Source: Candidatus Binatia bacterium
GTDB lineage: Bacteria; Desulfobacterota; Binatia; HRBIN30
Direction: 5' to 3'
Assembly (NCBI GenBank): GCA_937925685.1
Contig: CALAMI010000011.1
Span: 248,001-312,000, forward strand
DNA length: 64,000 nucleotides
The translations under genes were made by a program, and so were the position numbers. Positions 1-64,000 of the stretch are shown here, piece by piece (position 1 is the first letter of the stretch; every line of letters starts with the position of its first letter). The notes under the pieces are model-generated. The model did no database searches. It saw nothing but the letters and a program-made list of their open reading frames with translations, and was not told the DNA's origin.

Positions 1-1916
1 ACGCCGAACAGTTGCTGGCGAGCCGAGGGGCCGAGAGATCGGCCGCTTAACAGGAGGTGCCGCGGATTGTACTCGGGATGCCGTACCACCAGGCCGATCT
101 CGTCGGCTGTTCGGTCTGCGGGAATGGCAAACCCCACGAGGCCGGCGGCATTGGTTTGGAGGTGAGCGATCAGCCGGTCCACGCCGGCGGTTACCCGCAC
201 CTCTGCTCCCTCGATAGGCCGCAGCTCTCCACTGGGTTCGGGGTCGTTGTCGAACACGAATACCCGCGCCGTGCGTCCGTCAGGTGCGCGCTCCACGCGC
301 ACGGCGAGATCTTTGAGCCAAATCATCGGTTCGCCCGTGATCGTGCGCATCCCGATCCGTTCCGGGTGCCGCGCTGGGTTGGCACGCAGCTCGACCCGCT
401 GGGATGCCATGCCGTGGTCGGAGGTGATGACGAACAGCGTCGAGTGGAAAAGTCCTTTCCGCTGCAACACGTCGAGTACGACCCCGAGGCGGCGGTCGGT
501 TTCTGCCACGGCAGCGCGCAATCCGGCGCCGTGGGGGCCATATTCATGCCCGGCACCATCGGTAAGTGCGAACTCGTGTGCGATAAACGCCGGCGGGGGT
601 AGGGCAGGGTCGTCGAGCAAGGCCACAAGTTGCGCTAAACCACGGGCATCGAGAATGGCCTCGCGGTGTACGCTCTCTTTGCCCTCGGCTCGGTAGCGAG
701 GGTCGATGTGCTCGACGAACTCGGCGGTGTAAGCGCGTAAACGGTCCCGCGGGCCGAGAAGGCGTTGCTCGAGTGCGGCGTGGTGCGCCCCCCGACTTTG
801 CGGCTCATGGATGCTGACAGTGAGGACGTTCGCCCCCAGTACGCGTCGAAAGGCCTCGTAGAGCGTCTCCACGTCGCTGCCGAGAAAGCCTTCCGTTAGC
901 ATGCCTTGTGCTTGCGGAGCGAGCGGCTCGCGACGCGCTCGATCGTAGTACGTTGGGTTGACAATATCATGGTGGCCACACCATGCGCCGGTGAGGATCG
1001 TGGCGTGGCTTGGCCACGTAATGCTGGGGAAATTCACCATAGAGCCGAAGGAAAACCATGCGCTAGAGTCCAGTAGCTGTCGCAAATGTTTGACTGCAGG
1101 ATCGCCGCTGGCCCACAAGTGAACGAGTTCGGAATGACTCAGGCCGTCCAATACGATCAAGTACACTCGCTCCGGTTTACGTCCGCAAGGGGATTGGAGA
1201 ATTTCATGGAGCACCCGACCATCCTGCCGCTCCAGGTACACATCCGGCTTCACGCCGCGTTCCGAAGCTCGCAGCCCGCTCCAGTCGCGCCCGTCAATGA
1301 GGGGGAACTTCATGATGTGGCAAATCGTCGGAGCAATATCCACGTGTCGTGCGGGCACGGCGTAACGACCGGGCACGATGCTGGGACCGGCGAAAGCCAA
1401 CGGGGCGCGTGACTGCACGACGTCTAATGCGCCATGCTGACCGTGTTGGACGCCAAATGCGTAACACTTCGGGCTGAGGACCAAATCACCCGTGTACGGG
1501 CTGTCGAACAATTGTGCAATGCGTTCGAGAGCGAACGGATAGGAGAGTTCAGTCGGCTCGATAAAAGCACAGTTCGGATCCGCAGTCGGGTAACCCGAGC
1601 GTTCGGCAGCGCGGCACTCTTCGTCCAGGCTAGCCACGGCTTCGGGGGCGGTGCGCTCGATGGGGTTGTCGCCAAGTTGTTCGACGATGCGGAAGGTCTG
1701 GCGACCGTTGGAGCGCCAGCGTTGGAAGCGCAAAAGTCCGCGCCGCGACCACACCTCGTACGTATCTCCGCGGCAAGTCAGCACGAGATCTACTTGATCG
1801 CGAACCTCGGGATCGTCCAGCAATGCGAGCAACGCCCGGTTGCCCGACTCCTCCTGCTCCGGGTCGAGCCCCTGGCCACCGCTGCGTTGCGGCCCCCAAA
1901 TTTGCTCCTCGCTCAT
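1..1916 (-). CDS. Alkaline phosphatase superfamily (NPP-like) protein, partial at left edge, apparently permuted
   Basis: About 638 codons are visible; the C-terminus runs off the left edge. The ATG at 1916 follows a purine-rich site (GAGAAGAAAGAG). The metal-site core of a type I phosphodiesterase/nucleotide pyrophosphatase is present: Asp257 in VYLIVLDGLS, candidate nucleophile Thr300 in PSITWPSH, Asp453/His457 in LTDGAGHEYG and Asp500-His501 in TSDHGM. Oddly, residues 30-200 look like the part that normally FOLLOWS the DHG motif, ending with HGQHGALD (His161 would be the last metal ligand) and the AFAGPSIVPG...VDIAPTI segment. After DHGM the chain instead continues into what looks like an Ig/carboxypeptidase-regulatory type beta domain (IEGAEVRVTAGV). 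No signal peptide is seen, so it is probably cytoplasmic. Substrate unknown. Superfamily assignment is firm; permutation is inferred by eye. Confidence 0.85.
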   Translation of the reverse strand, partial: MSEEQIWGPQRSGGQGLDPEQEESGNRALLALLDDPEVRDQVDLVLTCRGDTYEVWSRRGLLRFQRWRSNGRQTFRIVEQLGDNPIERTAPEAVASLDEECRAAERSGYPTADPNCAFIEPTELSYPFALERIAQLFDSPYTGDLVLSPKCYAFGVQHGQHGALDVVQSRAPLAFAGPSIVPGRYAVPARHVDIAPTICHIMKFPLIDGRDWSGLRASERGVKPDVYLERQDGRVLHEILQSPCGRKPERVYLIVLDGLSHSELVHLWASGDPAVKHLRQLLDSSAWFSFGSMVNFPSITWPSHATILTGAWCGHHDIVNPTYYDRARREPLAPQAQGMLTEGFLGSDVETLYEAFRRVLGANVLTVSIHEPQSRGAHHAALEQRLLGPRDRLRAYTAEFVEHIDPRYRAEGKESVHREAILDARGLAQLVALLDDPALPPPAFIAHEFALTDGAGHEYGPHGAGLRAAVAETDRRLGVVLDVLQRKGLFHSTLFVITSDHGMASQRVELRANPARHPERIGMRTITGEPMIWLKDLAVRVERAPDGRTARVFVFDNDPEPSGELRPIEGAEVRVTAGVDRLIAHLQTNAAGLVGFAIPADRTADEIGLVVRHPEYNPRHLLLSGRSLGPSARQQLFG

Positions 1917-2007
1917 CTCTTTCTTCTCCCCATGTTCGTCGCTAGGGGCAACGGGCGGCCCGCTACATAGAAGGGCCGGGTGGAATGTGCTACGCGTGAC
2001 TGTTCAT

Positions 2008-3825
2008 ATGCCGCTGCACCTTCGGGATTTATCCCCACACTCGATCCTCGGTACTGTTGTCGTCAGCCTCACAATCCTTGCCGGCTGCGCAGCGTTTCGC
2101 AAGGGAGCTGATCCTTGGCAGGCGTTTCCCTGGTCGCTCGAGCTTGGCCCATCACAAGTTGCGAGGTCGGTTGAGGTGCCTGCAGAGGCGCACGCTTTGA
2201 GCCGCTTTCTCAAAGCCCAGTTGGCACTCCAAGACGGCGACTTGGAACGAGCCGCCGTGGAACTTTCGGGTGCAGTTGTGGCCGATCCTTCGTCGCCCTT
2301 TTTAAGACGGCGTCTAGGCCTTTTGTACGTACGCCTCGGTCGCCTGAACGAGGCTCGCGAGCAGTTGCAAGCTGCTGTGGATCTCGACGCACGCGACACC
2401 CATTCCCGCATGTTGCTGGCCGGCTTGGCTTCTGCTCTGGGCGACGAAGCAGCTGCCTTGCGCGAGTACGAGGCTGTGCTGACGCAGGAGCCGACAAATC
2501 AAGAGGCCCATTTGTTTCTTGGTGCGCTTCACGCCAAGCAAGCGCGTTACGACGAGGCCATTGACGTGCTCGAGCGCCTGACTCGCCTCAACCCGAGTTC
2601 CTTCCTCGCTTATGCATATCTCGGTCGTGTTTACGCGGCTAAACAGGACTTCGCTGCTGCCGAGCGGTGCTTCAAAGAAGCGCTGCGTTTGAGCCCTGGT
2701 ACAGAGAACTTGTTGTTGGACCTAGCCGAACTTTACCAACTCCAAAACAAACCGCAGGAGGCCATCGAGATTTATCAGCGGATGCTGCAAGCCGATCCGC
2801 ACAGTGCCGTCGTGCGCCGTCGGCTAGGGGGGCTGTACGTGGGCCAAAATCGTTTGGACGAGGCATTGAACGAGTTCAAGGAACTCGAAAAGATCGAAAC
2901 CGATCCACAGGACACGCGCACGAAAATCGGGCTCATTTACTACGAAAAGGGCGACTTGGAAAAGGCAGTCATGGAGTTTTCCCTCGTCCTGGCTGCCGAT
3001 CCGCAGAACTACCGGGTGCGGTATTATCTCGGTGCCGTGTTCGCCGATTTACGCGACTTCGATCGCGCCGTGGTGGAATTCGACCAGATCCCCCAAGAAG
3101 CGGAGTTTTACGCGGACGCACAAACGCAGATTGCCGCCATTCGCCAGCGCCAAGGCCGTCTCGACGAGGCCATTGCGGCGATGCACCGCGCTCTAGAAGC
3201 GAAGCCCGAAAACGATGATTTCCGTAGCTTTTTGGCCTCGCTGTACCGGGAAAAAGGGCAGTTACGAAAAGCCATCGAGATCGTGGAGCAATTGGTGGAA
3301 AAATCGCCGCAGAACGATCGCTACCACTTCACCTTGGGGGCGCTTTACGACGAGGCAAAGGACAAGGAGGCGTGCATCCGCCACATGCGCAAAGCGATCG
3401 AACTCAACCCGGACAACGCCCCAGCACTGAATTACTTGGGTTACACCTTTGCGGAGCAAGGTGTGAACCTCGACGAGGCCGAGGAGTTGATTCGCCGAGC
3501 GCTCAAGATCGAGCCGAACGATGGATATTACATCGATAGTTTGGCCTGGGTGTATTACCAGCGCGGGGACTATCGCAAGGCCATCGAGCTGTTGGAGCGA
3601 GCGATGGAGCTGGTGAGCGACGACCCGACGATTACGGAGCATTTGGCGGACGCGTACCTCAAGGTGGGTCGCAGCCAGGAAGCGCTCAATCTCTTTCAGC
3701 AAGCGTTCAAGCGCGCCAAGGATCGCGATCAAATCCGGCGCCTCCAAGCGAAAATCGAAGCCCTTGGAGGCAAACCGGAAACAGCCGAGCAATCCACAGA
3801 GAATAAGGGGGGTGCGAACCCGTGA
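2008..3825 (+). CDS. TPR-repeat lipoprotein
   Basis: A 605-residue protein starting at ATG 2008 (an in-frame GTG at 1996 is an alternative; neither has a clear Shine-Dalgarno). It begins with a lipoprotein signal peptide with lipobox LAGC (Cys27). The rest is an almost continuous array of 34-residue tetratricopeptide repeats, about 14 by eye, with the usual A-x-x-x-L/Y-G-x-A spacing and helix-turn-helix rhythm. Such proteins are scaffolds for protein-protein contacts; lipidation predicts a membrane-anchored periplasmic position. It is the first gene of a tight run: its stop overlaps the GTG of the next lipoprotein gene. The partner is unknown; co-transcription with an LolB-like lipoprotein and a peptide importer suggests an envelope role. 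Family certain, function inferred. Confidence 0.93.
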   Translation: MPLHLRDLSPHSILGTVVVSLTILAGCAAFRKGADPWQAFPWSLELGPSQVARSVEVPAEAHALSRFLKAQLALQDGDLERAAVELSGAVVADPSSPFLRRRLGLLYVRLGRLNEAREQLQAAVDLDARDTHSRMLLAGLASALGDEAAALREYEAVLTQEPTNQEAHLFLGALHAKQARYDEAIDVLERLTRLNPSSFLAYAYLGRVYAAKQDFAAAERCFKEALRLSPGTENLLLDLAELYQLQNKPQEAIEIYQRMLQADPHSAVVRRRLGGLYVGQNRLDEALNEFKELEKIETDPQDTRTKIGLIYYEKGDLEKAVMEFSLVLAADPQNYRVRYYLGAVFADLRDFDRAVVEFDQIPQEAEFYADAQTQIAAIRQRQGRLDEAIAAMHRALEAKPENDDFRSFLASLYREKGQLRKAIEIVEQLVEKSPQNDRYHFTLGALYDEAKDKEACIRHMRKAIELNPDNAPALNYLGYTFAEQGVNLDEAEELIRRALKIEPNDGYYIDSLAWVYYQRGDYRKAIELLERAMELVSDDPTITEHLADAYLKVGRSQEALNLFQQAFKRAKDRDQIRRLQAKIEALGGKPETAEQSTENKGGANP

Positions 3826-4634
3826 GGCGCGTGCCCCGTTGCGTCAGCGTGCTGCTGCTGGGGGGCGTTGTGGTCGGGGCTGGTTGCAGTGCGCCCGCCC
3901 GACGCGCGAGCATCGCCGTTGGTGCCCCCATCGACCGAGGGGAAGTGAGTGCCGCTTTCGCGGAGCGGGCCAAGTTCTTGCACAGCCTGAAGGCATTGGC
4001 CAAGTTGCGGTATACCGATCCGCGCGAGCGATACTCCTCACGCCAAGCCATTGCCGTGGCGAGGCCCGATCGAGTGCGCGTCGAAGTGACTTCGATCATG
4101 GGCACCGTTTTCGTCCTTGCGGCTCGAAACCAGCGTTTGAGCGCTTACTGGCCAGAGGAGAACACGGCATTCGAAGGGCTGGCCACACCGGAACATGTGT
4201 GGCGCTATACCCGTTTGTGGATGCCGCTCGACACGTTGGTCGACGTGCTTCTAGCCGTGCCTGGGGGTGGGCAAGCCGAACCGACACCATGCCCGGAAGA
4301 GGACGCGCAATATGTCTGTTTGCGCCAAGCAAGCGCCGGGCAGGGTGCCGTGATGGTTGCGCTTGACGGTAGAGGTCTCCCGGTCGAGGCGGTGGAACGC
4401 AGTGCGGTGGATGGTTCGGTGCTGTGGCGGGCACGGTACCTCGGGTACAGCGAGGATACGGTGCCCCCCGCGGCGGAGCACATTGTGATCGATGTGCCTC
4501 GATATCGTCGCTCGGTTTCCCTCGAGTTGAGCGACATCGAAATCAACCCGCCCCTGGGCGACGATGCCTTTGCCCTGGATTTGCCGCCGGGCGTGCGGGT
4601 GGTGGATCTGGACGAGCAGGAGGGCGGGGAGTGA
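3822..4634 (+). CDS. LolB/DUF4292-like outer-membrane lipoprotein
   Basis: A 270-residue lipoprotein starting at GTG 3822, which overlaps the stop codon of the TPR gene (GTGA) and is preceded by a G-rich site (AAGGGGGG). The signal peptide ends in VGAGC (Cys22). The body has the beta-strand pattern of the LolA/LolB-like fold: a segment with a Tyr-Thr-Asp-Pro stretch, a 'RPDRVRVEV' strand, 'MGTVFVLAARNQRLSAYWPEE', and a late DIEINPPLGDDAF strand, as in DUF4292 proteins. LolB-like proteins bind lipids or lipoproteins at the outer membrane; whether this one does is inference. It is translationally coupled on both sides, to the TPR lipoprotein and the peptide-binding protein. Confidence 0.8.
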   Translation: MRRVPRCVSVLLLGGVVVGAGCSAPARRASIAVGAPIDRGEVSAAFAERAKFLHSLKALAKLRYTDPRERYSSRQAIAVARPDRVRVEVTSIMGTVFVLAARNQRLSAYWPEENTAFEGLATPEHVWRYTRLWMPLDTLVDVLLAVPGGGQAEPTPCPEEDAQYVCLRQASAGQGAVMVALDGRGLPVEAVERSAVDGSVLWRARYLGYSEDTVPPAAEHIVIDVPRYRRSVSLELSDIEINPPLGDDAFALDLPPGVRVVDLDEQEGGE

Positions 4635-6328
4635 AGTGGAGCCTACCCTGGCTGTTCGGGGGTCTGCTGATCTTGGCCAGTTGCTCGCGCGAGGGCTCGA
4701 ACAACCCGGGTCCACACAAGGCGCGTCCGCGGTTGTTGACCACGGCAACCATCAGCGACCCGAAGACGTTCAACCCCATCCTTTCGGTCGACGCCGCTTC
4801 GGGTGCGGCGACAGGCGATTTGTTCGAAGGTTTGGTCCGTACGAATCCCTTGACGACGGAGCAGGAACCGCTGCTGGCGGAACGCTGGGAGGTGGACGGC
4901 AGCGGTACGCAGTGGACGTTCTATTTGCGCCGCAACGTGCGTTGGTTCGACGGGCAGCCGTTTACCGCAGCGGATGTGCTGTTTACGTTTCGCCTCGTCT
5001 TCGACGAGAGAGTTCCGAACAGCTTTCGGCATGTTCTCCTCGTCGATGGTCAAGCACCTAAAATCGAGCCCATCGACGAGTTCACCGTGCGCTTTACGCT
5101 TCCACGACCCTTTGCGCCGTTTCTCAGTGCGGTGGGAATTCCCTTGCTTCCGAAGCACGTCCTCGAACCGGCAGTGGAGAATGGAACGTTCGCCCAACAG
5201 TGGGCCATCGACACCGCGCCAGAGAAATTGATCGGCACCGGCCCTTACCGGATGACGCGTTTCGTGCCGGCACAGTTTATCGAGTTTCAACGGAATCCTG
5301 ATTACTGGATGCGAGACGACCGCGACGCCGCGCTACCGTATCTTCCCGGGCGGGTGCAACTGATCGTGCCCGATCAGGACACGACCTACCTCAAATTCAT
5401 GGCCGGCCAGACCGACGTACACTACCCGCGCCCCGAAGAAATTGCGGAGCTGCGGCAAAAAGCAGATGCTTTACGAATTTCCGTGCAGGAGGTCGGGCTC
5501 GATCCGGGGTCGACCTTCGTGGCGTTCAACCGCAACCCGGCTCACTATGTCCGCGACGGCAAGCGCGATCCTCGCCTCGATTGGTTTACCGATCGCAACT
5601 TCTTGCGCGCGATTGCGCATTCCATCGACAAGCAGTCGATGATCGTCAACTGCCTCAACGGTTACGGGAAACCGGCGGTGGCAGAAATCTCTCCGGAAAA
5701 CAAGCTGTATCACAACCCCAACTTGCAAGACTACAAGTACGATTTGGATCTGGCACGCAAGATCCTCGAGGACGCGGGTTACCGTGATCGCAATGGCGAT
5801 GGCTGGCGTGAAGATCCGCGTGGCAACACCCTCGAATTCTCCTTGACCACGAATGCCGGCAATCAAGTTCGTGAAAAGATGTGCTCGATCCTGAAAGAGG
5901 ACTGGACCAAGCTTGGCATGAAGGTGCACTATCGTCCCCTGGATTTTCAGACGCTGGTGGAAAAGCTCAGCACGAATTACGATTGGGATGCCATCTTGAT
6001 CGGCTTCACCGGCACGATCGAGCCCAACAACAGTGCGAACTTCTTGCGCTCCAGTGGCAACCTGCACTTTTGGCATCCGAATCAACCCGAGCCGGCGACT
6101 GCTTGGGAGGCAGAAATCGATCAACTCCTGGATCAAGGTTCGCGCGAGCTCGACCCCCAGAAACGGCGGCAGTACTACTGGCGGATTCAAGAAATCTTGC
6201 ACGAGGAGTTGCCGATTATCATGACCGTGCGCGACTTGCGCTTCGTGGCTTACCGCAACGTGGTGCAAAACTTCCGGCCCACCGTCTGGGGATTGTATCG
6301 GCCGGAACTGATTCGCTTCGCGGAGTGA
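4631..6328 (+). CDS. Peptide/oligopeptide ABC transporter substrate-binding lipoprotein (SBP_bac_5)
   Basis: 565 residues from GTG 4631, which overlaps the preceding stop (GTGA) and lies behind AGGAGGGCGGGGA. The lipobox is LASC (Cys18). The sequence has the full family 5 solute-binding layout: an early DPKTFNPILSVDAASG segment, FEGLVR, the WTFYLRRNVRWFDGQPFTA-type signature, GTGPYRM near residue 205, and a C-terminal LIGFTG...EPNN region. Length is normal for DppA/OppA-type proteins. It would capture peptides or other nickel/opine-type ligands in the periplasm and deliver them to the two permeases encoded next. Ligand cannot be deduced. No ATPase gene accompanies the set. Confidence 0.93.
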   Translation: MKWSLPWLFGGLLILASCSREGSNNPGPHKARPRLLTTATISDPKTFNPILSVDAASGAATGDLFEGLVRTNPLTTEQEPLLAERWEVDGSGTQWTFYLRRNVRWFDGQPFTAADVLFTFRLVFDERVPNSFRHVLLVDGQAPKIEPIDEFTVRFTLPRPFAPFLSAVGIPLLPKHVLEPAVENGTFAQQWAIDTAPEKLIGTGPYRMTRFVPAQFIEFQRNPDYWMRDDRDAALPYLPGRVQLIVPDQDTTYLKFMAGQTDVHYPRPEEIAELRQKADALRISVQEVGLDPGSTFVAFNRNPAHYVRDGKRDPRLDWFTDRNFLRAIAHSIDKQSMIVNCLNGYGKPAVAEISPENKLYHNPNLQDYKYDLDLARKILEDAGYRDRNGDGWREDPRGNTLEFSLTTNAGNQVREKMCSILKEDWTKLGMKVHYRPLDFQTLVEKLSTNYDWDAILIGFTGTIEPNNSANFLRSSGNLHFWHPNQPEPATAWEAEIDQLLDQGSRELDPQKRRQYYWRIQEILHEELPIIMTVRDLRFVAYRNVVQNFRPTVWGLYRPELIRFAE

Positions 6329-6400
6329 TCGAGGATCGCCGGTCCCAGGATTGGCAGAGGACGGCGCTGGCGTGAGTTGACACGACGGGGAGAGGACACC

Positions 6401-7384
6401 ATGGGTGGTTACCTGATCCGACGGCTGCTGCAGATGATCCCCTTGCTGTTCGGGATTACCTTCCTGTCCTTCTTGATCATGAGCCTGGCGCCGGGAAACT
6501 TTTTCACCCAACTGCGGATGAACCCGGCAATTTCCCCTGAGCTCGTGCGCCAACTCGAGGTGCAATTCGGCTACGGGGACCCACTGCTGGTCCAGTACGC
6601 CAAGTGGGTCTGGCGCGTGTTGCATCTGGATTTGGGGATGTCGGTGGCTTACCGGGTCAACGTCGCCGACCTCATCGCCATGCGGGCGGGGAACACCATC
6701 ATTTTAGCGGTAACGAGCATGCTGATCGCTTGGGGCCTGGCGATTCCCATGGGGGTTCTCGTGGCATTACGCCCGAACTCCTGGCTCGACCGCGCCCTGT
6801 CTTTTGCGGCGTTCTTTTGGATGTCGTTGCCGAGCTTTTTCTTTGCCTTTCTCCTGATGTACTTGGCGTTACAGACGGGTTGGTTTCCGGTGGGTGGAAC
6901 GATTTCCGTGCATTACGCGGAACTCGACTGGTGGGGGAAAATCGTGGATCGAGTTCGACACTTGGTGTTGCCCGCGTTGGTTCTCGGCACGGCTGGTTTG
7001 GCCAGTTTGATGCGCTTGATGCGGGCGAACATTCTCGAAATCAAACAAGCAGATTTCGTGCGGACCGCTCGTGCCAAGGGTGTGCCGGAATCCGTGGTGG
7101 TGCGCCGTCACATTTTGCGCAATGCGCTGAACCCATTTGTGACCCTGGCGGGTGCGGAGTTGGGAGAGTTGCTCGGCGGCGCCGCCTTGGTGGAGGCTGT
7201 GATGAACTTGCAGGGAATGGGCACGCTCATTCTCGAAGCCGTGCAGAAGCTCGACACTTATGTGGTCATGGGCTCGATTTTGATTGGCTCGATCTTGTTG
7301 CTCATCGGTAACCTGCTTGCTGACTTGTTGCTGACCGTGGTCGATCCGCGGATCGATTTTACCCGCCTGCAGCGCGAGGGATAA
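6401..7384 (+). CDS. DppB/OppB-type ABC transporter permease
   Basis: 327 residues; ATG 6401 is preceded by GGGGAGAGG. The chain starts with the conserved first membrane segment (YLIRRLLQMIPLLFGITFL), followed by a periplasmic stretch and five further hydrophobic helices. The cytoplasmic EAA coupling loop is intact near residues 215-235 (DFVRTARAKGVPESVVVRRH), so the permease should be able to dock an ATPase. It is the first of two inner-membrane subunits of a peptide importer and sits 72 bases after the binding protein. Normal family length, no defects. Confidence 0.95.
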   Translation: MGGYLIRRLLQMIPLLFGITFLSFLIMSLAPGNFFTQLRMNPAISPELVRQLEVQFGYGDPLLVQYAKWVWRVLHLDLGMSVAYRVNVADLIAMRAGNTIILAVTSMLIAWGLAIPMGVLVALRPNSWLDRALSFAAFFWMSLPSFFFAFLLMYLALQTGWFPVGGTISVHYAELDWWGKIVDRVRHLVLPALVLGTAGLASLMRLMRANILEIKQADFVRTARAKGVPESVVVRRHILRNALNPFVTLAGAELGELLGGAALVEAVMNLQGMGTLILEAVQKLDTYVVMGSILIGSILLLIGNLLADLLLTVVDPRIDFTRLQREG

Positions 7385-7436
7385 TGCCGGCGCGGGGTCA
7401 CGCCGAGAACTCCAGAGTGCGTCTAGGGGACGAGCG

Positions 7437-8477
7437 ATGACGAGTGGAGGCCCAGCGACCCTAAAGGGCGACCGCCGCCGAAGAGCAGGGCTGGTTGTCC
7501 ACTTCAGCGTGGGGATCCTTACCACCTTTTACCTGATGGCAATTTTCGCACCGTGGGTGGCACCCTATGACTACACGGAACAAATGCGCGCCTTCCCCCA
7601 CTGCCCGCCTTCGAGTCTGCGAGTGAATCCTCCAGGGCGTTGGCACGAGGGCATTTTTTACACTTACCCGCAACGTCTCGTCGATCCGATGACGCGCCGG
7701 TACGAAGAGGATCGATCGAAACGTGTGCCGATCCGGCTATTGAGCGGTGGCCGCTTGTTTACCACACCACCTGGCGAACCCCGGTTTTTTTTGTTCGGTA
7801 CGGACAGTCTTGGTCGGGACTTGTTTTCCCGCATCGTTCACGGGGCGCGGGTGAGTTTGTTCATCGGTGTCATTGGGGTGGCACTGAGTTTCACCATCGG
7901 CATGTTGGTGGGCGCGATTGCTGGATACTGGGGCGGCTGGGTCGACAATGTGGCGATGCGCTTGGTTGAAGTGGTGATGTCGCTGCCTTCGTTTTACTTC
8001 TTGCTCGCCCTGGCTGCGGTCATCCCCCCAAACATCGATCCGGCGACCACCTTTGTACTCATTGTTGTGTTGATGAGCTTTGTTCGTTGGGCCGGGTTCG
8101 CTCGCATTGTGCGCGGCATGGTTGCGTCGCTGAGGGAACGGGAATATGTGCAGGCGGCTCGTGCTTTAGGGGCCACACGCCGCCGGGTGATCGTGGCCCA
8201 CGTGATTCCCGGAACGTTTGGTTACACGATTACCGCAGCGACCTTGAGCATCCCCGGTTTTATTCTAGGCGAGAGTGCATTGTCGCTGCTGGGTCTTGGC
8301 ATTCAGGAACCGGGGGCGAGCTGGGGCAACTTGCTTGCGACAGCGCGAAGCGTCCAAGTATTGGCCCGACACCCGTGGGTGCTCATTCCTGGGCTTTTCA
8401 TTTTCGCTACGGTCATGGCCTTCAATTTTTTGGGGGACTACTTGCGCGACCGCTTCGATCCGCGCGGGACGAACTAG
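7437..8477 (+). CDS. DppC/OppC-type ABC transporter permease
   Basis: 346 residues from ATG 7437, 52 bases after the DppB-like gene. It has an N-terminal membrane segment (FSVGILTTFYLMAIFAPWVAPYD is interrupted by a charged start), then the FGTDSLGRDLFSR motif that is diagnostic of the DppC/OppC subfamily, and five more membrane helices with the EAA loop EYVQAARALGATRRRVI. The loop between the first helix and FGTDSLGRD is long (about 75 residues), as in some Opp systems. It would pair with the upstream permease to form the membrane channel. The expected ATPase genes do not follow; an MFS gene comes next. Confidence 0.95.
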   Translation: MTSGGPATLKGDRRRRAGLVVHFSVGILTTFYLMAIFAPWVAPYDYTEQMRAFPHCPPSSLRVNPPGRWHEGIFYTYPQRLVDPMTRRYEEDRSKRVPIRLLSGGRLFTTPPGEPRFFLFGTDSLGRDLFSRIVHGARVSLFIGVIGVALSFTIGMLVGAIAGYWGGWVDNVAMRLVEVVMSLPSFYFLLALAAVIPPNIDPATTFVLIVVLMSFVRWAGFARIVRGMVASLREREYVQAARALGATRRRVIVAHVIPGTFGYTITAATLSIPGFILGESALSLLGLGIQEPGASWGNLLATARSVQVLARHPWVLIPGLFIFATVMAFNFLGDYLRDRFDPRGTN

Positions 8478-8527
8478 CCTGGGGGGCGTGGCGAGGCCCG
8501 TTGCCCTGTCCTCTTGTTGGAGCTTGC

Positions 8528-9703
8528 ATGGCTGGAACACGGGCTCGTCGGTTGGTCGTTCTCGGCGCCATGTCGTTTGCGGCTGTCGGCGTGGCGGTGG
8601 TTCTCCCGGGAGCTGTGCTACCCCTTCTGATCGAGCGGTTGGGTTTGCAGCTTTCCGATGCGGGAGCCCTCCTGGCAGCACAGCCTTTGGGTCACCTTTG
8701 CACCGTGTTGCTGCTGCCCTATGGTGTCTCGCGCGTTGACAGTCGCTGGTTGCTGGGCCTTGCTGGTTTGCTCTTGGGCAGTGCTGTGGCAGCTTTGGGC
8801 TGGGTGTCGAATTGGCAGGGAGCGTTGCTGGCGATGCTGGTGAGTGGGGCGAGCATCGGCGCGTTGGAAGTCGGGGCGAATACGGTGTTGCTGCTCTACA
8901 CGACCCAGCCGAACCGGGTGCTCAACTTGGCGCATTTGTTCTTCGGCGTCGCTTCGGTTCTGACCCCAGCCCTGGCAGCGTCAGCCGTGGAAGTTGGGCT
9001 TTCCTGGAAATGGCTTTGGAGCATGGCCAGCGTTCCGGTTTTAGCCGCAGGTTTGTCATGGCTGGCGTTCGCGCCCATTCCAGGTGCACGCCCACCTGGG
9101 CATGGCATGGACAGAGCTCGAGCTGATGGAGAACGACGATGGCCCACTGTGGCGCTGGCTATGGCGATGGCAGCATACGTCGGAGCTGAAATCGGATTTG
9201 GCAGTTGGTACACCAAATATTTGACCGTTGCCCACGAAGTGCCCTTTGCGGTTGCTGGACGGGGACTGGCGCTGTACTGGGGCGGTCTCACCGTCGGGCG
9301 GCTCCTGCTTTCGCTCTGGGCCCCAGGCCACGGTAGCGTGCCTTTCGTTACCGCGTTAGGGATCGCTTCCGCGGCTGTGGGAGTTTGCGCTTTGGCGGCG
9401 CCGGGACCGATGACTTTTGTCCTCCTGAGTGCCATGCTGGGCGTGACCCTGGCAGGGATCTTCCCTGGACTGCTCGCCTTGGCGGCTCGCTGGCATCCGG
9501 CCCATGTGGAGCGGGCCACCGGGGCGTTGCTCGCCGGAGCGGGCTGTGGTCAGATGCTGTTCCCGTGGGCGATGGCTTGGGCTGCCGCCTACGGTGGTGT
9601 GGCTCGCGCCATGTGGTTGTACCCGGCTTTGTGTTTACTGGTGAGCGCAACTGTACGATGGGGGGAGCGCATCCGCCGTCGGCAGCGTATGTTGCATCTG
9701 TAG
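8528..9703 (+). CDS. MFS transporter
   Basis: 391 residues from ATG 8528, 50 bases after the DppC-like gene. About 12 hydrophobic segments are visible in two halves separated by a polar loop (GHGMDRARADGERRW) near residue 205. The first half begins with a VLGAMSFAAVGVAVVLPGAVLP helix and includes a helix-2/3 loop; the second half carries GAEIGFGSWYTKYL, a pattern reminiscent of FucP/YfcJ-like sugar permeases. Substrate unknown. It may share a transcript with the ABC importer. Assignment to the superfamily is solid, subfamily weak. Confidence 0.88.
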   Translation: MAGTRARRLVVLGAMSFAAVGVAVVLPGAVLPLLIERLGLQLSDAGALLAAQPLGHLCTVLLLPYGVSRVDSRWLLGLAGLLLGSAVAALGWVSNWQGALLAMLVSGASIGALEVGANTVLLLYTTQPNRVLNLAHLFFGVASVLTPALAASAVEVGLSWKWLWSMASVPVLAAGLSWLAFAPIPGARPPGHGMDRARADGERRWPTVALAMAMAAYVGAEIGFGSWYTKYLTVAHEVPFAVAGRGLALYWGGLTVGRLLLSLWAPGHGSVPFVTALGIASAAVGVCALAAPGPMTFVLLSAMLGVTLAGIFPGLLALAARWHPAHVERATGALLAGAGCGQMLFPWAMAWAAAYGGVARAMWLYPALCLLVSATVRWGERIRRRQRMLHL

Positions 9704-9766
9704 ACGCTGCTCCCAGAGCACATACGCTGTTGCTTCTCTCGAGGGGGATCGGCAACACTGCAGAGC

Positions 9767-10942
9767 ATGGACTTGAGTGAATCCCCCAAAGAACAAGCCT
9801 TCAGGCAGGAGCTGCGCGCCTGGCTGAAAGCCAATCACCCGGGGCCGGAGCCCGAAGACTTCGACGCATGGGTGGATTATGGAAGGCGATGGCAGCGGCG
9901 GTTGTACGATGCTGGTTGGTGCGGCCTCGCTTGGCCGAAGGAATACGGGGGCCGCGGTGCCTCTTTGGTCGAGCAATTGATTTTCGAAGAAGAAATGGCT
10001 CGTGCCCGCGCCCCCATGCTTATCAATTTGGCTGGCTTGACGATGGCGGGCCCTATCCTGATCGCTCATGGTACCGAGGAACAGCGGCGGCGCTACCTGC
10101 AACCCATTCTGTCGGCAGAGGAAATTTGGTGCCAAGGTTTCTCGGAGCCGCAAGCCGGATCCGACCTTGCCGCTTTGCGTACACAGGCAATTCGTGACGG
10201 CGACACCTTCGTGATCGGCGGCCAAAAGGTGTGGACGAGTTTTGCTCGTTACGCTGATTGGTGCATGTTGCTGGCACGAACCGACACCACCGTACCGAAA
10301 CACAAGGGCATCACGTTTTTCTTGGTGAACATGCACAGTCCTGGGGTTACGGTGCGACCGCTCAAGCAAATGAACGGAGACGACGACTTCAATGAAGTGT
10401 TTTTCGATGATGTCAGAGTACCGGCGGCGAACATTGTGGGCGGCTGGAACGAGGGATGGTCGATCGCCGTGAGCACCTTGCTTTACGAACGGACGATCCT
10501 GACGTTTGCGCGCCAATTGCAGTCACGCTCCGCGTTGCGGGACGCCTTGCTGCTAGCTCGCCAATGGCAACTCGCAGGAGTGCTGGTTGCGCGCGACCCG
10601 ATCGTGCGCCAACGCTTGGCGCACGCCTGGATTGAGAGCGAAGCGATGAAGTACCTATCGTACCGCTATCTCACCCAGTTGCTCCGTGGCGGAAGGCCCG
10701 GACCCCAGAGTTCGCTGGAAAAGCTTTTTTGGAGCGAGATGTATCAAAGGCTGTTGGATGGGGCCGTGGCCATGCTGGGCCCCTATGGGCAGCTCGCCAA
10801 GGGAGAGCTGCGATCCCCCTTGGCCGGCCGGCTGCAGCATCTTCTGTTGTATTCGCGGGGACGGACCATTGCTGCGGGTACCTCCGAGATCCAGCGTAAC
10901 ACCCTAGCGGAACGTGTGTTGGGTCTGCCCCGTGGGGTTTGA
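9767..10942 (+). CDS. Acyl-CoA dehydrogenase
   Basis: 391 residues from ATG 9767. All three ACAD domains are present: N-terminal helices with WPKEYGGRG near residue 60, the middle beta domain with QGFSEPQAGSDLAALRT (residues ~125-142) and VWTSFARYADW, and the C-terminal helical domain ending in AAGTSEIQRNTLAERVLGLP, which carries the FAD/adenine-binding signature. It would oxidise an acyl-CoA to the 2-enoyl-CoA and pass electrons to electron-transfer flavoprotein. Length and motifs are normal. Its stop codon overlaps the ATG of the next gene, so the two are probably co-translated. The chain-length or steroid specificity cannot be read from the sequence. Confidence 0.95.
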   Translation: MDLSESPKEQAFRQELRAWLKANHPGPEPEDFDAWVDYGRRWQRRLYDAGWCGLAWPKEYGGRGASLVEQLIFEEEMARARAPMLINLAGLTMAGPILIAHGTEEQRRRYLQPILSAEEIWCQGFSEPQAGSDLAALRTQAIRDGDTFVIGGQKVWTSFARYADWCMLLARTDTTVPKHKGITFFLVNMHSPGVTVRPLKQMNGDDDFNEVFFDDVRVPAANIVGGWNEGWSIAVSTLLYERTILTFARQLQSRSALRDALLLARQWQLAGVLVARDPIVRQRLAHAWIESEAMKYLSYRYLTQLLRGGRPGPQSSLEKLFWSEMYQRLLDGAVAMLGPYGQLAKGELRSPLAGRLQHLLLYSRGRTIAAGTSEIQRNTLAERVLGLPRGV

Positions 10943-11598
10943 TGCTCGCTGCCTTAGCGCTTGGATGGATGCGGATGCTGACACTGGCTGAATGGTGGGC
11001 TTTAGGGACGATTCCCTGGTTAGGTCTGGCTATCACCGGACGGGTCGATGCCGCCGTGGTCGTGGCAGTGGTGGCCGTGCCTACCGGGTTCCTCTTGCAG
11101 CAATTGGCGCGCTTCCACTTGGAGGTGGTCGAGCGCGCCTTCGATCATCCGAAGCGGCCGGCGCTTACGCTCATTCGCTCGCGGTGGGGTGGCGACCGAG
11201 GCTGTTCCGCCGAGGCTGCCTACCGCATTTACGAGGTGACGTTATACCAGCGTGGAGACTGGAGTGAGGCAAGGGCGCATATTCATCGCTGCTGGCATTG
11301 GGTGGTCACCTTGCGGGCCGCGACGTTCGCCACGGTGCTGGCAATAGCCAGCATGGTTTGGGCCTCGTTTGCGACCATGAGCGGCGAAGACTCGATGGAG
11401 CCCACCTGGGTGGTGAGTTTGGCTGCTGCGCTGACGGCCCTTGCGTTGTGGCGGAAAGGGGAACACACGAAAAAGCTTTTGCACGAATTCGACTGCGCCT
11501 GGATTCTCGCCCACTGGCCGGCATACGAGGCTGTGGCCATGTCGGTGCTGGAGCGGGGTGAAACCACGCCACAAATTCCGGCGGAGGAAAAGTGGTAG
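10942..11598 (+). CDS. Hypothetical membrane protein
   Basis: 218 residues; the ATG overlaps the stop of the acyl-CoA dehydrogenase gene (TGATG), which supports the start. There are two N-terminal hydrophobic segments (about residues 10-55), a 75-residue polar region containing several His, Arg and Glu residues, and two more hydrophobic segments (about 125-145 and 155-175), followed by a charged C-terminus. I recognise no family. The tight coupling to the acyl-CoA dehydrogenase is the only clue to function. Confidence 0.75.
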   Translation: MLAALALGWMRMLTLAEWWALGTIPWLGLAITGRVDAAVVVAVVAVPTGFLLQQLARFHLEVVERAFDHPKRPALTLIRSRWGGDRGCSAEAAYRIYEVTLYQRGDWSEARAHIHRCWHWVVTLRAATFATVLAIASMVWASFATMSGEDSMEPTWVVSLAAALTALALWRKGEHTKKLLHEFDCAWILAHWPAYEAVAMSVLERGETTPQIPAEEKW

Positions 11599-11734
11599 GG
11601 TGGCCGCGTGCAGCGACGTTTTTCTTGTTGCAAGGGCGACCGCGGCGACGAACCACCGTCGGACTCCTAGAGGAAGGCGGCCGCTGGTTTGGCACCCAAG
11701 GCGGGGATCTTGTTGGCGGAGTCAAGGGCCCAGA

Positions 11735-11772
11735 GCTTCGGGGGGCCTAGTGTGCGCTCGGCCCCCCGAAGC
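11735..11772. terminator. Perfect 13-bp hairpin between convergent genes
   Basis: Left arm 11735-11747 and right arm 11760-11772 (GCTTCGGGGGGCC and its exact complement) with a 12-base loop. It lies between the convergent membrane-protein gene and the Cys-rich gene, the expected place for a shared terminator. No run of T follows on either strand, so a bidirectional intrinsic terminator is plausible but not textbook. Confidence 0.55.
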
Positions 11773-11825
11773 CCGCTGCTGGCAGGCATGAGAGACGGGA
11801 AACAGTGGTTGCGCTTGTTAGCACG

Positions 11826-13973
11826 TCACCACAGCACCCATGGGGCGTGGTTGACAATCGCTGCCGGTCTCACCCGCAGGGGCGAAGTCGGGCTGACCAA
11901 GGCGCCGTTCAATACGGCATAACGACGCACCGTGGCTTGCCCCTGGGAGAAGATCGTTGCGTTCACGGTTGCGTTCATCCGCACGTCAGCGGAGCCACCG
12001 ACCAAGACGAGCACCCGCTCGGCCGGGGAACCGTTCGGCCCGGGGGCGATCCCCTGTGTGACCACCGTGCTGCCCTTGCGCGCACGGAAATTGCCAGCGA
12101 TCCGGAGAATGACGGCCTCGGTATTGGCGTTCCCCTGGATGGTCAGGGTACGATTCACCCCGATGGTAAGGGAGGCGTAGTCGATGACGACAATCGACCC
12201 GGGTGCACCGCTGAACGGCGTGACATTGAGAGTGGCGTTGCTGTTGATCGTCACCGAGCCATGGGTGGCATGGGCCGAGAGGGCTAAAAGCGCGAGCCGA
12301 CGCTGCTCGGCTTTGTCCGACGCCCCTGGGCAATCCGCAAGCAAGCTGTGAGATCCAGTCGTGTCGGTTCCGCCGACGCACTGGCCGTTGGGTCCGAATA
12401 CGACAGGGCTACCCGCGGTAACGCAGCTGCCGTTGGCTGCGGCGTCTTTGCCGATGTGAACTTGAGTAGGACCCACAGCGTTACCATCGAGCAGCGAAGC
12501 TTGCTTCAGCCGTACCCTCTCCGCACAGGCCGACCCGTCATGGGCTTGTGCGGTGTAGCCCAATTCCGCTGTGACTGCAGCGCTACTGGGAGCTTCCAGG
12601 AGCACGTAGCCTTTCGGACATTGCTGGACCGGCAGGTTCGAATGCGCGCACGTGCCTAGCCCGTCGCAAGCATCGGCGGTGCACACCAAACCGTCGTCCG
12701 AACAAGCCGTCCCGACAGAATCGAAGCAGTTGTCGGTGGCTTCGTTGCAAGTCTGGTTGCACTCGCTTCCACCCACGCAAGGGTCCCCGGTATGGTTACA
12801 CACGCCGCTGCCATTGCAGGTATCCGTTCCCGTGCAAAACTGCCCATCGTCGCACGACGTACCTTCAGGTGCGTTTTCCACGAACACACAGGCACCATTA
12901 CCGTCACACCGGTCGGTCGTGCACACGTTTTGATCGAGATCGCAGGGGGTTGTCGATGGCGGGTCGGGTAAAGGCTCGCAATTACCTGTTGCCGGATTGC
13001 AAGTTTCCCCCGCTTCGCAAGGCGGTACCGGTTGCGCACAACTCTTCGGTGTTCCCTGACACACCGCCTCGCTGTCGCAGACATCGTCGACGGTGCAGGC
13101 ATCGCCGTCGTCACAGGACTGGCCGGGGTTGGGAGTGTTTTGACAACCGAGTTGAGAGTCACAGGTATCGGTGGTGCAGGCATTGTTGTCGTTGCAGTTT
13201 GGCGGGTCGCCGCCAACGCAAGTGCCGGTACCATCGCAGGCATCGTTAGTGGTGCAGGCATCGCCGTCGTCACAGGCAGTTCCTACAGCAGGATATGTGC
13301 AAGTCAGGGGGTCGCAACCGCAAATCGGGTCTTGTCCCTCAAATGGTTCGCACTCTTCTCCCGGCTCGACGGTCCCGTTGCCACACACGGATTGCGCACA
13401 CTGGCCCGTGTCGCTGTTGCACGAAGCACCCTGGTAAAACGTTCCGACAAGCTCCGAGGTGCAATAGCTTTCCTCCACCGGTGCTTGGCAGCCGACGAAT
13501 ATGTTGCTTCCCCCTGATTCTCCATAAATGCTGCTAAGAAATTCTGACTGTTGGCAGCACCCGCATTGGGGACTCACGCTTCCACCGATGCAGTAGGGGC
13601 CGAGCTCCACCCCGGCACAGGTATCGTTGAGAGTACAAGGATTCCCGTCATCGCAAGGCGTACCCCCGGGCGCAATGTTGCTTACATCGCAGTTGCCTCC
13701 CTCCCCACACTGGTCATTGATCGTACACGGGTTGCCGTCGTCGCATGGAGTTCCTGGATCGGCCGGGGTACCAGGTGAACATTGAGACTCGATGCACGCC
13801 TCGCTGCCATTGCACGGGTTGCCGTCATCGCAGTCGGCATCGGTTTGGCAGGAGGGCGTTACCAAAGCGAACGTTGCCGTGAAAGCTGGAGCAACGATCC
13901 CCGCCGCCAGCACGAGTCCGAAGATCGTTTGCGACCACCAAGGACGTTGGCTCGTGATGCCCAAGTGTGTCAT
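11826..13973 (-). CDS. Secreted cysteine-rich repeat protein with a beta-rich C-terminal domain
   Basis: 715 residues; ATG at 13973 is preceded by CCAGGAGGAACC. An N-terminal signal peptide (ends about residue 36) is followed by roughly 420 residues with about ten irregular repeats built on C-D-D-G-(N/D)-x-C-T plus C-D-x-x-x-x-C, rich in Asp, Asn and Cys. One segment, CGNGTVEPGEECE, matches the motif common in large deltaproteobacterial surface proteins. The last ~250 residues lack the repeats and form short beta strands (ITINSNATLNVTPFSG is one such stretch), resembling right-handed beta-helix or anchor domains. The Asp-rich repeats could bind calcium and the cysteines form disulfides outside the cell. 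No enzyme motif. Function unknown. Confidence 0.88.
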   Translation of the reverse strand: MTHLGITSQRPWWSQTIFGLVLAAGIVAPAFTATFALVTPSCQTDADCDDGNPCNGSEACIESQCSPGTPADPGTPCDDGNPCTINDQCGEGGNCDVSNIAPGGTPCDDGNPCTLNDTCAGVELGPYCIGGSVSPQCGCCQQSEFLSSIYGESGGSNIFVGCQAPVEESYCTSELVGTFYQGASCNSDTGQCAQSVCGNGTVEPGEECEPFEGQDPICGCDPLTCTYPAVGTACDDGDACTTNDACDGTGTCVGGDPPNCNDNNACTTDTCDSQLGCQNTPNPGQSCDDGDACTVDDVCDSEAVCQGTPKSCAQPVPPCEAGETCNPATGNCEPLPDPPSTTPCDLDQNVCTTDRCDGNGACVFVENAPEGTSCDDGQFCTGTDTCNGSGVCNHTGDPCVGGSECNQTCNEATDNCFDSVGTACSDDGLVCTADACDGLGTCAHSNLPVQQCPKGYVLLEAPSSAAVTAELGYTAQAHDGSACAERVRLKQASLLDGNAVGPTQVHIGKDAAANGSCVTAGSPVVFGPNGQCVGGTDTTGSHSLLADCPGASDKAEQRRLALLALSAHATHGSVTINSNATLNVTPFSGAPGSIVVIDYASLTIGVNRTLTIQGNANTEAVILRIAGNFRARKGSTVVTQGIAPGPNGSPAERVLVLVGGSADVRMNATVNATIFSQGQATVRRYAVLNGALVSPTSPLRVRPAAIVNHAPWVLW

Positions 13974-14217
13974 AGCTTTGGTTCCTCCTGGCTTTGTCTG
14001 TGGCCGCGATCCTGGCGGCCGGAAGCGATCAATCCAAACTGCCTTCGCAAAATGCTCCTCCTCGGGCACCCGAGTCAACGAACAAAAGAGTTATTTTTGT
14101 GCGACGTTTCGCCCTTGCGAGCCTCCGCTCCGCCTTTTGACTCATCGCCAGGCGCGATTCCGCATCCTGGCCTAACGCCTGGGAGTGAAAAAACGGAGAA
14201 GGATCGCTGTTGGCAGG

Positions 14218-14249
14218 AAGGGCGGCGGTCGTTCGCACATGCCGCCTTT
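14218..14249 (+). terminator. Hairpin followed by T4, possible leader attenuator
   Basis: Left arm 14218-14226 (AAGGGCGGC) pairs with 14241-14249 (GCCGCCTTT, including one G-T pair) around a 14-base loop and is followed by a further T. This looks like a short rho-independent terminator on the plus strand. It lies 320 bases before the coiled-coil gene and downstream of no plus-strand gene, so it would act on a leader transcript rather than end a gene. Confidence 0.4.
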
Positions 14250-14269
14250 TCGCTGGATCTCCTTTGCCG

Positions 14270-14338
14270 AACTCTTTGCGAACCGGCAAACAGGGGGGAA
14301 CAGTTCCTTCCCAGGTAGGGAGCTTGAAGAGTTTGCCG
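14270..14338 (+). repeat. Overlapping inverted repeats that can form alternative stems
   Basis: CGGCAAAC (14284-14291) is perfectly complementary to GTTTGCCG (14331-14338). AACTCTT (14270-14276) is perfectly complementary to AAGAGTT (14327-14333). The two right arms share bases 14331-14333, so the two stems exclude each other. A smaller palindrome, GGAACAGTTCC, sits inside the loop. Seen directly; any regulatory role is inference. Confidence 0.4.
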
Positions 14339-14571
14339 ACGGCGGGGTTGCTTCCTTGTCAGGGGTGAGATCGTAACATCCAGCGACAAGTTTGCGGCTG
14401 TCGACGGAGGGTTCTTGCGTATGTAGATCCGTTCTGGCGTGCGATGCGGGGCTGGTATGCGTTTTGCCCAAGCACGCGCTGCCCCACTTATGATGTTAGC
14501 TTCGTTCGCGAGCGAGAAGCCGGCGCTGAGAAATTTCAGCCCCTCGTGGCCGTCGCCGGAAGGAAGGGATC

Positions 14572-17500
14572 ATGCAGCCTGCAACCACTGGGCCTGATCG
14601 CCAACCGCAGCCGATGATTTCGTCTGCGGGGGCTGGGAGCCTCACTGGACTAGGAAACCGTTTGGTCGCGCTGTTTGCCAAGCGTCTGCCCCGGTTGGAG
14701 TTTGCCGGAGAAATGGCCAAGGTGCTCCATGAAGCCGTACGTGTCACTGCAGTGGCCGTTTTAGGTTACGAAGTTCGCCGCGAGCGACTCGTACTGCTCG
14801 CTGCCGAGGGCCTTAACACCGACGCTGTAGGTGCGCTCGGCGGAGGCGAAGCGTGCTTGTGGGACATCCCCCTTCGCTGCCTGCGCAATCATCGCATCAG
14901 TATTATCAAGGAGGCGCATAAAAACCCTTTTGTGCCTCGCCCGCTGGCGGAGATTAGCCGTCTTGGGCTGACCATTGTCGCTTTACCAATTTTGCAAAAC
15001 GACCAACCAGCTGGAGTCGTGCTCCTGTTCGCTAGTGGTAAGCGCACCTTTACCGACTCGGATCTCTACACCTTGAGCCAGGCCTTGCTCGTTTGCGCAC
15101 CGGTGTTGCGGGACGCCGAGGTGGGCAGGGCCGAACCGCAGCCCGTTACCTTGCAAGACCAGGCGGTTCAGGAGACCCTGGCCAAGCTGGCGGCGGCCGG
15201 TGCGATTATCGATCCGGGGGCAGCGACGGGAGCAGCCGTTGCGCCCACCGTGGAACCGCCACGATGGCAAGACGTCGGTCGGTCCCTCGCCCCGTCGGAC
15301 TTCGAGGTGGAGCGGCGGCGTTACGAGGAGGAACTGGCGGCACTCCGCAACGATGTCGAGCAAGCCAACGGCCGTGTGCGGCAGTTGACCCTGCAGAATC
15401 ACTCGCTGCAACGGGAACGGGACGACCTGCTGCACCAGTTGCACACCCGTGAGGCGGAAGATGCCGCGGAGATCGCACGGTTAAAAGCTGAATTGGATGC
15501 GCTCCAAGACCGACTGGTTGCCGCGGAAAGCGAGCGCACCCGCAGCTTACGGCTGGCCGAGGGAAGAGTCCAGGCGCTGCAGCAGTCGCTCCTGAACGCG
15601 CAGCGCGAGTGGGAATCGCTACAAACGCGGGCCGGCGGTACCGAGGCGCAACTGGCGGAATGGCAAACCCTTGCCCTCGCTGTCTTCGAGGAGCGCGACC
15701 GTTTGGTGGCGCAAGTGGAGACGTTGCACGCACAGCGACGAAACCTCGAAGAAGAGCTGGCGCGCCTGCGTCGAGAAGCAGGTGAGGAGCGTGTTGCGCT
15801 GGAAGCGGACCGGGACGCTTGGAAACAGGAAGCGGCTCGGGCGCGAGAGCAATTGACGGAACGCACGAACGCCGTAGCTCGCTTGGAGGCGGAACTTCGC
15901 AGCGTGATCGTGCAGCGCGACACCCTCGCCGAACAGTTGCGGGCCGTGCGCGCAGAGTGGGAGCAACTGAGTCGCCTTGCTGAAGAAGCGCACGCACAGT
16001 TTGCCGACAGTGAAACGGCGCGTGCGGCTGCGATGGCAGAAAACCAGATTCTCCGCCAGACCTTGGACCAGGAGCGTCAGCGTGCCGCCGAGGCGGCGGC
16101 AGCCTGGGAACGAGAGGTCGCTGCGGCCCGAGAAGAAGCGCAATCGACGGCACGGGTCGTGGAAACCTTGCGAGCCCAGTTGGTGGAACAGCAGCGGCTT
16201 TTCCGCGAGGCTCAGGATTCTTGGGACCGGCTACATGTTCAGTTCTCTGCCGCGCAGGCCGAACTTGAGCGGCTACGGGGGGAGCTGGAAACAAGCGAGG
16301 CAACACGCACGGAAGCCTTGGCACGTCTAGCCCATTTAGAGGAAGAGCGAGCATCGTCCGCCCGCCAGCGTCAGGCGCTCCTGGAGGAGCTGGCAGGCGT
16401 GCGCCGGCAGCTCGCGGAACTGGAGGCCGCAAAAGCGGCTGCCACGGCCGAATTCGAGACCCAAGCAGCGCTGATCGCACGAGAACTCGACGAAGCGCGA
16501 GCACTGGCCAACCGTTGGGCCCAGGAAGCCGAGAAGAAAGGCGAAGAACTGCGCCATGGGCAGTTCGAACTCCAACGGAGCCAAGCCGAAATCAGTGCCC
16601 TGTCGAGCCAGCTCAAGGACCTGCGACTGCGTTTGGACGAGTCTGTCGCGGAGCAGCAACGCCTAGCCGATGAGCTACGTCAGCGCGAAGCCAGTTGGCG
16701 ACAAGCCGACGCCGCCCGCCAGGCACTCGAGGTTCGCTTGCAGGAGGAACGGGCGCGTTGGGAAGAGCAACGCGCCGAGTGGCAACAACGCCTAGCGGAA
16801 GTCGAGCGGGGGCGAGACGATCTCTTGCAACGGCTGATCGAACGAGAGCAGGCTCTGAAAGCCTTGCAGCGGCAGCAGGAGCAACTGGCTGCTGAGTCGG
16901 TGCACTGGCAGCAAGTAGCCGAGACGCGGCGGCAAAAGCTCGTCGCGTTGCAACAGGAGGTCGAAGCTGCCCATGCTGAAGTGGAGGTAGCCCGCCAAGA
17001 ACAAGCGCAAATGCGCGCTGCTTGGGTCGATGAACGCCAACACGTGGAGACCGTGGAAGCTGCTTTGCGAGCGGAATTGGTCGCGGTGCGCCACGAGGCG
17101 GAAATCCTGGCCAGTCAGTTGGCCCGCTTACGGGAGGAACACCAAAACTTAGAGCGCACTTGGCAAGAACGGGAGCGGGAGGCAGATCGGCTCGAGCGCG
17201 AGCTTTCGCTGTTGCGCCAACAGTTGGCTGATCGTGCCCTGTTAGCGGCGCAAGCAGAATCGCTGGCTGCCCGCGTCGTCGAGCTCGAAGCAGACCTTGC
17301 GGCAGCGCGTGCCGAGGCCGCCAGAGCGGAACATCACTCCGCAACCGAATGGGAGCAGCGCATCGTCGCGTTGGAGAGCGAGCTGGCCCGCGCACGCGGC
17401 GAAGCCGAGAGTGCGGAACGTGCTCGAGCGGCACTGGCTGAGGAACTCCTCGTCGCCCGCAATTTGGCCGCACAAAGCCAGGTGGAGGCGGATCGTAAGC

Positions 17501-20112
17501 TTGCCGCGTTGCGCGCCACGGTGGAGCAACTGGAAAGCGAGCGCCACCGCATGGAAGAGACCTTGCAGCAACGCTTGGCGGAAACCCAAACTGCCACAGC
17601 GCGCCTGGCATCGCTGCAAAGCCTCGCGGAGGAGCGCTCCAGAGAATACGACGAGGCCCGGCGAACGATCGCGGAGTTGCAACAGCGGCTCAGCGAAAGC
17701 TCCGCTCAAGTGCGCGCTGCCGGCGAGCGCATTCGTAGCCTCGAGGAGGCGCTAGAGCAGTTGCGAGAGGAAAGAGCGCGCTCGGCGGACGAGCTGGCCA
17801 GCGCCGAGCACGAGCGCTCGGCGGCTTTGGCCCGAGTTGCGGAGTTGGAGAGCCGCCTGCGCGAGGTCCAAGACGAGTTTGCCCGAGAGCGGGCCAGTTG
17901 GGAGCAGGAATGGCACGCTGCTCGTGGTCAATGGGAGCAGACGGAGCAGCTGCGCCGTGCACGAGAGCACGAGGTTGCAGCGTTGCGCGCCGAATTCGAG
18001 CGTTTGCGCCAACAGTTTGCTCAGGTCGAGAGCGAGCGAGAAGCAGCGCTCGAGGAGGTCCAGCGCTCGGAACAGGCGGCGGCGGAGCAGCTTGCGTCCC
18101 TGGGAACGCGCTTGTCGGCTGCCGAGGCGGCGGCGCGCGAAGCCCAAGCTCGGGCAGACGAGTTGCACAGCCACTTGCTCGAGCGAGAACGGGAGCTGAG
18201 CGTTGCATCGCAGCAGCTTGCCGAGTTACGAGCCGAGATCCTGCGCTCTGGCGAGCGTTACGCTGCTTTGTCCAGCGAGCACGAGCGCTTGCAGGAGGAG
18301 TTGGCCAGCGCTCGCGCTGCGCAAGGCGAGCAAGTTCAGTCGCTGTCGCGCGATTTGCAGCGACTGCGTACCGAGTATCGCGCGCTCCAACAGGAAAAAG
18401 CCTTGTTGGAAGGCGCTTTAGCGGAACATCAGAAACGAACCCGCGACTTGGCCCAGGCCCACGCCGCTACGGTCGGTGAACTTCAGGGCGTCGTCGAACA
18501 TCTACGGAAGCAAATTGCCGAGTTGAACCAGGGGCGGGCTCAACTCAACGAGCGCCTCGATCGTGCAGAGGTCGAAATCGAGTCTTGGCGGGACGAGGCC
18601 CAACGGCGCAGTGTCGAGCAGGCGAGCCTGCTCGAGCGCCTGCGCGCCGCCGAGGAGCAACTGGCGGACAGCGAACGGCGGCGGCAGAGCTTGGAAGACG
18701 AGCTGAAGCAACTGCGTTCGGAGGCGGAGTCGTGGCGACGGCAGATGGCAGAGCGAGAGGCAGAGCTTGCACGCATGGGCGAAAGCGCGCGGCGGCTGCC
18801 CTTGTTGGAAGCGGAAATCGACTCGTTGCGCAGCGAGCTGTCGCGCAGCGAACGGCAGCGGCAAATCCTCGAGGACGAGCGCGAGCAGGTGCAGCGCGAA
18901 CGCTCCGAGCGGCTTGCCGAACTCGAAGCCGAGCGACGGCGCCTAGAAGAGCAGTTGCAGCAAATTGGTGATGAACGCAAACGTGTAGAAGAGTTGTTCA
19001 CGGAACAACAGACGCTTCTGGAACGAGAACGTGGCCTGGTGGCGAGCTTAAGAGCAGATTACCAGCGACTACAGGCAGAGAGCCTGGCAACTCAGGAGCA
19101 ACAGGTGGAGTTGACGGTTGCGCTCGAACAGGCACGGGCGAAGTTGGCAGAGCTCGAAGAGCGACTACGGGAACGCGAGCAGGCATTGCAGGAAGCGGAG
19201 CAGGAAAAGCAAGAACTCTTGGAGACCTTGCGCAACGCGCAAGATGCGGCAAGCCGCGGAAAGGTCACGAACGGACAAGGGAGACAGCCAGGGGTCGTGA
19301 GCGTGGCCAGCGCCGAACTGGAACGAGCCGTCCTCGCCGAACCGGTTCGAGAAGACGGTGCGGCGGCACTGGCAACCGCGGCGGAAGGCAGCTTCGAGGC
19401 CGTACGCGAGCTGTTCGTGCTCGATGCTGGCCGCCGCGCAGAAGAGGCAAGCGCTGCCTTGCGGGCGGCGGGGTTCGAAGTGCAGGTGGTGGCCCCTAAC
19501 GACGAGGCGGTGCGACGCTTGTCGCCCGCGGGCAGCGGTTGCGCTTTGATCAATCTAGGAGCTGGCCCCCAGGCGTGGAAAGTCTTGTTACGCCTGCGCT
19601 CCGACCAGGCATGGAGGGCGTGGCGAATCTTAGCTTACGTGGTCTCTCTCCAAGGGGATAGGGGCTTTTGTTTCGGACGAGCCGAATTCGACCTGTGGCC
19701 CCTTGACTCGCAGCGCCTACTGTCGAGTTTGGCTTGGCTTCGGCCGAAGCTCAAAAAGCTGCTGGCGGTGAGTCCTGACGTCGACGTCATGAATCGACTG
19801 CGCGAGCCACTGACGAAGTCCGGTGTTTCCACCTCGATCGTCTTGGATGGAAAGCAGGCCCTGGAGTTTACCAACATCATCGCCCCCGAGGCGGCCGTGT
19901 TTCACTTGTCTCCCGGCACTTCGGGAGCCGCGCGTGCGGTTGCGGCGTTGCGGCAACAAGAAGCAACGGCGGACTTGCCCCTGCTCGTTGCCCTCGACCC
20001 AACACCTAGCCGCGAAGAGCACTTTTACGCTTCGGTGGTGCGCGAGCTGCTCCTCAAAGGAAGCTTTACCTTCAAGAATTTGCCCGCAGCATTGGCCACC
20101 TTGCTTGCCTGA
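14572..20112 (+). CDS. Giant GAF / long coiled-coil / double pseudo-receiver protein
   Basis: 1846 residues from ATG 14572, behind GGAAGGAAGG. Residues ~25-190 form a GAF-like domain (VRVTAVAVLGYEVR, LRCLRNHRISIIKEA, LTIVALPILQ). Residues ~255-1580 are one nearly uninterrupted heptad-repeat coiled coil, rich in Glu, Arg, Gln, Ala and Leu, long enough for a rod of roughly 200 nm. Residues ~1612-1846 contain two receiver-like alpha/beta domains: the first has LFVLDAG then CALINLGAG, the second KLLAVSPD then AAVFHLSP. In both, the phospho-accepting Asp position is occupied by other residues, so they are pseudo-receivers. There is no signal peptide or membrane segment. The layout recalls polarity scaffolds such as AglZ and FrzS of Myxococcus, with the receiver at the other end. 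Function inferred only; a cytoplasmic scaffold is likely. It is monocistronic. Confidence 0.92.
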   Translation: MQPATTGPDRQPQPMISSAGAGSLTGLGNRLVALFAKRLPRLEFAGEMAKVLHEAVRVTAVAVLGYEVRRERLVLLAAEGLNTDAVGALGGGEACLWDIPLRCLRNHRISIIKEAHKNPFVPRPLAEISRLGLTIVALPILQNDQPAGVVLLFASGKRTFTDSDLYTLSQALLVCAPVLRDAEVGRAEPQPVTLQDQAVQETLAKLAAAGAIIDPGAATGAAVAPTVEPPRWQDVGRSLAPSDFEVERRRYEEELAALRNDVEQANGRVRQLTLQNHSLQRERDDLLHQLHTREAEDAAEIARLKAELDALQDRLVAAESERTRSLRLAEGRVQALQQSLLNAQREWESLQTRAGGTEAQLAEWQTLALAVFEERDRLVAQVETLHAQRRNLEEELARLRREAGEERVALEADRDAWKQEAARAREQLTERTNAVARLEAELRSVIVQRDTLAEQLRAVRAEWEQLSRLAEEAHAQFADSETARAAAMAENQILRQTLDQERQRAAEAAAAWEREVAAAREEAQSTARVVETLRAQLVEQQRLFREAQDSWDRLHVQFSAAQAELERLRGELETSEATRTEALARLAHLEEERASSARQRQALLEELAGVRRQLAELEAAKAAATAEFETQAALIARELDEARALANRWAQEAEKKGEELRHGQFELQRSQAEISALSSQLKDLRLRLDESVAEQQRLADELRQREASWRQADAARQALEVRLQEERARWEEQRAEWQQRLAEVERGRDDLLQRLIEREQALKALQRQQEQLAAESVHWQQVAETRRQKLVALQQEVEAAHAEVEVARQEQAQMRAAWVDERQHVETVEAALRAELVAVRHEAEILASQLARLREEHQNLERTWQEREREADRLERELSLLRQQLADRALLAAQAESLAARVVELEADLAAARAEAARAEHHSATEWEQRIVALESELARARGEAESAERARAALAEELLVARNLAAQSQVEADRKLAALRATVEQLESERHRMEETLQQRLAETQTATARLASLQSLAEERSREYDEARRTIAELQQRLSESSAQVRAAGERIRSLEEALEQLREERARSADELASAEHERSAALARVAELESRLREVQDEFARERASWEQEWHAARGQWEQTEQLRRAREHEVAALRAEFERLRQQFAQVESEREAALEEVQRSEQAAAEQLASLGTRLSAAEAAAREAQARADELHSHLLERERELSVASQQLAELRAEILRSGERYAALSSEHERLQEELASARAAQGEQVQSLSRDLQRLRTEYRALQQEKALLEGALAEHQKRTRDLAQAHAATVGELQGVVEHLRKQIAELNQGRAQLNERLDRAEVEIESWRDEAQRRSVEQASLLERLRAAEEQLADSERRRQSLEDELKQLRSEAESWRRQMAEREAELARMGESARRLPLLEAEIDSLRSELSRSERQRQILEDEREQVQRERSERLAELEAERRRLEEQLQQIGDERKRVEELFTEQQTLLERERGLVASLRADYQRLQAESLATQEQQVELTVALEQARAKLAELEERLREREQALQEAEQEKQELLETLRNAQDAASRGKVTNGQGRQPGVVSVASAELERAVLAEPVREDGAAALATAAEGSFEAVRELFVLDAGRRAEEASAALRAAGFEVQVVAPNDEAVRRLSPAGSGCALINLGAGPQAWKVLLRLRSDQAWRAWRILAYVVSLQGDRGFCFGRAEFDLWPLDSQRLLSSLAWLRPKLKKLLAVSPDVDVMNRLREPLTKSGVSTSIVLDGKQALEFTNIIAPEAAVFHLSPGTSGAARAVAALRQQEATADLPLLVALDPTPSREEHFYASVVRELLLKGSFTFKNLPAALATLLA

Positions 20113-20292
20113 GCGCTCAGGCGAAGAACTTGCCCACCTCCCCCCGAAAGATGCCGGTTCCGTTTCCGTTGGCGGACGTCGGAGCGGCCAGCGGGTGTGG
20201 GTGAACGCGTCTCTGCCGCGGCAGCGTGGAGGCAGGGCGATGGGGCCCCCGCTCTTGACTTTTTCCTGTTACGGGGCGTTCGTTAGGGTGGC

Positions 20293-21894
20293 GTGGGGAA
20301 CGAAAACACTGCAGAGGAACGCCGGCATCAAGCTGGCCAGGAATTGGGTTTGCGGCATTATGCATGGGTGCGCCCGGATGCAGTGGCGATCGTAAGCCCC
20401 GAGCGCCGGGTGACGTACGCTGAGCTGTACCAGAGGGTCAACCAGCTCGCGCACGCGTTGCGCGCATGTGGGATCGGCCAAGGAGACACCGTTGCGTTGG
20501 TGATGCACAACCGGGCCGAGTGGCTGGAGGCCATGCAAGCGGTGGGAAAGCTCGGTGCACGGGTGTTGCCCGTCGGGTATCGAGCCAAAGCGGCTGAGAT
20601 GGCTTACTTGCTTGCCGACGCCGATGCCCGCCTGGTCATTGCCGAGAATACACTTTGCGAAGAGGTGGACGCCGCCATTGCTGAGGCGGGGTTGGCTCAT
20701 TGCGTCTCCGTGTGGGTCGTCGGTGCAGAAGCTCCGTGGCGAGGCCCCCGTTACGAAGACCAAATCGCCGCACAGCCTGCACATGAAGCAGAAGATTTCT
20801 TTCCAGGTGGTGGGTTTGACGTGCTGGTGTATACCTCAGGAACAACGGGGAAGCCCAAAGGGGTGGAGCGTGCCGTCGACCCATGGCAAAGCCCTCGGCA
20901 ACTCGCGGCCGTTGCGCAGATGTGGAACCTGACGAAAGACGACGTGCACTTAGTTTGTGGCCCACTGTATCACACGGCCCCGGCAAGTTATGCCCAGGCT
21001 CACTTATTGGTTGGCGCCAAGGTGGTTTTGCTGTCCCGCTTCGATGCCGCAGCTGCGCTCGCTGCCATTGCCCAACACCGGGTGACGACGACCTTCATGG
21101 TGCCGACCCATTTTGTCCGAATTTTGCAGTTGCCGGAGGAGACGCGGCGGCAGTACGACTTGAGTTCGATTCGCTTAGTGTTGCATGCCGCTGCGCCATG
21201 CCCGATCGAGGTCAAACGCAGAATCCTGCCAGTCTTTCCCCCGCACTCCATCGTTGAATTTTACGGTGCTTCGGAAACGGGATTTACGCGGGTGTCCGCC
21301 GAGGAGTGGTTGCAAAAGCCAGGCACCGTGGGTCAGCCTTGGCCCGGTCACGAACTGCGCATCCTCGACGAGAACGGGCGCGACTGCGCGCCCGGGGAGG
21401 TTGGTTTGGTGTACGTGCGCAGCCCGCACATGAATTTCGCCTACCGTCGTGCCCCCGACAAAAATGCGCAAGCGTTTCGCGATGGTTGGTTTACTGCGGG
21501 CGATCTCGGGTATCTCGACCACGACGGCTACTTATTCCTGGTGGACCGGCGGACGGACTTGATTTTGACCGGGGGCGCGAACGTGTATCCGGCCGAGGTG
21601 GAAGCCGTGTTGCTTTTGCACCCGAGCGTGGCCGATGCCGCAGTGGTGGGAGTTCCTGACGAAGACTTAGGCCGGCGAGTTGTCGCCGTGGTGGAACTGC
21701 GGCCCGGCCACGCGCTCTCGGAGCGCCAGTTGATCGAATTCACCCGTGCTCGGCTGGCGCACTACAAGTGCCCATGGCAGGTGATTTTCGTTGCTGAATT
21801 GCCGCGTGAGCCTACGGGCAAGATTCGACGCCACGAGTTGGTCGCTTGGATTTGTCAGCAGCGCGGGCTCGGCCGGACGCCCAGCTCGGCTTGA
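20293..21894 (+). CDS. AMP-dependent acyl-CoA synthetase/ligase
   Basis: 533 residues from GTG 20293 (GTTAGGGTGGC just upstream). ANL-superfamily motifs are all present: the P-loop-like VYTSGTTGKPKGVER (~residues 177-191), the A5 motif EFYGASETGFTRV (~318-330), the GWFTAGDLGYLDHDGYLFLVDR core (A7/A8) and the C-terminal catalytic Lys region PREPTGKIRRHEL. It would activate a carboxylic acid through an acyl-adenylate and transfer it to CoA. The N-terminus is short and lacks other domains. It stands at the head of a cluster with a GMC-associated domain protein and a methyltransferase. The natural acid is unknown; fatty or bile-acid-like substrates fit the surroundings. Confidence 0.93.
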   Translation: MGNENTAEERRHQAGQELGLRHYAWVRPDAVAIVSPERRVTYAELYQRVNQLAHALRACGIGQGDTVALVMHNRAEWLEAMQAVGKLGARVLPVGYRAKAAEMAYLLADADARLVIAENTLCEEVDAAIAEAGLAHCVSVWVVGAEAPWRGPRYEDQIAAQPAHEAEDFFPGGGFDVLVYTSGTTGKPKGVERAVDPWQSPRQLAAVAQMWNLTKDDVHLVCGPLYHTAPASYAQAHLLVGAKVVLLSRFDAAAALAAIAQHRVTTTFMVPTHFVRILQLPEETRRQYDLSSIRLVLHAAAPCPIEVKRRILPVFPPHSIVEFYGASETGFTRVSAEEWLQKPGTVGQPWPGHELRILDENGRDCAPGEVGLVYVRSPHMNFAYRRAPDKNAQAFRDGWFTAGDLGYLDHDGYLFLVDRRTDLILTGGANVYPAEVEAVLLLHPSVADAAVVGVPDEDLGRRVVAVVELRPGHALSERQLIEFTRARLAHYKCPWQVIFVAELPREPTGKIRRHELVAWICQQRGLGRTPSSA

Positions 21895-21929
21895 GACTTG
21901 CGTTGGCATTGATCGCTCTCGTAAAAACC

Positions 21930-22514
21930 ATGAACATGGATGCGCCAGGAACACGGTTGAGGTTTCGCGAGCGTATGCAGGGCCCGGTGGCGGCCGGAGC
22001 GCCGACGCCCGAAGTAGGGGCAAGCCAAGGACGGGCACAAGGCACGACGTTGGTTGCGGATCTCGAGGTCTTGATCGACAACTTCGATGCGTTTTTGGCC
22101 GACGCCCGCCATCGAGCGAAGCTTTCGGGAACAGTGACGTGCCCTGGGTTGGCAACAGGGCGAGCGATCACCAGCGGAGAATTGGAGATGTACGTTACCG
22201 ACCGGCAGAGGGGAGCGAAACTTCTTCGCTACACCTTTTCCTTCGCGGGCGACGACGGCGAGCCCTACACCTTCACCGGTGTCAAAGTTCTGCGCACTCC
22301 TTTTCCCTCGATACGAGCGCAGGTAACGCTGCTGAGTGAAATCCACCGAGGCAATTCCGAGGGGCCACTTTGGGGAGCCGGGATCCTCACTTTCCGTTTG
22401 CGCGATTTGCCCAGCTTTCTTGCCTCTGTGCGAGCCGAGGGTGCCTCCCGCGCCCTGGCCTTGTGGCGTCTCGCCCGCTTCGCCCAGAAGGAGCTCGCGC
22501 TCGCTCCCGTATGA
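21930..22514 (+). CDS. Stand-alone domain related to that of GMC/cholesterol-oxidase-type proteins
   Basis: 194 residues from ATG 21930 (a second ATG lies at 21936; no clear ribosome site, and a longer in-frame start at 21846 would overlap the ligase gene). The pattern LRFRERMQGPV near the start, followed by a LVADLEVLIDNFDAFLAD stretch, GTVTCPGL, GELEMYV, LLRYTFSF and GAGILTFRLRDLPSFL, matches from memory the accessory domain found beside cholesterol-oxidase-like GMC oxidoreductases and some alpha/beta hydrolases. Here it stands alone. Its stop overlaps the start of the methyltransferase gene (ATGA). Biochemical role unknown; sterol or lipid binding is a guess. Confidence 0.7.
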   Translation: MNMDAPGTRLRFRERMQGPVAAGAPTPEVGASQGRAQGTTLVADLEVLIDNFDAFLADARHRAKLSGTVTCPGLATGRAITSGELEMYVTDRQRGAKLLRYTFSFAGDDGEPYTFTGVKVLRTPFPSIRAQVTLLSEIHRGNSEGPLWGAGILTFRLRDLPSFLASVRAEGASRALALWRLARFAQKELALAPV

Positions 22515-23245
22515 GCGGGGCGGAACGAAAGGTGCAGGGTTGGGAGGCCGAGGGAACGCAGCGACAGACCACGCTGCGCGGCGAGCCCTTGGCGCCAACC
22601 GTATGGCGTGGCTACGCTCTGAAGTGGGAGCCATGGCAAGCTGGCAAGGTCGCGTTGCGGTTTGCCACGGTTGCCGACCTCGCAAGTCATTTTGATGTCG
22701 ATGTGCTGTTGCGCGACCCTGAGGCCCCGGAGCCGCCATATTGGATGCATCTCTGGCCCGGCAGCCGAGCCTTGGCCCGCTACCTCGTAGAGTATCCAGC
22801 GATCGTGACCGGACGCTGCCTCGACGTGGGATGTGGCCTTGGGTTGGTTGCGCTAACGCTCTCCTGCCTGGGCGGCCAGGCGTTTGCATTCGACCGCGAT
22901 CGAGATGCTGTGGCGCTTTGCCAGCTCAATGCGCGACACAACGGACTGCGCGTGCACACGTGGCAAGCGGACCTGCGGGAGTTCGCCGTGCGCTCGCGCT
23001 TTTCATTGGTTTGCGCGGCCGACGTGACGTACGATCCGACGTTGCAGCGAGCCCTGCTGCAGGTGGCGGACGCGGGGTTGAGCGAACAGGGGGCGGTCTT
23101 GGTTACGGAGTCAGTGCGCACATTCGACCGGGCTTGGCTCGCCGAGGCAACTGCCAGGGGATTGTGGGTGCGCGAGCTGGAGCTCGAGGAAAGCGACTGT
23201 GGCAGGCCGGTGCGGGTACGGTTGGTAGAACTTCGTCGGAGGTGA
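22511..23245 (+). CDS. SAM-dependent protein methyltransferase (ETF-beta/METTL20-like)
   Basis: 244 residues; ATG 22511 overlaps the stop of the previous gene. Motif I is LDVGCGLGLVAL (~residues 98-109), the acidic motif II is AFDRDRDAVALC, and the post-motif region has AADVTYDPTLQRALL, a D-x-x-Y arrangement typical of lysine methyltransferases of the METTL20/Methyltransf_16 group. The preceding PYWMHLWPGSRALARYL segment is also characteristic. In related bacteria such enzymes methylate lysines on electron-transfer flavoprotein beta, which would fit the many acyl-CoA dehydrogenases here. A PrmA-like target (ribosomal protein L11) is an alternative. Confidence 0.8.
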   Translation: MSGAERKVQGWEAEGTQRQTTLRGEPLAPTVWRGYALKWEPWQAGKVALRFATVADLASHFDVDVLLRDPEAPEPPYWMHLWPGSRALARYLVEYPAIVTGRCLDVGCGLGLVALTLSCLGGQAFAFDRDRDAVALCQLNARHNGLRVHTWQADLREFAVRSRFSLVCAADVTYDPTLQRALLQVADAGLSEQGAVLVTESVRTFDRAWLAEATARGLWVRELELEESDCGRPVRVRLVELRRR

Positions 23246-23356
23246 AGAAAAGTTTCCCGAATGTGCAGGCGCACAGGTTCGAAGGCCGCGGATGCTTAGG
23301 CGGCCGCGGCAAGGAGCCCTTGCTCGGCTGCGAAGAAACGAGGAGAGAGGTAGGTC

Positions 23357-24193
23357 ATGAACAGACGGGAACGACTGCAACACCTCTTGCACCGGGGCCA
23401 GCCGCTGGTCATGGGTGGCGTGTACGACGGCATTTCCACGCGCCTGGCCCACGCGGCGGGCTTCGAGGCGTTGTTCATCGGCGGATTCAGTGTGGCGGCG
23501 TCGCTTCTCGGAGAGCCTGATCTCGGTTACCTCACCCAGACGGAAATGGCCGACACGGCCAGGCGCCTCTGCCGGCTTACGGATCGCCCGGTGCTGGTCG
23601 ACGCCGACACCGGTTACGGCGGCGTGGTCAACGTGCAACGTACCGTCGAACTGTATTACCAGGCTGGGGCAGCGGGGCTGTTCTTGGAGGATCAAGTGTG
23701 GCCGAAGCGATGCGGTCATATGCGGGGCAAGCAGATCGTCGACTGCGATGAATGGCTTACCAAACTTCGTGCCGTGCGTACTCACGCCCTGGGAAGCGAC
23801 CTCTTCCTCGTGGCCCGCACGGATGCGCTTGCCGTCTCGGGTATTGAGGAAGCGCTGCGCCGCGGTAACGCAGCGTACGAAGCTGGAGCTGACGCCGTCT
23901 TTATCGAGGCCCCGGAATCGGTGGAGCAGTTACGGCGCATCGGCCGGGAAGTTCCCGGAGTGAAGGTGGCGAACATGCTAGAGTTTGGTCGCACACCTTT
24001 GTGTACTCCAGCCGAGTTATTCGAGCTCGGATTTCAGATCATTGTTACGCCTTTGGCACCGATGCTCAGCGCTGCCCGTGCACTGGAGGAAACGTACACG
24101 GTTCTTCGCCAACAGGGGACATTGCGAGAACACCTGGAGCGCCTGTTGCCGCTGTCGCAATGGTACGCACTCGTCGGATACAGCGAGGGCTAA
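23357..24193 (+). CDS. Isocitrate lyase/PEP mutase superfamily enzyme
   Basis: 278 residues from ATG 23357, preceded by GAGGAGAGAGG. The TIM-barrel family motifs are clear: GVYDGISTRLA near residue 21, the Mg-binding VDADTGYGG (~residues 75-83), EDQVWPKRCGHMRGK with the active-site loop K-R-C-G-H (~113-121), and VARTDALAVSG (~155). Relatives are 2-methylisocitrate lyase, oxaloacetate decarboxylase and carboxyphosphonoenolpyruvate mutase. The retained Cys in KRCGH favours a lyase over a phosphonomutase. Substrate not decidable from sequence. It is preceded by a 111-base gap and followed by a radical SAM gene. Confidence 0.88.
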   Translation: MNRRERLQHLLHRGQPLVMGGVYDGISTRLAHAAGFEALFIGGFSVAASLLGEPDLGYLTQTEMADTARRLCRLTDRPVLVDADTGYGGVVNVQRTVELYYQAGAAGLFLEDQVWPKRCGHMRGKQIVDCDEWLTKLRAVRTHALGSDLFLVARTDALAVSGIEEALRRGNAAYEAGADAVFIEAPESVEQLRRIGREVPGVKVANMLEFGRTPLCTPAELFELGFQIIVTPLAPMLSAARALEETYTVLRQQGTLREHLERLLPLSQWYALVGYSEG

Positions 24194-24327
24194 GGCCCGT
24201 CGGCGTATCCTTTGCAAACTTGCGCTGCGGCTGGACCTCAAAGGTTGAACCTGGGAAAGGGCAGTCTCCCCGTCAGCCCGCCTGGCCGAGGGCGACTCTG
24301 GCACTGGATTTGAAAGCGCTCGGCACG

Positions 24328-25494
24328 ATGGGCCAGGCTACATCCGAAGCCAGAACGTTAACGCCGTTTGCCATCGACTTGGATCGCAGCCCTTTTACTG
24401 TGATTTGGGAAGTTACTAGGGCGTGCGACCTCCGCTGCGTCCATTGCCGGGCGGACGCCCAGAGCCGGCGAGATCCTCGCGAGCTATCGACGGAAGAAGG
24501 GCGCCGTCTTTTAGAAGACGTACGCAAGCTTGAGAGCCCGGTGTTCATCTTTACTGGGGGCGACCCGTTACGGCGACCCGATTTGTTCGAACTCGTTGAT
24601 TACGCCGTTGAGCTTGGTTTGAACGTGGCGATTACCCCGAGCGGCACGCCCTTGCTGACCCCAGCGGTTGTCCAGCGGTTTCGCGCTTGCGGTGTGCGCC
24701 GCATGGGGCTCAGCCTCGATGGCCCTGACGCGAAATACCACGATGCCTTTCGCCAACAGCCGGGGTCGTTTGGGTGGAGCGTGACAGCCCTGAAGGCAGC
24801 CCGGGAATGTGGACTGCCGACGCAAATCAACACGACCGTAACACGAGGGAATCGACGAAAGCTGGCGGAGATGAGTACTCTTGTCGGAGACTTGGGCGCT
24901 GTCACTTGGAGTTTGTTCTTTCTCGTGCGTGTCGGCCGAGCGCAAGATACGGAGCAGCTCACGGCGGAGGAGTTCGAGGAAGTCTTTGCTTTTCTTTACG
25001 AGCTATCTCGTCGTGTTCCTTATCAGGTGCGTACCACCGCTGCCCCGCACTATCGGCGGTACGTTCTTCAAAGACAAACTGAAGAACGGCGCCGACAAGC
25101 TGTGGGCGTCGCCCGTTTGCTCGGAACCATTCCCCAAGACATGCCCGCTGCCATGCCTCGTGCTTTGCATGGAGTTACCGACGGGCGGGGCCTTGTGTTC
25201 ATTTCCCACATTGGAGAAGTCTTGCCCAGCGGCTTCTTACCCTTGGTTGCGGGTAACGTTCGTCAAGCTTCCCTAGGAGACATTTACCGCAGCGCTCCGC
25301 TGTTTCGTGCCTTACGCGACGTCAGCCGTTGGCACGGCAAGTGTCGCGATTGTGAGTTCGTGCGAGTGTGCGGTGGTTCACGGGCGCGCGCCTACGCGCG
25401 GTATGGCGACCCACTGGCGGAAGAACCTTTATGTGCGTACCTGCCGCGGTCGACACGGCGAAGCAGCCCCTCAGCGTCGTTCAACCTGCGGTGA
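24328..25494 (+). CDS. Radical SAM/SPASM protein (TIGR04053-like)
   Basis: 388 residues; ATG 24328 chosen because the N-terminus then matches related proteins (short leader, then SPFTVIWEVTRACDLRC). The CxxxCxxC motif for the radical SAM [4Fe-4S] cluster is at Cys33, Cys37 and Cys40. GGDPLRRPDLFEL follows. The C-terminal SPASM region has CRDCEFVRVCGG and a later Cys (EPLCAY) for auxiliary clusters. The central TTAAPHYRRYVLQR and INTTVTRGNRRKL segments match, from memory, the TIGR04053 family, related to the heme d1/alternative heme pathway proteins NirJ and AhbD. No heme-synthesis partner gene is adjacent. The 134-base gap upstream holds no recognisable signal. Confidence 0.88.
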   Translation: MGQATSEARTLTPFAIDLDRSPFTVIWEVTRACDLRCVHCRADAQSRRDPRELSTEEGRRLLEDVRKLESPVFIFTGGDPLRRPDLFELVDYAVELGLNVAITPSGTPLLTPAVVQRFRACGVRRMGLSLDGPDAKYHDAFRQQPGSFGWSVTALKAARECGLPTQINTTVTRGNRRKLAEMSTLVGDLGAVTWSLFFLVRVGRAQDTEQLTAEEFEEVFAFLYELSRRVPYQVRTTAAPHYRRYVLQRQTEERRRQAVGVARLLGTIPQDMPAAMPRALHGVTDGRGLVFISHIGEVLPSGFLPLVAGNVRQASLGDIYRSAPLFRALRDVSRWHGKCRDCEFVRVCGGSRARAYARYGDPLAEEPLCAYLPRSTRRSSPSASFNLR

Positions 25495-25498
25495 TGCT

Positions 25499-28042
25499 CT
25501 AGTTGCGGGAGGGGTCGGGTTTTTCCGGGTCGATGCCAAAGTCCTCGATCGCCTGAGCGACCGCCTCCGGCGAAAGGGCACCGCGTTCGGCGAGCAGCGC
25601 CAGGGCGGCCACGGCGATGCACTCTGCATCCACTTCGAAGTAGCGGCGCAGAGCTTTGCGTTCGTCGCTCCTGCCGAACCCATCGGTGCCGAGAGCGAAG
25701 AGCCCGTTCGGCACGAACGGGGCTAGCGCATCGCCGAGCACTTTCATGTAATCGCTCACGGCCACCACCGGGTAAGGTTCTTCGGCCAACAGCTGCTCTA
25801 GGTACGACTGCCGTTGTGGCGATAATGGGTGCAACATGTTCCAACGCCGGCACGCCAGTGCATCGCGCCGCAGTTCGGTCCAACTCGTCACGCTCCAGAC
25901 GTGGGCAGCGACTTGCCGTTCGGCAAGCAAGTCTTGCGCTCGCCAGGCTTCGCGAAGAATGGCACCACTGGCGAAGAGGTGGACGTGGGGCCAGTCGCCC
26001 ACCGGGTCGGCGGCTTGGAGCTTGTAGCAACCTCGCAGGATCCCTTCGCGTGCCCCTTCGGGCATTGGCGGGTGGCGGTAGAGTTCGTTTGTCACCGTAA
26101 TGTAGTAAAAGCAGTCTTCCCGGTTGCTGTACATGCGTTGAAGACCGTCCTCGACAATGGTTGCAAGCTCGTAAGCGAATGCCGGATCGTATGCGCGCAC
26201 CGTCGGGACCGTGCTGGCAAGCACGTGGCTGTGGCCATCTTGGTGCTGCAGTCCCTCGCCGGCCAAGGTGGTGCGCCCGGAGGTTGCGCCAATGAGGAAG
26301 CCTTTGCCCCGGGCATCGGCATTTTGCCAGATCAGATCGCCAATGCGCTGGAAACCGAACATGGAGTAAAAGAAAAAGAACGGAATGGTGTTGACCCCAT
26401 GGGTGGAATAAGCGGTGCCCGCCGCTTGAAACGACGCCATGGCCCCTGCCTCGGTGATGCCTTCTTCGAGCAGTTGCCCGTCGGTTGCCTCGCGATAAAA
26501 CGCGACGACGTCCGAATCCACCGGTTCGTAGAGCTGCCCTTTGGGAGAATAAATGCCGAATTTGCGAAAGAGCGCGTCCATCCCGAAGGTGCGCGCCTCA
26601 TCGGCGACGATGGGAACGATGAGCCGGCCCAGCTCGCGGTCGTTCATCAGTTGCCGAAGTAGGCGCACCAGGACCATGGTTGTGGCCACCTCGCGTGTTC
26701 CTGAGCCTTGATAGTATTCTTCGAAGATCGACCGCGGTGGCGGTGGTAGGCTCACCAGCTGTTTTGACCGGCTCGGGACAAAGCCCCCCAAGGCCCGGCG
26801 ACGTTCGAGAAGATACTCGATTTCCTCGCTGTCGTTGGGTGGTTTGTAAAAGGGCGTCTCTGCGAGTTCTGCGTCGCTGATCGGGATGCCCAGACGATCG
26901 CGAAAGGAACGCAGCTCCTTTTCGTTGAGCTTTTTCTGCTGGTGGGTGACGTTTCGCCCCTCGCCGGCCTCCCCGAGGCCATAGCCCTTGATCGTCTTGG
27001 CCAAAATCACGGTAGGCTGGCCGCGATGTTCCGTAGCCGCTTTGTAAGCCGCGTAAATCTTTTCCGGGTCGTGCCCCCCACGCCGCAGCTTGCGCAGCTT
27101 GGCATCCGTGAGATCCGCCACCAGCTCGAGCAATTCGGGATGCACGCCGAAAAAGTGGCTGCGAATGTAGGCTCCGGATTCGACCGTGTACTTTTGGTAC
27201 TGGCCGTCGACGACCTCGTTCATCCTCTGCACAAGTAGCCCCTTCTTGTCACGCGCCAGCAGGGAATCCCAATCGTTGCCCCAAATGACCTTGATTACGT
27301 TCCAGCCCGCACCTCGGAACAAAGCCTCCAGCTCCTGAATAATCTTGCCGTTGCCGCGCACCGGACCATCCAGCCGCTGCAGGTTGCAGTTAACGACCCA
27401 AGTGAGGTTGTCGAGCTCTTCGCGCGCCGCCAAGGTGAGCGCACCCACGGCTTCGGGTTCGTCCATTTCGCCGTCGCCGAGGAAGGCCCAAACCCGCCCG
27501 CCGTCGTGGGCAATGAGGCCACGAGCGCGGAGGTAGCGGTTGAAGCGTGCCTGGTAAATTGACGTGATCGGCGAAAGCCCCATGGACACCGTGGGGAATT
27601 GCCAAAACTCCGGCATGCACCACGGGTGCGGATAGGAGGCCAGCCCCCCGCCTTCTGCGAACTCCCGGCGAAAAGCCAACAAGTGCCGCTCCGTCAGTCT
27701 CCCCTCGAGGAACGCCCGCGCGTAAACTCCCGGCGAAGCGTGACCCTGAAAGAAAATTTGGTCCCCGGGGGCATCCGCAGAGGCCGCGCGGAAAAAATGG
27801 TTGAAGCCGACTTCGAATAGCGTGGCCACGGAAGCAAACGTGGAAATATGACCACCGATACCGGGGTAGGCCTTATTCGCGTGCACTACCATTGCCATGG
27901 CATTCCAACGAATGATGTTGCGGATGCGACGCTCGATCTCGAGATCGCCAGGATACGGTGGCTGTTCTTCGACGGGAATGGTGTTGATGTAAGGAGTCGT
28001 CAGACTCGGGGCGACCTTCACAGCTCCGCGAGTGATGTCCAT
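25499..28042 (-). CDS. aceE: Pyruvate dehydrogenase E1 component, homodimeric type, short N-terminus
   Basis: 847 residues from ATG 28042 (an in-frame TTG at 28069 would add nine). It catalyses thiamine-diphosphate-dependent decarboxylation of pyruvate and acetyl transfer to lipoyl-E2. The AceE landmarks are intact: TPYINTIPVEEQPPYPGDLE, GGHISTFAS, FFQGHASPGVYARAFLEGRLT, the ThDP motif GDGEMDEPE with the later NCNLQRLDGPVRGNGKI, and IPFFFFYSMFGFQRIGD. Compared with E. coli AceE it lacks about the first 45 residues, the stretch known to contact E2. No E2 or E3 gene is nearby. A good promoter sits so close to the ATG that the message would be leaderless. Confidence 0.95.
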   Translation of the reverse strand: MDITRGAVKVAPSLTTPYINTIPVEEQPPYPGDLEIERRIRNIIRWNAMAMVVHANKAYPGIGGHISTFASVATLFEVGFNHFFRAASADAPGDQIFFQGHASPGVYARAFLEGRLTERHLLAFRREFAEGGGLASYPHPWCMPEFWQFPTVSMGLSPITSIYQARFNRYLRARGLIAHDGGRVWAFLGDGEMDEPEAVGALTLAAREELDNLTWVVNCNLQRLDGPVRGNGKIIQELEALFRGAGWNVIKVIWGNDWDSLLARDKKGLLVQRMNEVVDGQYQKYTVESGAYIRSHFFGVHPELLELVADLTDAKLRKLRRGGHDPEKIYAAYKAATEHRGQPTVILAKTIKGYGLGEAGEGRNVTHQQKKLNEKELRSFRDRLGIPISDAELAETPFYKPPNDSEEIEYLLERRRALGGFVPSRSKQLVSLPPPPRSIFEEYYQGSGTREVATTMVLVRLLRQLMNDRELGRLIVPIVADEARTFGMDALFRKFGIYSPKGQLYEPVDSDVVAFYREATDGQLLEEGITEAGAMASFQAAGTAYSTHGVNTIPFFFFYSMFGFQRIGDLIWQNADARGKGFLIGATSGRTTLAGEGLQHQDGHSHVLASTVPTVRAYDPAFAYELATIVEDGLQRMYSNREDCFYYITVTNELYRHPPMPEGAREGILRGCYKLQAADPVGDWPHVHLFASGAILREAWRAQDLLAERQVAAHVWSVTSWTELRRDALACRRWNMLHPLSPQRQSYLEQLLAEEPYPVVAVSDYMKVLGDALAPFVPNGLFALGTDGFGRSDERKALRRYFEVDAECIAVAALALLAERGALSPEAVAQAIEDFGIDPEKPDPSRN

Positions 28043-28049
28043 GGAACGA

Positions 28050-28078
28050 ATTGTATCGTGCACGAGCAACCTTGGCTA
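28050..28078 (-). promoter_or_regulatory. Candidate sigma70 promoter for aceE, leaderless
   Basis: On the minus strand, TAGCCA (28078-28073, 4 of 6 matches to TTGACA) and TACAAT (28055-28050, 5 of 6 matches to TATAAT) are separated by exactly 17 bases. Only seven bases lie between the -10 box and the ATG at 28042, and no Shine-Dalgarno is present, so transcription would begin at or beside the start codon. Confidence 0.5.
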
Positions 28079-28238
28079 CGACGACTGGTCGAAAGCTCAC
28101 AGCGGCCAGCGCTTCGTTGGCTGGACTGAGCACGTGTCCGCAGTCTCGGAATCGAAGGAGGCAAATCCTCGCATGGTCGTTCCCGTGCGCGCGGGCATGA
28201 CGCCTGCAAGCCCGGTCGGCCGGTTCCCAGGAGGCGTG

Positions 28239-29732
28239 ATGCGGGAGGGCCGACGAGGACTAGCGGCCATTGGCGTGATATGGGCATTGTGGCTGGTGGC
28301 GGCAGGCAGCCTTTGGGCAGAGGGAAACCTCGAGAAAGAACCAAGTTTGCGGGTGCAGCCGCTGCTGAGCAACCGGCTTCGTGCCGAAGTCGTCGATTGG
28401 TTCCGGCCAGTGGCAGGGCGGGCTACGCAGGGGGCACAAAGGTACTCATTTTTCGCCAATCAACTCCGTTTTGGTACTCAAGGGGAGCACGGCATCGTAG
28501 ACGTTGTGCTCGAGGGCCAGTACACGCAGTTGCTCGGCTTGCCCGACGACGCCAGCCTACCCCCACCGGAAGGGAACTTAGGACCCGGCGCAGTTTACTT
28601 CGCGCATACCCGGCGCCACAACCAAGGCGAGGTATTTCTGAAACGAGGTTTCCTGACTCTGAGAAATTGGCAGCGGCTGCCAGCGGCCAGCATTGCCGCT
28701 GGTCGCTTCGAGTACAGCGACGGGTTAGAAACTGTGCCCAAGGACCCATCGGCAGCATGGCTGAAGAGAGCCCGGGTTGCCGAGCGCTTGGTGGGTCCGT
28801 TTGGCTACACCCACGTCACCCGCAGCTTCGACGGCGTGCGTATCGGCTGGGACGAGACTCGCTGGAATTTTACCGCCTTCGCGAGCCGACCAACCCAGGG
28901 TGGATTCGAGATCAGCGCAAACCCGCATCTGACCGATGTTGCGGTGGCCGGGGCAGCGCTGACCCTCAAGGAACAGCCCGAGCTATTTCCAGTCGATGGC
29001 CGGGCATATTGGCTGTACTATGAAGACGAGCGCGACCACACCGTGAAAGTGGATAACCGCCCGCGCGATCTACGTAACGCTGACCGCAAGCGCATTGCCA
29101 TTCACACAGTCGGGTTTCATGCCCTTGCAGTCCTTGCCGCGGGGCCAGGGAAGGCAGATTCCTTGGCTTGGCTTGCGGTGCAGCGCGGACGCTGGGGTAA
29201 ACTTGACCACGCCGCTTGGGCTTGGTCGCTCGAAGGCGGGTATCAGCTTCCCTCGGTGTTGGCAAAGCCGTGGTGGCGCATAGGATATACGCAAAGCTCC
29301 GGCGATGGCGATGCTACCGACGACAGGCATGAAACGTTTTTCCAACTGTTGCCCACCGCGCGCCTGTACGCGCAGACGCCGTTTTTCAACCTCATGAACG
29401 TTGAGGATCTGTTTGCGCAGCTCCTCCTACGACCTCACCAAACCTTGACTCTTCGTGCCGAGTGGCATTGGCTCCGCGTGCACAACGCTGCCGACCTTTG
29501 GTACGCTGGCGGAGGGGCAAGCAACGACCGCATCTTTGGATTTTCCGGCACCCCCACCGGCGGTCAGCGAGAGCTGGCGCAGTTGGCCGATCTCAGCGTG
29601 GCGTACCAGTTCCATTCGCGCGTGGCAGTTTATGGGTATTACGGCCATGCCTTCGGACAAAGCATCGTGTCGCGCACGTTTGCAGGAAAACAGCTGGACT
29701 ATGGATACGTAGAGCTCACGGCACGGTATTGA
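28239..29732 (+). CDS. Alginate-export-family outer-membrane porin
   Basis: 497 residues; ATG 28239 has AGGAGG at 28229-28234. A Sec signal peptide ends near residue 28 (AAGSLWAEG). The mature part shows alternating amphipathic strands ending in an aromatic C-terminus (YVELTARY), as for an outer-membrane beta barrel, with the alginate_export-type segments LRFGTQGEHGIVDVVLEGQY, GRFEYSDGLE, RSFDGVRIGWDETRW and PWWRIGYTQSSGDGDA. Such porins let anionic or hydrophobic solutes cross the outer membrane. It lies directly upstream of the molybdenum-enzyme operon (153-base gap), so it may supply that enzyme's substrate to the periplasm. Substrate unknown. Confidence 0.88.
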   Translation: MREGRRGLAAIGVIWALWLVAAGSLWAEGNLEKEPSLRVQPLLSNRLRAEVVDWFRPVAGRATQGAQRYSFFANQLRFGTQGEHGIVDVVLEGQYTQLLGLPDDASLPPPEGNLGPGAVYFAHTRRHNQGEVFLKRGFLTLRNWQRLPAASIAAGRFEYSDGLETVPKDPSAAWLKRARVAERLVGPFGYTHVTRSFDGVRIGWDETRWNFTAFASRPTQGGFEISANPHLTDVAVAGAALTLKEQPELFPVDGRAYWLYYEDERDHTVKVDNRPRDLRNADRKRIAIHTVGFHALAVLAAGPGKADSLAWLAVQRGRWGKLDHAAWAWSLEGGYQLPSVLAKPWWRIGYTQSSGDGDATDDRHETFFQLLPTARLYAQTPFFNLMNVEDLFAQLLLRPHQTLTLRAEWHWLRVHNAADLWYAGGGASNDRIFGFSGTPTGGQRELAQLADLSVAYQFHSRVAVYGYYGHAFGQSIVSRTFAGKQLDYGYVELTARY

Positions 29733-29885
29733 GAAACGACTCCCTGGTCGCGTGTATCGCCGTTTTCCGGGACATTTCCCACGTCTGGTAAACGAATCGA
29801 ATCTGCCTGAAATCGGTGCGGGCGTGTTCTGTCGGTACGCTTGTTGCTCGCCTGGCGGCGAAACCGCGGAGAGGAGGGACGGAGC

Positions 29886-32800
29886 ATGATGGATCGCCGG
29901 CGTTTCCTGCAACTGGCTACCCTGGCCGGGTTGGGAAGCGCACTGACGCCGAAAGATTTGCTGGCCGGCTTGCGCATTCTCACACCCATTCGCGTGGGGA
30001 ATCCACTGGAGTCCTATCCGAACCGCGATTGGGAACGCCTGTACCGCGACATTTTCCGACACGACGCCTCGTTCGTGTTTTTGTGCGCCCCCAACGACAC
30101 GCATAACTGCCTGTTGCGCGCTTTTGTGAAGAACGACGTCGTCGTGCGTATCGAGCCCACGTACGGCTATTCGAAGGCCACCGACTTAGCCGGCAATCGC
30201 GCCTCACCGCGATGGGACCCGCGCTGCTGCCAAAAGGGGTTGGTGTTGGGCCGGCGCTTGTATGGCGACCGGCGGGTGCGCGGTGCCTTTGTCCGCAAAG
30301 GGTTCAAAACTTGGGTGGAACGTGGCTTTCCTCGTGATCCGAAAACCGGGCAACCCCCCGCGGAACTGATGCGCCGCGGTTGGGATAGCTTTGTCAAAGT
30401 GCCTTTCGAGGAAGCGTTCGCCTTGCACGCGCGGGCGCTGCTCGACATTGCGCAAACCTACAGTGGCGAAGAAGGCAAGAAAAAACTCCTCGCCCAGGGG
30501 TACGACCCGGCCATGGTCGAGGCGATGGACGGTGCCGGGGTGCGCACGCTGAAGTTCCGCGGCGGCATGGCCAAGCTCGGTGCCACCCGCATTGTCGGCA
30601 CCTACCGCATGGGAAACCTCATGGCTTTGCTCGACGCTCAAGTGCGTGGCGTCGGCCCCGACCAAGCTAAGGGCGGCAGCCTGTGGGATTCTTACTCCTG
30701 GCATACGGATCTTCCACCGGGCCACCCGATGGTGCACGGTGACCAAACGTCGGACTTCGAGCTGTTCGACGCGGAAAACGCCGGTTTGTTGCTGGTCTGG
30801 GGAATGAATTGGATCACTACGAAAATGCCGGATAGCCACTGGATGACCGAGGCGCGCCAACGCGGCACCAAGGTGGTGGTCATCACAGTGGAGTACTCGG
30901 CCACGGCCAACAAAGGAGACGATGTGTTAGTCATCCGCCCAGGTACGGACCCGGCACTGGCCTTGGGCCTTGCCCACGTCATCGTCAAGGAGAAACGGTA
31001 TGACCGCGACTTTATCCAGCAGTATACCGACCTGCCGCGACTGATTCGGTTGGACACATTGGAACCCTTGTTGGCCCGGGATGTGTTTCCGAATTACCAG
31101 GAGTCGGAATTATCGAACTGGACCAAAGTGCTGGCCGAGGGAGAAAAGCCCCCACCCACTCCTGCGCAAAACGGCATCCAAATCCCATCGGCGCTGCGGG
31201 GCGAGTTTGCCGACTTCGTTGTCTGGGACGCGAAAAGCAACGGCCCTGCGGCCGTGTCACGAGATCATGTTGGAGAACACTTCCGCAAGCGGGGCATCGA
31301 GCCTGCCTTGGAAGGCACCGTGACCGTACAGTTGGCCAACGGCAGCACAGTGATAGCACGACCGGTGTTTGACCTGATCCAACAGTATCTCCTGGAAACG
31401 ATGACGCCCGAGGTTGTGGAAAAGATTACCTGGGCACCAGCAAGCGCGGTGGCGGGTTTGGCCAGGGAAATTGCTGCCAATCGGGGCAAGACGTTGTTTG
31501 CCATGGGCATGGGTCCGAATCAGTTCTTTAACAATGACTTGAAAGATCGCGCCGTTTTCCTGGTAGCGGCGTTAACCGGATCCATTGGCCGGCACGGCGG
31601 CAATGTGGGGTCGTTCGCGGGGAACTACCGGACGACGCTGCTTTCCGGCGTGCCCCGGTATGCGGCTGAGGACCCATTCGACCCCCAGCTCGACCCAGAA
31701 GGTGCACCGCACGTGAAGTCCTACACCCGCTATGAATCGTTGCACTACTACGCTGCCGGCGAACGGATCCTGCGCGAAGGCAACAAGCAGTTCACAACCG
31801 GTGCGCACATTCCCACGCCGACGAAGGCCATTTGGTTGAGCAACTCGAACTCGCAGATTGCCAACACCAAGTACCATTACGACGTGGTCTTCAACACACT
31901 GCGCCGCCAGGAATGCGTCGTCGTTAACGAGTGGTGGTGGTCGGGCTCGTGCGAGTACGCTGACATCGTTTACGGGGTCGATTCCTGGCTCGAACTCAAG
32001 TACCCCGACCTCACCGCCTCCAATACCAATCCCTTTTTACAGGTGTTTCCGCGAACGCCCCTGAAGCGCAGCTTTGGCACGGTCAGCGACCTCGAAACCT
32101 ATGCCGGAGTGGCCGAGGCCTTAGCGCAGCTCACTGGGGACCGGCGTTTTGCCGATTATTGGCGTTTTGTCCGCGCCAACAAGGTCGAGGTGTACTTGCA
32201 GCGAATCCTAGATGGAAGCGCGCCCACGAAAGGGTATCGGTTCGAGCACCTGGAAACTTTGGCAGCTCAGGGGATTCCCGCTTTGATGAACACCCGAACG
32301 TATCCGCGCACGTTCTCTTGGGAGCAAGTGCACGAATCGAAACCCTGGTACACTCGTACCGGGCGCCTGGAATTTTACCGAGGTGAGCCGGAATTCATCG
32401 AAGCAGGGGAAAATCTGATCGTGTACCGGGAGCCGGTGGACTCGACCTTCTACGATCCCAACGTCATTGTCGCCCTCCCTCACCCTGCGATTCGGCCGAA
32501 GACCCCGGAGGATTACGGATTCGATCCGGGGAGCCGCGACTGGTCGGCCCGGCAAGGACGCAACATTGTGGTCGCACCGGGACAGCTACTAGAGACGCAT
32601 CACCCGAATGTTCCCTTGGGCTTTGGCTATGTGTTCCATACTCCCAAGTACCGGCACGGGTCGCATACCACACCGATCGATACCGATTTGATGTCCAATT
32701 TCTTTGGCCCCTTCGGCGACATGTACCGACGGGACAAGCGCTCTCCCCACGTGGGCGAAGCGTACATCGATATCAATCCTGAGGATGCCCGAGAGCTCGG

Positions 32801-33356
32801 CATTCAGGACGGCGATTACGTTTGGGTAGACGGCGACCCTCAGGACAATCCGTTCCGTGGCTGGAACGAGCCCGGTCGCGAGGCGGAGTACCACGTTGCC
32901 CGTTTGTTGTGTCGCGCGCGCTACTACCCGGGCACTCCCCGCGGTATTACCCGCATGTGGCACAACGGATACATGGCGACCCCGGGTTCTGTCAAAGGCC
33001 ACGAAACGCGGCCAGACGGCTTGGCCAAAAACCCGGAGACAAATTATCAATCGTTTTTTCGCTACGGTTCGCACCAATCGCTGACGCGCTCCTGGCTCAA
33101 ACCCACGCACCAAACCAATTCGTTGATTACCCGCAAGCTGTTCGCCCACGAGGTGACCAAGGGGTTTCAGGCCGACGTTCACTGCGTCACCGGGGCCCCG
33201 CGCGAGGCGATGTGCAAAATCACCAAGGCCGAAGACGGTGGCATCGGCGGTCGAGGACTTTGGCGGCCTGTGATGTTGGGCTTGCGGCCTAGCAACGAGA
33301 GCGCCGCCCTGCAGCAATACCTACGCGGCGCTTTTGTCACCATGCGCAAAGCTTGA
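29886..33356 (+). CDS. Type II DMSO reductase family molybdenum enzyme, catalytic (alpha) subunit
   Basis: 1156 residues; ATG 29886 (or 29889) follows GGAGAGGAGGGACGG. The N-terminus [15 protein letters not shown] is a Tat signal, so the folded enzyme is exported. Bis-MGD family features run throughout: [73 protein letters not shown] and C-terminal [11 protein letters not shown]. The Asp ligand of molybdenum should lie in [15 protein letters not shown] (residues 267-281), equivalent to NarG YDWYCDLPP. The N-terminal FS0 cluster site reads C67-x3-D71-x3-C75, then C114/C115, with Asp where Cys is usual. Beta, gamma and chaperone genes follow. Relatives include ethylbenzene, dimethylsulfide and steroid C25 dehydrogenases, selenate reductase and NXR; the substrate cannot be assigned. 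Confidence 0.93.
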
Positions 33357-33366
33357 GGAGGAGGCG

Positions 33367-34494
33367 ATGGCCAAAGTCTATAATTGGCAGATTGGCCGGG
33401 AGATGGATTACCCCTTCGAGGGTCATCGGCCGCAAAAGCAGTTTGCCATGGTGTTCGACACCAACAAGTGTATCGCGTGCCAAACTTGCACCGTGGCGTG
33501 CAAAACCACGTGGACGCCTGGCCGCGGCCAGGAGTACATGTACTGGAACAATGTCGAAACCAAACCGTATGGTTTCTACCCCTTGGGTTGGGACGTGCGC
33601 ATTCTCGAAGCGCACGGGGTGCAAGACATGAGCGGTCCGGTGTACACCGGCAAGACGCTCTTCGATGCAGCACCCACCGGCGAAGTGATTCTCGGGTATT
33701 TGCCAGAGGATATTGACTACGCTCATCCGAACCTGGGGGAAGACGACTGCGCTGGGACGATGCCGCAAGGAGCGCATTTGCAGCTTCCACACATGCAGTG
33801 GATGTTTTACCTGCCGCGCATTTGCAACCACTGCACATATCCGGCATGCCTTGCCGCCTGTCCCCGGCAGTCCATTTACAAACGCCCGGAGGACGGCATC
33901 GTACTGTTGGATCAAAGCCGCTGCCGTGGCTACCGCGAGTGTGTGCGCGGTTGCCCGTACAAAAAAACGTATTTCAATGCGATCACTCGCGTAAGCGAGA
34001 AGTGCATTGGTTGCTACCCTGCTATCGAGCAAGGGCGGCAAACGCAGTGCACGATCGCCTGCATCGGCAAGATCCGGCTGCAAGGGTTTCTGGGCAAGCA
34101 CGATGCTCCAGACGAAGACAACCCCATGGACTACATCGTGTTTGTGCGCAAGCTGGCACTGCCCTTGTACCCGCAGTTTGGCCTCGAGCCCAACACCTAC
34201 TACATCCCACCGGTGCATGTGCCGCCGGAGTTTTTGCGGCAGATGTTCGGTTGGGGCGTGGATGCCGCGGTCGCTTTGTATCGCAAAATCCAAGAGGACA
34301 AAAAGCTGCTGGCCGCGCTCACGTTGTTTGGCTCGACGCCACACATCATTCATTACTTCCGGGTCGATGGCGACGATGCCGTTGGCTACGACGCGGCGGA
34401 AAAAGAGCTCGTGCGCGTACCTTTGCACGAACCCCTGGTGATTCGCGAGGCGTACGATCGGGCGCACGACGCTTATCGGACGAATATTACCTGA
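33367..34494 (+). CDS. Type II DMSO reductase family iron-sulfur (beta) subunit
   Basis: 375 residues; ATG 33367 follows GAGGAGGAGG, 10 bases after the alpha gene. There is no signal peptide, as expected for a subunit that is exported piggyback with the Tat-targeted alpha subunit. Four Cys groups are complete: C35-x2-C38-x2-C41-x3-C45; C153-x2-C156-x4-C161-x3-C165; C186-x5-C192-x3-C196, where the missing Cys (CRGYREC) predicts a [3Fe-4S] cluster; and C213-x2-C216-x11-C228-x3-C232. This is the EbdB/NarH/SerB pattern and forms an electron wire to the heme subunit. Length is normal. Confidence 0.95.
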
Positions 34495-34505
34495 GGAGGG
34501 AGACA

Positions 34506-35396
34506 ATGAAGCGCCAACGGCTGGGAATACTAGGTGTGGCTGTTGCCGCTGTCCTGCCAGTGTGGACCTCGGGCCAGCAAGTTGCGGAGATCGTCGCGTT
34601 CACGGTACCTGGCACCAATCCCATCGTGGATCCCCACGCGCCGCTTTGGCGAGATTGTCGGCCAGTAGACGTGACCTTGCTGCCGCAAACGATCGTTGTC
34701 CCGCAAAAGCCCGATGCAGCCGTGCGCCAGCTCAGTGTTCGGGCTGCTCACAACGCCAACTGGCTCGCATTTCGCCTCGAGTGGGTAGACCCGACTCGTT
34801 CTGACCAGCTTGTGCTCGACAACTTTGGAGACCAAGTTGCGGTGGAGCTGCCGGTGGATCCCCACGGGCCAGCACCGTCGCCAATGATGGGGAATCCGGG
34901 TGGCCGGGTGAACATCATGCAGTGGCGGGCTGCGTTCCAGCGCGACATCGATCGCGGACCACCCACGGTGCAAAGCCTCTACCCCAATGCATGGGCCGAC
35001 ATCTACCCCGATCAGGTCCTTTCCGTGTCGGATGCGCGCGCGTACACGGGAGCGCTCGGCGTGGAAAACCCCATTTCCCGCGCTGCGGCTTCGCCTGTAC
35101 TCGATCAGATGGCGGAAGGTTGGGGCACGATGACCGTGAAGCCCGATCAGTACGCGGTGGGACGTGGGGTGTGGAGTGATGGCCGGTGGGCCGTGGTGAT
35201 CACCCGGCCGTTGGTGTCGGACGACTTGAACGGCCCCCGTTTAGCCCAGGGAGACCGCACCGTGGTTGCTTTTGCCGTGTGGGAAGGAGGAAACCGGGAG
35301 GTGGGGTCGCGGAAGTCTTGGTCCACCTGGGTTCCGCTGGTCATTGGCAGCGTCGATGTGCGGAAGCCTGAGGCAGGGGAGCGGCGGCGGCGATGA
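34506..35396 (+). CDS. Heme b (gamma) subunit of ethylbenzene dehydrogenase type
   Basis: 296 residues from ATG 34506 behind GAGGAGGGAG. A Sec signal peptide covers about residues 1-24. The mature domain matches the EB_dh/EbdC heme-b fold: LAFRLEWVDPTRSD, DQVAVELP, PMMGNPGGRVNIMQW and the C-terminal REVGSRKSWSTW. By comparison with EbdC, the heme iron should be bound by the Met in PMMG (Met128) and the Lys in SRKSW (Lys270); both are present. It would take electrons from the beta subunit and hand them to a soluble cytochrome or quinol carrier. Its stop overlaps the chaperone start. Confidence 0.92.
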   Translation: MKRQRLGILGVAVAAVLPVWTSGQQVAEIVAFTVPGTNPIVDPHAPLWRDCRPVDVTLLPQTIVVPQKPDAAVRQLSVRAAHNANWLAFRLEWVDPTRSDQLVLDNFGDQVAVELPVDPHGPAPSPMMGNPGGRVNIMQWRAAFQRDIDRGPPTVQSLYPNAWADIYPDQVLSVSDARAYTGALGVENPISRAAASPVLDQMAEGWGTMTVKPDQYAVGRGVWSDGRWAVVITRPLVSDDLNGPRLAQGDRTVVAFAVWEGGNREVGSRKSWSTWVPLVIGSVDVRKPEAGERRRR

Positions 35397-36160
35397 ACGT
35401 AGTGTCCGCAGTGAAGGGCGGCGAGCCACGGCCTATCGTGGCGCCAGTTGCTGAGGCGGATCTCGAAGCCGAGGTGCTGCGAGTCTTGCAGCGAGCGACA
35501 ATGTATCGCTTGCTTTCCGAGGCGCTTACGTATCCATGCAAGGAAGGCATGGCTCGCCTGAAGGTTACGGCCGAGCGGCTTGCCAGGGCGATGCAAGAAT
35601 TCACTTCCGGCTTGCAACACCTGGGTGAAACCATAGGGCGGTCCACTGTGGAAGCCCTGGCGTCAGAGTATGTGCGCATCTTTGAGCGGAATTCCCCTTG
35701 CTCGCCACGCGAGGGGTCGTGGAACGCGCGGGGAATCGGCGGGCGCCCTGCATTGCTCGCAGACATTGCCGGCTTTTATGCTGCTTTTGGCCTGCACGTG
35801 GGTGAAGGTCTCGGCGACACGGAAGATCACTTGGCGGCTGAGCTCGAGTTTCTCGGGTTCCTGGCCCTTAAGCTGGCCTACGCAGAGTCCTCGGGCAACG
35901 ACGAGGGAGTCAGCGTGGTGCGGGAGGCCATGGGGGCTTTTTGGTCTGAACATCTGGGCGGCTTCGTGGTTCCGTTCACGTGTGCTTTGGAGGAAACTAC
36001 TACCGAGGAATTCTACCGCGCGGTGGCCCGCTTGCTCCGCGCCTGGGCCGGAAGGGAAAGCAGCCAGCTTGGGGTTTCTCTGTGCCAGAGTGCACAGCCG
36101 AAGAGTGAAAACGCGGCCGAAGCCGAATGCTTCACGTGCCCGTTGAGTGGACGGCCGTAG
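35393..36160 (+). CDS. TorD/DmsD-like molybdoenzyme chaperone (delta)
   Basis: 255 residues; ATG 35393 overlaps the gamma-subunit stop (ATGA). The all-helical sequence has the TorD-family pattern: MYRLLSEALTYPC near residue 42, YVRIFERNSPCSPREGSW near 95, GLGDTEDHLAAELEFLGFLALK around 138-160. Such proteins bind the Tat signal of the catalytic subunit and hold it until the molybdenum cofactor is inserted. Its position as the last gene of an alpha-beta-gamma-delta operon matches ebdABCD, ddhABDC and serABDC systems. Confidence 0.92.
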   Translation: MNVVSAVKGGEPRPIVAPVAEADLEAEVLRVLQRATMYRLLSEALTYPCKEGMARLKVTAERLARAMQEFTSGLQHLGETIGRSTVEALASEYVRIFERNSPCSPREGSWNARGIGGRPALLADIAGFYAAFGLHVGEGLGDTEDHLAAELEFLGFLALKLAYAESSGNDEGVSVVREAMGAFWSEHLGGFVVPFTCALEETTTEEFYRAVARLLRAWAGRESSQLGVSLCQSAQPKSENAAEAECFTCPLSGRP

Positions 36161-36232
36161 TCGAACCCTGCTTGCCGCGAGCGCCGGTGCTCGGGTTGTA
36201 CGACCCCCAGGTTTGCGTTTACTCATGGGGGT

Positions 36233-37660
36233 ATGCAGTGGGCGCACCTGCGCGAATCATTGCGGACAGTGGTCGGTAGCGAGGGTTTGATCGAACCCTA
36301 CGAGGCCCGCAAGGTTTACGAATGCGACGGTTACACCCTCGAGCGCGCGGTGCCGGAGCTTGTGGTGTTGCCGGCTTCGACCGCGGAGATGTGTGCGGTG
36401 GTGCGCTTGCTTCATCGCGCCGGTGTGCCTTTTGTTCCTCGAGGCGCAGGCACGGGGTTGAGTGGCGGTTGCTTGCCGCTGGAGGCTCCAGTGATGATCG
36501 GTACGAGCCGAATGCGGCGGATCCTCGAGATCGATTCCCTGAATCGACGCGTGATGGTGGAGGCAGGAGTGGCTAACCTGGAGGTTACGCGAGCCGTCAC
36601 TGAGTTCGGCTTGCACTACGCCCCGGATCCCTCCAGCCAGGCCGCTTGCTCGATTGGCGGAAACATTGCGGAGAATTCGGGTGGCCCGCATACGCTCAAA
36701 TACGGTGTGACCACCAACCACGTGCTCGGCCTGGAGCTGGTGCTCCCCGACGGAGAAGCAGTCTGGCTAGGCGGCTGGGTGGACGACGTGCCGGGCTACG
36801 ACCTTCGCGGTTTCGTCATCGGTAGCGAGGGCACGTGCGGCATCGTAACCCGCGCTATTTTACGGCTCCTCCGCAACCCCGAGGCCTGGCAAACGATCCT
36901 AGCAGTTTTCCCGAGCGTAGCCGCAGCTACCAGCGCGGTTTCGGCAGTGATCGCTGCTGGTGTCGTGCCGGCTGCTTTGGAGTTGATGGATCGACTGATC
37001 GTACAGGCAGTGGAGCAAGCGTATCATTTTGGTTTCCCTGCGGACGCGGGTGCGGTGTTGATCGCGGAAGTCGACGGTCACTCGGCAGCGGTGCAGGCGG
37101 AGGCAGAAGCCGTGAAAAAGCTTTGCCTCGATGCGGGTGCCACCGAGATTCGCTCGGCAGCGACGGAACGGGAGCGGGCAGAGCTGTGGAAAAGCCGCAA
37201 GCGCGCGTTCGGTGCCGTGGGACGCTTGGCCCCCAATTACTGCACACAGGATGGTGTGGTGCCACGCACTTGCTTGCCGGAGATCTTGCAGCGGATCGTC
37301 GCGATTGCCGAACGCTATCGGCTGCGCGTTGGCAATGTCTTTCACGCCGGCGACGGTAACATCCATCCCATTTTGTTATTCGACGAGCGGGATCCTCAAG
37401 AGGTCCGGCGCGTCTTGGAAGCCGGGCGGGAGATTCTGGCTGCCTGCGTCGAGTTAGGTGGCAGTATCACCGGCGAGCATGGGGTGGGCGTAGAGAAGAT
37501 TGCAGAGATGCCGTTGTTGTTCACACCGCAAGACTTGATTGTGATGCAAGCGCTGCGGCAGGTGTTCGACCCGGAGCAGCGCTCGAACCCGGGAAAAATG
37601 TTCCCGTCGCCGGGGGGGTGCGTCGAAGTCGCCCGTCCCCGCCGTCAAGTTCCCGTATAA
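36233..37660 (+). CDS. glcD: Glycolate oxidase subunit GlcD (FAD-linked)
   Basis: 475 residues from ATG 36233. The FAD_binding_4 domain comes first (LPASTAEMCAVVRLLHRAG, VPRGAGTGLSGGCLP, DPSSQAACSIGGNIAENSGG, GSEGTCGIVT), then the FAD-linked oxidase C-terminal domain ending with HAGDGNIHP and GEHGVGVEK, which supplies the catalytic His residues. With the next two genes it forms the membrane-associated glycolate/lactate dehydrogenase complex that feeds electrons to the respiratory chain. A 72-base gap separates it from the molybdenum operon; the gap holds a small GC hairpin only. Confidence 0.93.
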   Translation: MQWAHLRESLRTVVGSEGLIEPYEARKVYECDGYTLERAVPELVVLPASTAEMCAVVRLLHRAGVPFVPRGAGTGLSGGCLPLEAPVMIGTSRMRRILEIDSLNRRVMVEAGVANLEVTRAVTEFGLHYAPDPSSQAACSIGGNIAENSGGPHTLKYGVTTNHVLGLELVLPDGEAVWLGGWVDDVPGYDLRGFVIGSEGTCGIVTRAILRLLRNPEAWQTILAVFPSVAAATSAVSAVIAAGVVPAALELMDRLIVQAVEQAYHFGFPADAGAVLIAEVDGHSAAVQAEAEAVKKLCLDAGATEIRSAATERERAELWKSRKRAFGAVGRLAPNYCTQDGVVPRTCLPEILQRIVAIAERYRLRVGNVFHAGDGNIHPILLFDERDPQEVRRVLEAGREILAACVELGGSITGEHGVGVEKIAEMPLLFTPQDLIVMQALRQVFDPEQRSNPGKMFPSPGGCVEVARPRRQVPV

Positions 37661-37664
37661 GGCC

Positions 37665-38969
37665 ATGGCCCTGGGCAGTGCCGACACCTGGCAGCATTTG
37701 GCTTCTCGCCTGCAGAAAGGGGTGGTCTGCACGGACCTCTCCAGCCGACAGCGCTTCGCGCTGGGCAGCCTGCTTCCCCAAGCGGTGATTTGGCCCGCGA
37801 ACGAAGAGGAAGTGGCCACCACGGTTGAACTGTGTGCCGAGGGCGGCGTTGCACTGGTGGCATGGGGTGCAGGGGCGCGACAGCGCCAACTGCCACCACC
37901 GTGGCGGTACGACGTTGCATTGGTGTTGTCTCGCTTGAATCGCGTCGTTGCATACGAGCCTGACGACCTCACGATCACGGTGGAAAGCGGTTGTCGCTGG
38001 GATGTGCTTGGTGGCTTGTTGGCACCGCGAAGACTGTGGATCCCGTTCGACGTTGCTGTGCCCTGCCAAAGCACGGTGGGGGGAGTGGTAGCCAGTGCAG
38101 CAGTCGGCTGGGAGCGGGCGGGACAATTGTGCACCCGAGATCTGTTGCTTGGCGTGGCATGGGTGACGGGCCACGGCCAGTTGGTGCACGGGGGCGGTCG
38201 CGTCGTCAAGAACGTGGCGGGTTACGATTTGATGCGCTTGCTCGCCGGCTCGTGGGGTACGCTTGGTGTCTTGACACAGGTGACATGGAAGCTCCTTCCA
38301 GCGCCCCAGGAGAGGGCAATTGGCTGGGTAGGAAGCCGATCGCTCGTCCATGCGCTCCAGCTTGCGATGGCGTGCCAGGAACAGCAGCCGCTGCCCACGA
38401 GCTTGGCCGCAGTCGCGTTTTCACCCAGTGCCGGTGTTGCCGAAGCTTGGCGTGTTGGCGTGGTGGCCGGCTACAGCGGCACCCCTGAGGAGGTGCGCGC
38501 AGGCAAAGCAATTCTCGAGGCGAAGTTTGGAGACGCTTGCTGGCTACCCGAAGCAGATGCGGCAGCAGATCTCGTGCGGCACGTTCGTGATTTCTCGCTT
38601 GTCGGACCTGCACAGCCGTGGGCTGCAGGACTACGCCTGTCCTTGCTGGCCAGCGACCTCATGACCTGTGCCGAAGCCCTTGCCACGGTTGTCGACAAAG
38701 CCCAAGCAAGCGTGTGTATTTGGCCACAAAGGGGTACCGTGCTCGTTCGGTTCGGAGAGCAGACACCACGAACGTCGTGCCTCCGCACCTGGCTGTGGGC
38801 AAACGAGTTCGCCCGGGAACATCGGGGCTGGGCTTGGCCTGAATTGTGGCCAGAGCGGTGGGAGTTCGAATCGGTGTCGCTTCCACACTTGTATCTATCG
38901 CGTCGTGTTAAAGAAGTACTCGACCCCATGGGGATCTTGAGCCCAGGGCGTTATTGGAGGCACTGGTAA
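37665..38969 (+). CDS. glcE: Glycolate oxidase subunit GlcE (FAD-binding)
   Basis: 434 residues; ATG 37665 lies four bases after glcD. It has one FAD_binding_4 domain with VIWPANEEEVATTVELCAEGG, WGAGARQRQ in place of the usual G-x-G-x-x-x-G loop, PFDVAVPCQSTVGGVVAS, VHGGGRVVKNVAGYDLMRL and LGVLTQVTWKLLP. The GGRVVKNVAGYDLMKL-type motif is diagnostic for GlcE. It is somewhat longer than typical GlcE (about 350 residues), with extra C-terminal sequence. Its stop overlaps the ATG of glcF (TAATG). Confidence 0.9.
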   Translation: MALGSADTWQHLASRLQKGVVCTDLSSRQRFALGSLLPQAVIWPANEEEVATTVELCAEGGVALVAWGAGARQRQLPPPWRYDVALVLSRLNRVVAYEPDDLTITVESGCRWDVLGGLLAPRRLWIPFDVAVPCQSTVGGVVASAAVGWERAGQLCTRDLLLGVAWVTGHGQLVHGGGRVVKNVAGYDLMRLLAGSWGTLGVLTQVTWKLLPAPQERAIGWVGSRSLVHALQLAMACQEQQPLPTSLAAVAFSPSAGVAEAWRVGVVAGYSGTPEEVRAGKAILEAKFGDACWLPEADAAADLVRHVRDFSLVGPAQPWAAGLRLSLLASDLMTCAEALATVVDKAQASVCIWPQRGTVLVRFGEQTPRTSCLRTWLWANEFAREHRGWAWPELWPERWEFESVSLPHLYLSRRVKEVLDPMGILSPGRYWRHW

Positions 38970-40228
38970 TGGCCGAAGTGGCTGCTCCGCACACGAAGAT
39001 GCGGGCGCAAGTGCCGGCGGCACGATGGCTGGAGTGTGTACACTGCGGCTTGTGTTTGCCCGCTTGTCCGACCTACTTGGAGCTCGGTACCGAGGCGGAT
39101 TCACCGCGCGGCCGCATCCATTTGATGCGGGAATGGGCGGAAGGTCGTGTTCCACTCACTGGTGAGGTCGTGCGGCATTTGGACCTTTGCTTAGGCTGCC
39201 TGGGGTGCGAGGCGGCATGTCCTTCTGGGGTTCGCTACCGTGAAATGATCGAAGGGGCACGGGTGGCGGTGGAGCAATCGTACCAGCGCCGGTGGCGCGA
39301 GGCTCTGCTGCGCCGCCTTGTGGTGGACTTATTTCCGTACCCGGACCGGCTGGCGATCTTGTTATGGCCCGTGCGCCTTGCCGATTGGATGGGCCTGGGC
39401 CCAGTAGTGCGTAAACTGCCTTGGGTCGAACTAGTGCCGCTACCGCTACCACGCAAGAAGGCGGCCGCAGCGCTCGTTCCCGCTCGCGGTGCACGACGCT
39501 ATCGCGTTGCCCTGTTTCGTGGCTGTGTAGCTCGGGTTCTTTTTCCTCAAGTGGAAGCGGCATTGGTTCGCATACTTGCAGACCATGGCTGCGAAGTGGT
39601 CGTGCCAGGAGAGCAGGGATGCTGTGGTGCCTTGGCAGCGCATCAGGGAGATCGAGATCGTGCGGTCACGTCGATTCGAGCCGTTCTCCGGGTGTTTACC
39701 GAGCCGGTGGACGCCCTGTTGGTCACCGCTGCTGGTTGCGGTGCTTTCCTGCGCTCGTACGGGCACTGGACCGAGGGAACGGAGCTGCAGGAAAGGGCCA
39801 AACTGCTGGCCTTGCGTGTGCGCGACGCCACAGAATTTTTGTCCTCCTTAAAGCTGCTTCCCCCGGCTCGCCCGCTGGGGCGGAAAGTGGCGTACCATCA
39901 TGCGTGCCACTTGGCACACGCGCAAGGAATCCGTGACGAACCGGTTCGGCTCTTGCAACTTGCTGGTGCAGAGCTTGTCCGTCTGGAGGAAGCCGATCTT
40001 TGTTGTGGCAGTGCCGGCTCGTACAACATCCTCCAACCGCAGCTTGCCCAACGGCTCGGTGAAAGAAAAGCGCGCAACATCTTAGCGAGCGGCGCTGAGG
40101 TGGTTGCCGTGGGTAACCCAGGTTGTTCCATGCAAATCCAAGCAGCGCTGCGACGGCTCGGCGCTGACATTGCGGTGCTGCATCCAGTCGAAGTTCTGGA
40201 TGTTGCCTATCGTGAGAGCACAGCGTGA
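38969..40228 (+). CDS. glcF: Glycolate oxidase iron-sulfur subunit GlcF
   Basis: 419 residues; ATG 38969 overlaps the glcE stop, with TTGGAGG upstream. Two [4Fe-4S] ferredoxin motifs stand near the N-terminus (CVHCGLCLPACPTY and CLGCLGCEAACPSG). Two CCG domains follow: FRGCVARVLFPQVEAAL...QGCCGALAAHQGD and HHACHLAHAQG...LCCGSAGSYN. This is the standard GlcF/LutA-type organisation. It passes electrons from GlcD/E to quinone. Confidence 0.94.
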   Translation: MAEVAAPHTKMRAQVPAARWLECVHCGLCLPACPTYLELGTEADSPRGRIHLMREWAEGRVPLTGEVVRHLDLCLGCLGCEAACPSGVRYREMIEGARVAVEQSYQRRWREALLRRLVVDLFPYPDRLAILLWPVRLADWMGLGPVVRKLPWVELVPLPLPRKKAAAALVPARGARRYRVALFRGCVARVLFPQVEAALVRILADHGCEVVVPGEQGCCGALAAHQGDRDRAVTSIRAVLRVFTEPVDALLVTAAGCGAFLRSYGHWTEGTELQERAKLLALRVRDATEFLSSLKLLPPARPLGRKVAYHHACHLAHAQGIRDEPVRLLQLAGAELVRLEEADLCCGSAGSYNILQPQLAQRLGERKARNILASGAEVVAVGNPGCSMQIQAALRRLGADIAVLHPVEVLDVAYRESTA

Positions 40229-40968
40229 TACGAGCTGACGCAACTGGCGCGTGGCCGCGGACGTTTGGGACGCTCAGAGCCTGCCCGGGATTTCGCGGGG
40301 TCGGTGACTCTAGGCTCGTTGAGCGAACAACGCGTGGGGCGAGACCTCGACGGAACAAGTGTTCTTATTTGGGCCGACGGTGCGAGGAATAGGGCGGGTG
40401 TCTCGCTTGCACCGGCGCGGCCGCTCGGAAATCCGTCTCGAAGGAGACCGGGGCGAGAGCACGGTCGGCAGGCTCGGCGACAAGTAACGGGTGAAGTAAC
40501 GCCCCTCGATTTGCGGTTGCCGCGGAGCCATGGAGCGCGGGGAGCCGCTCCTACGTGCGAGCGATGAACTTGCACTCGCGCTTTGCGGTCGCTGGCTCGA
40601 TACAACGCGTACCTTGTTCCTCGCGGCGCGGGCTGTATCGCTCGGCCCATAGCGCTGCGAAGCCCATAGCCCCGAAGTTGCCCTGGGCATGGCACAGCAC
40701 CTACTGGTGAATCCGAAGGGTGGGCGCTTTGCGGGAAGGGTCTTGCACGGAGTGCAGTTATCACCCGTGGCGAGGAGCATGCCGCCTGGCAATCGGTCAA
40801 CGCCGCTAGACACGGAAGCGTCGCGCACGTGTGTCGTCCTCGCGCTAAGCCGGAGTTGAACAGCGACTGGACTCCGCTGCACATCGCCGAGGGTCTTCGA
40901 GCTGAGCATCGGCAGCGGCGGACGCACGTTCGCCAAATACGAGAGGGAAAACCTGGGAGTTGAACGGT
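40229..40968. other. 740-base region with no convincing gene
   Basis: No frame starts, continues and ends like a protein gene. The longest open frame, on the minus strand at 40310-40972, has a Ser/Arg/Pro-rich composition typical of an antisense shadow. On the plus strand, 40670-40963 reads as protein-like sequence without a start (contains LARSAVITRGEEHAAWQSV and WTPLHIAEGLRAEH), and 40530-40640 in another frame reads LLRASDELALALCGRWLD before a stop. These may be remnants of one decayed gene. I see no terminator, repeat or RNA motif. Confidence 0.4.
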
Positions 40969-42258
40969 TCATCCGACACGATCCCGCCCTAGGGCTCTTT
41001 CCCGTTGCCCGAGGGGCGTTTGATCGAGCTCCTGGGCGATTTGTTCCAAGGTTTTACCGCGAGTTTCCGGTGCGTAGCGTAACACCAGGAGTGCTCCAAT
41101 GACGGGGCCAATGGCCATGATGCCGACAGAGAAGGGGATCCCGATGTGGTCTGCAAGCATACCGATGAGGAGAGGCGTTACGATTTCAGTAATCCGGCCG
41201 AACAAATTGGTGGTCCAACTATAGCCGGTAGCGCGGATCTCCGTGGGAAAGAGTTCCGTTGCGTAGGTGGAGGTGACCGCGTTGGCCCCGAGGAAGCAGA
41301 CGATGCAAGCCGACATGAGCAGCGTTTGCGCGGTGACACTTGGTATGGGCACCACGAACAAGGCAAAGATAAATCCCGCAGCTCCAAAGTAGTACAGTGC
41401 GCAGGACAAGCGCCGCCCCAAGCGGTTCATGAAAAAGCCCGCCAGCGGAGCCCCGAACAAGAAACCAACGATGTATGCCCCGGCGACAACGACTGTATAC
41501 TCTTGCGGGGAGAAGTGGAGGTTACGAGCGGCGTGGATGGTCCAAAAGGTCACTGCAGGGGAGGTCACCATGTGATTGCAGTTCCAAATGAGCGTCACCA
41601 AGAGAGACCGTGCACGATAACGGCGTTGGAAAGGTACCTTGAACGCCGCCAACTGCTCGCGCCACGTGCGATGCGATTGACCCTCTTCGCGCAGTCGCTC
41701 GAACCGCCGTGTTTCCCGCATTCCGAGGCGAACGAGCACCACCAAAACGACCGGGAGCAGCCCGAGCAAATACATCGTGCGCCAGTCGTAGTGCGCAAGC
41801 ACCCAGCGAGCGGTCAGAAACGAGAGGATTGTGCCAAGCGCACCCATCCCCGCAAGAAGGGACACCCCGAAGCTGCGAAATCGGGTCGGGTATTCTTCTC
41901 CGATGATGATGAGTGCTAGGGCGAACTCTGCGGCAAGGAAAATACGCGCACAAAATTGCCAGAGCGTGAAACTGTATACGTCGGCAGCGTAGGCGGTTAG
42001 GCCGGTAAACAGCGCGTAACCGAAGATGGTCAGGGTGATCATTGGGCGGCGGCCAAAACGGTCGGCCAAGGCGAGAACGAAAAACGAAGCCACGGCGCCG
42101 ACGCGAATCGCGAGATTGACCAAACCCCACTGGGTATGGTTGAGGCCGTACAACTGCTGGATTTGGGGGGCCACAGTAGAGAGGATGGCGAGGTTGAATG
42201 CGTCGAACACCGTGGCTGAGACGAGCATCCCGAGAAGCGCCCATAAATAGGGGCTCAT
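40969..42258 (-). CDS. MFS transporter, sugar/acid symporter type
   Basis: 429 residues from ATG 42258, placed where the first membrane helix begins (MSPYLWALLGMLVSATVFDAF). An in-frame ATG at 42360 would add 34 polar residues and leave only 21 bases to the upstream gene. Twelve hydrophobic segments are visible, with the family signatures LADRFGRRPMITL between helices 2 and 3, GEEYPTRFRSFGVSL and ATELFPTEIRATGYSW. The last is typical of metabolite/H+ symporters such as the aromatic acid and sialic acid carriers. It lies behind a hydratase gene in the same direction, so it may import the compound that hydratase helps to degrade. Confidence 0.9.
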   Translation of the reverse strand: MSPYLWALLGMLVSATVFDAFNLAILSTVAPQIQQLYGLNHTQWGLVNLAIRVGAVASFFVLALADRFGRRPMITLTIFGYALFTGLTAYAADVYSFTLWQFCARIFLAAEFALALIIIGEEYPTRFRSFGVSLLAGMGALGTILSFLTARWVLAHYDWRTMYLLGLLPVVLVVLVRLGMRETRRFERLREEGQSHRTWREQLAAFKVPFQRRYRARSLLVTLIWNCNHMVTSPAVTFWTIHAARNLHFSPQEYTVVVAGAYIVGFLFGAPLAGFFMNRLGRRLSCALYYFGAAGFIFALFVVPIPSVTAQTLLMSACIVCFLGANAVTSTYATELFPTEIRATGYSWTTNLFGRITEIVTPLLIGMLADHIGIPFSVGIMAIGPVIGALLVLRYAPETRGKTLEQIAQELDQTPLGQRERALGRDRVG

Positions 42259-42381
42259 TTGTGAAGCTTCGGTGTGGTAATCGGGTCTGGCGAGGGACGT
42301 GCCCGAGGAATGCGGCGCACGGGGATGTGCCGCCTCGCTTGATCTTTGCGAACGTGCCATAGGTTGCGGTCGTCGAGGTTC

Positions 42382-43155
42382 TCAGCAGCCGCTCCAGCGG
42401 GGCGGCCGTTTCTCGAGGAAGGCGCACATGCCCTCCTGAGCATCGCGAGCGAGCGCGTTGAGACTCATGACTTCCTTGGCATACGCGTACGCGTGGTGCT
42501 GATCGAGGTCGATTTGCCGATAAAAAGCTTGTTTTCCCAAGCCAACGGTGAACGGACTCGCCTCTAGGATCCGTCGAGCCAGCTCCTCGACTGCCTGGTC
42601 GAGCTGCGGCTCCGGGACGACGCGGTTCACCAAACCCCAGGCACACGCTGTCGCGGCGTCGATTGGTGTTCCGGTTAGAAGCATTTCCATGGCACGCTTA
42701 CGCCCGATGGCACGGGTCAATGCAACCATGGGGGTGCTGCAAAAGAGCCCAATCCGCACGCCCGGGGTGGCAAAGCGAGCGGTGTCGGCGCAAATGGCCA
42801 AATCGCAGCTTGCTACGAGTTGACAGCCGGCGGCAGTAGCCATGCCGTGCACACGGGCAATGACCGGCTGGGGGATTCGTTGGATGGTTTCCATCAAGCA
42901 AGTGCATTGGTCGAACAGTGCCTGGTAAAAGCTGGCGGGGCGCTCTTGCATTTCCTTAAGATCATGGCCTGCAGAAAATGCAGGGCCTTCGCCCGCGAGA
43001 ACGATGACCCGCGTGGAAGAGTCCGCAGAGAGCGCCTGAAAAGCGTCGACGAGTTCACGCATCATCGCCATCGACAGGGCGTTGCGCTGCTCGGGTCGGC
43101 ACATGGTGACGCGTGCCACGGGGCCTTTGGTGACGCGAACATTTTGGTAGTCCAT
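42382..43155 (-). CDS. Enoyl-CoA hydratase/isomerase (ECHDC3-like)
   Basis: 257 residues; ATG 43155 follows GGGAGGATG. Crotonase-fold features: RPEQRNALSMAMMREL, GEGPAFSAGHDLKEM (oxyanion hole), HGMATAAGCQLVASCDLAI and FATPGVRIGLFCSTPMVAL. The run from GATAAGCQLVASCDLA through GLFCSTP is the hallmark of the ECHDC3 branch. One Glu expected of classical hydratases (at the start of the second active-site helix) is not obvious, so the activity could be isomerase or other crotonase chemistry. Divergent from the OmpA gene, upstream of an MFS gene. Confidence 0.88.
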   Translation of the reverse strand: MDYQNVRVTKGPVARVTMCRPEQRNALSMAMMRELVDAFQALSADSSTRVIVLAGEGPAFSAGHDLKEMQERPASFYQALFDQCTCLMETIQRIPQPVIARVHGMATAAGCQLVASCDLAICADTARFATPGVRIGLFCSTPMVALTRAIGRKRAMEMLLTGTPIDAATACAWGLVNRVVPEPQLDQAVEELARRILEASPFTVGLGKQAFYRQIDLDQHHAYAYAKEVMSLNALARDAQEGMCAFLEKRPPRWSGC

Positions 43156-43518
43156 ACACACATCCTCCCGGATCGACGCAACCGAGCTTATCACACGACA
43201 ATCGAGACGCGACTCTTGGATCGGGAAGTCCGATCCGTTCGAGCGTGGGTTTTTCCAGGGTAAAGCTCGCTCTCGTATGGCTGCATTGCTGGGCGGGACT
43301 GGCATGGTGTCCTTGCAGGGCCGGGTTGTGGCGGGGTTCGAACGGGATCTATCGCTCGTTCGAGCCGTTGACGTCCGATGAAAGCCGAAGGTTGGATTAA
43401 AAGAGGTCAAGTGAGAGTGCTGGATGGCAAGTTTGCGCTGGAACCACCCGGTGAATTCAAGTAACGTAGGCCGGCGCGTCATGCTTAGGGCGTGGCGGCT
43501 GAGGAAGGAGACTGCCGC
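43156..43518. promoter_or_regulatory. Divergent promoter region with an inverted repeat
   Basis: A 363-base non-coding stretch between the hydratase (minus) and ompA-like (plus) genes. It contains TCGAACG (43338-43344) and its exact complement CGTTCGA (43357-43363), 12 bases apart, centres 19 bases apart, suitable for a dimeric regulator. TTGACG (43368-43373), a fair -35 box for the plus strand, follows immediately. No good -10 box stands at the best spacing. The rest shows nothing recognisable. Confidence 0.35.
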
Positions 43519-44556
43519 ATGGGCCGATATGGGTCTTTGCTACTTCTGTGTGGATGCGTGGCATGGGGTGGAATGGTTCCAGCGCAAGCTCAAGAACCGT
43601 ATGCAGGATTGGACCTTGGCCTAACCGAGCCCCTCAATGGCAACTTTCGTGGCCACGTGAACCTGGGCTTCCTGGTAAGCCCGTATGTCGGTGTCGCTCT
43701 TCACCCGTACGTGGGCTTCCAAATAAGCCCGACCTTTTACTTTTTTAGCCAGGGTGGCTCATTCCCCGGCATGCCCGGCCAAGGTCGCGAGGAAACCACC
43801 ATGGTTGCCATTGGCGGTGGCCCGCGATTGCAGTATCCGCTCTACACGCAACTGGGTGTTTTGCTCCCTTATATTGCTGGGAGTGGGGGCTACTACGTCG
43901 GTACCAGTGGGCGGTTGAGTCAAAGTGCACCTGGCGTCTTTGGGGGTGGCGGTCTGGAGTATCAGTGGCAGCAGCGGTTTTCTCTGGGCGCGTTTGCCCG
44001 CTACGAGTATGCGTACATGGGACCGCGCCCCGAAGACCTGGGCCCGCGGCAAGTTCCCGAGGAGCGCTTTAGCGAAAACATCCGTTGGATGTCGTACGGT
44101 TTCTCTGCGCGGTACGACTTTGGCCCCCCCGCCGAGGCTCCCGCGGCTGCTCCGTCCCCTGCGCCAGCGGCGCCGGTAGCCCTTCCCTCGTCTCCGCCGT
44201 TGCCCCCGCCCGCCAAGCGTAAAGTTGTGTTGCGAAGCGTGCATTTCGAGTTCGACCAAGAGCGGATTCAACCGGAGTCGCGGGCGGTTTTGGATGAAGT
44301 ATACGGCATCTTGCGGGATGAACCCGACATCGCCGTTCGTGCGGAGGGGCATACCGATGCCGTTGGCTCGGAAGAGTACAATCGGCGCCTTGGACTACGG
44401 CGAGCTGAGGCGGTGCGCACCTATTTGATCTCGAAGGGCATCGCTCCCGACCGGATTCAGGCGGTCAGTTTCGGGAAATCGCGTCCGGTTGCACCGAACG
44501 AAACCCCGGAAGGACGCGCGCAGAATCGACGCGTCGAGTTGCAAGTCATCGAGTAG
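43519..44556 (+). CDS. OmpA-family outer-membrane protein
   Basis: 345 residues; ATG 43519 with GGAAGGAG upstream. A Sec signal peptide (cleavage after AQA near residue 25) precedes an eight-strand-type beta barrel (about 27-205) rich in Gly, Tyr and Phe. A Pro/Ala hinge (about 207-235) leads to a peptidoglycan-binding OmpA domain with VHFEFDQERIQPESRAVLDE, EGHTDAVGSEEYNRRLGLRRAEAV and GKSRPVAPNETPEGRAQNRRVE. The Asp and Arg that hold diaminopimelate are present. It links the outer membrane to the cell wall. Confidence 0.94.
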   Translation: MGRYGSLLLLCGCVAWGGMVPAQAQEPYAGLDLGLTEPLNGNFRGHVNLGFLVSPYVGVALHPYVGFQISPTFYFFSQGGSFPGMPGQGREETTMVAIGGGPRLQYPLYTQLGVLLPYIAGSGGYYVGTSGRLSQSAPGVFGGGGLEYQWQQRFSLGAFARYEYAYMGPRPEDLGPRQVPEERFSENIRWMSYGFSARYDFGPPAEAPAAAPSPAPAAPVALPSSPPLPPPAKRKVVLRSVHFEFDQERIQPESRAVLDEVYGILRDEPDIAVRAEGHTDAVGSEEYNRRLGLRRAEAVRTYLISKGIAPDRIQAVSFGKSRPVAPNETPEGRAQNRRVELQVIE

Positions 44557-44698
44557 CGAGCGCAACCAGGGCCCGTGGGGTCGCGGTCTAGCTGCGGCCT
44601 TCATTTCCGCTGGCGCGGTGACGGGGCCCCTCGGTCCGGGGGGAGGCGTCTTCGGTTGGGAGCAAGTGCGGCCGGAATTTGCTACCAACTCCCCCTCT

Positions 44699-45877
44699 AT
44701 GGAATTCCCGGTACTGCGGCTGAAGCCCACGCGCGAGCGCGCGGTCAAGCAAGGTCACCCGTGGATCTTCGCTGGGGCGTTAGAAAACCTTGAGGGAGTG
44801 ACCGAGCCGGGGCAGATTGTGGAAGTGCGCTCCTCCGATGACAACTTCCTAGGCTATGGGACTGCCCATCCGCGATGTACCATTGCGGTGCGTTTGTTCA
44901 CGCGCGAACGCGAGGAGTTGGACGAGAGATTTTTCCAGCGTCGACTGTCGTCGGCATTGCGGCTTCGGGATGTGGTATTGCGCGGCGGTCACACGAATGC
45001 GTATCGCCTCGTCAATGGCGAGGGAGATCGCCTTCCCGGTTTCATCGTAGACGTTTACGGCGATACTGCGGTCGTGCAGTGCCTTACCGCAGGAGCCGAC
45101 CGCCTAAAGACTGCACTGCTTCAGGCCCTTATCGATGTTGTTCCCCTGCGGTGCGTTTACGAGCGCAGTGGCGGCGCGGTGCGGCGAGAAGAGGGGCTTG
45201 ACGATGCTCAAGGCTGCTTATGGGGCGAGCTGCCACCGCTCCCGCTGGAAGTGTGCGAAAACGACCTTCGCTTCTGCGTGGATATCGTAGTCGGACAGAA
45301 GACAGGTTTTTTCTTAGATCAGCGGGAGAACCGTGCTTTGGCTCGGCAGCTTGCCAGCGGTGGCGTGGTGCTCAACGCATTTGCCTACACGGGTGCATTT
45401 GCCGTGTATGCTGCTGTTGGCGGGGCGCGGCGCATTGTCTCGGTGGAGAGTTCGCCACGCGCAGCCGCGCTAATCAGCCGCCAGTGGGATCTCAATCAAC
45501 TTTCCACGGACCACGAAGTTATCGTCGAAGATGTGTTTACCTACCTGCGGAATACGAGCGAGATGTTTGATTTGCTCGTTCTCGACCCTCCCGCTTTGGT
45601 CAAGCGGCGCCCGGAGCTGTCGCGAGGCACGCGTGCTTACTACGATTTGCACACCTGGGCTCTTCGGCGTGCGAAACCGGAGGCTTGGCTTCTGACGTTC
45701 AGTTGCTCCCAACACGTCACACTCCCCTGGTTCGCTCACACCCTCGAGCGGGCGGCTGCGGTAACAGGCCGGGTGGCGCAGGTCGTACGCACCCTTGGCC
45801 CTGGAATCGATCACCCAACCTTGATTTCCCATCCTGAGGGAAGTTACCTGAAAGGGTTGCTTGTGCGTTTGCAGTGA
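44699..45877 (+). CDS. rlmI: Class I SAM-dependent rRNA (cytosine-C5) methyltransferase, RlmI family
   Basis: 392 residues from ATG 44699. An N-terminal PUA domain (about 1-75) is followed by the RlmI central EEhEE-like region and the catalytic Rossmann domain: FLDQRENRALARQ, LNAFAYTGAFAVYAAVGGA (motif I), SVESSPRAA, DLLVLDPPALVKRRPE (motif IV) and LLTFSCSQHVTLPWF with the catalytic Cys (motif VI). It should methylate a cytosine of 23S rRNA, C1962 in E. coli. It follows the OmpA gene by 142 bases. The exact target base is inferred from family only. Confidence 0.9.
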   Translation: MEFPVLRLKPTRERAVKQGHPWIFAGALENLEGVTEPGQIVEVRSSDDNFLGYGTAHPRCTIAVRLFTREREELDERFFQRRLSSALRLRDVVLRGGHTNAYRLVNGEGDRLPGFIVDVYGDTAVVQCLTAGADRLKTALLQALIDVVPLRCVYERSGGAVRREEGLDDAQGCLWGELPPLPLEVCENDLRFCVDIVVGQKTGFFLDQRENRALARQLASGGVVLNAFAYTGAFAVYAAVGGARRIVSVESSPRAAALISRQWDLNQLSTDHEVIVEDVFTYLRNTSEMFDLLVLDPPALVKRRPELSRGTRAYYDLHTWALRRAKPEAWLLTFSCSQHVTLPWFAHTLERAAAVTGRVAQVVRTLGPGIDHPTLISHPEGSYLKGLLVRLQ

Positions 45878-45918
45878 AGCAGCGCGTGTGTACGTAGATC
45901 GGTACCGGAGCGGAATCG

Positions 45919-46410
45919 ATGGGGCGGGCGGAAACTTGGCAACAACTTGTCGACCTAGAAACCATTAAGCAGCTCAAGTTCCGTGACTTGCGCCACCTGG
46001 ATTTGAAAGAGTGGGACCAATTGCGTGAGTGTTTTTGCGAAGATGCTCGTGCGGCGTATGCAGACGGCCAGTACTCGTTTCAGGGTCTCGACGCCATCGT
46101 GGATTTCTTGCCTGAAGTTCTCGGATCGACGGACCGCTTGTCGCTCCACCGCTGCCATCATCCGGAGATTTGTTTCCTAGGCGTGGACACAGCGCGTGGC
46201 CGCTGGGCGTTGGATGACCTTGTCATCGACCGCGCCAGCAGCACCATATTACAAGGCGCAGCCTACTACGAAGACGACTACATCCGTTTGGGCGGGGAGT
46301 GGAAAATCTCGTTCACGAGTTACCGTCGCGTCTTCGAGCAGCTTTGGCGAGAGCGAGATTTACCAAGCCTGGTGCGCAAAGTGTCTTGGTGGCGCGAAGG
46401 CGACGAATAA
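45919..46410 (+). CDS. SnoaL-like (NTF2-fold) protein
   Basis: 163 residues from ATG 45919, 41 bases after the rRNA methyltransferase. The sequence has the NTF2-like cone fold pattern: an N-terminal helix pair (ETIKQLKFRDLRHLDLKEWD), FCEDARAAYADGQYSFQGLDAIVDFL, HRCHHPEICFLG and GAAYYEDDYIRLGGEWKIS. Close look-alikes are SnoaL_4 proteins, including bile acid 7-alpha-dehydratase (BaiE)-like and scytalone dehydratase-like enzymes. The conserved Tyr/His/Asp positions could support a dehydratase or isomerase, but I cannot confirm catalytic residues. Confidence 0.8.
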   Translation: MGRAETWQQLVDLETIKQLKFRDLRHLDLKEWDQLRECFCEDARAAYADGQYSFQGLDAIVDFLPEVLGSTDRLSLHRCHHPEICFLGVDTARGRWALDDLVIDRASSTILQGAAYYEDDYIRLGGEWKISFTSYRRVFEQLWRERDLPSLVRKVSWWREGDE

Positions 46411-46613
46411 CCGGAATTGGTTTGCGTTGCGGCAAAGGCAAACTTATGGCCTCCCCGTGGGGTCAGCGTCGTCCGCGAGCGACGGTTCGCAGGAAGGCGA
46501 ACGCCGGTGAGGTAACGTCATTTACGCTTTATTCCCTTCCTCCTTGGTTGTATAGGCCGAGGGCAGCCCATAAAGAAGGAACGAAGGGGGGTCGCTCCCA
46601 AGTTTTAGGGTCG

Positions 46614-48593
46614 ATGCCGAAAAACTCAGCCATAGAAAAAGGGGGGGCGGAGCAGCCGAGCGCACAAGCAATGGCGACGACGGGAGGCATGGCCACGCTT
46701 GCTGACTTGGTGTGGCGTTGGCGTCGGGAGGAGCCTGGTCTTTGGAGAGCCATCGAGGCGAGTGCCCCGAACTTTTTAGGACATCGAGTCGCCACGGGAA
46801 CGTTGGATGATGCGCTGTCATCGTGGCTCGCTCCTGGAGCGCGGGAAAGACTACGAGCGCTTCTGGAGCGTGCCCGCGGCGGACAACCCCAGCGGACGGA
46901 ACTGCGCGTGCACGATACCAGCGGGTTGGTTTATCGGGTGCGGGTTGCTGCGTTGACTGGCACAGTCACGCGATCGGACGAGGTTGTGCTGGCGTTTGTA
47001 ACCCTAGGGCTTGCCACCTCGTCTGAGTCGTTCGATGCCTCTCGTCCGCAGGTTTCTCAGCAAAGGGCGGAGACCGATTACCAAAAGACCATTGGGAGCC
47101 TTCTTTCGTTACTTCGACAGCGCCTTGCCTGCGAGGAAGTGGAGCTACAGTTGCATGGTATCCTCGGGGGCGAACTAAAGCCGCTGGCGGCTACCCATGA
47201 GGGTGAAGCGGTCAGCGCTCAGGTAGCAGAACCGGTACCACGGCGCGGGGTACAATGGGTGGAGCTGCCCATCACTTTCCGGGAGCAGTTGTTAGGGACG
47301 TTGCGGGTACGCGGTGCCGACATTGCGCTGGTTCCGCGGGACGAGCATTGGCAGGAAGCCGCGGACGTCTTTCATGCTCTCAGGATCTCGTTGATCGGCT
47401 GGTTTGCTGCCCACTACACCGAGCTTTGGGCCAAGATGATCGGTTTGTTGCGCTTAGCGCAACGGGAGATGGACAATCCGCGGGTCGACTCCTTACGGCA
47501 GCTTTGCCGAGCCGTTGCCGAGGCTTTGGGGGCCGACCGTGCCCATTTGTGGTGCATCGACCTACGTTCTGGATCGTACCGGGTCCAGGCGTACTGGGGG
47601 TTCGACGAAGAAGAAAGAACCACGTTGCGGGTGCTCGAGTTGCCAGCGTGGGTGACAGAGGTGTTGGCGGATTCCGCGGCTGGAGCGCAAAGTAAAATAA
47701 TCGAGCCACCGAACGAGCCGAACCACCCTAGGGCAACTCGACAAATCTTGCTTCGGCTCGATCAGGGAGGGCTCTTGTTGGTGGATTGGATTGCCGGCCA
47801 TCCGAAGCTGAGCGAAGGCTTGGCCGACATGGTTCTTGCCGTCGCTTCGGTGTGGTTTCGCGGGGCGAGACTCGCTGCCGAAGCTGACCAGGCAATACGG
47901 CACAAGGCCGACTTCGTTGCCACGATGTCGCACGAGCTTCGCACCCCACTGAATACGCTCATGGGTTATACCGATTTGCTCGCGTGCGAAGAGTTCGGTC
48001 CGCTGACCGATGAGCAACGGGATGTTTTGGCGCGCATGGATCGTAGCGCCCGCGAGTTGCTGGAACTGATCAACGCCACCCTTGAATTTAGCCGCATGCA
48101 GTCGCACGCCGCGGCTTTGCAGGTAGAGTGGGTGTCCCTCCCGGTGCTGTTATCCGAACTCGATCGCGAACTTGCCTATGCGCGCCAGCGCCGCGGTCTA
48201 TCGTGGGCGGTGAGGGTCGATCCGGACGCGGCGGAACTGCAAACCGACCGGGAGAAACTCAAGGTGGTGCTAAAAAATCTATTGACGAATGCAGTGAAAT
48301 TTACCGAGCGCGGGGGCGTAACTGTGACCGCACGGCGCATGGATGGCGACGTCGAGATCGCCGTGCAAGACACGGGCATTGGCATCGATCCTACTTTGCT
48401 GCCGGTTATTTTCCAGCCGTTTCGCCAAGGGGAGCCAGCTTCCACGCGCCGGTTTGGTGGTGTGGGGCTGGGGTTGTACCTTGTCCAGCGCTTGGTGGAG
48501 TTTCTGGGAGGGACGGTGACGGTGGAGTCCGAACCGCAAAAAGGGTCCGTGTTTCGCATCCGGATACCGGGTGCCCTTCCGAGCGGCCGTTGA
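46614..48593 (+). CDS. GAF-GAF sensor histidine kinase
   Basis: 659 residues from ATG 46614 (AGGG upstream). An N-terminal region of about 155 residues of unclear fold is followed by two GAF-like domains (about 160-285 and 295-420, the second with FGADRAHLWCI-like ALGADRAHLWCIDLRSG), then HisKA with the phospho-acceptor His440 in FVATMSHELRTPLN, and a HATPase_c domain with LKNLLTNAVKFTERGG (N box), VQDTGIGID (G1), FQPFRQGE (F box) and RFGGVGLGLYLV (G2). There is no membrane segment, so it is a cytoplasmic sensor. No response regulator gene is adjacent; it is an orphan kinase. The upstream 203 bases contain no clear RNA motif. Confidence 0.93.
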   Translation: MPKNSAIEKGGAEQPSAQAMATTGGMATLADLVWRWRREEPGLWRAIEASAPNFLGHRVATGTLDDALSSWLAPGARERLRALLERARGGQPQRTELRVHDTSGLVYRVRVAALTGTVTRSDEVVLAFVTLGLATSSESFDASRPQVSQQRAETDYQKTIGSLLSLLRQRLACEEVELQLHGILGGELKPLAATHEGEAVSAQVAEPVPRRGVQWVELPITFREQLLGTLRVRGADIALVPRDEHWQEAADVFHALRISLIGWFAAHYTELWAKMIGLLRLAQREMDNPRVDSLRQLCRAVAEALGADRAHLWCIDLRSGSYRVQAYWGFDEEERTTLRVLELPAWVTEVLADSAAGAQSKIIEPPNEPNHPRATRQILLRLDQGGLLLVDWIAGHPKLSEGLADMVLAVASVWFRGARLAAEADQAIRHKADFVATMSHELRTPLNTLMGYTDLLACEEFGPLTDEQRDVLARMDRSARELLELINATLEFSRMQSHAAALQVEWVSLPVLLSELDRELAYARQRRGLSWAVRVDPDAAELQTDREKLKVVLKNLLTNAVKFTERGGVTVTARRMDGDVEIAVQDTGIGIDPTLLPVIFQPFRQGEPASTRRFGGVGLGLYLVQRLVEFLGGTVTVESEPQKGSVFRIRIPGALPSGR

Positions 48594-48628
48594 CCGGATC
48601 ACAGGTTGTCCTTTCGCGGCTCCGAGCC

Positions 48629-49612
48629 TCAGGAGCGAATGCGCAGTACCACCTTTCCAAAGTGTTGGCTCGACTGAACTCGGCGGTGGGCTAGTGCGAC
48701 CTGTTCCAAGGGAAATACGCTATCGATGACAGGGCGAATGCGTCCCGCCTCGAGCGCTGTGCCGAATTGCTGGCGAAAGGCAGTAACGATGTGGGCTTTG
48801 TCTTGGGCCGAGCGAGTCCGCAGCGTCGATCCGATAATGCTCAAGCGGCGGGTGAGAAGGGGTGCAAGATTGATCTCCCCTTTCGCCCCGCCCATGAGAC
48901 CGATGATCACGAGTCGGCCGTCACTTGCCAGGCATCGGAGGTTGCTTTCTAGGTACTTTGCCCCAATGTGGTCGAGCACCACGTGCACCCCTTGTGCCTG
49001 AGTGGCCTCGCGAATGACCTCGGCAAAGTCCGCCGTGCGATAATTCATGGCGACATCGGCACCGTGCTCCTGGCAGCGCCGGCATTTGTCGTCGTCTCCT
49101 GCAGTGACGAACACTTGCACGGCGCGTAGTTTGAGGAGCGTGGTCGCCGCAGTGCCGACACCGCTGCCACCACCGTGAACTAATGCCCTCCCTCCGTCGG
49201 GTACTTGGCCTAGGAGGAAAAGGTTCAAGAAGGCTGTGAGAAACACTTCGGGAAATGCCCCGGCTTCGTCCCAGGTCAGACACTGAGGCACGGGCAATGC
49301 GCTGCCGTGGTGCACGACGGTTTCTTCTGCGTACCCTCCACCTGCGAGCAAAGCCATCGCACGGTCACCCACCTTCCAGCCGTGAACGTTTGCACCAATT
49401 TCCACCACTTCCCCCGCACACTCGAGGCCAAGAATGGTCGATGCGCCAGGAGGGGGTGGATACAAACCTTGCCGCTGTAAGAGGTCGGCGCGGTTGACCG
49501 AGGTGGTGAAAATGCGAATCCGCAAATCGTCCGGCCCCAGTTCTGGCTGCGGTACCTCGGCAATGCGGAGCACCTCTTCGCCCCCGGGGCGTTCACACAC
49601 AACTGCCTTCAT
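48629..49612 (-). CDS. Zinc-independent NAD(P)H:quinone oxidoreductase (PIG3/Qor type)
   Basis: 327 residues from ATG 49612, which overlaps the stop of the upstream gene. MDR-superfamily features: GroES-like N-terminus with TSVNRADLLQRQGLYPPPPGAS (the TP53I3/PIG3-type signature), LGLECAGEVVEIG, then the Rossmann domain with LVHGGGSGVGTAATTLLKL (~residues 140-158) and VFVTAGDDDKC, VLDHIGAKYLESNL. The catalytic zinc ligands of alcohol dehydrogenases are absent. It reduces quinones or enones with NADPH. Translationally coupled to a small membrane protein gene. Confidence 0.92.
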   Translation of the reverse strand: MKAVVCERPGGEEVLRIAEVPQPELGPDDLRIRIFTTSVNRADLLQRQGLYPPPPGASTILGLECAGEVVEIGANVHGWKVGDRAMALLAGGGYAEETVVHHGSALPVPQCLTWDEAGAFPEVFLTAFLNLFLLGQVPDGGRALVHGGGSGVGTAATTLLKLRAVQVFVTAGDDDKCRRCQEHGADVAMNYRTADFAEVIREATQAQGVHVVLDHIGAKYLESNLRCLASDGRLVIIGLMGGAKGEINLAPLLTRRLSIIGSTLRTRSAQDKAHIVTAFRQQFGTALEAGRIRPVIDSVFPLEQVALAHRRVQSSQHFGKVVLRIRS

Positions 49613-50178
49613 GGTTTCAGCTCCTCCGTAGCTCCCTGTTCCGGCTTGGGCTTTGCCTGCGACCGCAACAAGCGCCGCCTTCGGTGCTCAATGTCGCGCA
49701 GTCGCCGGTCGACCTCTTCCACACGCTCGAGGAGCAATGCGCGTCGCTCCCGCAATGTTTGCTCACGCTGTTGCAAACGGACCAAGGGCGGCACTGGGCC
49801 ATGCCACTTTTTCCGGAGCAATTGCTCTCCACTCGCAATGGCAAGGGGGACAGTGCCCCAGAGCATGGCTAAGACCATAACCATGGCTGCACGCGTCGAG
49901 CCGTGGTCGTCACGTCCGTCCGGAAAACGCCACCAGCGCCCGAAATGCAAGTTCCAGAGTTCCGCTACGAGTCCCGTCAGCGCTGCGAGCACAAACGCCT
50001 GCAGCCAATTGCCGTGCCAGGCATATGCGGCGAGGCTGCCCATGATCACTCCATACAGGAGTAAAATCGCGAGGAGGCGGAACCAACGAGCGCGGAATTC
50101 CCAAAGCCGGAATAGCCATGCCGTGCTTTCCACCAGTGCCCCCAAAGCGATACCCAACGCCACGCACCGCCAAAACAT
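49609..50178 (-). CDS. Hypothetical membrane protein with a C-terminal basic coiled coil
   Basis: 189 residues; ATG 50178 chosen because the first membrane helix starts there (MFWRCVALGIALGALVES). Four hydrophobic segments are visible in about the first 125 residues, separated by short loops with WEFRARWFR and FGRWWRFPDGRDDHG. The last 55 residues form a strongly charged helix (REQTLRERRALLLERVEEVDRR without break) likely to be a coiled coil in the cytoplasm. No family recognised. Its stop overlaps the quinone reductase start. Confidence 0.7.
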   Translation of the reverse strand: MFWRCVALGIALGALVESTAWLFRLWEFRARWFRLLAILLLYGVIMGSLAAYAWHGNWLQAFVLAALTGLVAELWNLHFGRWWRFPDGRDDHGSTRAAMVMVLAMLWGTVPLAIASGEQLLRKKWHGPVPPLVRLQQREQTLRERRALLLERVEEVDRRLRDIEHRRRRLLRSQAKPKPEQGATEELKP

Positions 50179-50268
50179 GCGGGATGTATCTGACGAATCC
50201 CTTGGCGTTGTACAAGGGCAGGTGGCTCCGCAAAACCTGGACAAGCCGCGTTGGGAGGTAGAGCGCTC

Positions 50269-51522
50269 ATGAGGAGTAAGAAAAGTGAAAGAATTGCCCT
50301 GGTCCTGTCCGGTGGAGGGGCGCGCGGCGCCTACGAAGCAGGCGCACTGGCTTACTTGTTGGAGGAATTGCCAGTGAAGTTGGGTCGGCAGATAGAGTTC
50401 GACGTCATTACCGGTACAAGCGTTGGGGCGATCCATGCTGCTTATGTCGCTGCCCATGCTGCGGATGCAGATGCGGGCCGCAGGCTTCGGCAGGTATGGT
50501 TATCGCTTTCCTTGGATCGGGCGCTCACGCCCCGAGGTGTGGGAGAGCTACTGCGTGCGCCCTTGAGATTGCTTGGACTCGGTTCCCAGTCAGTGCCATT
50601 GCCACCAGCGGCAAGGGGCATTCCGGAACGGTTGCCCGGTCTGTTCGATACCGGCTGGCTCGAAGAACTGATTGTCAAGAACATCGATTGGGTTCGTTTG
50701 CGGGCACGAATCGATGCGCGCCAACTGGATGCCCTGGCGCTCACGGCCACGGAAATTGCCACTGGCCGCTCGGTGGTGTTTGTCGATCGCGGCGCCGACC
50801 CTGTCGCAGCATGGGAACACGACCCCTTCGTCGTTGCACGCCCGACTCAGATTGGTCCGGCTCATGCACTGGCTTCAGCCGCTATTCCCCTGTTTTTCCC
50901 CGCTTTGCGCATCGATCGCACGTATTACTGCGATGGCGGGTTGCGCCTGAACACGCCACTGGCACCGGCGCTGCGTTTAGGAGCCCAGCGGGTGCTGGTT
51001 GTGAGCCTGCGGCACAGGAGGGCGCCGGCCGAAGAGGATCGGCTCGCACGCAAACGAGAAGCAGCCTACAATAGCCTGAGCTATTTGGCGGGTAAGGCGC
51101 TGAATGCCTTGCTGATGGATCGGGTGGAGCAAGACCTGGAGAGACTCCGTGCCCTCAACGCCATCTTTCAGAAGGGGTTGCAGCTTTGTGGCAGCGACTT
51201 TCTGGAGCGCTTGAACACCGCGCTCCAAGCCGACCCCGGCCGGGAATATCGCATCGTGCGGGATTGTGTCCTGCGCCCGTCCCGTGATCTCGGTGAAATT
51301 GCCCAGGAATGTCTACGGCACCGCACGCGCGCTAACTCGCTGCGGCAGTGGCTGAGCCGAAATCTTGCCTGGGCCGTAACCCGTGGAACAATCACGGAAG
51401 CAGACCTACTTTCCTACATTTATTTTGATGCGTGCTACGCCGCTCACTTGATCGAGCTTGGTTGGAATGACGCCGCGAGGGCAGAGTCGGAGCTGGTGCG
51501 GTTTTTTTCTACCGAGGGGTGA
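50269..51522 (+). CDS. Patatin-like phospholipase
   Basis: 417 residues from ATG 50269, with GGGAGG upstream. The patatin domain is complete: oxyanion loop SGGGARGAYEAG (residues 14-25), nucleophile Ser51 in GTSVG, and catalytic Asp222 in DGGLRLNTPL. Ser-Asp dyad enzymes of this kind hydrolyse phospholipids or other acyl esters. About 165 residues follow the dyad Asp, mostly helical, with no signal peptide, so it is probably cytoplasmic or membrane-peripheral. It is divergent from the membrane protein/quinone reductase pair. Confidence 0.93.
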   Translation: MRSKKSERIALVLSGGGARGAYEAGALAYLLEELPVKLGRQIEFDVITGTSVGAIHAAYVAAHAADADAGRRLRQVWLSLSLDRALTPRGVGELLRAPLRLLGLGSQSVPLPPAARGIPERLPGLFDTGWLEELIVKNIDWVRLRARIDARQLDALALTATEIATGRSVVFVDRGADPVAAWEHDPFVVARPTQIGPAHALASAAIPLFFPALRIDRTYYCDGGLRLNTPLAPALRLGAQRVLVVSLRHRRAPAEEDRLARKREAAYNSLSYLAGKALNALLMDRVEQDLERLRALNAIFQKGLQLCGSDFLERLNTALQADPGREYRIVRDCVLRPSRDLGEIAQECLRHRTRANSLRQWLSRNLAWAVTRGTITEADLLSYIYFDACYAAHLIELGWNDAARAESELVRFFSTEG

Positions 51523-51725
51523 GCCCCCGCCTTCCGTAAGGTTCCAAAGCCAGAAGGAGAGACTGCGGGGAGGCTGGCCGTACTGGCGGAGTCGCGCACG
51601 AGGGGAAAACCACGGATGGCCGCTTGGAGTCATTCTTGGTTTTAACCAATCGAAGGCTGTGGCCTTATTGGCGGTGCGACGAAGGCCCGTAAGGATAGCG
51701 CGCTGAACGGGTCGGCGCCGCTGGT

Positions 51726-52874
51726 ATGCGACGTGCAGCCGCTTTTGGCGCCATGGTTGCGGCCGGTTCAACTACGAGGTCAGACGGGCAATGGAGTCAA
51801 AATTCGCAACAAAGCTCGGTCGGGGAGGCCATACAGGAAAAAGTTCGAGCGCTCGCTTCTACTGTGGCTAGCCGGCTGCTCGCTCGCTGGCGAGGAACGC
51901 TCGACCACTGTTCGCCGAGCGAGGATGTCGCTCGTGATTTCGACGAAGAGTGCGCGCATGCTGGTTTATCCGGGTTGCTTTCCACCGCGCGGGAAGTGGG
52001 CGAGCGCACTGAGGCGTTAGGTGCTGCTGCAATTCGCGGCTTTGCGGAAGTAGACGGGGGTGCTGCCGCTACGTTTCTCGCTCGTTTGGCGGCTTCGTTG
52101 CCGTGGTCGCATGCTCACGTGGAACCACCCGCAGTGGATGGGTGGAGTGCGGCTTGCCCAAGCAGAAGGCAGCAAGAGTTAATCTGGGCATGGGGGTGGC
52201 GTGATGGGTTAGCCATGACGGTATGCGTACCCAAGGGCGACACGTGGTGGTTTGAACTCGTGCCGGCACGAAACCTTGAGTGCGTCGAGATCCATCAGCG
52301 TATGGGCCTGAGGGCTTGTCCCTCGGCGTGGGTGCGCGTGTACCGGGGGCAGCAAGAGACAGCCTTAGAAGTTGCGAACGACATACTCCAACACTGGCGA
52401 GCCTTGCTTGCAGCTTGGTGGGGCGTCATCGCGCTCACCCGAGGGCAGGTCGCACTGGATGAAGCGAAGAAGTACGCCAGCACCCGTTACCAGGGGGGAG
52501 CCGTGCTGGTGGAGCATGCGCTGGTGCAAGAGATGCTCGCTCGCGCACAAGCGGGCTTAATGGCAGCAGAGGTTTTGCTCGAGCGTGGCTTTAGCGGCGA
52601 CTCCACGAGCCTAACGATGGGTGCACGGTGGGCAGCTCGGGCAGGCGAGGAAGCGGCTCGGATGGCGCAACAAATATTTGGCGGCTACGGGTATATGCGC
52701 GACTACCCTGTCGAGCGCTGCGTGCGTGACGCCAAAACGGCGGCGGCTGCTGGGGGCGTTCTCGTTCGCTACCGGCCAACAACAGCTGAGATTGCGGCTA
52801 CCCCGGAGAGCATGGCCTCGAGCGAACGAGAAGAAGTTTTTGGCCAAGGTGGGAGCCGCTGCGCGAGGGAGTAG
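51726..52874 (+). CDS. Divergent acyl-CoA dehydrogenase-like protein, likely partner subunit
   Basis: 382 residues; ATG 51726 (51753 is an alternative; neither has a strong ribosome site). Only the C-terminal ACAD domain is well kept: KYASTRYQGGAVLVEHALVQ and QQIFGGYGYMRDYPVERCVRD. The usual flavin-loop motif (E-x-x-x-G-S-D) of the middle domain is absent, and the terminal Y-E-G-T-(S/N)-E motif is replaced by an Ala/Gly-rich stretch. It ends five bases before a complete ACAD gene. This fits the alpha2-beta2 ACADs of steroid side-chain degradation (FadE28/FadE29 type), where one subunit has a degenerate flavin site. Inferred, not shown. Confidence 0.8.
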   Translation: MRRAAAFGAMVAAGSTTRSDGQWSQNSQQSSVGEAIQEKVRALASTVASRLLARWRGTLDHCSPSEDVARDFDEECAHAGLSGLLSTAREVGERTEALGAAAIRGFAEVDGGAAATFLARLAASLPWSHAHVEPPAVDGWSAACPSRRQQELIWAWGWRDGLAMTVCVPKGDTWWFELVPARNLECVEIHQRMGLRACPSAWVRVYRGQQETALEVANDILQHWRALLAAWWGVIALTRGQVALDEAKKYASTRYQGGAVLVEHALVQEMLARAQAGLMAAEVLLERGFSGDSTSLTMGARWAARAGEEAARMAQQIFGGYGYMRDYPVERCVRDAKTAAAAGGVLVRYRPTTAEIAATPESMASSEREEVFGQGGSRCARE

Positions 52875-52879
52875 CTTTC

Positions 52880-54163
52880 ATGGGCGCAGAAGGTTGGTCA
52901 GCAAGATTAGGAGAGCGGCTCTTCGAACGGTTTGAGCGCGCTCGGGAGGGTGGGTGTGTTCCTCGCTACCCATCCGCCTTGCGGCGCTTGGCCGACGAAG
53001 TGCGCAGTTTTGCCCGCGGAGCGGAATCGCTGATAGAGGCAGCGGATGACGAAGAGGCCGGCGACCGTCGGGTGGAGATTGCCCGAGAACTGTTACGACG
53101 AGCTGCGCGGGCCGGTTGGCTCACCCGTTTCCTTCCGGCTTGGGTTGGCGGGCGTGCCGGGGTTGCGGCTTTGCAGCAACGAGGCAGAGTTCCCATGTTG
53201 GTTTTCGTCGAGGAACTCGGGGCGGTATCGCCAGGGTTGGCCACCCTCCTGGGGGCGCACTACCTGGGCGCGATGCCGATTTTGTTATCTTTCGACCTTG
53301 CTGCGCAAAGGCGGCTCCTGCGCCCCCTGTGTACTGAACTTGAGGCTGGTGAGCCGGCCATTTGTGCCTTTGCGATTACCGAGCCGGAAGCCGGCTCTGA
53401 CGTCGAGGATGCAGTCGGAGGCCAAACGGCCCGCCTAGGAACGACGGCTCGACGGGTGTCGGGAGGCTACGTGCTCCATGGCCGAAAATGTTTCATTTCC
53501 GGGGGCAACCTCGCCAGGATAACAACTGTGTTTGCAGCCTTGGAGCCTGAGAAAAGCCTTCGGTCGTGGACCTGCTTTGCCGTACCCATGAATGCCCCGG
53601 GTGTGGAGATTGTCCGCGTCGAGGACAAAATGGGGCAGCGAGTCAGCCCCGCGGCGGAACTGTATTTCAACGAGGTCTTCGTGCCAGAAAGCCACCGCGT
53701 CGGTCCCGAGCGAGGGGGTTGGCGGCTCAATCGGGCGACACTGGATCTTTCCCGACCATTCGTTGGTGGGCTTGCCCTTGGCGCGGCTCGAACCGTGTTG
53801 CAGGATGGTATGGCGTGGGCGGCGCGCAACGGCTTGCGGCACGACCGCTTCTGGCAGCACGAACTCGCGCAGTTGCTCGGCTCCTACGCCGCAGCGCACG
53901 CCCTGGTCGTCAGAGCGACCCAAGTCGTGCCGCCTTTGGGGGAACTCTCGGCCATGGCCAAGTTCGTGGCCACCGACACAGCGATGAGGATTGCATCATC
54001 CGTCATGGACTGGATGGGTCCCGAAGCCACTCTCCATGGCTCGCGTGTGGAACGGCTTTACCGTGACATCCGCTTGACGCAAATTTACGAAGGTACGAAC
54101 GAGATCAACCGGTTGGCCGTGTTTGAGCATGGTCCACCGCGATCGTGGCTCGACTCGGTCTGA
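52880..54163 (+). CDS. Acyl-CoA dehydrogenase
   Basis: 427 residues from ATG 52880, five bases after the preceding gene. Full ACAD layout: a long N-terminal helical region, CAFAITEPEAGSDVEDAVG in the middle domain (FAD/substrate loop), LHGRKCFISGGNLA, FAVPMNAPGVEIVRVEDKMGQR, and the C-terminal DIRLTQIYEGTNEINRLAVF with the Glu of the Y-E-G-T-N-E motif. It carries the flavin and substrate residues that the neighbouring subunit lacks. Probably forms a heteromer with it. Next gene follows after 27 bases. Confidence 0.93.
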   Translation: MGAEGWSARLGERLFERFERAREGGCVPRYPSALRRLADEVRSFARGAESLIEAADDEEAGDRRVEIARELLRRAARAGWLTRFLPAWVGGRAGVAALQQRGRVPMLVFVEELGAVSPGLATLLGAHYLGAMPILLSFDLAAQRRLLRPLCTELEAGEPAICAFAITEPEAGSDVEDAVGGQTARLGTTARRVSGGYVLHGRKCFISGGNLARITTVFAALEPEKSLRSWTCFAVPMNAPGVEIVRVEDKMGQRVSPAAELYFNEVFVPESHRVGPERGGWRLNRATLDLSRPFVGGLALGAARTVLQDGMAWAARNGLRHDRFWQHELAQLLGSYAAAHALVVRATQVVPPLGELSAMAKFVATDTAMRIASSVMDWMGPEATLHGSRVERLYRDIRLTQIYEGTNEINRLAVFEHGPPRSWLDSV

Positions 54164-54190
54164 GTTGGCTTCGAAGAAGGAGGTTTTGCC

Positions 54191-55015
54191 ATGGGCCTAA
54201 GATTTCTTTCAGTGGCGCAAGGCGTGGTGCCCATCAGCACTGGGCCGATTGAGGTCCCGATCCTGTACCGAAAAGCACGGTCTGTTTTGGCTGTGTTCGC
54301 CGTTGAGAGGGGCGTTCTCGACCCCTTGCTTAAGCCGGTCGAGCTCGTACCTGTGCCCGTCCTAGGAGGGCGAGCGGCAGTCATTGTTGCGTTTTTCGAC
54401 TACCAGGACACCTCCATTGGTCCATATCACGAAGCCGCGACGGCCAGCGTCGTGGTTCCTCGAGGGGTAGCAGCACCTCAACATCCCATCCTCGACTTTC
54501 TGCTCCCGTCACGCTGGCGGCGACTGGGGCTATACATTTTCGACCTGCCGGTGACAACCGCCGTGGCCAACGCCGCAGGCAGAGAACTGTGGGGATTGCC
54601 GAAATTCGTGACCGACATTCCCTTTAGATGGGAAGGAGACCGCTTCGAAGCCGCAGTGTGCGAACCAGGCAGCGCGGAGCGAATTTGCTCCCTTGTCGGC
54701 TATGCAGCCGGTGGAAACCTTGTGCCGCTGCGCTCGCTTTCGTTGTTTAGTTGGCTGGGCTCACAGCCATTGCGGACGGAAGTGGACTTACGCGGTGTGG
54801 CGCACGTCGTTCGCGCTCCAGCGGTTCATCTGCACATCGGATCTCGTCTGCACCCAATGGCGCAAAGGCTAGCGAGTTTGGGGTTGGATGGGGCGATGCC
54901 GGCGCTGGTACAAACTGCGCAATCCTTTCAAGCGCGGCTCAACCTCGGCCGACGTGTGGCGGTGGCGAGAACCGCGGAGGAAGTAAAAGAGTCCTCGGCA
55001 AGTCAGGCCGCGTAA
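54191..55015 (+). CDS. Acetoacetate decarboxylase-like protein
   Basis: 274 residues from ATG 54191 with GAAGGAGG upstream. The ADC-superfamily pattern is clear: FFDYQDTSIGPYHEAA, LYIFDLPVTTAVANAAGRELWGLPKF and a set of beta strands. Lys138 aligns with the Schiff-base Lys of Clostridium ADC (P-K-K motif), but the second Lys, which lowers the pKa of the first, is Phe here. The protein may be a decarboxylase, an aldolase-dehydratase of the ADC-like group, or a non-catalytic relative. Co-transcribed with the acyl-CoA dehydrogenase pair. Confidence 0.85.
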   Translation: MGLRFLSVAQGVVPISTGPIEVPILYRKARSVLAVFAVERGVLDPLLKPVELVPVPVLGGRAAVIVAFFDYQDTSIGPYHEAATASVVVPRGVAAPQHPILDFLLPSRWRRLGLYIFDLPVTTAVANAAGRELWGLPKFVTDIPFRWEGDRFEAAVCEPGSAERICSLVGYAAGGNLVPLRSLSLFSWLGSQPLRTEVDLRGVAHVVRAPAVHLHIGSRLHPMAQRLASLGLDGAMPALVQTAQSFQARLNLGRRVAVARTAEEVKESSASQAA

Positions 55016-55152
55016 CTCGCTATCCTCGACAACGCACGAAGAAGCAGCCTCTCTCCCGTTTGCAGCGCTAGCTTTCGCAAAAGAAAAGCGATAGCAGCCT
55101 GGCGGAGCTAGCCCGTGCGCGCGGGCACGGTGTGCTGGCGAACGGGAGTGCC

Positions 55153-56232
55153 GTGAACAAGGGGAAGAGAGCGAGATTTGGAGGGACCGAAATCTTCCGC
55201 GTAACCGCGGCAATCGTTTTCGTTGCGGTTGTGGCCGTGGGATATCGGATTGTAACGCGCGCGGGAGTCTTTACCCGAATTCAGCCGCACTTTGCGGGGA
55301 GCTGCCGGGTGGTGGAGGGTGTGGTGGGGGCGGAGGATGTGACCATTGATCGTTTGTCCATGGTCGCCTTTCTTTCCGCCCAAGATCGCCGAGCGCTGCG
55401 AGGGTCAACCGGGCCACGCGGTGAGATTTACAGCTTCGATCTGCAAGACCCCAATGCCGTTCCTCGCCCGCTCACCACTGGAGTTCCCGCTGACTTTCAT
55501 CCGCACGGTATTTCCCTTTGGGTCAGCGATTCGGGTCAACGTCGCCTGTTCGTCATCAACCACCGATCGGATGGCAGTCATTCGGTGGAGATTTTCCAGT
55601 GGATAGAGCCAACTCTACGGCATCTACAGACAGTGCGGTATCCGGAGCTGGTATCGCCCAACGATCTCGTAGCGATTGACGAAGCACGGTTTTACGCAAC
55701 CAACGATCGTGGGGTCGCCAAGCCTGGCTGGTGGCAGACCCTCGAGGTGTACCTTGCCCTGCCTTGGTCTACGGTGACCTATTTTGACGGACAACAGGGA
55801 AAGATGGCGATGACGGGCCTTGCGATGGCCAACGGCATCGCACGCAGTGCTCGTGGAGACACGATCTTTGTCGCTGAATGCCTAGGCCGCAAGATTCGCG
55901 TGGTAAAGGCGGACGTTCGATCCGGTGCACTGACGGAGCAAAAGGTGATTCCACTCCCGGCATGTCCGGACAACATCGAGGTGGATGAGCACGGACAATT
56001 GTGGGTGGCGAGCCACCCGAGGCTGTTCGCGTTGTTAGCGCACAGCCAAGATGCGGCGAAGCGGGCTCCGTCGCAGGTTTTCCGGATCAACCCGGAGTCG
56101 GGGAAGGTGGAAGAGGTGTACCTGTCCGACGGTACTCCACTATCCGGGGCGAGCACCGCCGCGGTTGCGGGTCGCACGATGGTCCTCGGGGCGATTTTCG
56201 AGCCGTTCGTGTTAGTGTGCTCGCTCCCGTAG
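55153..56232 (+). CDS. Paraoxonase/SMP-30-like beta-propeller protein, membrane-anchored
   Basis: 359 residues; GTG 55153 is chosen because GGGAG lies four bases upstream (GTG 55132 would add seven residues). An N-terminal membrane segment (VTAAIVFVAVVAVGYRIV) anchors the domain. The six-bladed propeller pattern of arylesterases/paraoxonases follows: GAEDVTIDRL, ADFHPHGISLWV, VSPNDLVAID, MANGIARSARGDTIFVAE and CPDNIEVDEHGQLWVASHPR, including the Asn and Asp residues that bind the catalytic calcium in PON1. It may hydrolyse lactones. Hairpin CCGTGC/GCACGG just before the start may affect translation. Confidence 0.85.
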   Translation: MNKGKRARFGGTEIFRVTAAIVFVAVVAVGYRIVTRAGVFTRIQPHFAGSCRVVEGVVGAEDVTIDRLSMVAFLSAQDRRALRGSTGPRGEIYSFDLQDPNAVPRPLTTGVPADFHPHGISLWVSDSGQRRLFVINHRSDGSHSVEIFQWIEPTLRHLQTVRYPELVSPNDLVAIDEARFYATNDRGVAKPGWWQTLEVYLALPWSTVTYFDGQQGKMAMTGLAMANGIARSARGDTIFVAECLGRKIRVVKADVRSGALTEQKVIPLPACPDNIEVDEHGQLWVASHPRLFALLAHSQDAAKRAPSQVFRINPESGKVEEVYLSDGTPLSGASTAAVAGRTMVLGAIFEPFVLVCSLP

Positions 56233-56249
56233 CTCGCCAGTCGTTCGGC

Positions 56250-57593
56250 TCACGAGTGCAGACCTAGGGCGTGAGCCAGGATCGCGAACAGTTCGGTCTG
56301 ATCGTGCCGACCAGAGAGTCGTTCGCTATGGGGGCCAAAGGCAAATACGGAAACATCGCTTCCTGTATGAGTTTGCGGGCTACTCAGCACGTTCGTTGCA
56401 TACCCGATGGTCAGCAACGCCCCTTCGTTGGTGACCAGGGTGGCGAGCAGCCCCGGAAAATGCGCACCGGCAAGAGGGTGCGGTATCACTTGGGTGGCGT
56501 GCGCGTGGTCAGCGGTAACCACAAGTAAGGTGTTACCCTGTTCTTGTGCATATCTCCAGGCAAGGTCCACGGCACGGTCGAACTCCGCGGTTTCTCCGAT
56601 TTGTGCGCAAGGCTCGGCGGCGTGGGCACTCTTGTCGATATTGGCGCCCTCGACTTGCAAGAAAAACGGCCGGCCGCGTTGGCGTGCGACGCGGTCCAGG
56701 ACTTCCAAGGCTTTCCCAGTCATGTCCTCGAGCGTGGGTTGTTCGGGCGGTCGCCCCACGGAATCGCAACGTTGCGGACCGCTCCCCGGGTAAGGCCTTG
56801 CTGGCACGCCCTTCCAAAGCCGATCGAAATCGCCAGCAGCAAAGAGACCGAGAATTGGGGGTATGAGCGGCTTCTCAAGCTCACCTCCGTGGGTGAGAAG
56901 GGTGAAACCACTTTGTCGAGCAGTTTGCAAAAGGGTCGATCGATCATCGTGACCATCGAGGCGCTGCTCGAAGCGCGTGCGACCACCTCCGAGCACGATT
57001 TCGAAGCGTTGATCGAGAATTTGCTCAGCAATGGAACCAAGCCCGCCCCGCTCACGGCGGAAGTCGGGACACAAAGCCATATCAGCCGGGCCTTGACACG
57101 TGCGCGCATTGATGTGGGCCGCGAGCGCAGCTGGCGTGGCGTCGGTCACTGCTGCCGTCGTAACTATACCTACCGGGATTCCGGCGGCGCGGCTTTGTTC
57201 CGCCAAAGTGGGTAAGGGTTGGCCAGTTTGCGGGGCGGTCGACACGCGGCCTACGCTCGTTTTCTTTCCGGTGGCCCAGGCAGTGGCACTTGCCGCTGAG
57301 TCCACAACGTAATCGGGCAAATGAGGGGCATTCTCCACTACCGCGTAAGTGGTCATTCGTCCAAGAACGGGAAGCCGCTCCATGACGAGGCGGCCAGCTC
57401 CGCCGACGAGATAGTTCCTAGCTGCGGTGATCTCTGCGTCGCCCAAGCCATCGCCGATGAGAAGGATCACATTGGTCCGTGGGGGAGCTGGCCGTGTCCT
57501 CGGCCAGAAAGCGTGGCAGCCGAGTAAAGCTGCTCCCGTCGTTAGTAAGAGAAGCAGAAGCGAACATGCGAGCTGGCGCTGGTAGGGTCTCAT
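56250..57593 (-). CDS. Alkaline phosphatase (PhoA-like), lipoprotein
   Basis: 447 residues; ATG 57593 overlaps the stop of the upstream lipoprotein gene. The signal peptide ends in a lipobox (LLGC, Cys26). Catalytic residues: metal Asp48 in LIGDGLGD, nucleophile Ser99 in VDSAASATA (the D-S-A motif), GANIDKSAHA (second metal site) and VVTADHAHATQV (Asp-His metal ligands), then HTGSDVSVFA. It hydrolyses phosphomonoesters in the periplasm or at the cell surface. It is shorter than E. coli PhoA and lacks one crown insertion. Last gene of a minus-strand set. Confidence 0.93.
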   Translation of the reverse strand: MRPYQRQLACSLLLLLLTTGAALLGCHAFWPRTRPAPPRTNVILLIGDGLGDAEITAARNYLVGGAGRLVMERLPVLGRMTTYAVVENAPHLPDYVVDSAASATAWATGKKTSVGRVSTAPQTGQPLPTLAEQSRAAGIPVGIVTTAAVTDATPAALAAHINARTCQGPADMALCPDFRRERGGLGSIAEQILDQRFEIVLGGGRTRFEQRLDGHDDRSTLLQTARQSGFTLLTHGGELEKPLIPPILGLFAAGDFDRLWKGVPARPYPGSGPQRCDSVGRPPEQPTLEDMTGKALEVLDRVARQRGRPFFLQVEGANIDKSAHAAEPCAQIGETAEFDRAVDLAWRYAQEQGNTLLVVTADHAHATQVIPHPLAGAHFPGLLATLVTNEGALLTIGYATNVLSSPQTHTGSDVSVFAFGPHSERLSGRHDQTELFAILAHALGLHS

Positions 57594-57982
57594 AGCGGCG
57601 GCAGCTCCTGGGTATGGTGTGCCCAGGCAATGTCACGGACGACACCTTGAAAATCGAAGATGACCAGCAGCCGGTCGCGGGTTTCGAAGCGCCGCGTAAG
57701 CGTAAACCAGTTGGTGCCTGTGATGGGGTCACGGAGGCGAAACGACGAGTAGTTGAGCCGGTTGTAGCTGTAAACGAAGGCGTCGCCGTTGGTCTGGTGG
57801 AAAATATGCGTGGGGGGGCCGAATTCACGGAGCACGTCGGTTCTGGTGGACTCTCCCGGAACGATACGGGTGACGTCGCCCCGCAAGGGCGAGTCTTGAT
57901 ACGTTCGAGCAATCGTGCAGCCACTTGCCAGCAGCCAAGCACCGCAAACGGCGGCAACAGCGGCAGCTTGAGTCGACCCCAT
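57590..57982 (-). CDS. Small SmpA/BamE-like lipoprotein
   Basis: 130 residues from ATG 57982. Lipobox LASGC (Cys22). The mature part holds the SmpA/OmlA-type pattern: a short start, then VTRIVPGESTRTDVLREFGPPTH, a beta strand pair with FVYSYNRLNYSSF, and LLVIFDFQGVVRDIAW. It is a paralogue of the next gene upstream (58467-57991) and is coupled to the phosphatase gene by a 4-base overlap. The fold suggests a role in outer-membrane protein assembly or a related scaffold; not proven. Confidence 0.75.
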   Translation of the reverse strand: MGSTQAAAVAAVCGAWLLASGCTIARTYQDSPLRGDVTRIVPGESTRTDVLREFGPPTHIFHQTNGDAFVYSYNRLNYSSFRLRDPITGTNWFTLTRRFETRDRLLVIFDFQGVVRDIAWAHHTQELPPL

Positions 57983-57990
57983 AGGTGCTC

Positions 57991-58467
57991 TTAACGGGAA
58001 GCTCGAGATAGGAAACCAAACCGGGGAAGCTCGGCCGTGCCTTTCCGGAATGCGAAATCTTCAACGCGATCGTCGCCGTCGAAGAAAATCACCAGGGAAT
58101 CGTTCTTTTGGTCGAACTCGGCGTAGTTGAAAAGCAACAGCACGAGAGCCATCGCGTTCGCTCGGGAGTAGGTGTACCGAAACCAGCGGGCAGTGACGAT
58201 CCGTTCGGCCGGGGGCTTTTCCCCGCGCCGGGTCAAAAATGGTTCGAACGGTAGGCCAATCGCAGTGAGTTCCCGGGCATCGATTTCTTGCGGAGGACCG
58301 AACATTTCCAACACTTGGGCCTTGGTGGTGACCCCTCGCTCCAGGCGGGCGATTTTGGTTTCGTCCAAGGGATGATCGCGGTACACCCGCCCCATGACAC
58401 AACCGCTGGCGCCGCCCGCGGTCAGGGCGAGTCCTGCGGCTAACAAGCCCAACCGATTCCTACCCAT
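57991..58467 (-). CDS. Small SmpA/BamE-like lipoprotein (paralogue)
   Basis: 158 residues from ATG 58467 with GGAGGACC upstream. Lipobox GASGC (Cys23). Mature sequence: KIARLERGVTTKAQVLEMFGPPQEID, then a WFRYTYSRANAMALVLLLFN strand-helix stretch and SLVIFFDGDDRVEDFAF. It shares the E-x-x-x-T-K/R-x-x-V-L-x-x-F-G-P-P pattern and order with the lipoprotein encoded eight bases downstream, so the two arose by tandem duplication. Function unknown. Confidence 0.75.
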   Translation of the reverse strand: MGRNRLGLLAAGLALTAGGASGCVMGRVYRDHPLDETKIARLERGVTTKAQVLEMFGPPQEIDARELTAIGLPFEPFLTRRGEKPPAERIVTARWFRYTYSRANAMALVLLLFNYAEFDQKNDSLVIFFDGDDRVEDFAFRKGTAELPRFGFLSRASR

Positions 58468-58513
58468 CGCTGGTCCTCCGCGTCACTGTCAGGAATACCT
58501 GAAGCTGAGCTCG

Positions 58514-59257
58514 TTACAATACGTAGCCTCGCGGCCCTGCCGCCACCAAAATCGGTTCATGGTAGTGAAGCGCTTGGGCGGCGTCGATTTCGATGCGTTG
58601 GAGCGTGACCTCGAAGCGGTTGAGAGGGCAGTGCACTAACACGGCGAGCAGTGCAGCCGCTTCGTGCCGGACAAGAGCAGGCTGGTAACGCTCTACGGGA
58701 TGGACAAGCTGCCAATCCGGCCCCGAGATGAGCTGGGATAGCTCTTCGTGACTTGCGAGCACGTGGGAATAAGCCCAGCGGGCACTGGCCCAAAGTTCCT
58801 GCATGACCAACCAGTAATCGAAGTACCCTTGGGCGGTACGTGGGAAGGAAAAGTGGCTGTACAAGAATTGGACGTCTTGATTGGGGGTTCCTCGCTCGAG
58901 TGTCCCCATGCTATCCGGGGGCGGGTGCCAGGCAAGCAGGCGCTGAACTGTTTCGAGGGGCGTGCCCGTGCGGGTGACAAACGGTCGCACACGGAGATCA
59001 GCTCCCTGTGGGCCAAAATAACAATACCGCACACAGTACCCGGCGTTGATCTGAACGCTGGGGAACGCTTTGAGCAGTTCCTCGGCGTTGGTTTCGAACC
59101 AGGTCTGCCAGTAATGGGCATCGAAGCGAGACGGTGCAGGTCCGACCCGAGCGCTGGTGCGCTCGCGCACCTGGTGAATGCGCTCGCGACACGCTTGCAC
59201 GTGGGTCGCCGAAATAAACTCGACTGCAGGGTCCGAGGAAGCGGAGCTTTCGTTCAT
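58514..59257 (-). CDS. Hypothetical protein
   Basis: 247 residues from ATG 59257; upstream Shine-Dalgarno weak. No signal peptide or membrane segment. It is rich in Trp, Tyr and His (HYWQTWFETNAEELL, GYFDYWLVMQELWASARWAYSH, WQLVHPVERYQP), with a beta-like centre (VQINAGYCVRYCYFG) and a C-terminal region VTLQRIEIDAAQALHYHEP. I recognise no family. It lies 46 bases upstream of the tandem lipoproteins and may be co-transcribed with them. Confidence 0.75.
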   Translation of the reverse strand: MNESSASSDPAVEFISATHVQACRERIHQVRERTSARVGPAPSRFDAHYWQTWFETNAEELLKAFPSVQINAGYCVRYCYFGPQGADLRVRPFVTRTGTPLETVQRLLAWHPPPDSMGTLERGTPNQDVQFLYSHFSFPRTAQGYFDYWLVMQELWASARWAYSHVLASHEELSQLISGPDWQLVHPVERYQPALVRHEAAALLAVLVHCPLNRFEVTLQRIEIDAAQALHYHEPILVAAGPRGYVL

Positions 59258-59526
59258 TGCGTGGGCAGTAGCTTACCATTGGACTTCCGGAAAGCGAGAG
59301 CTGCTTGGGAACGGTTGGACCTGTCACCCCCGCGCGGTTCGGTCTGTGGCGGGCGCGCGAGCCTCGAATAGAGGGACTGGACTCTACATCCGGGGTCATA
59401 CCGTGGGGCCTGAAGGTTACGGCAATCCAGTCATCACGTTAGTGGGCGTTCGGATGACGATGCGCGACTGTAGATTTCCTCAAGAATAAACGCACCCTCA
59501 GGGGGAAGGCGAACTACGACCCTGAA

Positions 59527-59934
59527 TTAACGGGATCGCGAACTCTTCTCGGTTGGCGGCGGAAGGGTAACGATCACTGACTCGGGGTCTAATGTCCAAA
59601 AGCCCGGGGCCAACACACCGATCCAAGGAACGAGCAGTACAAAGCCACCGACGAGGTCAAGCATGCCCATCGTGGAGACTCGACGGTCGATTGTGGCAGA
59701 AGCCGCACGTTCATCGACTTGTGCCACGACCGTGTGAGAACGCTTTCTCGGCAAGTTGACCACGGCCGTGCCCCGGCCCACGGGCCTTACGTCCACGCTA
59801 ATTTCTGCAGCGGGATCGGAGGCGAGGATGGTAATTGTTTGAGTCGCTGGTTCCATGAAAGAGCAGCCAGCTTGGAGGCAGAACGCTAAGCAACTCATCG
59901 CACCGACAACCCGTTGGACCCGTTTTGTCTTCAC
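59527..59934 (-). CDS. Small lipoprotein
   Basis: 135 residues from GTG 59934, which is preceded by AAAGGGGG; earlier in-frame codons lack a ribosome site. The signal peptide ends in LQAGC (Cys24). A beta-rich domain (ITILASDPAAEISVDVRPVGRGTAVVNLPRKRSH) with a PEGA-like look is followed by a hydrophobic segment (MLDLVGGFVLLVPWIGVLAPGFW), so the protein may be anchored at both ends. C-terminus is Ser/Arg rich. Function unknown. Confidence 0.75.
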   Translation of the reverse strand: MKTKRVQRVVGAMSCLAFCLQAGCSFMEPATQTITILASDPAAEISVDVRPVGRGTAVVNLPRKRSHTVVAQVDERAASATIDRRVSTMGMLDLVGGFVLLVPWIGVLAPGFWTLDPESVIVTLPPPTEKSSRSR

Positions 59935-60348
59935 TTTGCTAACCCCCTTTCTCGAGCAAGGCTCGTCAACTCTATCTGGTGTTCGGCTGATAGTACGGCA
60001 CTGCGGTGTATTCCACACTTTCACTTAGCATTTTCGATACACAAACCGTTGCGCCCACTGAGAGCGAAATACGAAGCCCCCCGCAGTAGGTGGTGCTTCT
60101 TCGGTACTGGTACAGCGCGCCACCAATAGGAGCATAGAAAACAGCCTCTGTCAAAGCCCCTCTTCCGCAGGGAGTGTGCCTTTTCTCGTTCGCTGCTTGC
60201 CGTAGTTCTGTCGTCGTAAAGCTTTGCCTTCTCCTCGTGGGGTCTACGTTCTCTCGGAGGAGAACGGGTCACTTACCTCCTGCCCAAGAAAAGGGGCGGA
60301 GCGCTTGCATTCACGGCCGCAGGTAGGTAGAGGAGCTGGCACGACATA
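59935..60348. other. 414-base non-coding stretch before the riboswitch
   Basis: No coding frame is convincing. The minus-strand end holds the ribosome site of the small lipoprotein gene at 59934. A weak -10-like TACTAT lies about 55 bases upstream of it on the minus strand but lacks a matching -35 box. The part next to the riboswitch (60300-60348) probably contains the peptidase promoter on the plus strand, but I cannot name a confident -35/-10 pair. Confidence 0.4.
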
Positions 60349-60478
60349 GGCCGAGTCCCTGGAGACAGGGAGCGGGGGAACCAAAAAATTTTGGGGTGAA
60401 TCCCGAGGACGGCGGTGGGCCGAATCCGACGGTAGGGTAACTCTTTGAGCCCGAACCCGGCAGCTAACCTCGTAGGCC
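60349..60478 (+). promoter_or_regulatory. c-di-AMP riboswitch (ydaO/yuaA aptamer)
   Basis: The consensus blocks of the ydaO/yuaA class occur in order: GGCCGAG (60349-60355, 5' side of P1), GGGGGAACC, GGGGTGAATCCC, GGGCCGAATCCGAC, GGGTAACTC, GAGCCCGAACCCGGCAGC, and TAACCTCGTAGGCC, whose CTCGTAGGCC (60469-60478) closes P1 with GGCCGAG. The class senses cyclic di-AMP and usually switches genes off at high ligand; cell-wall hydrolases and osmolyte transporters are its typical targets. The downstream gene is an M23 peptidase, as expected. The expression platform is described separately. Confidence 0.95.
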
Positions 60479-60483
60479 TTCAA

Positions 60484-60590
60484 GGAGAGGCGCCGACACC
60501 TGGCAGTGGTCTCCAGGCCTTGTCAGAGCCGGCTGCAAGCCGTTGTGCGGTGGGACGTGGCCTCTCCCGGTATGTCGTGGAAAGGAGAGG
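60484..60590 (+). promoter_or_regulatory. Expression platform with alternative pairings of the Shine-Dalgarno
   Basis: GGAGAGGC (60484-60491) lies six bases after the aptamer. GCCTCTCC (60560-60567) is its exact complement. CCTCTCC (60561-60567) is also the exact complement of GGAGAGG (60584-60590), the ribosome site of the ATG at 60597. So the middle strand can pair either with the upstream strand, leaving the ribosome site free, or with the ribosome site, hiding it. There is no T-run suggesting a terminator. Pairings seen directly; switching is inference. Confidence 0.6.
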
Positions 60591-60596
60591 ACGACC

Positions 60597-61865
60597 ATGG
60601 AACACGCGCGACGGATCGTGTGGCTTACGGCGGTGGCGGCTACTACGTGTCTCGCCGCCGTGAGCCCTGTGCTCGGGGCCAGCAAACGTGGTTCGAGCCG
60701 TGCCGCGGCAAAGCAGACCGTCAGGGTGGAACGCCACGTGGTCGCGGCCGGGGAAACCTTGACGGGCATTTTGGCGCAGCGGGGTCTCCAGGCGAGCGAA
60801 ATATTGCGCTGGCACGAGGCCATGCAAGCAGCGGCGGGCGAGTTTGTGTTGAGCCCTGGTCACGTGTTGCTTCTGGAATTTCAAGGGCAGACGATAATGC
60901 GCACGAGTTATGAGGTGGATGACTGCGTACGGGTAAAGGTAGAGCGCCGAGGGCCTCGTTTGCTTGGAAAAACCGAGCCATTACAAGCGCGGGTTCGCAT
61001 GGTGGCGCGAGAGGGAGTGGTGACAAAATCGTTTTCCGGGGCGGCCCGGCAAGCCGGTATCCCTGACGCCATCGTGTCGAAAATGGCGGACATCCTCGGC
61101 TGGGAGTTTGATTTTCGACGGGTGCGGCCGGGAGACCGTTTCCGCGTACTTTACGAAGAGCGAACGACCGTCGATGGCCGCCCGTTGTCCCCTGGCAAGT
61201 TGTTGGCGGCAGAGATCCGCAGCGGCAAGCGGGCGTATCAAGCTTTCTTTTACGACGACGGGGGCGAAGGTGTGTACGTGGACGGAAACGGTCGCACCCT
61301 TTCCCATGGTTTTTTGCGCTTCCCGGTGGAGTTTACCCGGATTTCGTCGCATTTTGCGCGGCAGCGCTTCCACCCGGTATTGCAAGTAGGACGGCCGCAC
61401 CACGGCGTTGATTTCGCCGCCCCCCAAGGTACTCCAGTGCGTGCAGCTGGTGACGGAGTTGTGGTCTCTGCTGGTTGGGAGGGTGATTACGGCAACCAAG
61501 TCGAGATTCGACACGAGAATGGCTGGTCTACGATGTACGCACACCTGAAGGGATTTGCCCCTGGGATCAAACCGGGCCGGCCTGTCCGCCAGGGTGAAGT
61601 GATTGGTTGGGTGGGACAAACCGGCTTAGCGACTGGGCCACACCTGCACTTTGCTTTGTTTCGCTATGGGCAGTATCAGGACCCCCTTACGGCCAAAGTG
61701 GAACTGCGTCGCGAAGTGAAGGATCCAGTGCGTTTTGCGGAAGCCAAGCGAACTCTCTTGCGGCAGATTTCCGCTCTTGTGCGTCCTACGCCTCCGGTGG
61801 CGGCAACGATGGTGGCCACCCTCCCGAGTACTTTGCGACCGGCGATGGTCTCGCTGCAACCGTAA
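60597..61865 (+). CDS. M23 peptidase (MepM-like) with LysM-type N-terminal region
   Basis: 422 residues from ATG 60597, whose site GGAGAGG ends six bases upstream. After a signal peptide (about residues 1-27) comes a LysM/OapA-like stretch (RHVVAAGETLTGILAQRGLQ), a linker region with an OapA/CsgA-type domain, and the lysostaphin-type catalytic domain: metal ligands His268 and Asp272 in HHGVDFAAP, and His349/His351 in GPHLHF. It cuts peptidoglycan cross-links in the periplasm during growth. Regulation by the preceding c-di-AMP riboswitch is expected. Short Pro/Ala/Thr tail. Confidence 0.94.
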   Translation: MEHARRIVWLTAVAATTCLAAVSPVLGASKRGSSRAAAKQTVRVERHVVAAGETLTGILAQRGLQASEILRWHEAMQAAAGEFVLSPGHVLLLEFQGQTIMRTSYEVDDCVRVKVERRGPRLLGKTEPLQARVRMVAREGVVTKSFSGAARQAGIPDAIVSKMADILGWEFDFRRVRPGDRFRVLYEERTTVDGRPLSPGKLLAAEIRSGKRAYQAFFYDDGGEGVYVDGNGRTLSHGFLRFPVEFTRISSHFARQRFHPVLQVGRPHHGVDFAAPQGTPVRAAGDGVVVSAGWEGDYGNQVEIRHENGWSTMYAHLKGFAPGIKPGRPVRQGEVIGWVGQTGLATGPHLHFALFRYGQYQDPLTAKVELRREVKDPVRFAEAKRTLLRQISALVRPTPPVAATMVATLPSTLRPAMVSLQP

Positions 61866-61889
61866 AGCAATCGGTTTCCGCCCCGGTTT

Positions 61890-63329
61890 TTAAAGAATAT
61901 CCCGAGGCTTATGGCGTAAGGCCTCAGGGTACCTGGCGAGCAGTTGGCGCGCTGCCTCTAGGAACGTGTCCGTTTGCCGCAAGGCGTTGCCCAGCAAGCG
62001 CTCGACCTCGCTGAGCACAGCCTCGATTGTTTGGCTATCAAGGCCCAGCTCCTTGCGTGCTGCCAAGCGGGCAACGAAGTCCCCGCCTGCGGTGCCCTCC
62101 CGAAGCGCCAACGCTGCGCCCTGGGCTTCTTGCTGGATCACGGCATGCGCTTGCTCCCGCCCGACTCCACGGCGCACGGCCTCCATGAGCAACGTGGTGG
62201 TGGCAAGGAAAGGCGCATGGCGCCGCCACTCCGCAGCGACGACGGCAGGGAATAAACGGAAGTTTTTGACGATAGCCAGAAAGGTTTCCAACAAACCGTC
62301 GCCTGCGAGGAAGACTCCAGGCAAGGCTACGCGCCGTACCACGGAACACGAAACGTCGCCTTCGTTCCACTGGTCCCCTGCGAGCTCTTGGAGCATTGCT
62401 GCATAGCCGCGAACAACCACATGCAGACCATTGAGGCGCTCGCAACTTCGCGCATTCATTTTGTGTGGCATCGCTGACGAGCCAACTTGTCCTGCGGCAA
62501 ATCCTTCGGTGGCCAGTTCGAGCCCCGCCATGAGGCGAAGCGTTTTGGCGAAGTTACTCGGCGCGGCACAAAGCTGCACGACGATGCTAGCGAGCGTTGC
62601 ATCTAAGCTGCGGGGGTACACTTGACCTGGTGCCTCGAGGCAACGTTGAAAGCCGAGGAAGCGACGGACTGCTTCCTCGAGCTGCTGGACTTTGTCCGCA
62701 TCCCCGCCGAACAACGTCAGCAGATCGAGTTGCGTCCCCACGGCGCCTTTGATGCCCCGCAAAGGATAGTGGCGGACAAACCCTTGTAAGTGCTCGATTG
62801 CCAGTATGAGTTCTTCCCCGTACATCGCTAGCCTACGGCCAAACGTCGTGGGCTGCGCAGGTACGTTGTGCGTTCTTGCGGGAATTACCGTGTGCCGGTA
62901 TTCCTCGGCTCGCTTCGCAACCCAGCCCACTGCTGCTACCGCCTTTTCGAGCAAGAGTGTCGCTGCCCGGTGAATTTGCAGCTGTTCGACATTTTCGGTG
63001 AGATCGCGGCTGGTGAGCCCCTTGTGGATATGCTCGTAGCCCGCCAGGGCACAGAACTCTTCGATGCGCGCCTTGACGTCGTGTTTCGTGATGCGCTCTC
63101 GGGCGCGGATCCGTTCCAGATCGACATGCCCTTTGGTCCGCTCGTAAGCATCGATGGCCTCTTGGGGCACGTCAACACCAAGTTCTTTCTGCGCTTTGAG
63201 AATGGCAATCCACAGCTCGCGTTCGAGTACGACTTTGCCCTGCGGCGACCAAATGCTTGCCATCTCGGGGCTGGCATAACGTTCGGCCAGCACGTCCGGT
63301 GGTAGAGTTTGCGATGGGGCGGGGGACAT
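61890..63329 (-). CDS. purB: Adenylosuccinate lyase
   Basis: 479 residues from ATG 63329; convergent with the peptidase gene (24-base gap). Fumarase/aspartase superfamily signatures: HDVKARIEEFCALAG, HKGLTSRDLTENVEQL (catalytic His region), ARTHNVPAQPTTFGRRLA, and the family signature GSSAMPHKMNARSCE with the catalytic Ser. It catalyses the two lyase steps of purine synthesis (SAICAR to AICAR, adenylosuccinate to AMP). The N-terminal PPDVLAERYASPEMASIWS and the Lys/Glu-rich next helix fit PurB. Normal length; no other purine gene in view. Confidence 0.96.
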   Translation of the reverse strand: MSPAPSQTLPPDVLAERYASPEMASIWSPQGKVVLERELWIAILKAQKELGVDVPQEAIDAYERTKGHVDLERIRARERITKHDVKARIEEFCALAGYEHIHKGLTSRDLTENVEQLQIHRAATLLLEKAVAAVGWVAKRAEEYRHTVIPARTHNVPAQPTTFGRRLAMYGEELILAIEHLQGFVRHYPLRGIKGAVGTQLDLLTLFGGDADKVQQLEEAVRRFLGFQRCLEAPGQVYPRSLDATLASIVVQLCAAPSNFAKTLRLMAGLELATEGFAAGQVGSSAMPHKMNARSCERLNGLHVVVRGYAAMLQELAGDQWNEGDVSCSVVRRVALPGVFLAGDGLLETFLAIVKNFRLFPAVVAAEWRRHAPFLATTTLLMEAVRRGVGREQAHAVIQQEAQGAALALREGTAGGDFVARLAARKELGLDSQTIEAVLSEVERLLGNALRQTDTFLEAARQLLARYPEALRHKPRDIL

Positions 63330-63397
63330 CTTCCAACAGCCTTTACGGAAATATTCTTGGCGATGCTAGCCGGAAGGAGCTCCTAGCAGCAACCGAG

Positions 63398-64000
63398 CTA
63401 CGGCAGCCGCTGAGGTCGCTCTGCTGCAGCGGTAGGTGCTGCGGCAGCAGCCGTGGCCGAGACCTGCTGGGCTGCGACAGAGGCCGTGGCCGGTGCGGTC
63501 GGAGAGGAGCGCGTCGGTGTACCCACAGGGGGCGATTGGGTTCGCGTTATCGCGGCTACGGAAGCAGTTGCCCGAGGATGCTTTGTTCGTTCCGCTGTGG
63601 CGACGGTGCTGGCTGGCGTCGTTGGCTGGGGCGTACCGTTGTCAGTGGCCACAGTGGGCGCTGGAGGTTCAACGAGTTTTGGCGCCAGTCGCTCAGAGAG
63701 TGCAGTTGGAGGGGAAGGGGTGGCTTTAGCGCCCGGTTCTGGCGGCGGAGGCAAAACCAGGCTTCCGCTAGGCGGATTCAATCCGCTCCCACTGACCTCT
63801 CCGACAAGGGGCGAACGAAGCCGGGGTAAACCCTGAGGACGGGAGCCTGGCTGAGAAGTTGGTTGGCCCGGCAGAACATCGAGTTGAAAGATGAAGACAC
63901 CATCGGGGACGCCATCCGGAGCCAAACGATCCATGCCCACGCGGTCTAAATTCACGAAATCTGTGGGCCTCCATTGTTTGAAGTCGGGCGAAGATGAGGA
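63398..64000 (-). CDS. Pro/Ala/Thr-rich protein, partial at right edge
   Basis: The frame is open from the right edge (at least 200 codons), so the start lies outside. The visible N-terminal part reads DFVNLDRVGMDRLAPDG and VPDGVFIFQLDVLPGQPTS, a structured domain end. The remaining ~150 residues are low-complexity Pro, Ala, Thr and Ser, typical of a secreted or surface linker. An internal GTG at 63955 is only one possible start. No family recognised. A 68-base gap separates its stop from the purB start. Confidence 0.55.
   Translation of the reverse strand, partial: SSSSPDFKQWRPTDFVNLDRVGMDRLAPDGVPDGVFIFQLDVLPGQPTSQPGSRPQGLPRLRSPLVGEVSGSGLNPPSGSLVLPPPPEPGAKATPSPPTALSERLAPKLVEPPAPTVATDNGTPQPTTPASTVATAERTKHPRATASVAAITRTQSPPVGTPTRSSPTAPATASVAAQQVSATAAAAAPTAAAERPQRLP

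Follow-up and report, generated by a model that had tools for sequence, protein, structure and literature searches.

A conserved c-di-AMP riboswitch that probably acts on translation of a cell-wall peptidase gene by strand exchange

The window (the whole stretch of 64,000 nucleotides analysed here) contains, ahead of a gene for an M23 peptidase, a leader that is probably a conserved c-di-AMP switch acting on translation; we favour, with good though not full confidence, a strand-exchange mechanism by which c-di-AMP would shut off translation of this cell-wall peptidase. Without c-di-AMP, the tail of the aptamer (60484-60491) would capture the anti-Shine-Dalgarno (anti-SD) strand at 60560-60567, and bases 60340-60348 at the beginning of the RNA would pair with the adjoining strand 60571-60579, forming a helix that we call P0, so that the Shine-Dalgarno (SD) sequence would stay open and the gene would be translated. 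With c-di-AMP, the pseudoknot between 60441-60447 and 60481-60487 would close and remove GGAG from the tail, and the anti-SD strand (60561-60567) would then pair with the emerging Shine-Dalgarno at 60584-60590 and block translation. We infer the OFF direction from the characterised members of the family, which respond to c-di-AMP in this way. The support for strand exchange is comparative and computational throughout, and involves the following features:

60305-60333, + strand: putative promoter (TTGCAT 60305-60310, 17 nt, TAGAGG 60328-60333)
60339-60494, + strand: c-di-AMP riboswitch aptamer RF00379 (Rfam, 91.6 bits, cut-off 38)
60340-60348, + strand: P0 5' strand CACGACATA (RNA CACGACAUA), exact complement of 60571-60579, with covariation
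60441-60447, + strand: pseudoknot loop strand CTCTTTG, pairing with CAAGGAG 60481-60487 (one G-U)
60481-60487, + strand: pseudoknot tail strand CAAGGAG, overlapping the switch tail by GGAG, with covariation
60484-60491, + strand: switch tail GGAGAGGC, a copy of the ribosome site and exact complement of 60560-60567
60560-60567, + strand: anti-SD strand GCCTCTCC, kept in relatives
60571-60579, + strand: P0 3' strand TATGTCGTG (RNA UAUGUCGUG), between anti-SD and SD
60584-60590, + strand: Shine-Dalgarno GGAGAGG, exact complement of 60561-60567, 6 nt before the ATG at 60597
60597-61865, + strand: regulated gene, M23 peptidase with Csd3_N2 domain, 422 aa (PF01551, PF19425)

The aptamer match covers the RF00379 model end to end (1-134 of 134), and RF00379 is the single RNA family above its Rfam cut-off in the window; a permissive RNA family search of 60300-60640, up to an E value of 1, returned nothing beyond it. 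By its score and its pseudoknot the leader is a member of RF00379, with predicted binding of c-di-AMP. The source genome (3.70 Mb in 51 contigs) encodes a diadenylate cyclase domain (PF02457, 150.8 bits), and is predicted to synthesise c-di-AMP. It also carries a second RF00379 aptamer with identical arms (L001, G000:C16:30393-30539, 103.1 bits), and the same aptamer as in the window occurs in another genome of the genus (G002), on a contig of 50,231 bases. RF00379 is present in 8 of the 15 genomes of the order, with 12 aptamers in total, and in 52 of the 395 genomes drawn from the phylum; a pattern scan of the genome contigs gave three loci, all of which duplicate loci already in the set. From the putative promoter, the mRNA is expected to start near 60340. 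A TTG lies 32-36 nt upstream of the aptamer match in all 12 loci of the order, which suggests a transcription start near the first base of P0, the 5' strand of which likely forms the first bases of the mRNA. The -10 element (TAGAGG) is poor, and a sigma-70 consensus scan of 59500-62500 gave no promoter-like site, which counts against the putative promoter.

A preliminary description of this DNA had proposed that GCCTCTCC (60560-60567) is exactly complementary to GGAGAGGC (60484-60491) and, through seven of its bases, to GGAGAGG at 60584-60590. Both pairings and their coordinates hold, the second one involving 60561-60567. In the window alone this complementarity is suggestive, with a probability by chance of about 0.5-2%: dinucleotide shuffling of 60492-60583 (20,000 times) yields GCCTCTCC in 103 cases and a sequence complementary to some 8-mer of 60480-60495 in 370, so that the weight of the argument rests on the relatives. 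Throughout the 12 loci of the order, the GGAGAGG behind the aptamer is invariant, a CCTCTC strand is found downstream, within a poorly conserved spacer between tail and anti-SD, and the ribosome site contains GGAG or GGGGAG. All 12 loci of the order keep the strand with its two possible partners, which supports the idea that a copy of the ribosome site in the leader competes for one strand. A search for double changes in the tail:anti-SD and anti-SD:SD pairings across these loci returned none, because the arms are nearly invariant. A local hairpin around the Shine-Dalgarno (GUCGU:ACGAC) is present in the window and by eye absent from L003 and L007, and was dropped.

The preliminary description had set its translational proposal against an intrinsic terminator upstream of the gene, and a search between aptamer and gene (60495-60596) found none in the window. 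Control could be mainly transcriptional, through Rho, which can act on untranslated leaders, or through a terminator that consensus scans miss, with the sealing of the ribosome site secondary, an alternative that we regard as unlikely. Terminators are used by the characterised members in B. subtilis and B. thuringiensis, as far as the available accounts of them go, and three loci of the order (L005, L006, and L018) have an intrinsic terminator between tail and anti-SD. These three loci nonetheless retain anti-SD and Shine-Dalgarno, as do all 12; in L003 and L007, as in the window, no intrinsic terminator occurs between aptamer and gene, and the hairpin that L012 has between tail and anti-SD lacks a U-tract, all of which speaks against a mainly transcriptional switch. 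In L005 and L006 the terminator 3' arm reads UCCUCU and the tail AGAGGA, and in L018 they read CCUCU and AGAGG; by eye the two strands are complementary, and it is possible that in these loci one tail strand controls transcription and translation jointly.

How folding of the aptamer could decide between the arms had seemed obscure in the preliminary description, since the tail lies outside P1. This location is correct, yet the tail belongs to the ligand-binding fold through the pseudoknot, of which its GGAG forms one half, and this is the likely coupling between aptamer and arms. Excluding L022-L024 as duplicates, 77 of 82 aptamer loci of the phylum could be compared (L039, L069, L077, L078, and L083 are too short or have no anchor). 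Their own loop:tail pairs score 7.45, versus 5.16 for swapped pairs, and none of 20,000 permutations of these 77 loci, which contain 36 different tail motifs, reaches the score of the own pairs. A loop:tail helix of at least five pairs can be formed in all 77 loci, which is weak evidence because swapped pairs often reach it too. The covariation implies that the ligand-binding fold includes the tail as one of its strands; since the pseudoknot and the tail:anti-SD pairing share 60484-60487, the two are mutually exclusive. A pseudoknot is also reported for the crystallised ydaO RNA, whose sequence is printed in the available part of the RNA-Puzzles report (PMC5393176); in our reading of that sequence, the loop ACUCCUUCG and the tail CGAAGGAG would be the pseudoknot strands. 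An exchange of P1 strands (AGGCC at about 60474-60478 versus GGCCU at about 60559-60563), seen by eye, was dropped because the conserved pseudoknot explains the coupling.

The second long-range element, P0, was absent from the preliminary description of the leader. Its 5' strand lies immediately 5' of P1, and a helix of at least five pairs can be drawn at its position in all 12 loci of the order (GCGAUG:UGUCGC in L006, where it ranks behind another helix). An unguided RNAalifold prediction on a MAFFT alignment of the 12 loci combined P0, P1, helices of the aptamer, and tail:anti-SD into a single structure. The five core pairs of P0 are formed in 60 of 60 cells of this comparison, with double changes at three of the five: A-U in the window versus G-C in its sister species (L003), U-A versus C-G in L005, and U-A versus A-U in L009. 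None of 500 shuffles matched the pairing of the core, and versions slid along the alignment paired at most 69.4% of cells. In a hand alignment of nine columns, 88 of 103 cells are paired, which three of 20,000 whole-strand permutations equal; judged by duplex energy P0 is weaker (153 of 20,000). It is also weak in single loci, with 7 of 12 beating 95% of shuffles in one test and 4 of 12 in another, in which the best helix of L006, L008, L017, and L018 is not P0; in the window, 205 of 20,000 shuffles contain a sequence complementary to some 9-mer of 60335-60352. When the test was applied across groups (49 loci with a known match start), none of eight loci of family f11 and two of 29 other loci outside the order reached p 0.05, and this rarity suggests that P0 is confined to the order. 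Several f11 loci retain the 5' motif GACATA, for which a search there found no pairing partner. No earlier description of a P0-like helix was found in the accessible portions of the literature searched.

Folding, which might have favoured neither pairing of the anti-SD strand, favours the two in turn as the RNA grows, clearly so in 8 of the 12 loci. In prefixes of the window leader with 3' ends at 60580-60592, P0 has a probability of 0.90-0.91 and tail:anti-SD of 0.87-0.88; anti-SD:SD then rises to 0.34 at 60596, 0.73 at 60600, and 0.98 from 60610 onwards. In a further run P1 was forced and the pseudoknot strands were withheld, which excludes tail:anti-SD by construction; P0 then reached 0.92 at 60580, and anti-SD:SD 0.35 at 60592 and 0.57 at 60596. 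P0 and a folded aptamer can therefore coexist, and P0 by itself does not exclude the ligand. Forcing P0 alone brings tail:anti-SD into the minimum free energy structure of the window. Before the Shine-Dalgarno emerges, the P0 region has at least 4.9 expected pairs in all 12 loci of the order and tail:anti-SD at least six in eight of them (about three in L012 and L018, 0.7 in L008, and 0 in L005). In the complete leader, anti-SD:SD outweighs tail:anti-SD in all 12 loci (with only 2.1 pairs in L012). The minimum free energy of the full leader is -123.0 for the OFF form versus -113.3 to -114.0 for the ON form, or -116.3 versus -111.3 with P1 forced. Withholding the tail changes little at full length, where OFF is favoured with or without it, so that equilibrium folding by itself yields no switch. 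This preference for OFF, computed with programs that represent neither the pseudoknot nor the ligand, is the main weakness of the strand-exchange model: with OFF as the equilibrium of the finished leader, the free state would have to be ON kinetically or through ribosomes that load during transcription. We infer such a kinetic choice, in which P0 would clamp the ON form.

P0 might instead belong to the OFF state, as a pseudoknot that engages the anti-SD:SD hairpin loop and locks the ribosome site. Its 3' strand does sit in that loop, P0 forms in silico with the aptamer folded and the tail withheld, and L001, L008, and L009 have longer linkers to the Shine-Dalgarno. In the window, however, the nine P0 pairs and the Shine-Dalgarno are separated by 4 nt (GAAA), which seems too short by pseudoknot geometry, and RNAalifold groups P0 with tail:anti-SD, though it is unable to predict pseudoknots; we thus hold this role of P0 to be quite improbable. 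Incidental complementarity, whereby GGAG-like ribosome sites pair with any CCTC strand and the leader is unswitched here, is compatible with the chance level of the single window, but it is very hard to credit given the conservation of CCTCTC in all 12 loci within a poorly conserved spacer and the covarying P0 that adjoins the anti-SD.

A more speculative extension, which we advance tentatively and think somewhat less probable than not, would turn the leader of the order into a ring, in which P0 would anchor the beginning of the mRNA next to the anti-SD. The pseudoknot strand would arbitrate among up to three fates (aptamer loop, terminator 3' arm, or anti-SD in L005, L006, and L018), so that a single strand held by the ligand would govern both transcription and translation; in the genus of the window, the terminator would have disappeared while the translational lock persisted.

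Translational riboswitches with anti-SD exchange have one strand that alternates between an anti-anti-SD and the Shine-Dalgarno. The window differs from this general scheme in two respects: its anti-anti-SD forms part of one strand of the aptamer's pseudoknot, and its RNA has a 5' end that pairs next to the anti-SD. The preliminary description had considered a translational version notable because many ydaO switches work by terminators; the window indeed has no terminator, but the available text of PMC9960051 provides a precedent, the c-di-AMP riboswitch of nlpC in C. glutamicum, for which reporters and RT-qPCR point to translation. Its authors state there that translational c-di-AMP control had not been shown before and conjecture, from one sequence, two alternative partners for a CTCC, an upstream GGAG and the ribosome-binding site. 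Judging from the same text, both systems share an RF00379-type aptamer, a wall hydrolase target, the lack of a canonical terminator, and one strand able to pair with an upstream GGAG or the ribosome-binding site; the window has the sequence features of the nlpC type (no terminator, and a strand that complements the Shine-Dalgarno as well as an upstream GGAG), with arms kept in 12 of 12 loci, and not those of the terminator-type ydaO. In contrast with C. glutamicum nlpC as presented there, the strand swap of the window is backed by 12 loci and tied to the aptamer pseudoknot, and the available portion of PMC9960051 contains no mention that we could find of the pseudoknot link or a P0-like helix. 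The nlpC switch belongs to a phylum other than that of the window. The Bacillus ydaO/kimA and B. thuringiensis kdp switches, in the accounts available, have the same aptamer family and the same OFF logic with c-di-AMP, but control K+ transporters through intrinsic terminators, unlike the window with its wall peptidase and no terminator. Besides PMC9960051, we found no translational c-di-AMP switch among the literature matches listed, whose content was partly accessible, and a literature search gave nothing on riboswitches in Binatota.

Translational control as such is therefore not new; what is new is P0, a covarying long-range helix missing from the Rfam model, and the identification of a pseudoknot strand as the probable switch strand. 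The route from aptamer to translation is left open for C. glutamicum in the available text, and the window with its 11 relatives offers a conserved proposal for it, namely that a strand held by the ligand-bound fold, the pseudoknot strand, otherwise frees the ribosome site. If true, c-di-AMP control of translation would extend well beyond Actinobacteria.

The 422-aa product of the regulated gene, whose start codon ATG is at 60597-60599, matches PF01551 at 115.3 bits and PF19425 at 69.5 bits in Pfam. Domains of wall-hydrolase type occur in all 11 order targets scanned with Pfam (of 12, leaving out L007): M23 plus Csd3_N2 in the window, L003, and L018, Csd3_N2 alone in L012, and DPBB_1 in L001, L005, L006, L008, L009, L016, and L017, the aptamer of L001 preceding a DPBB_1 lytic transglycosylase gene. 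Downstream of the peptidase gene and convergent with it lies an adenylosuccinate lyase gene (61890-63329, - strand; PF00206 and PF10397).

Other layouts occur elsewhere in the phylum. In a second translational one, the Shine-Dalgarno pairs with a strand that immediately follows the pseudoknot (at least six pairs, p < 0.05) in 16 of 46 phylum loci tested; of the 61 loci scanned (L025-L085), 47 counted, namely those that have an anchor and, downstream of a ribosome-like site, a frame of 300 aa or more. The loci are L025, L028, L029, L031, L033, L035, L036, L046, L052, L053, L055, L056, L064, L065, L071, and L082, and we take several of their genes, by motifs, to encode Kup-type potassium transporters. 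Six loci of family f11 (L004, L010, L011, L013, L014, and L019), all of the same class, have an ATG directly after the pseudoknot strand, which could itself be the ribosome site. Proteins of the f11 loci carry the in-frame motif ASWYG (RlpA-like), and a terminator-like hairpin lies within the first codons (RAGGAIPR), flagged in L010, L011, L013, and L019 and present with a poorer U-tract in L004 and L014. In L047, L058, L066, L072, and L084, an ATG directly follows an AGGAGG-like pseudoknot strand and the frames look short; these are possible upstream frames with their ribosome site in the pseudoknot. Divergent aptamers with the pseudoknot UGCUUUA:UAAAGCA precede 118-aa frames of a different kind in L079, L080, and L081.
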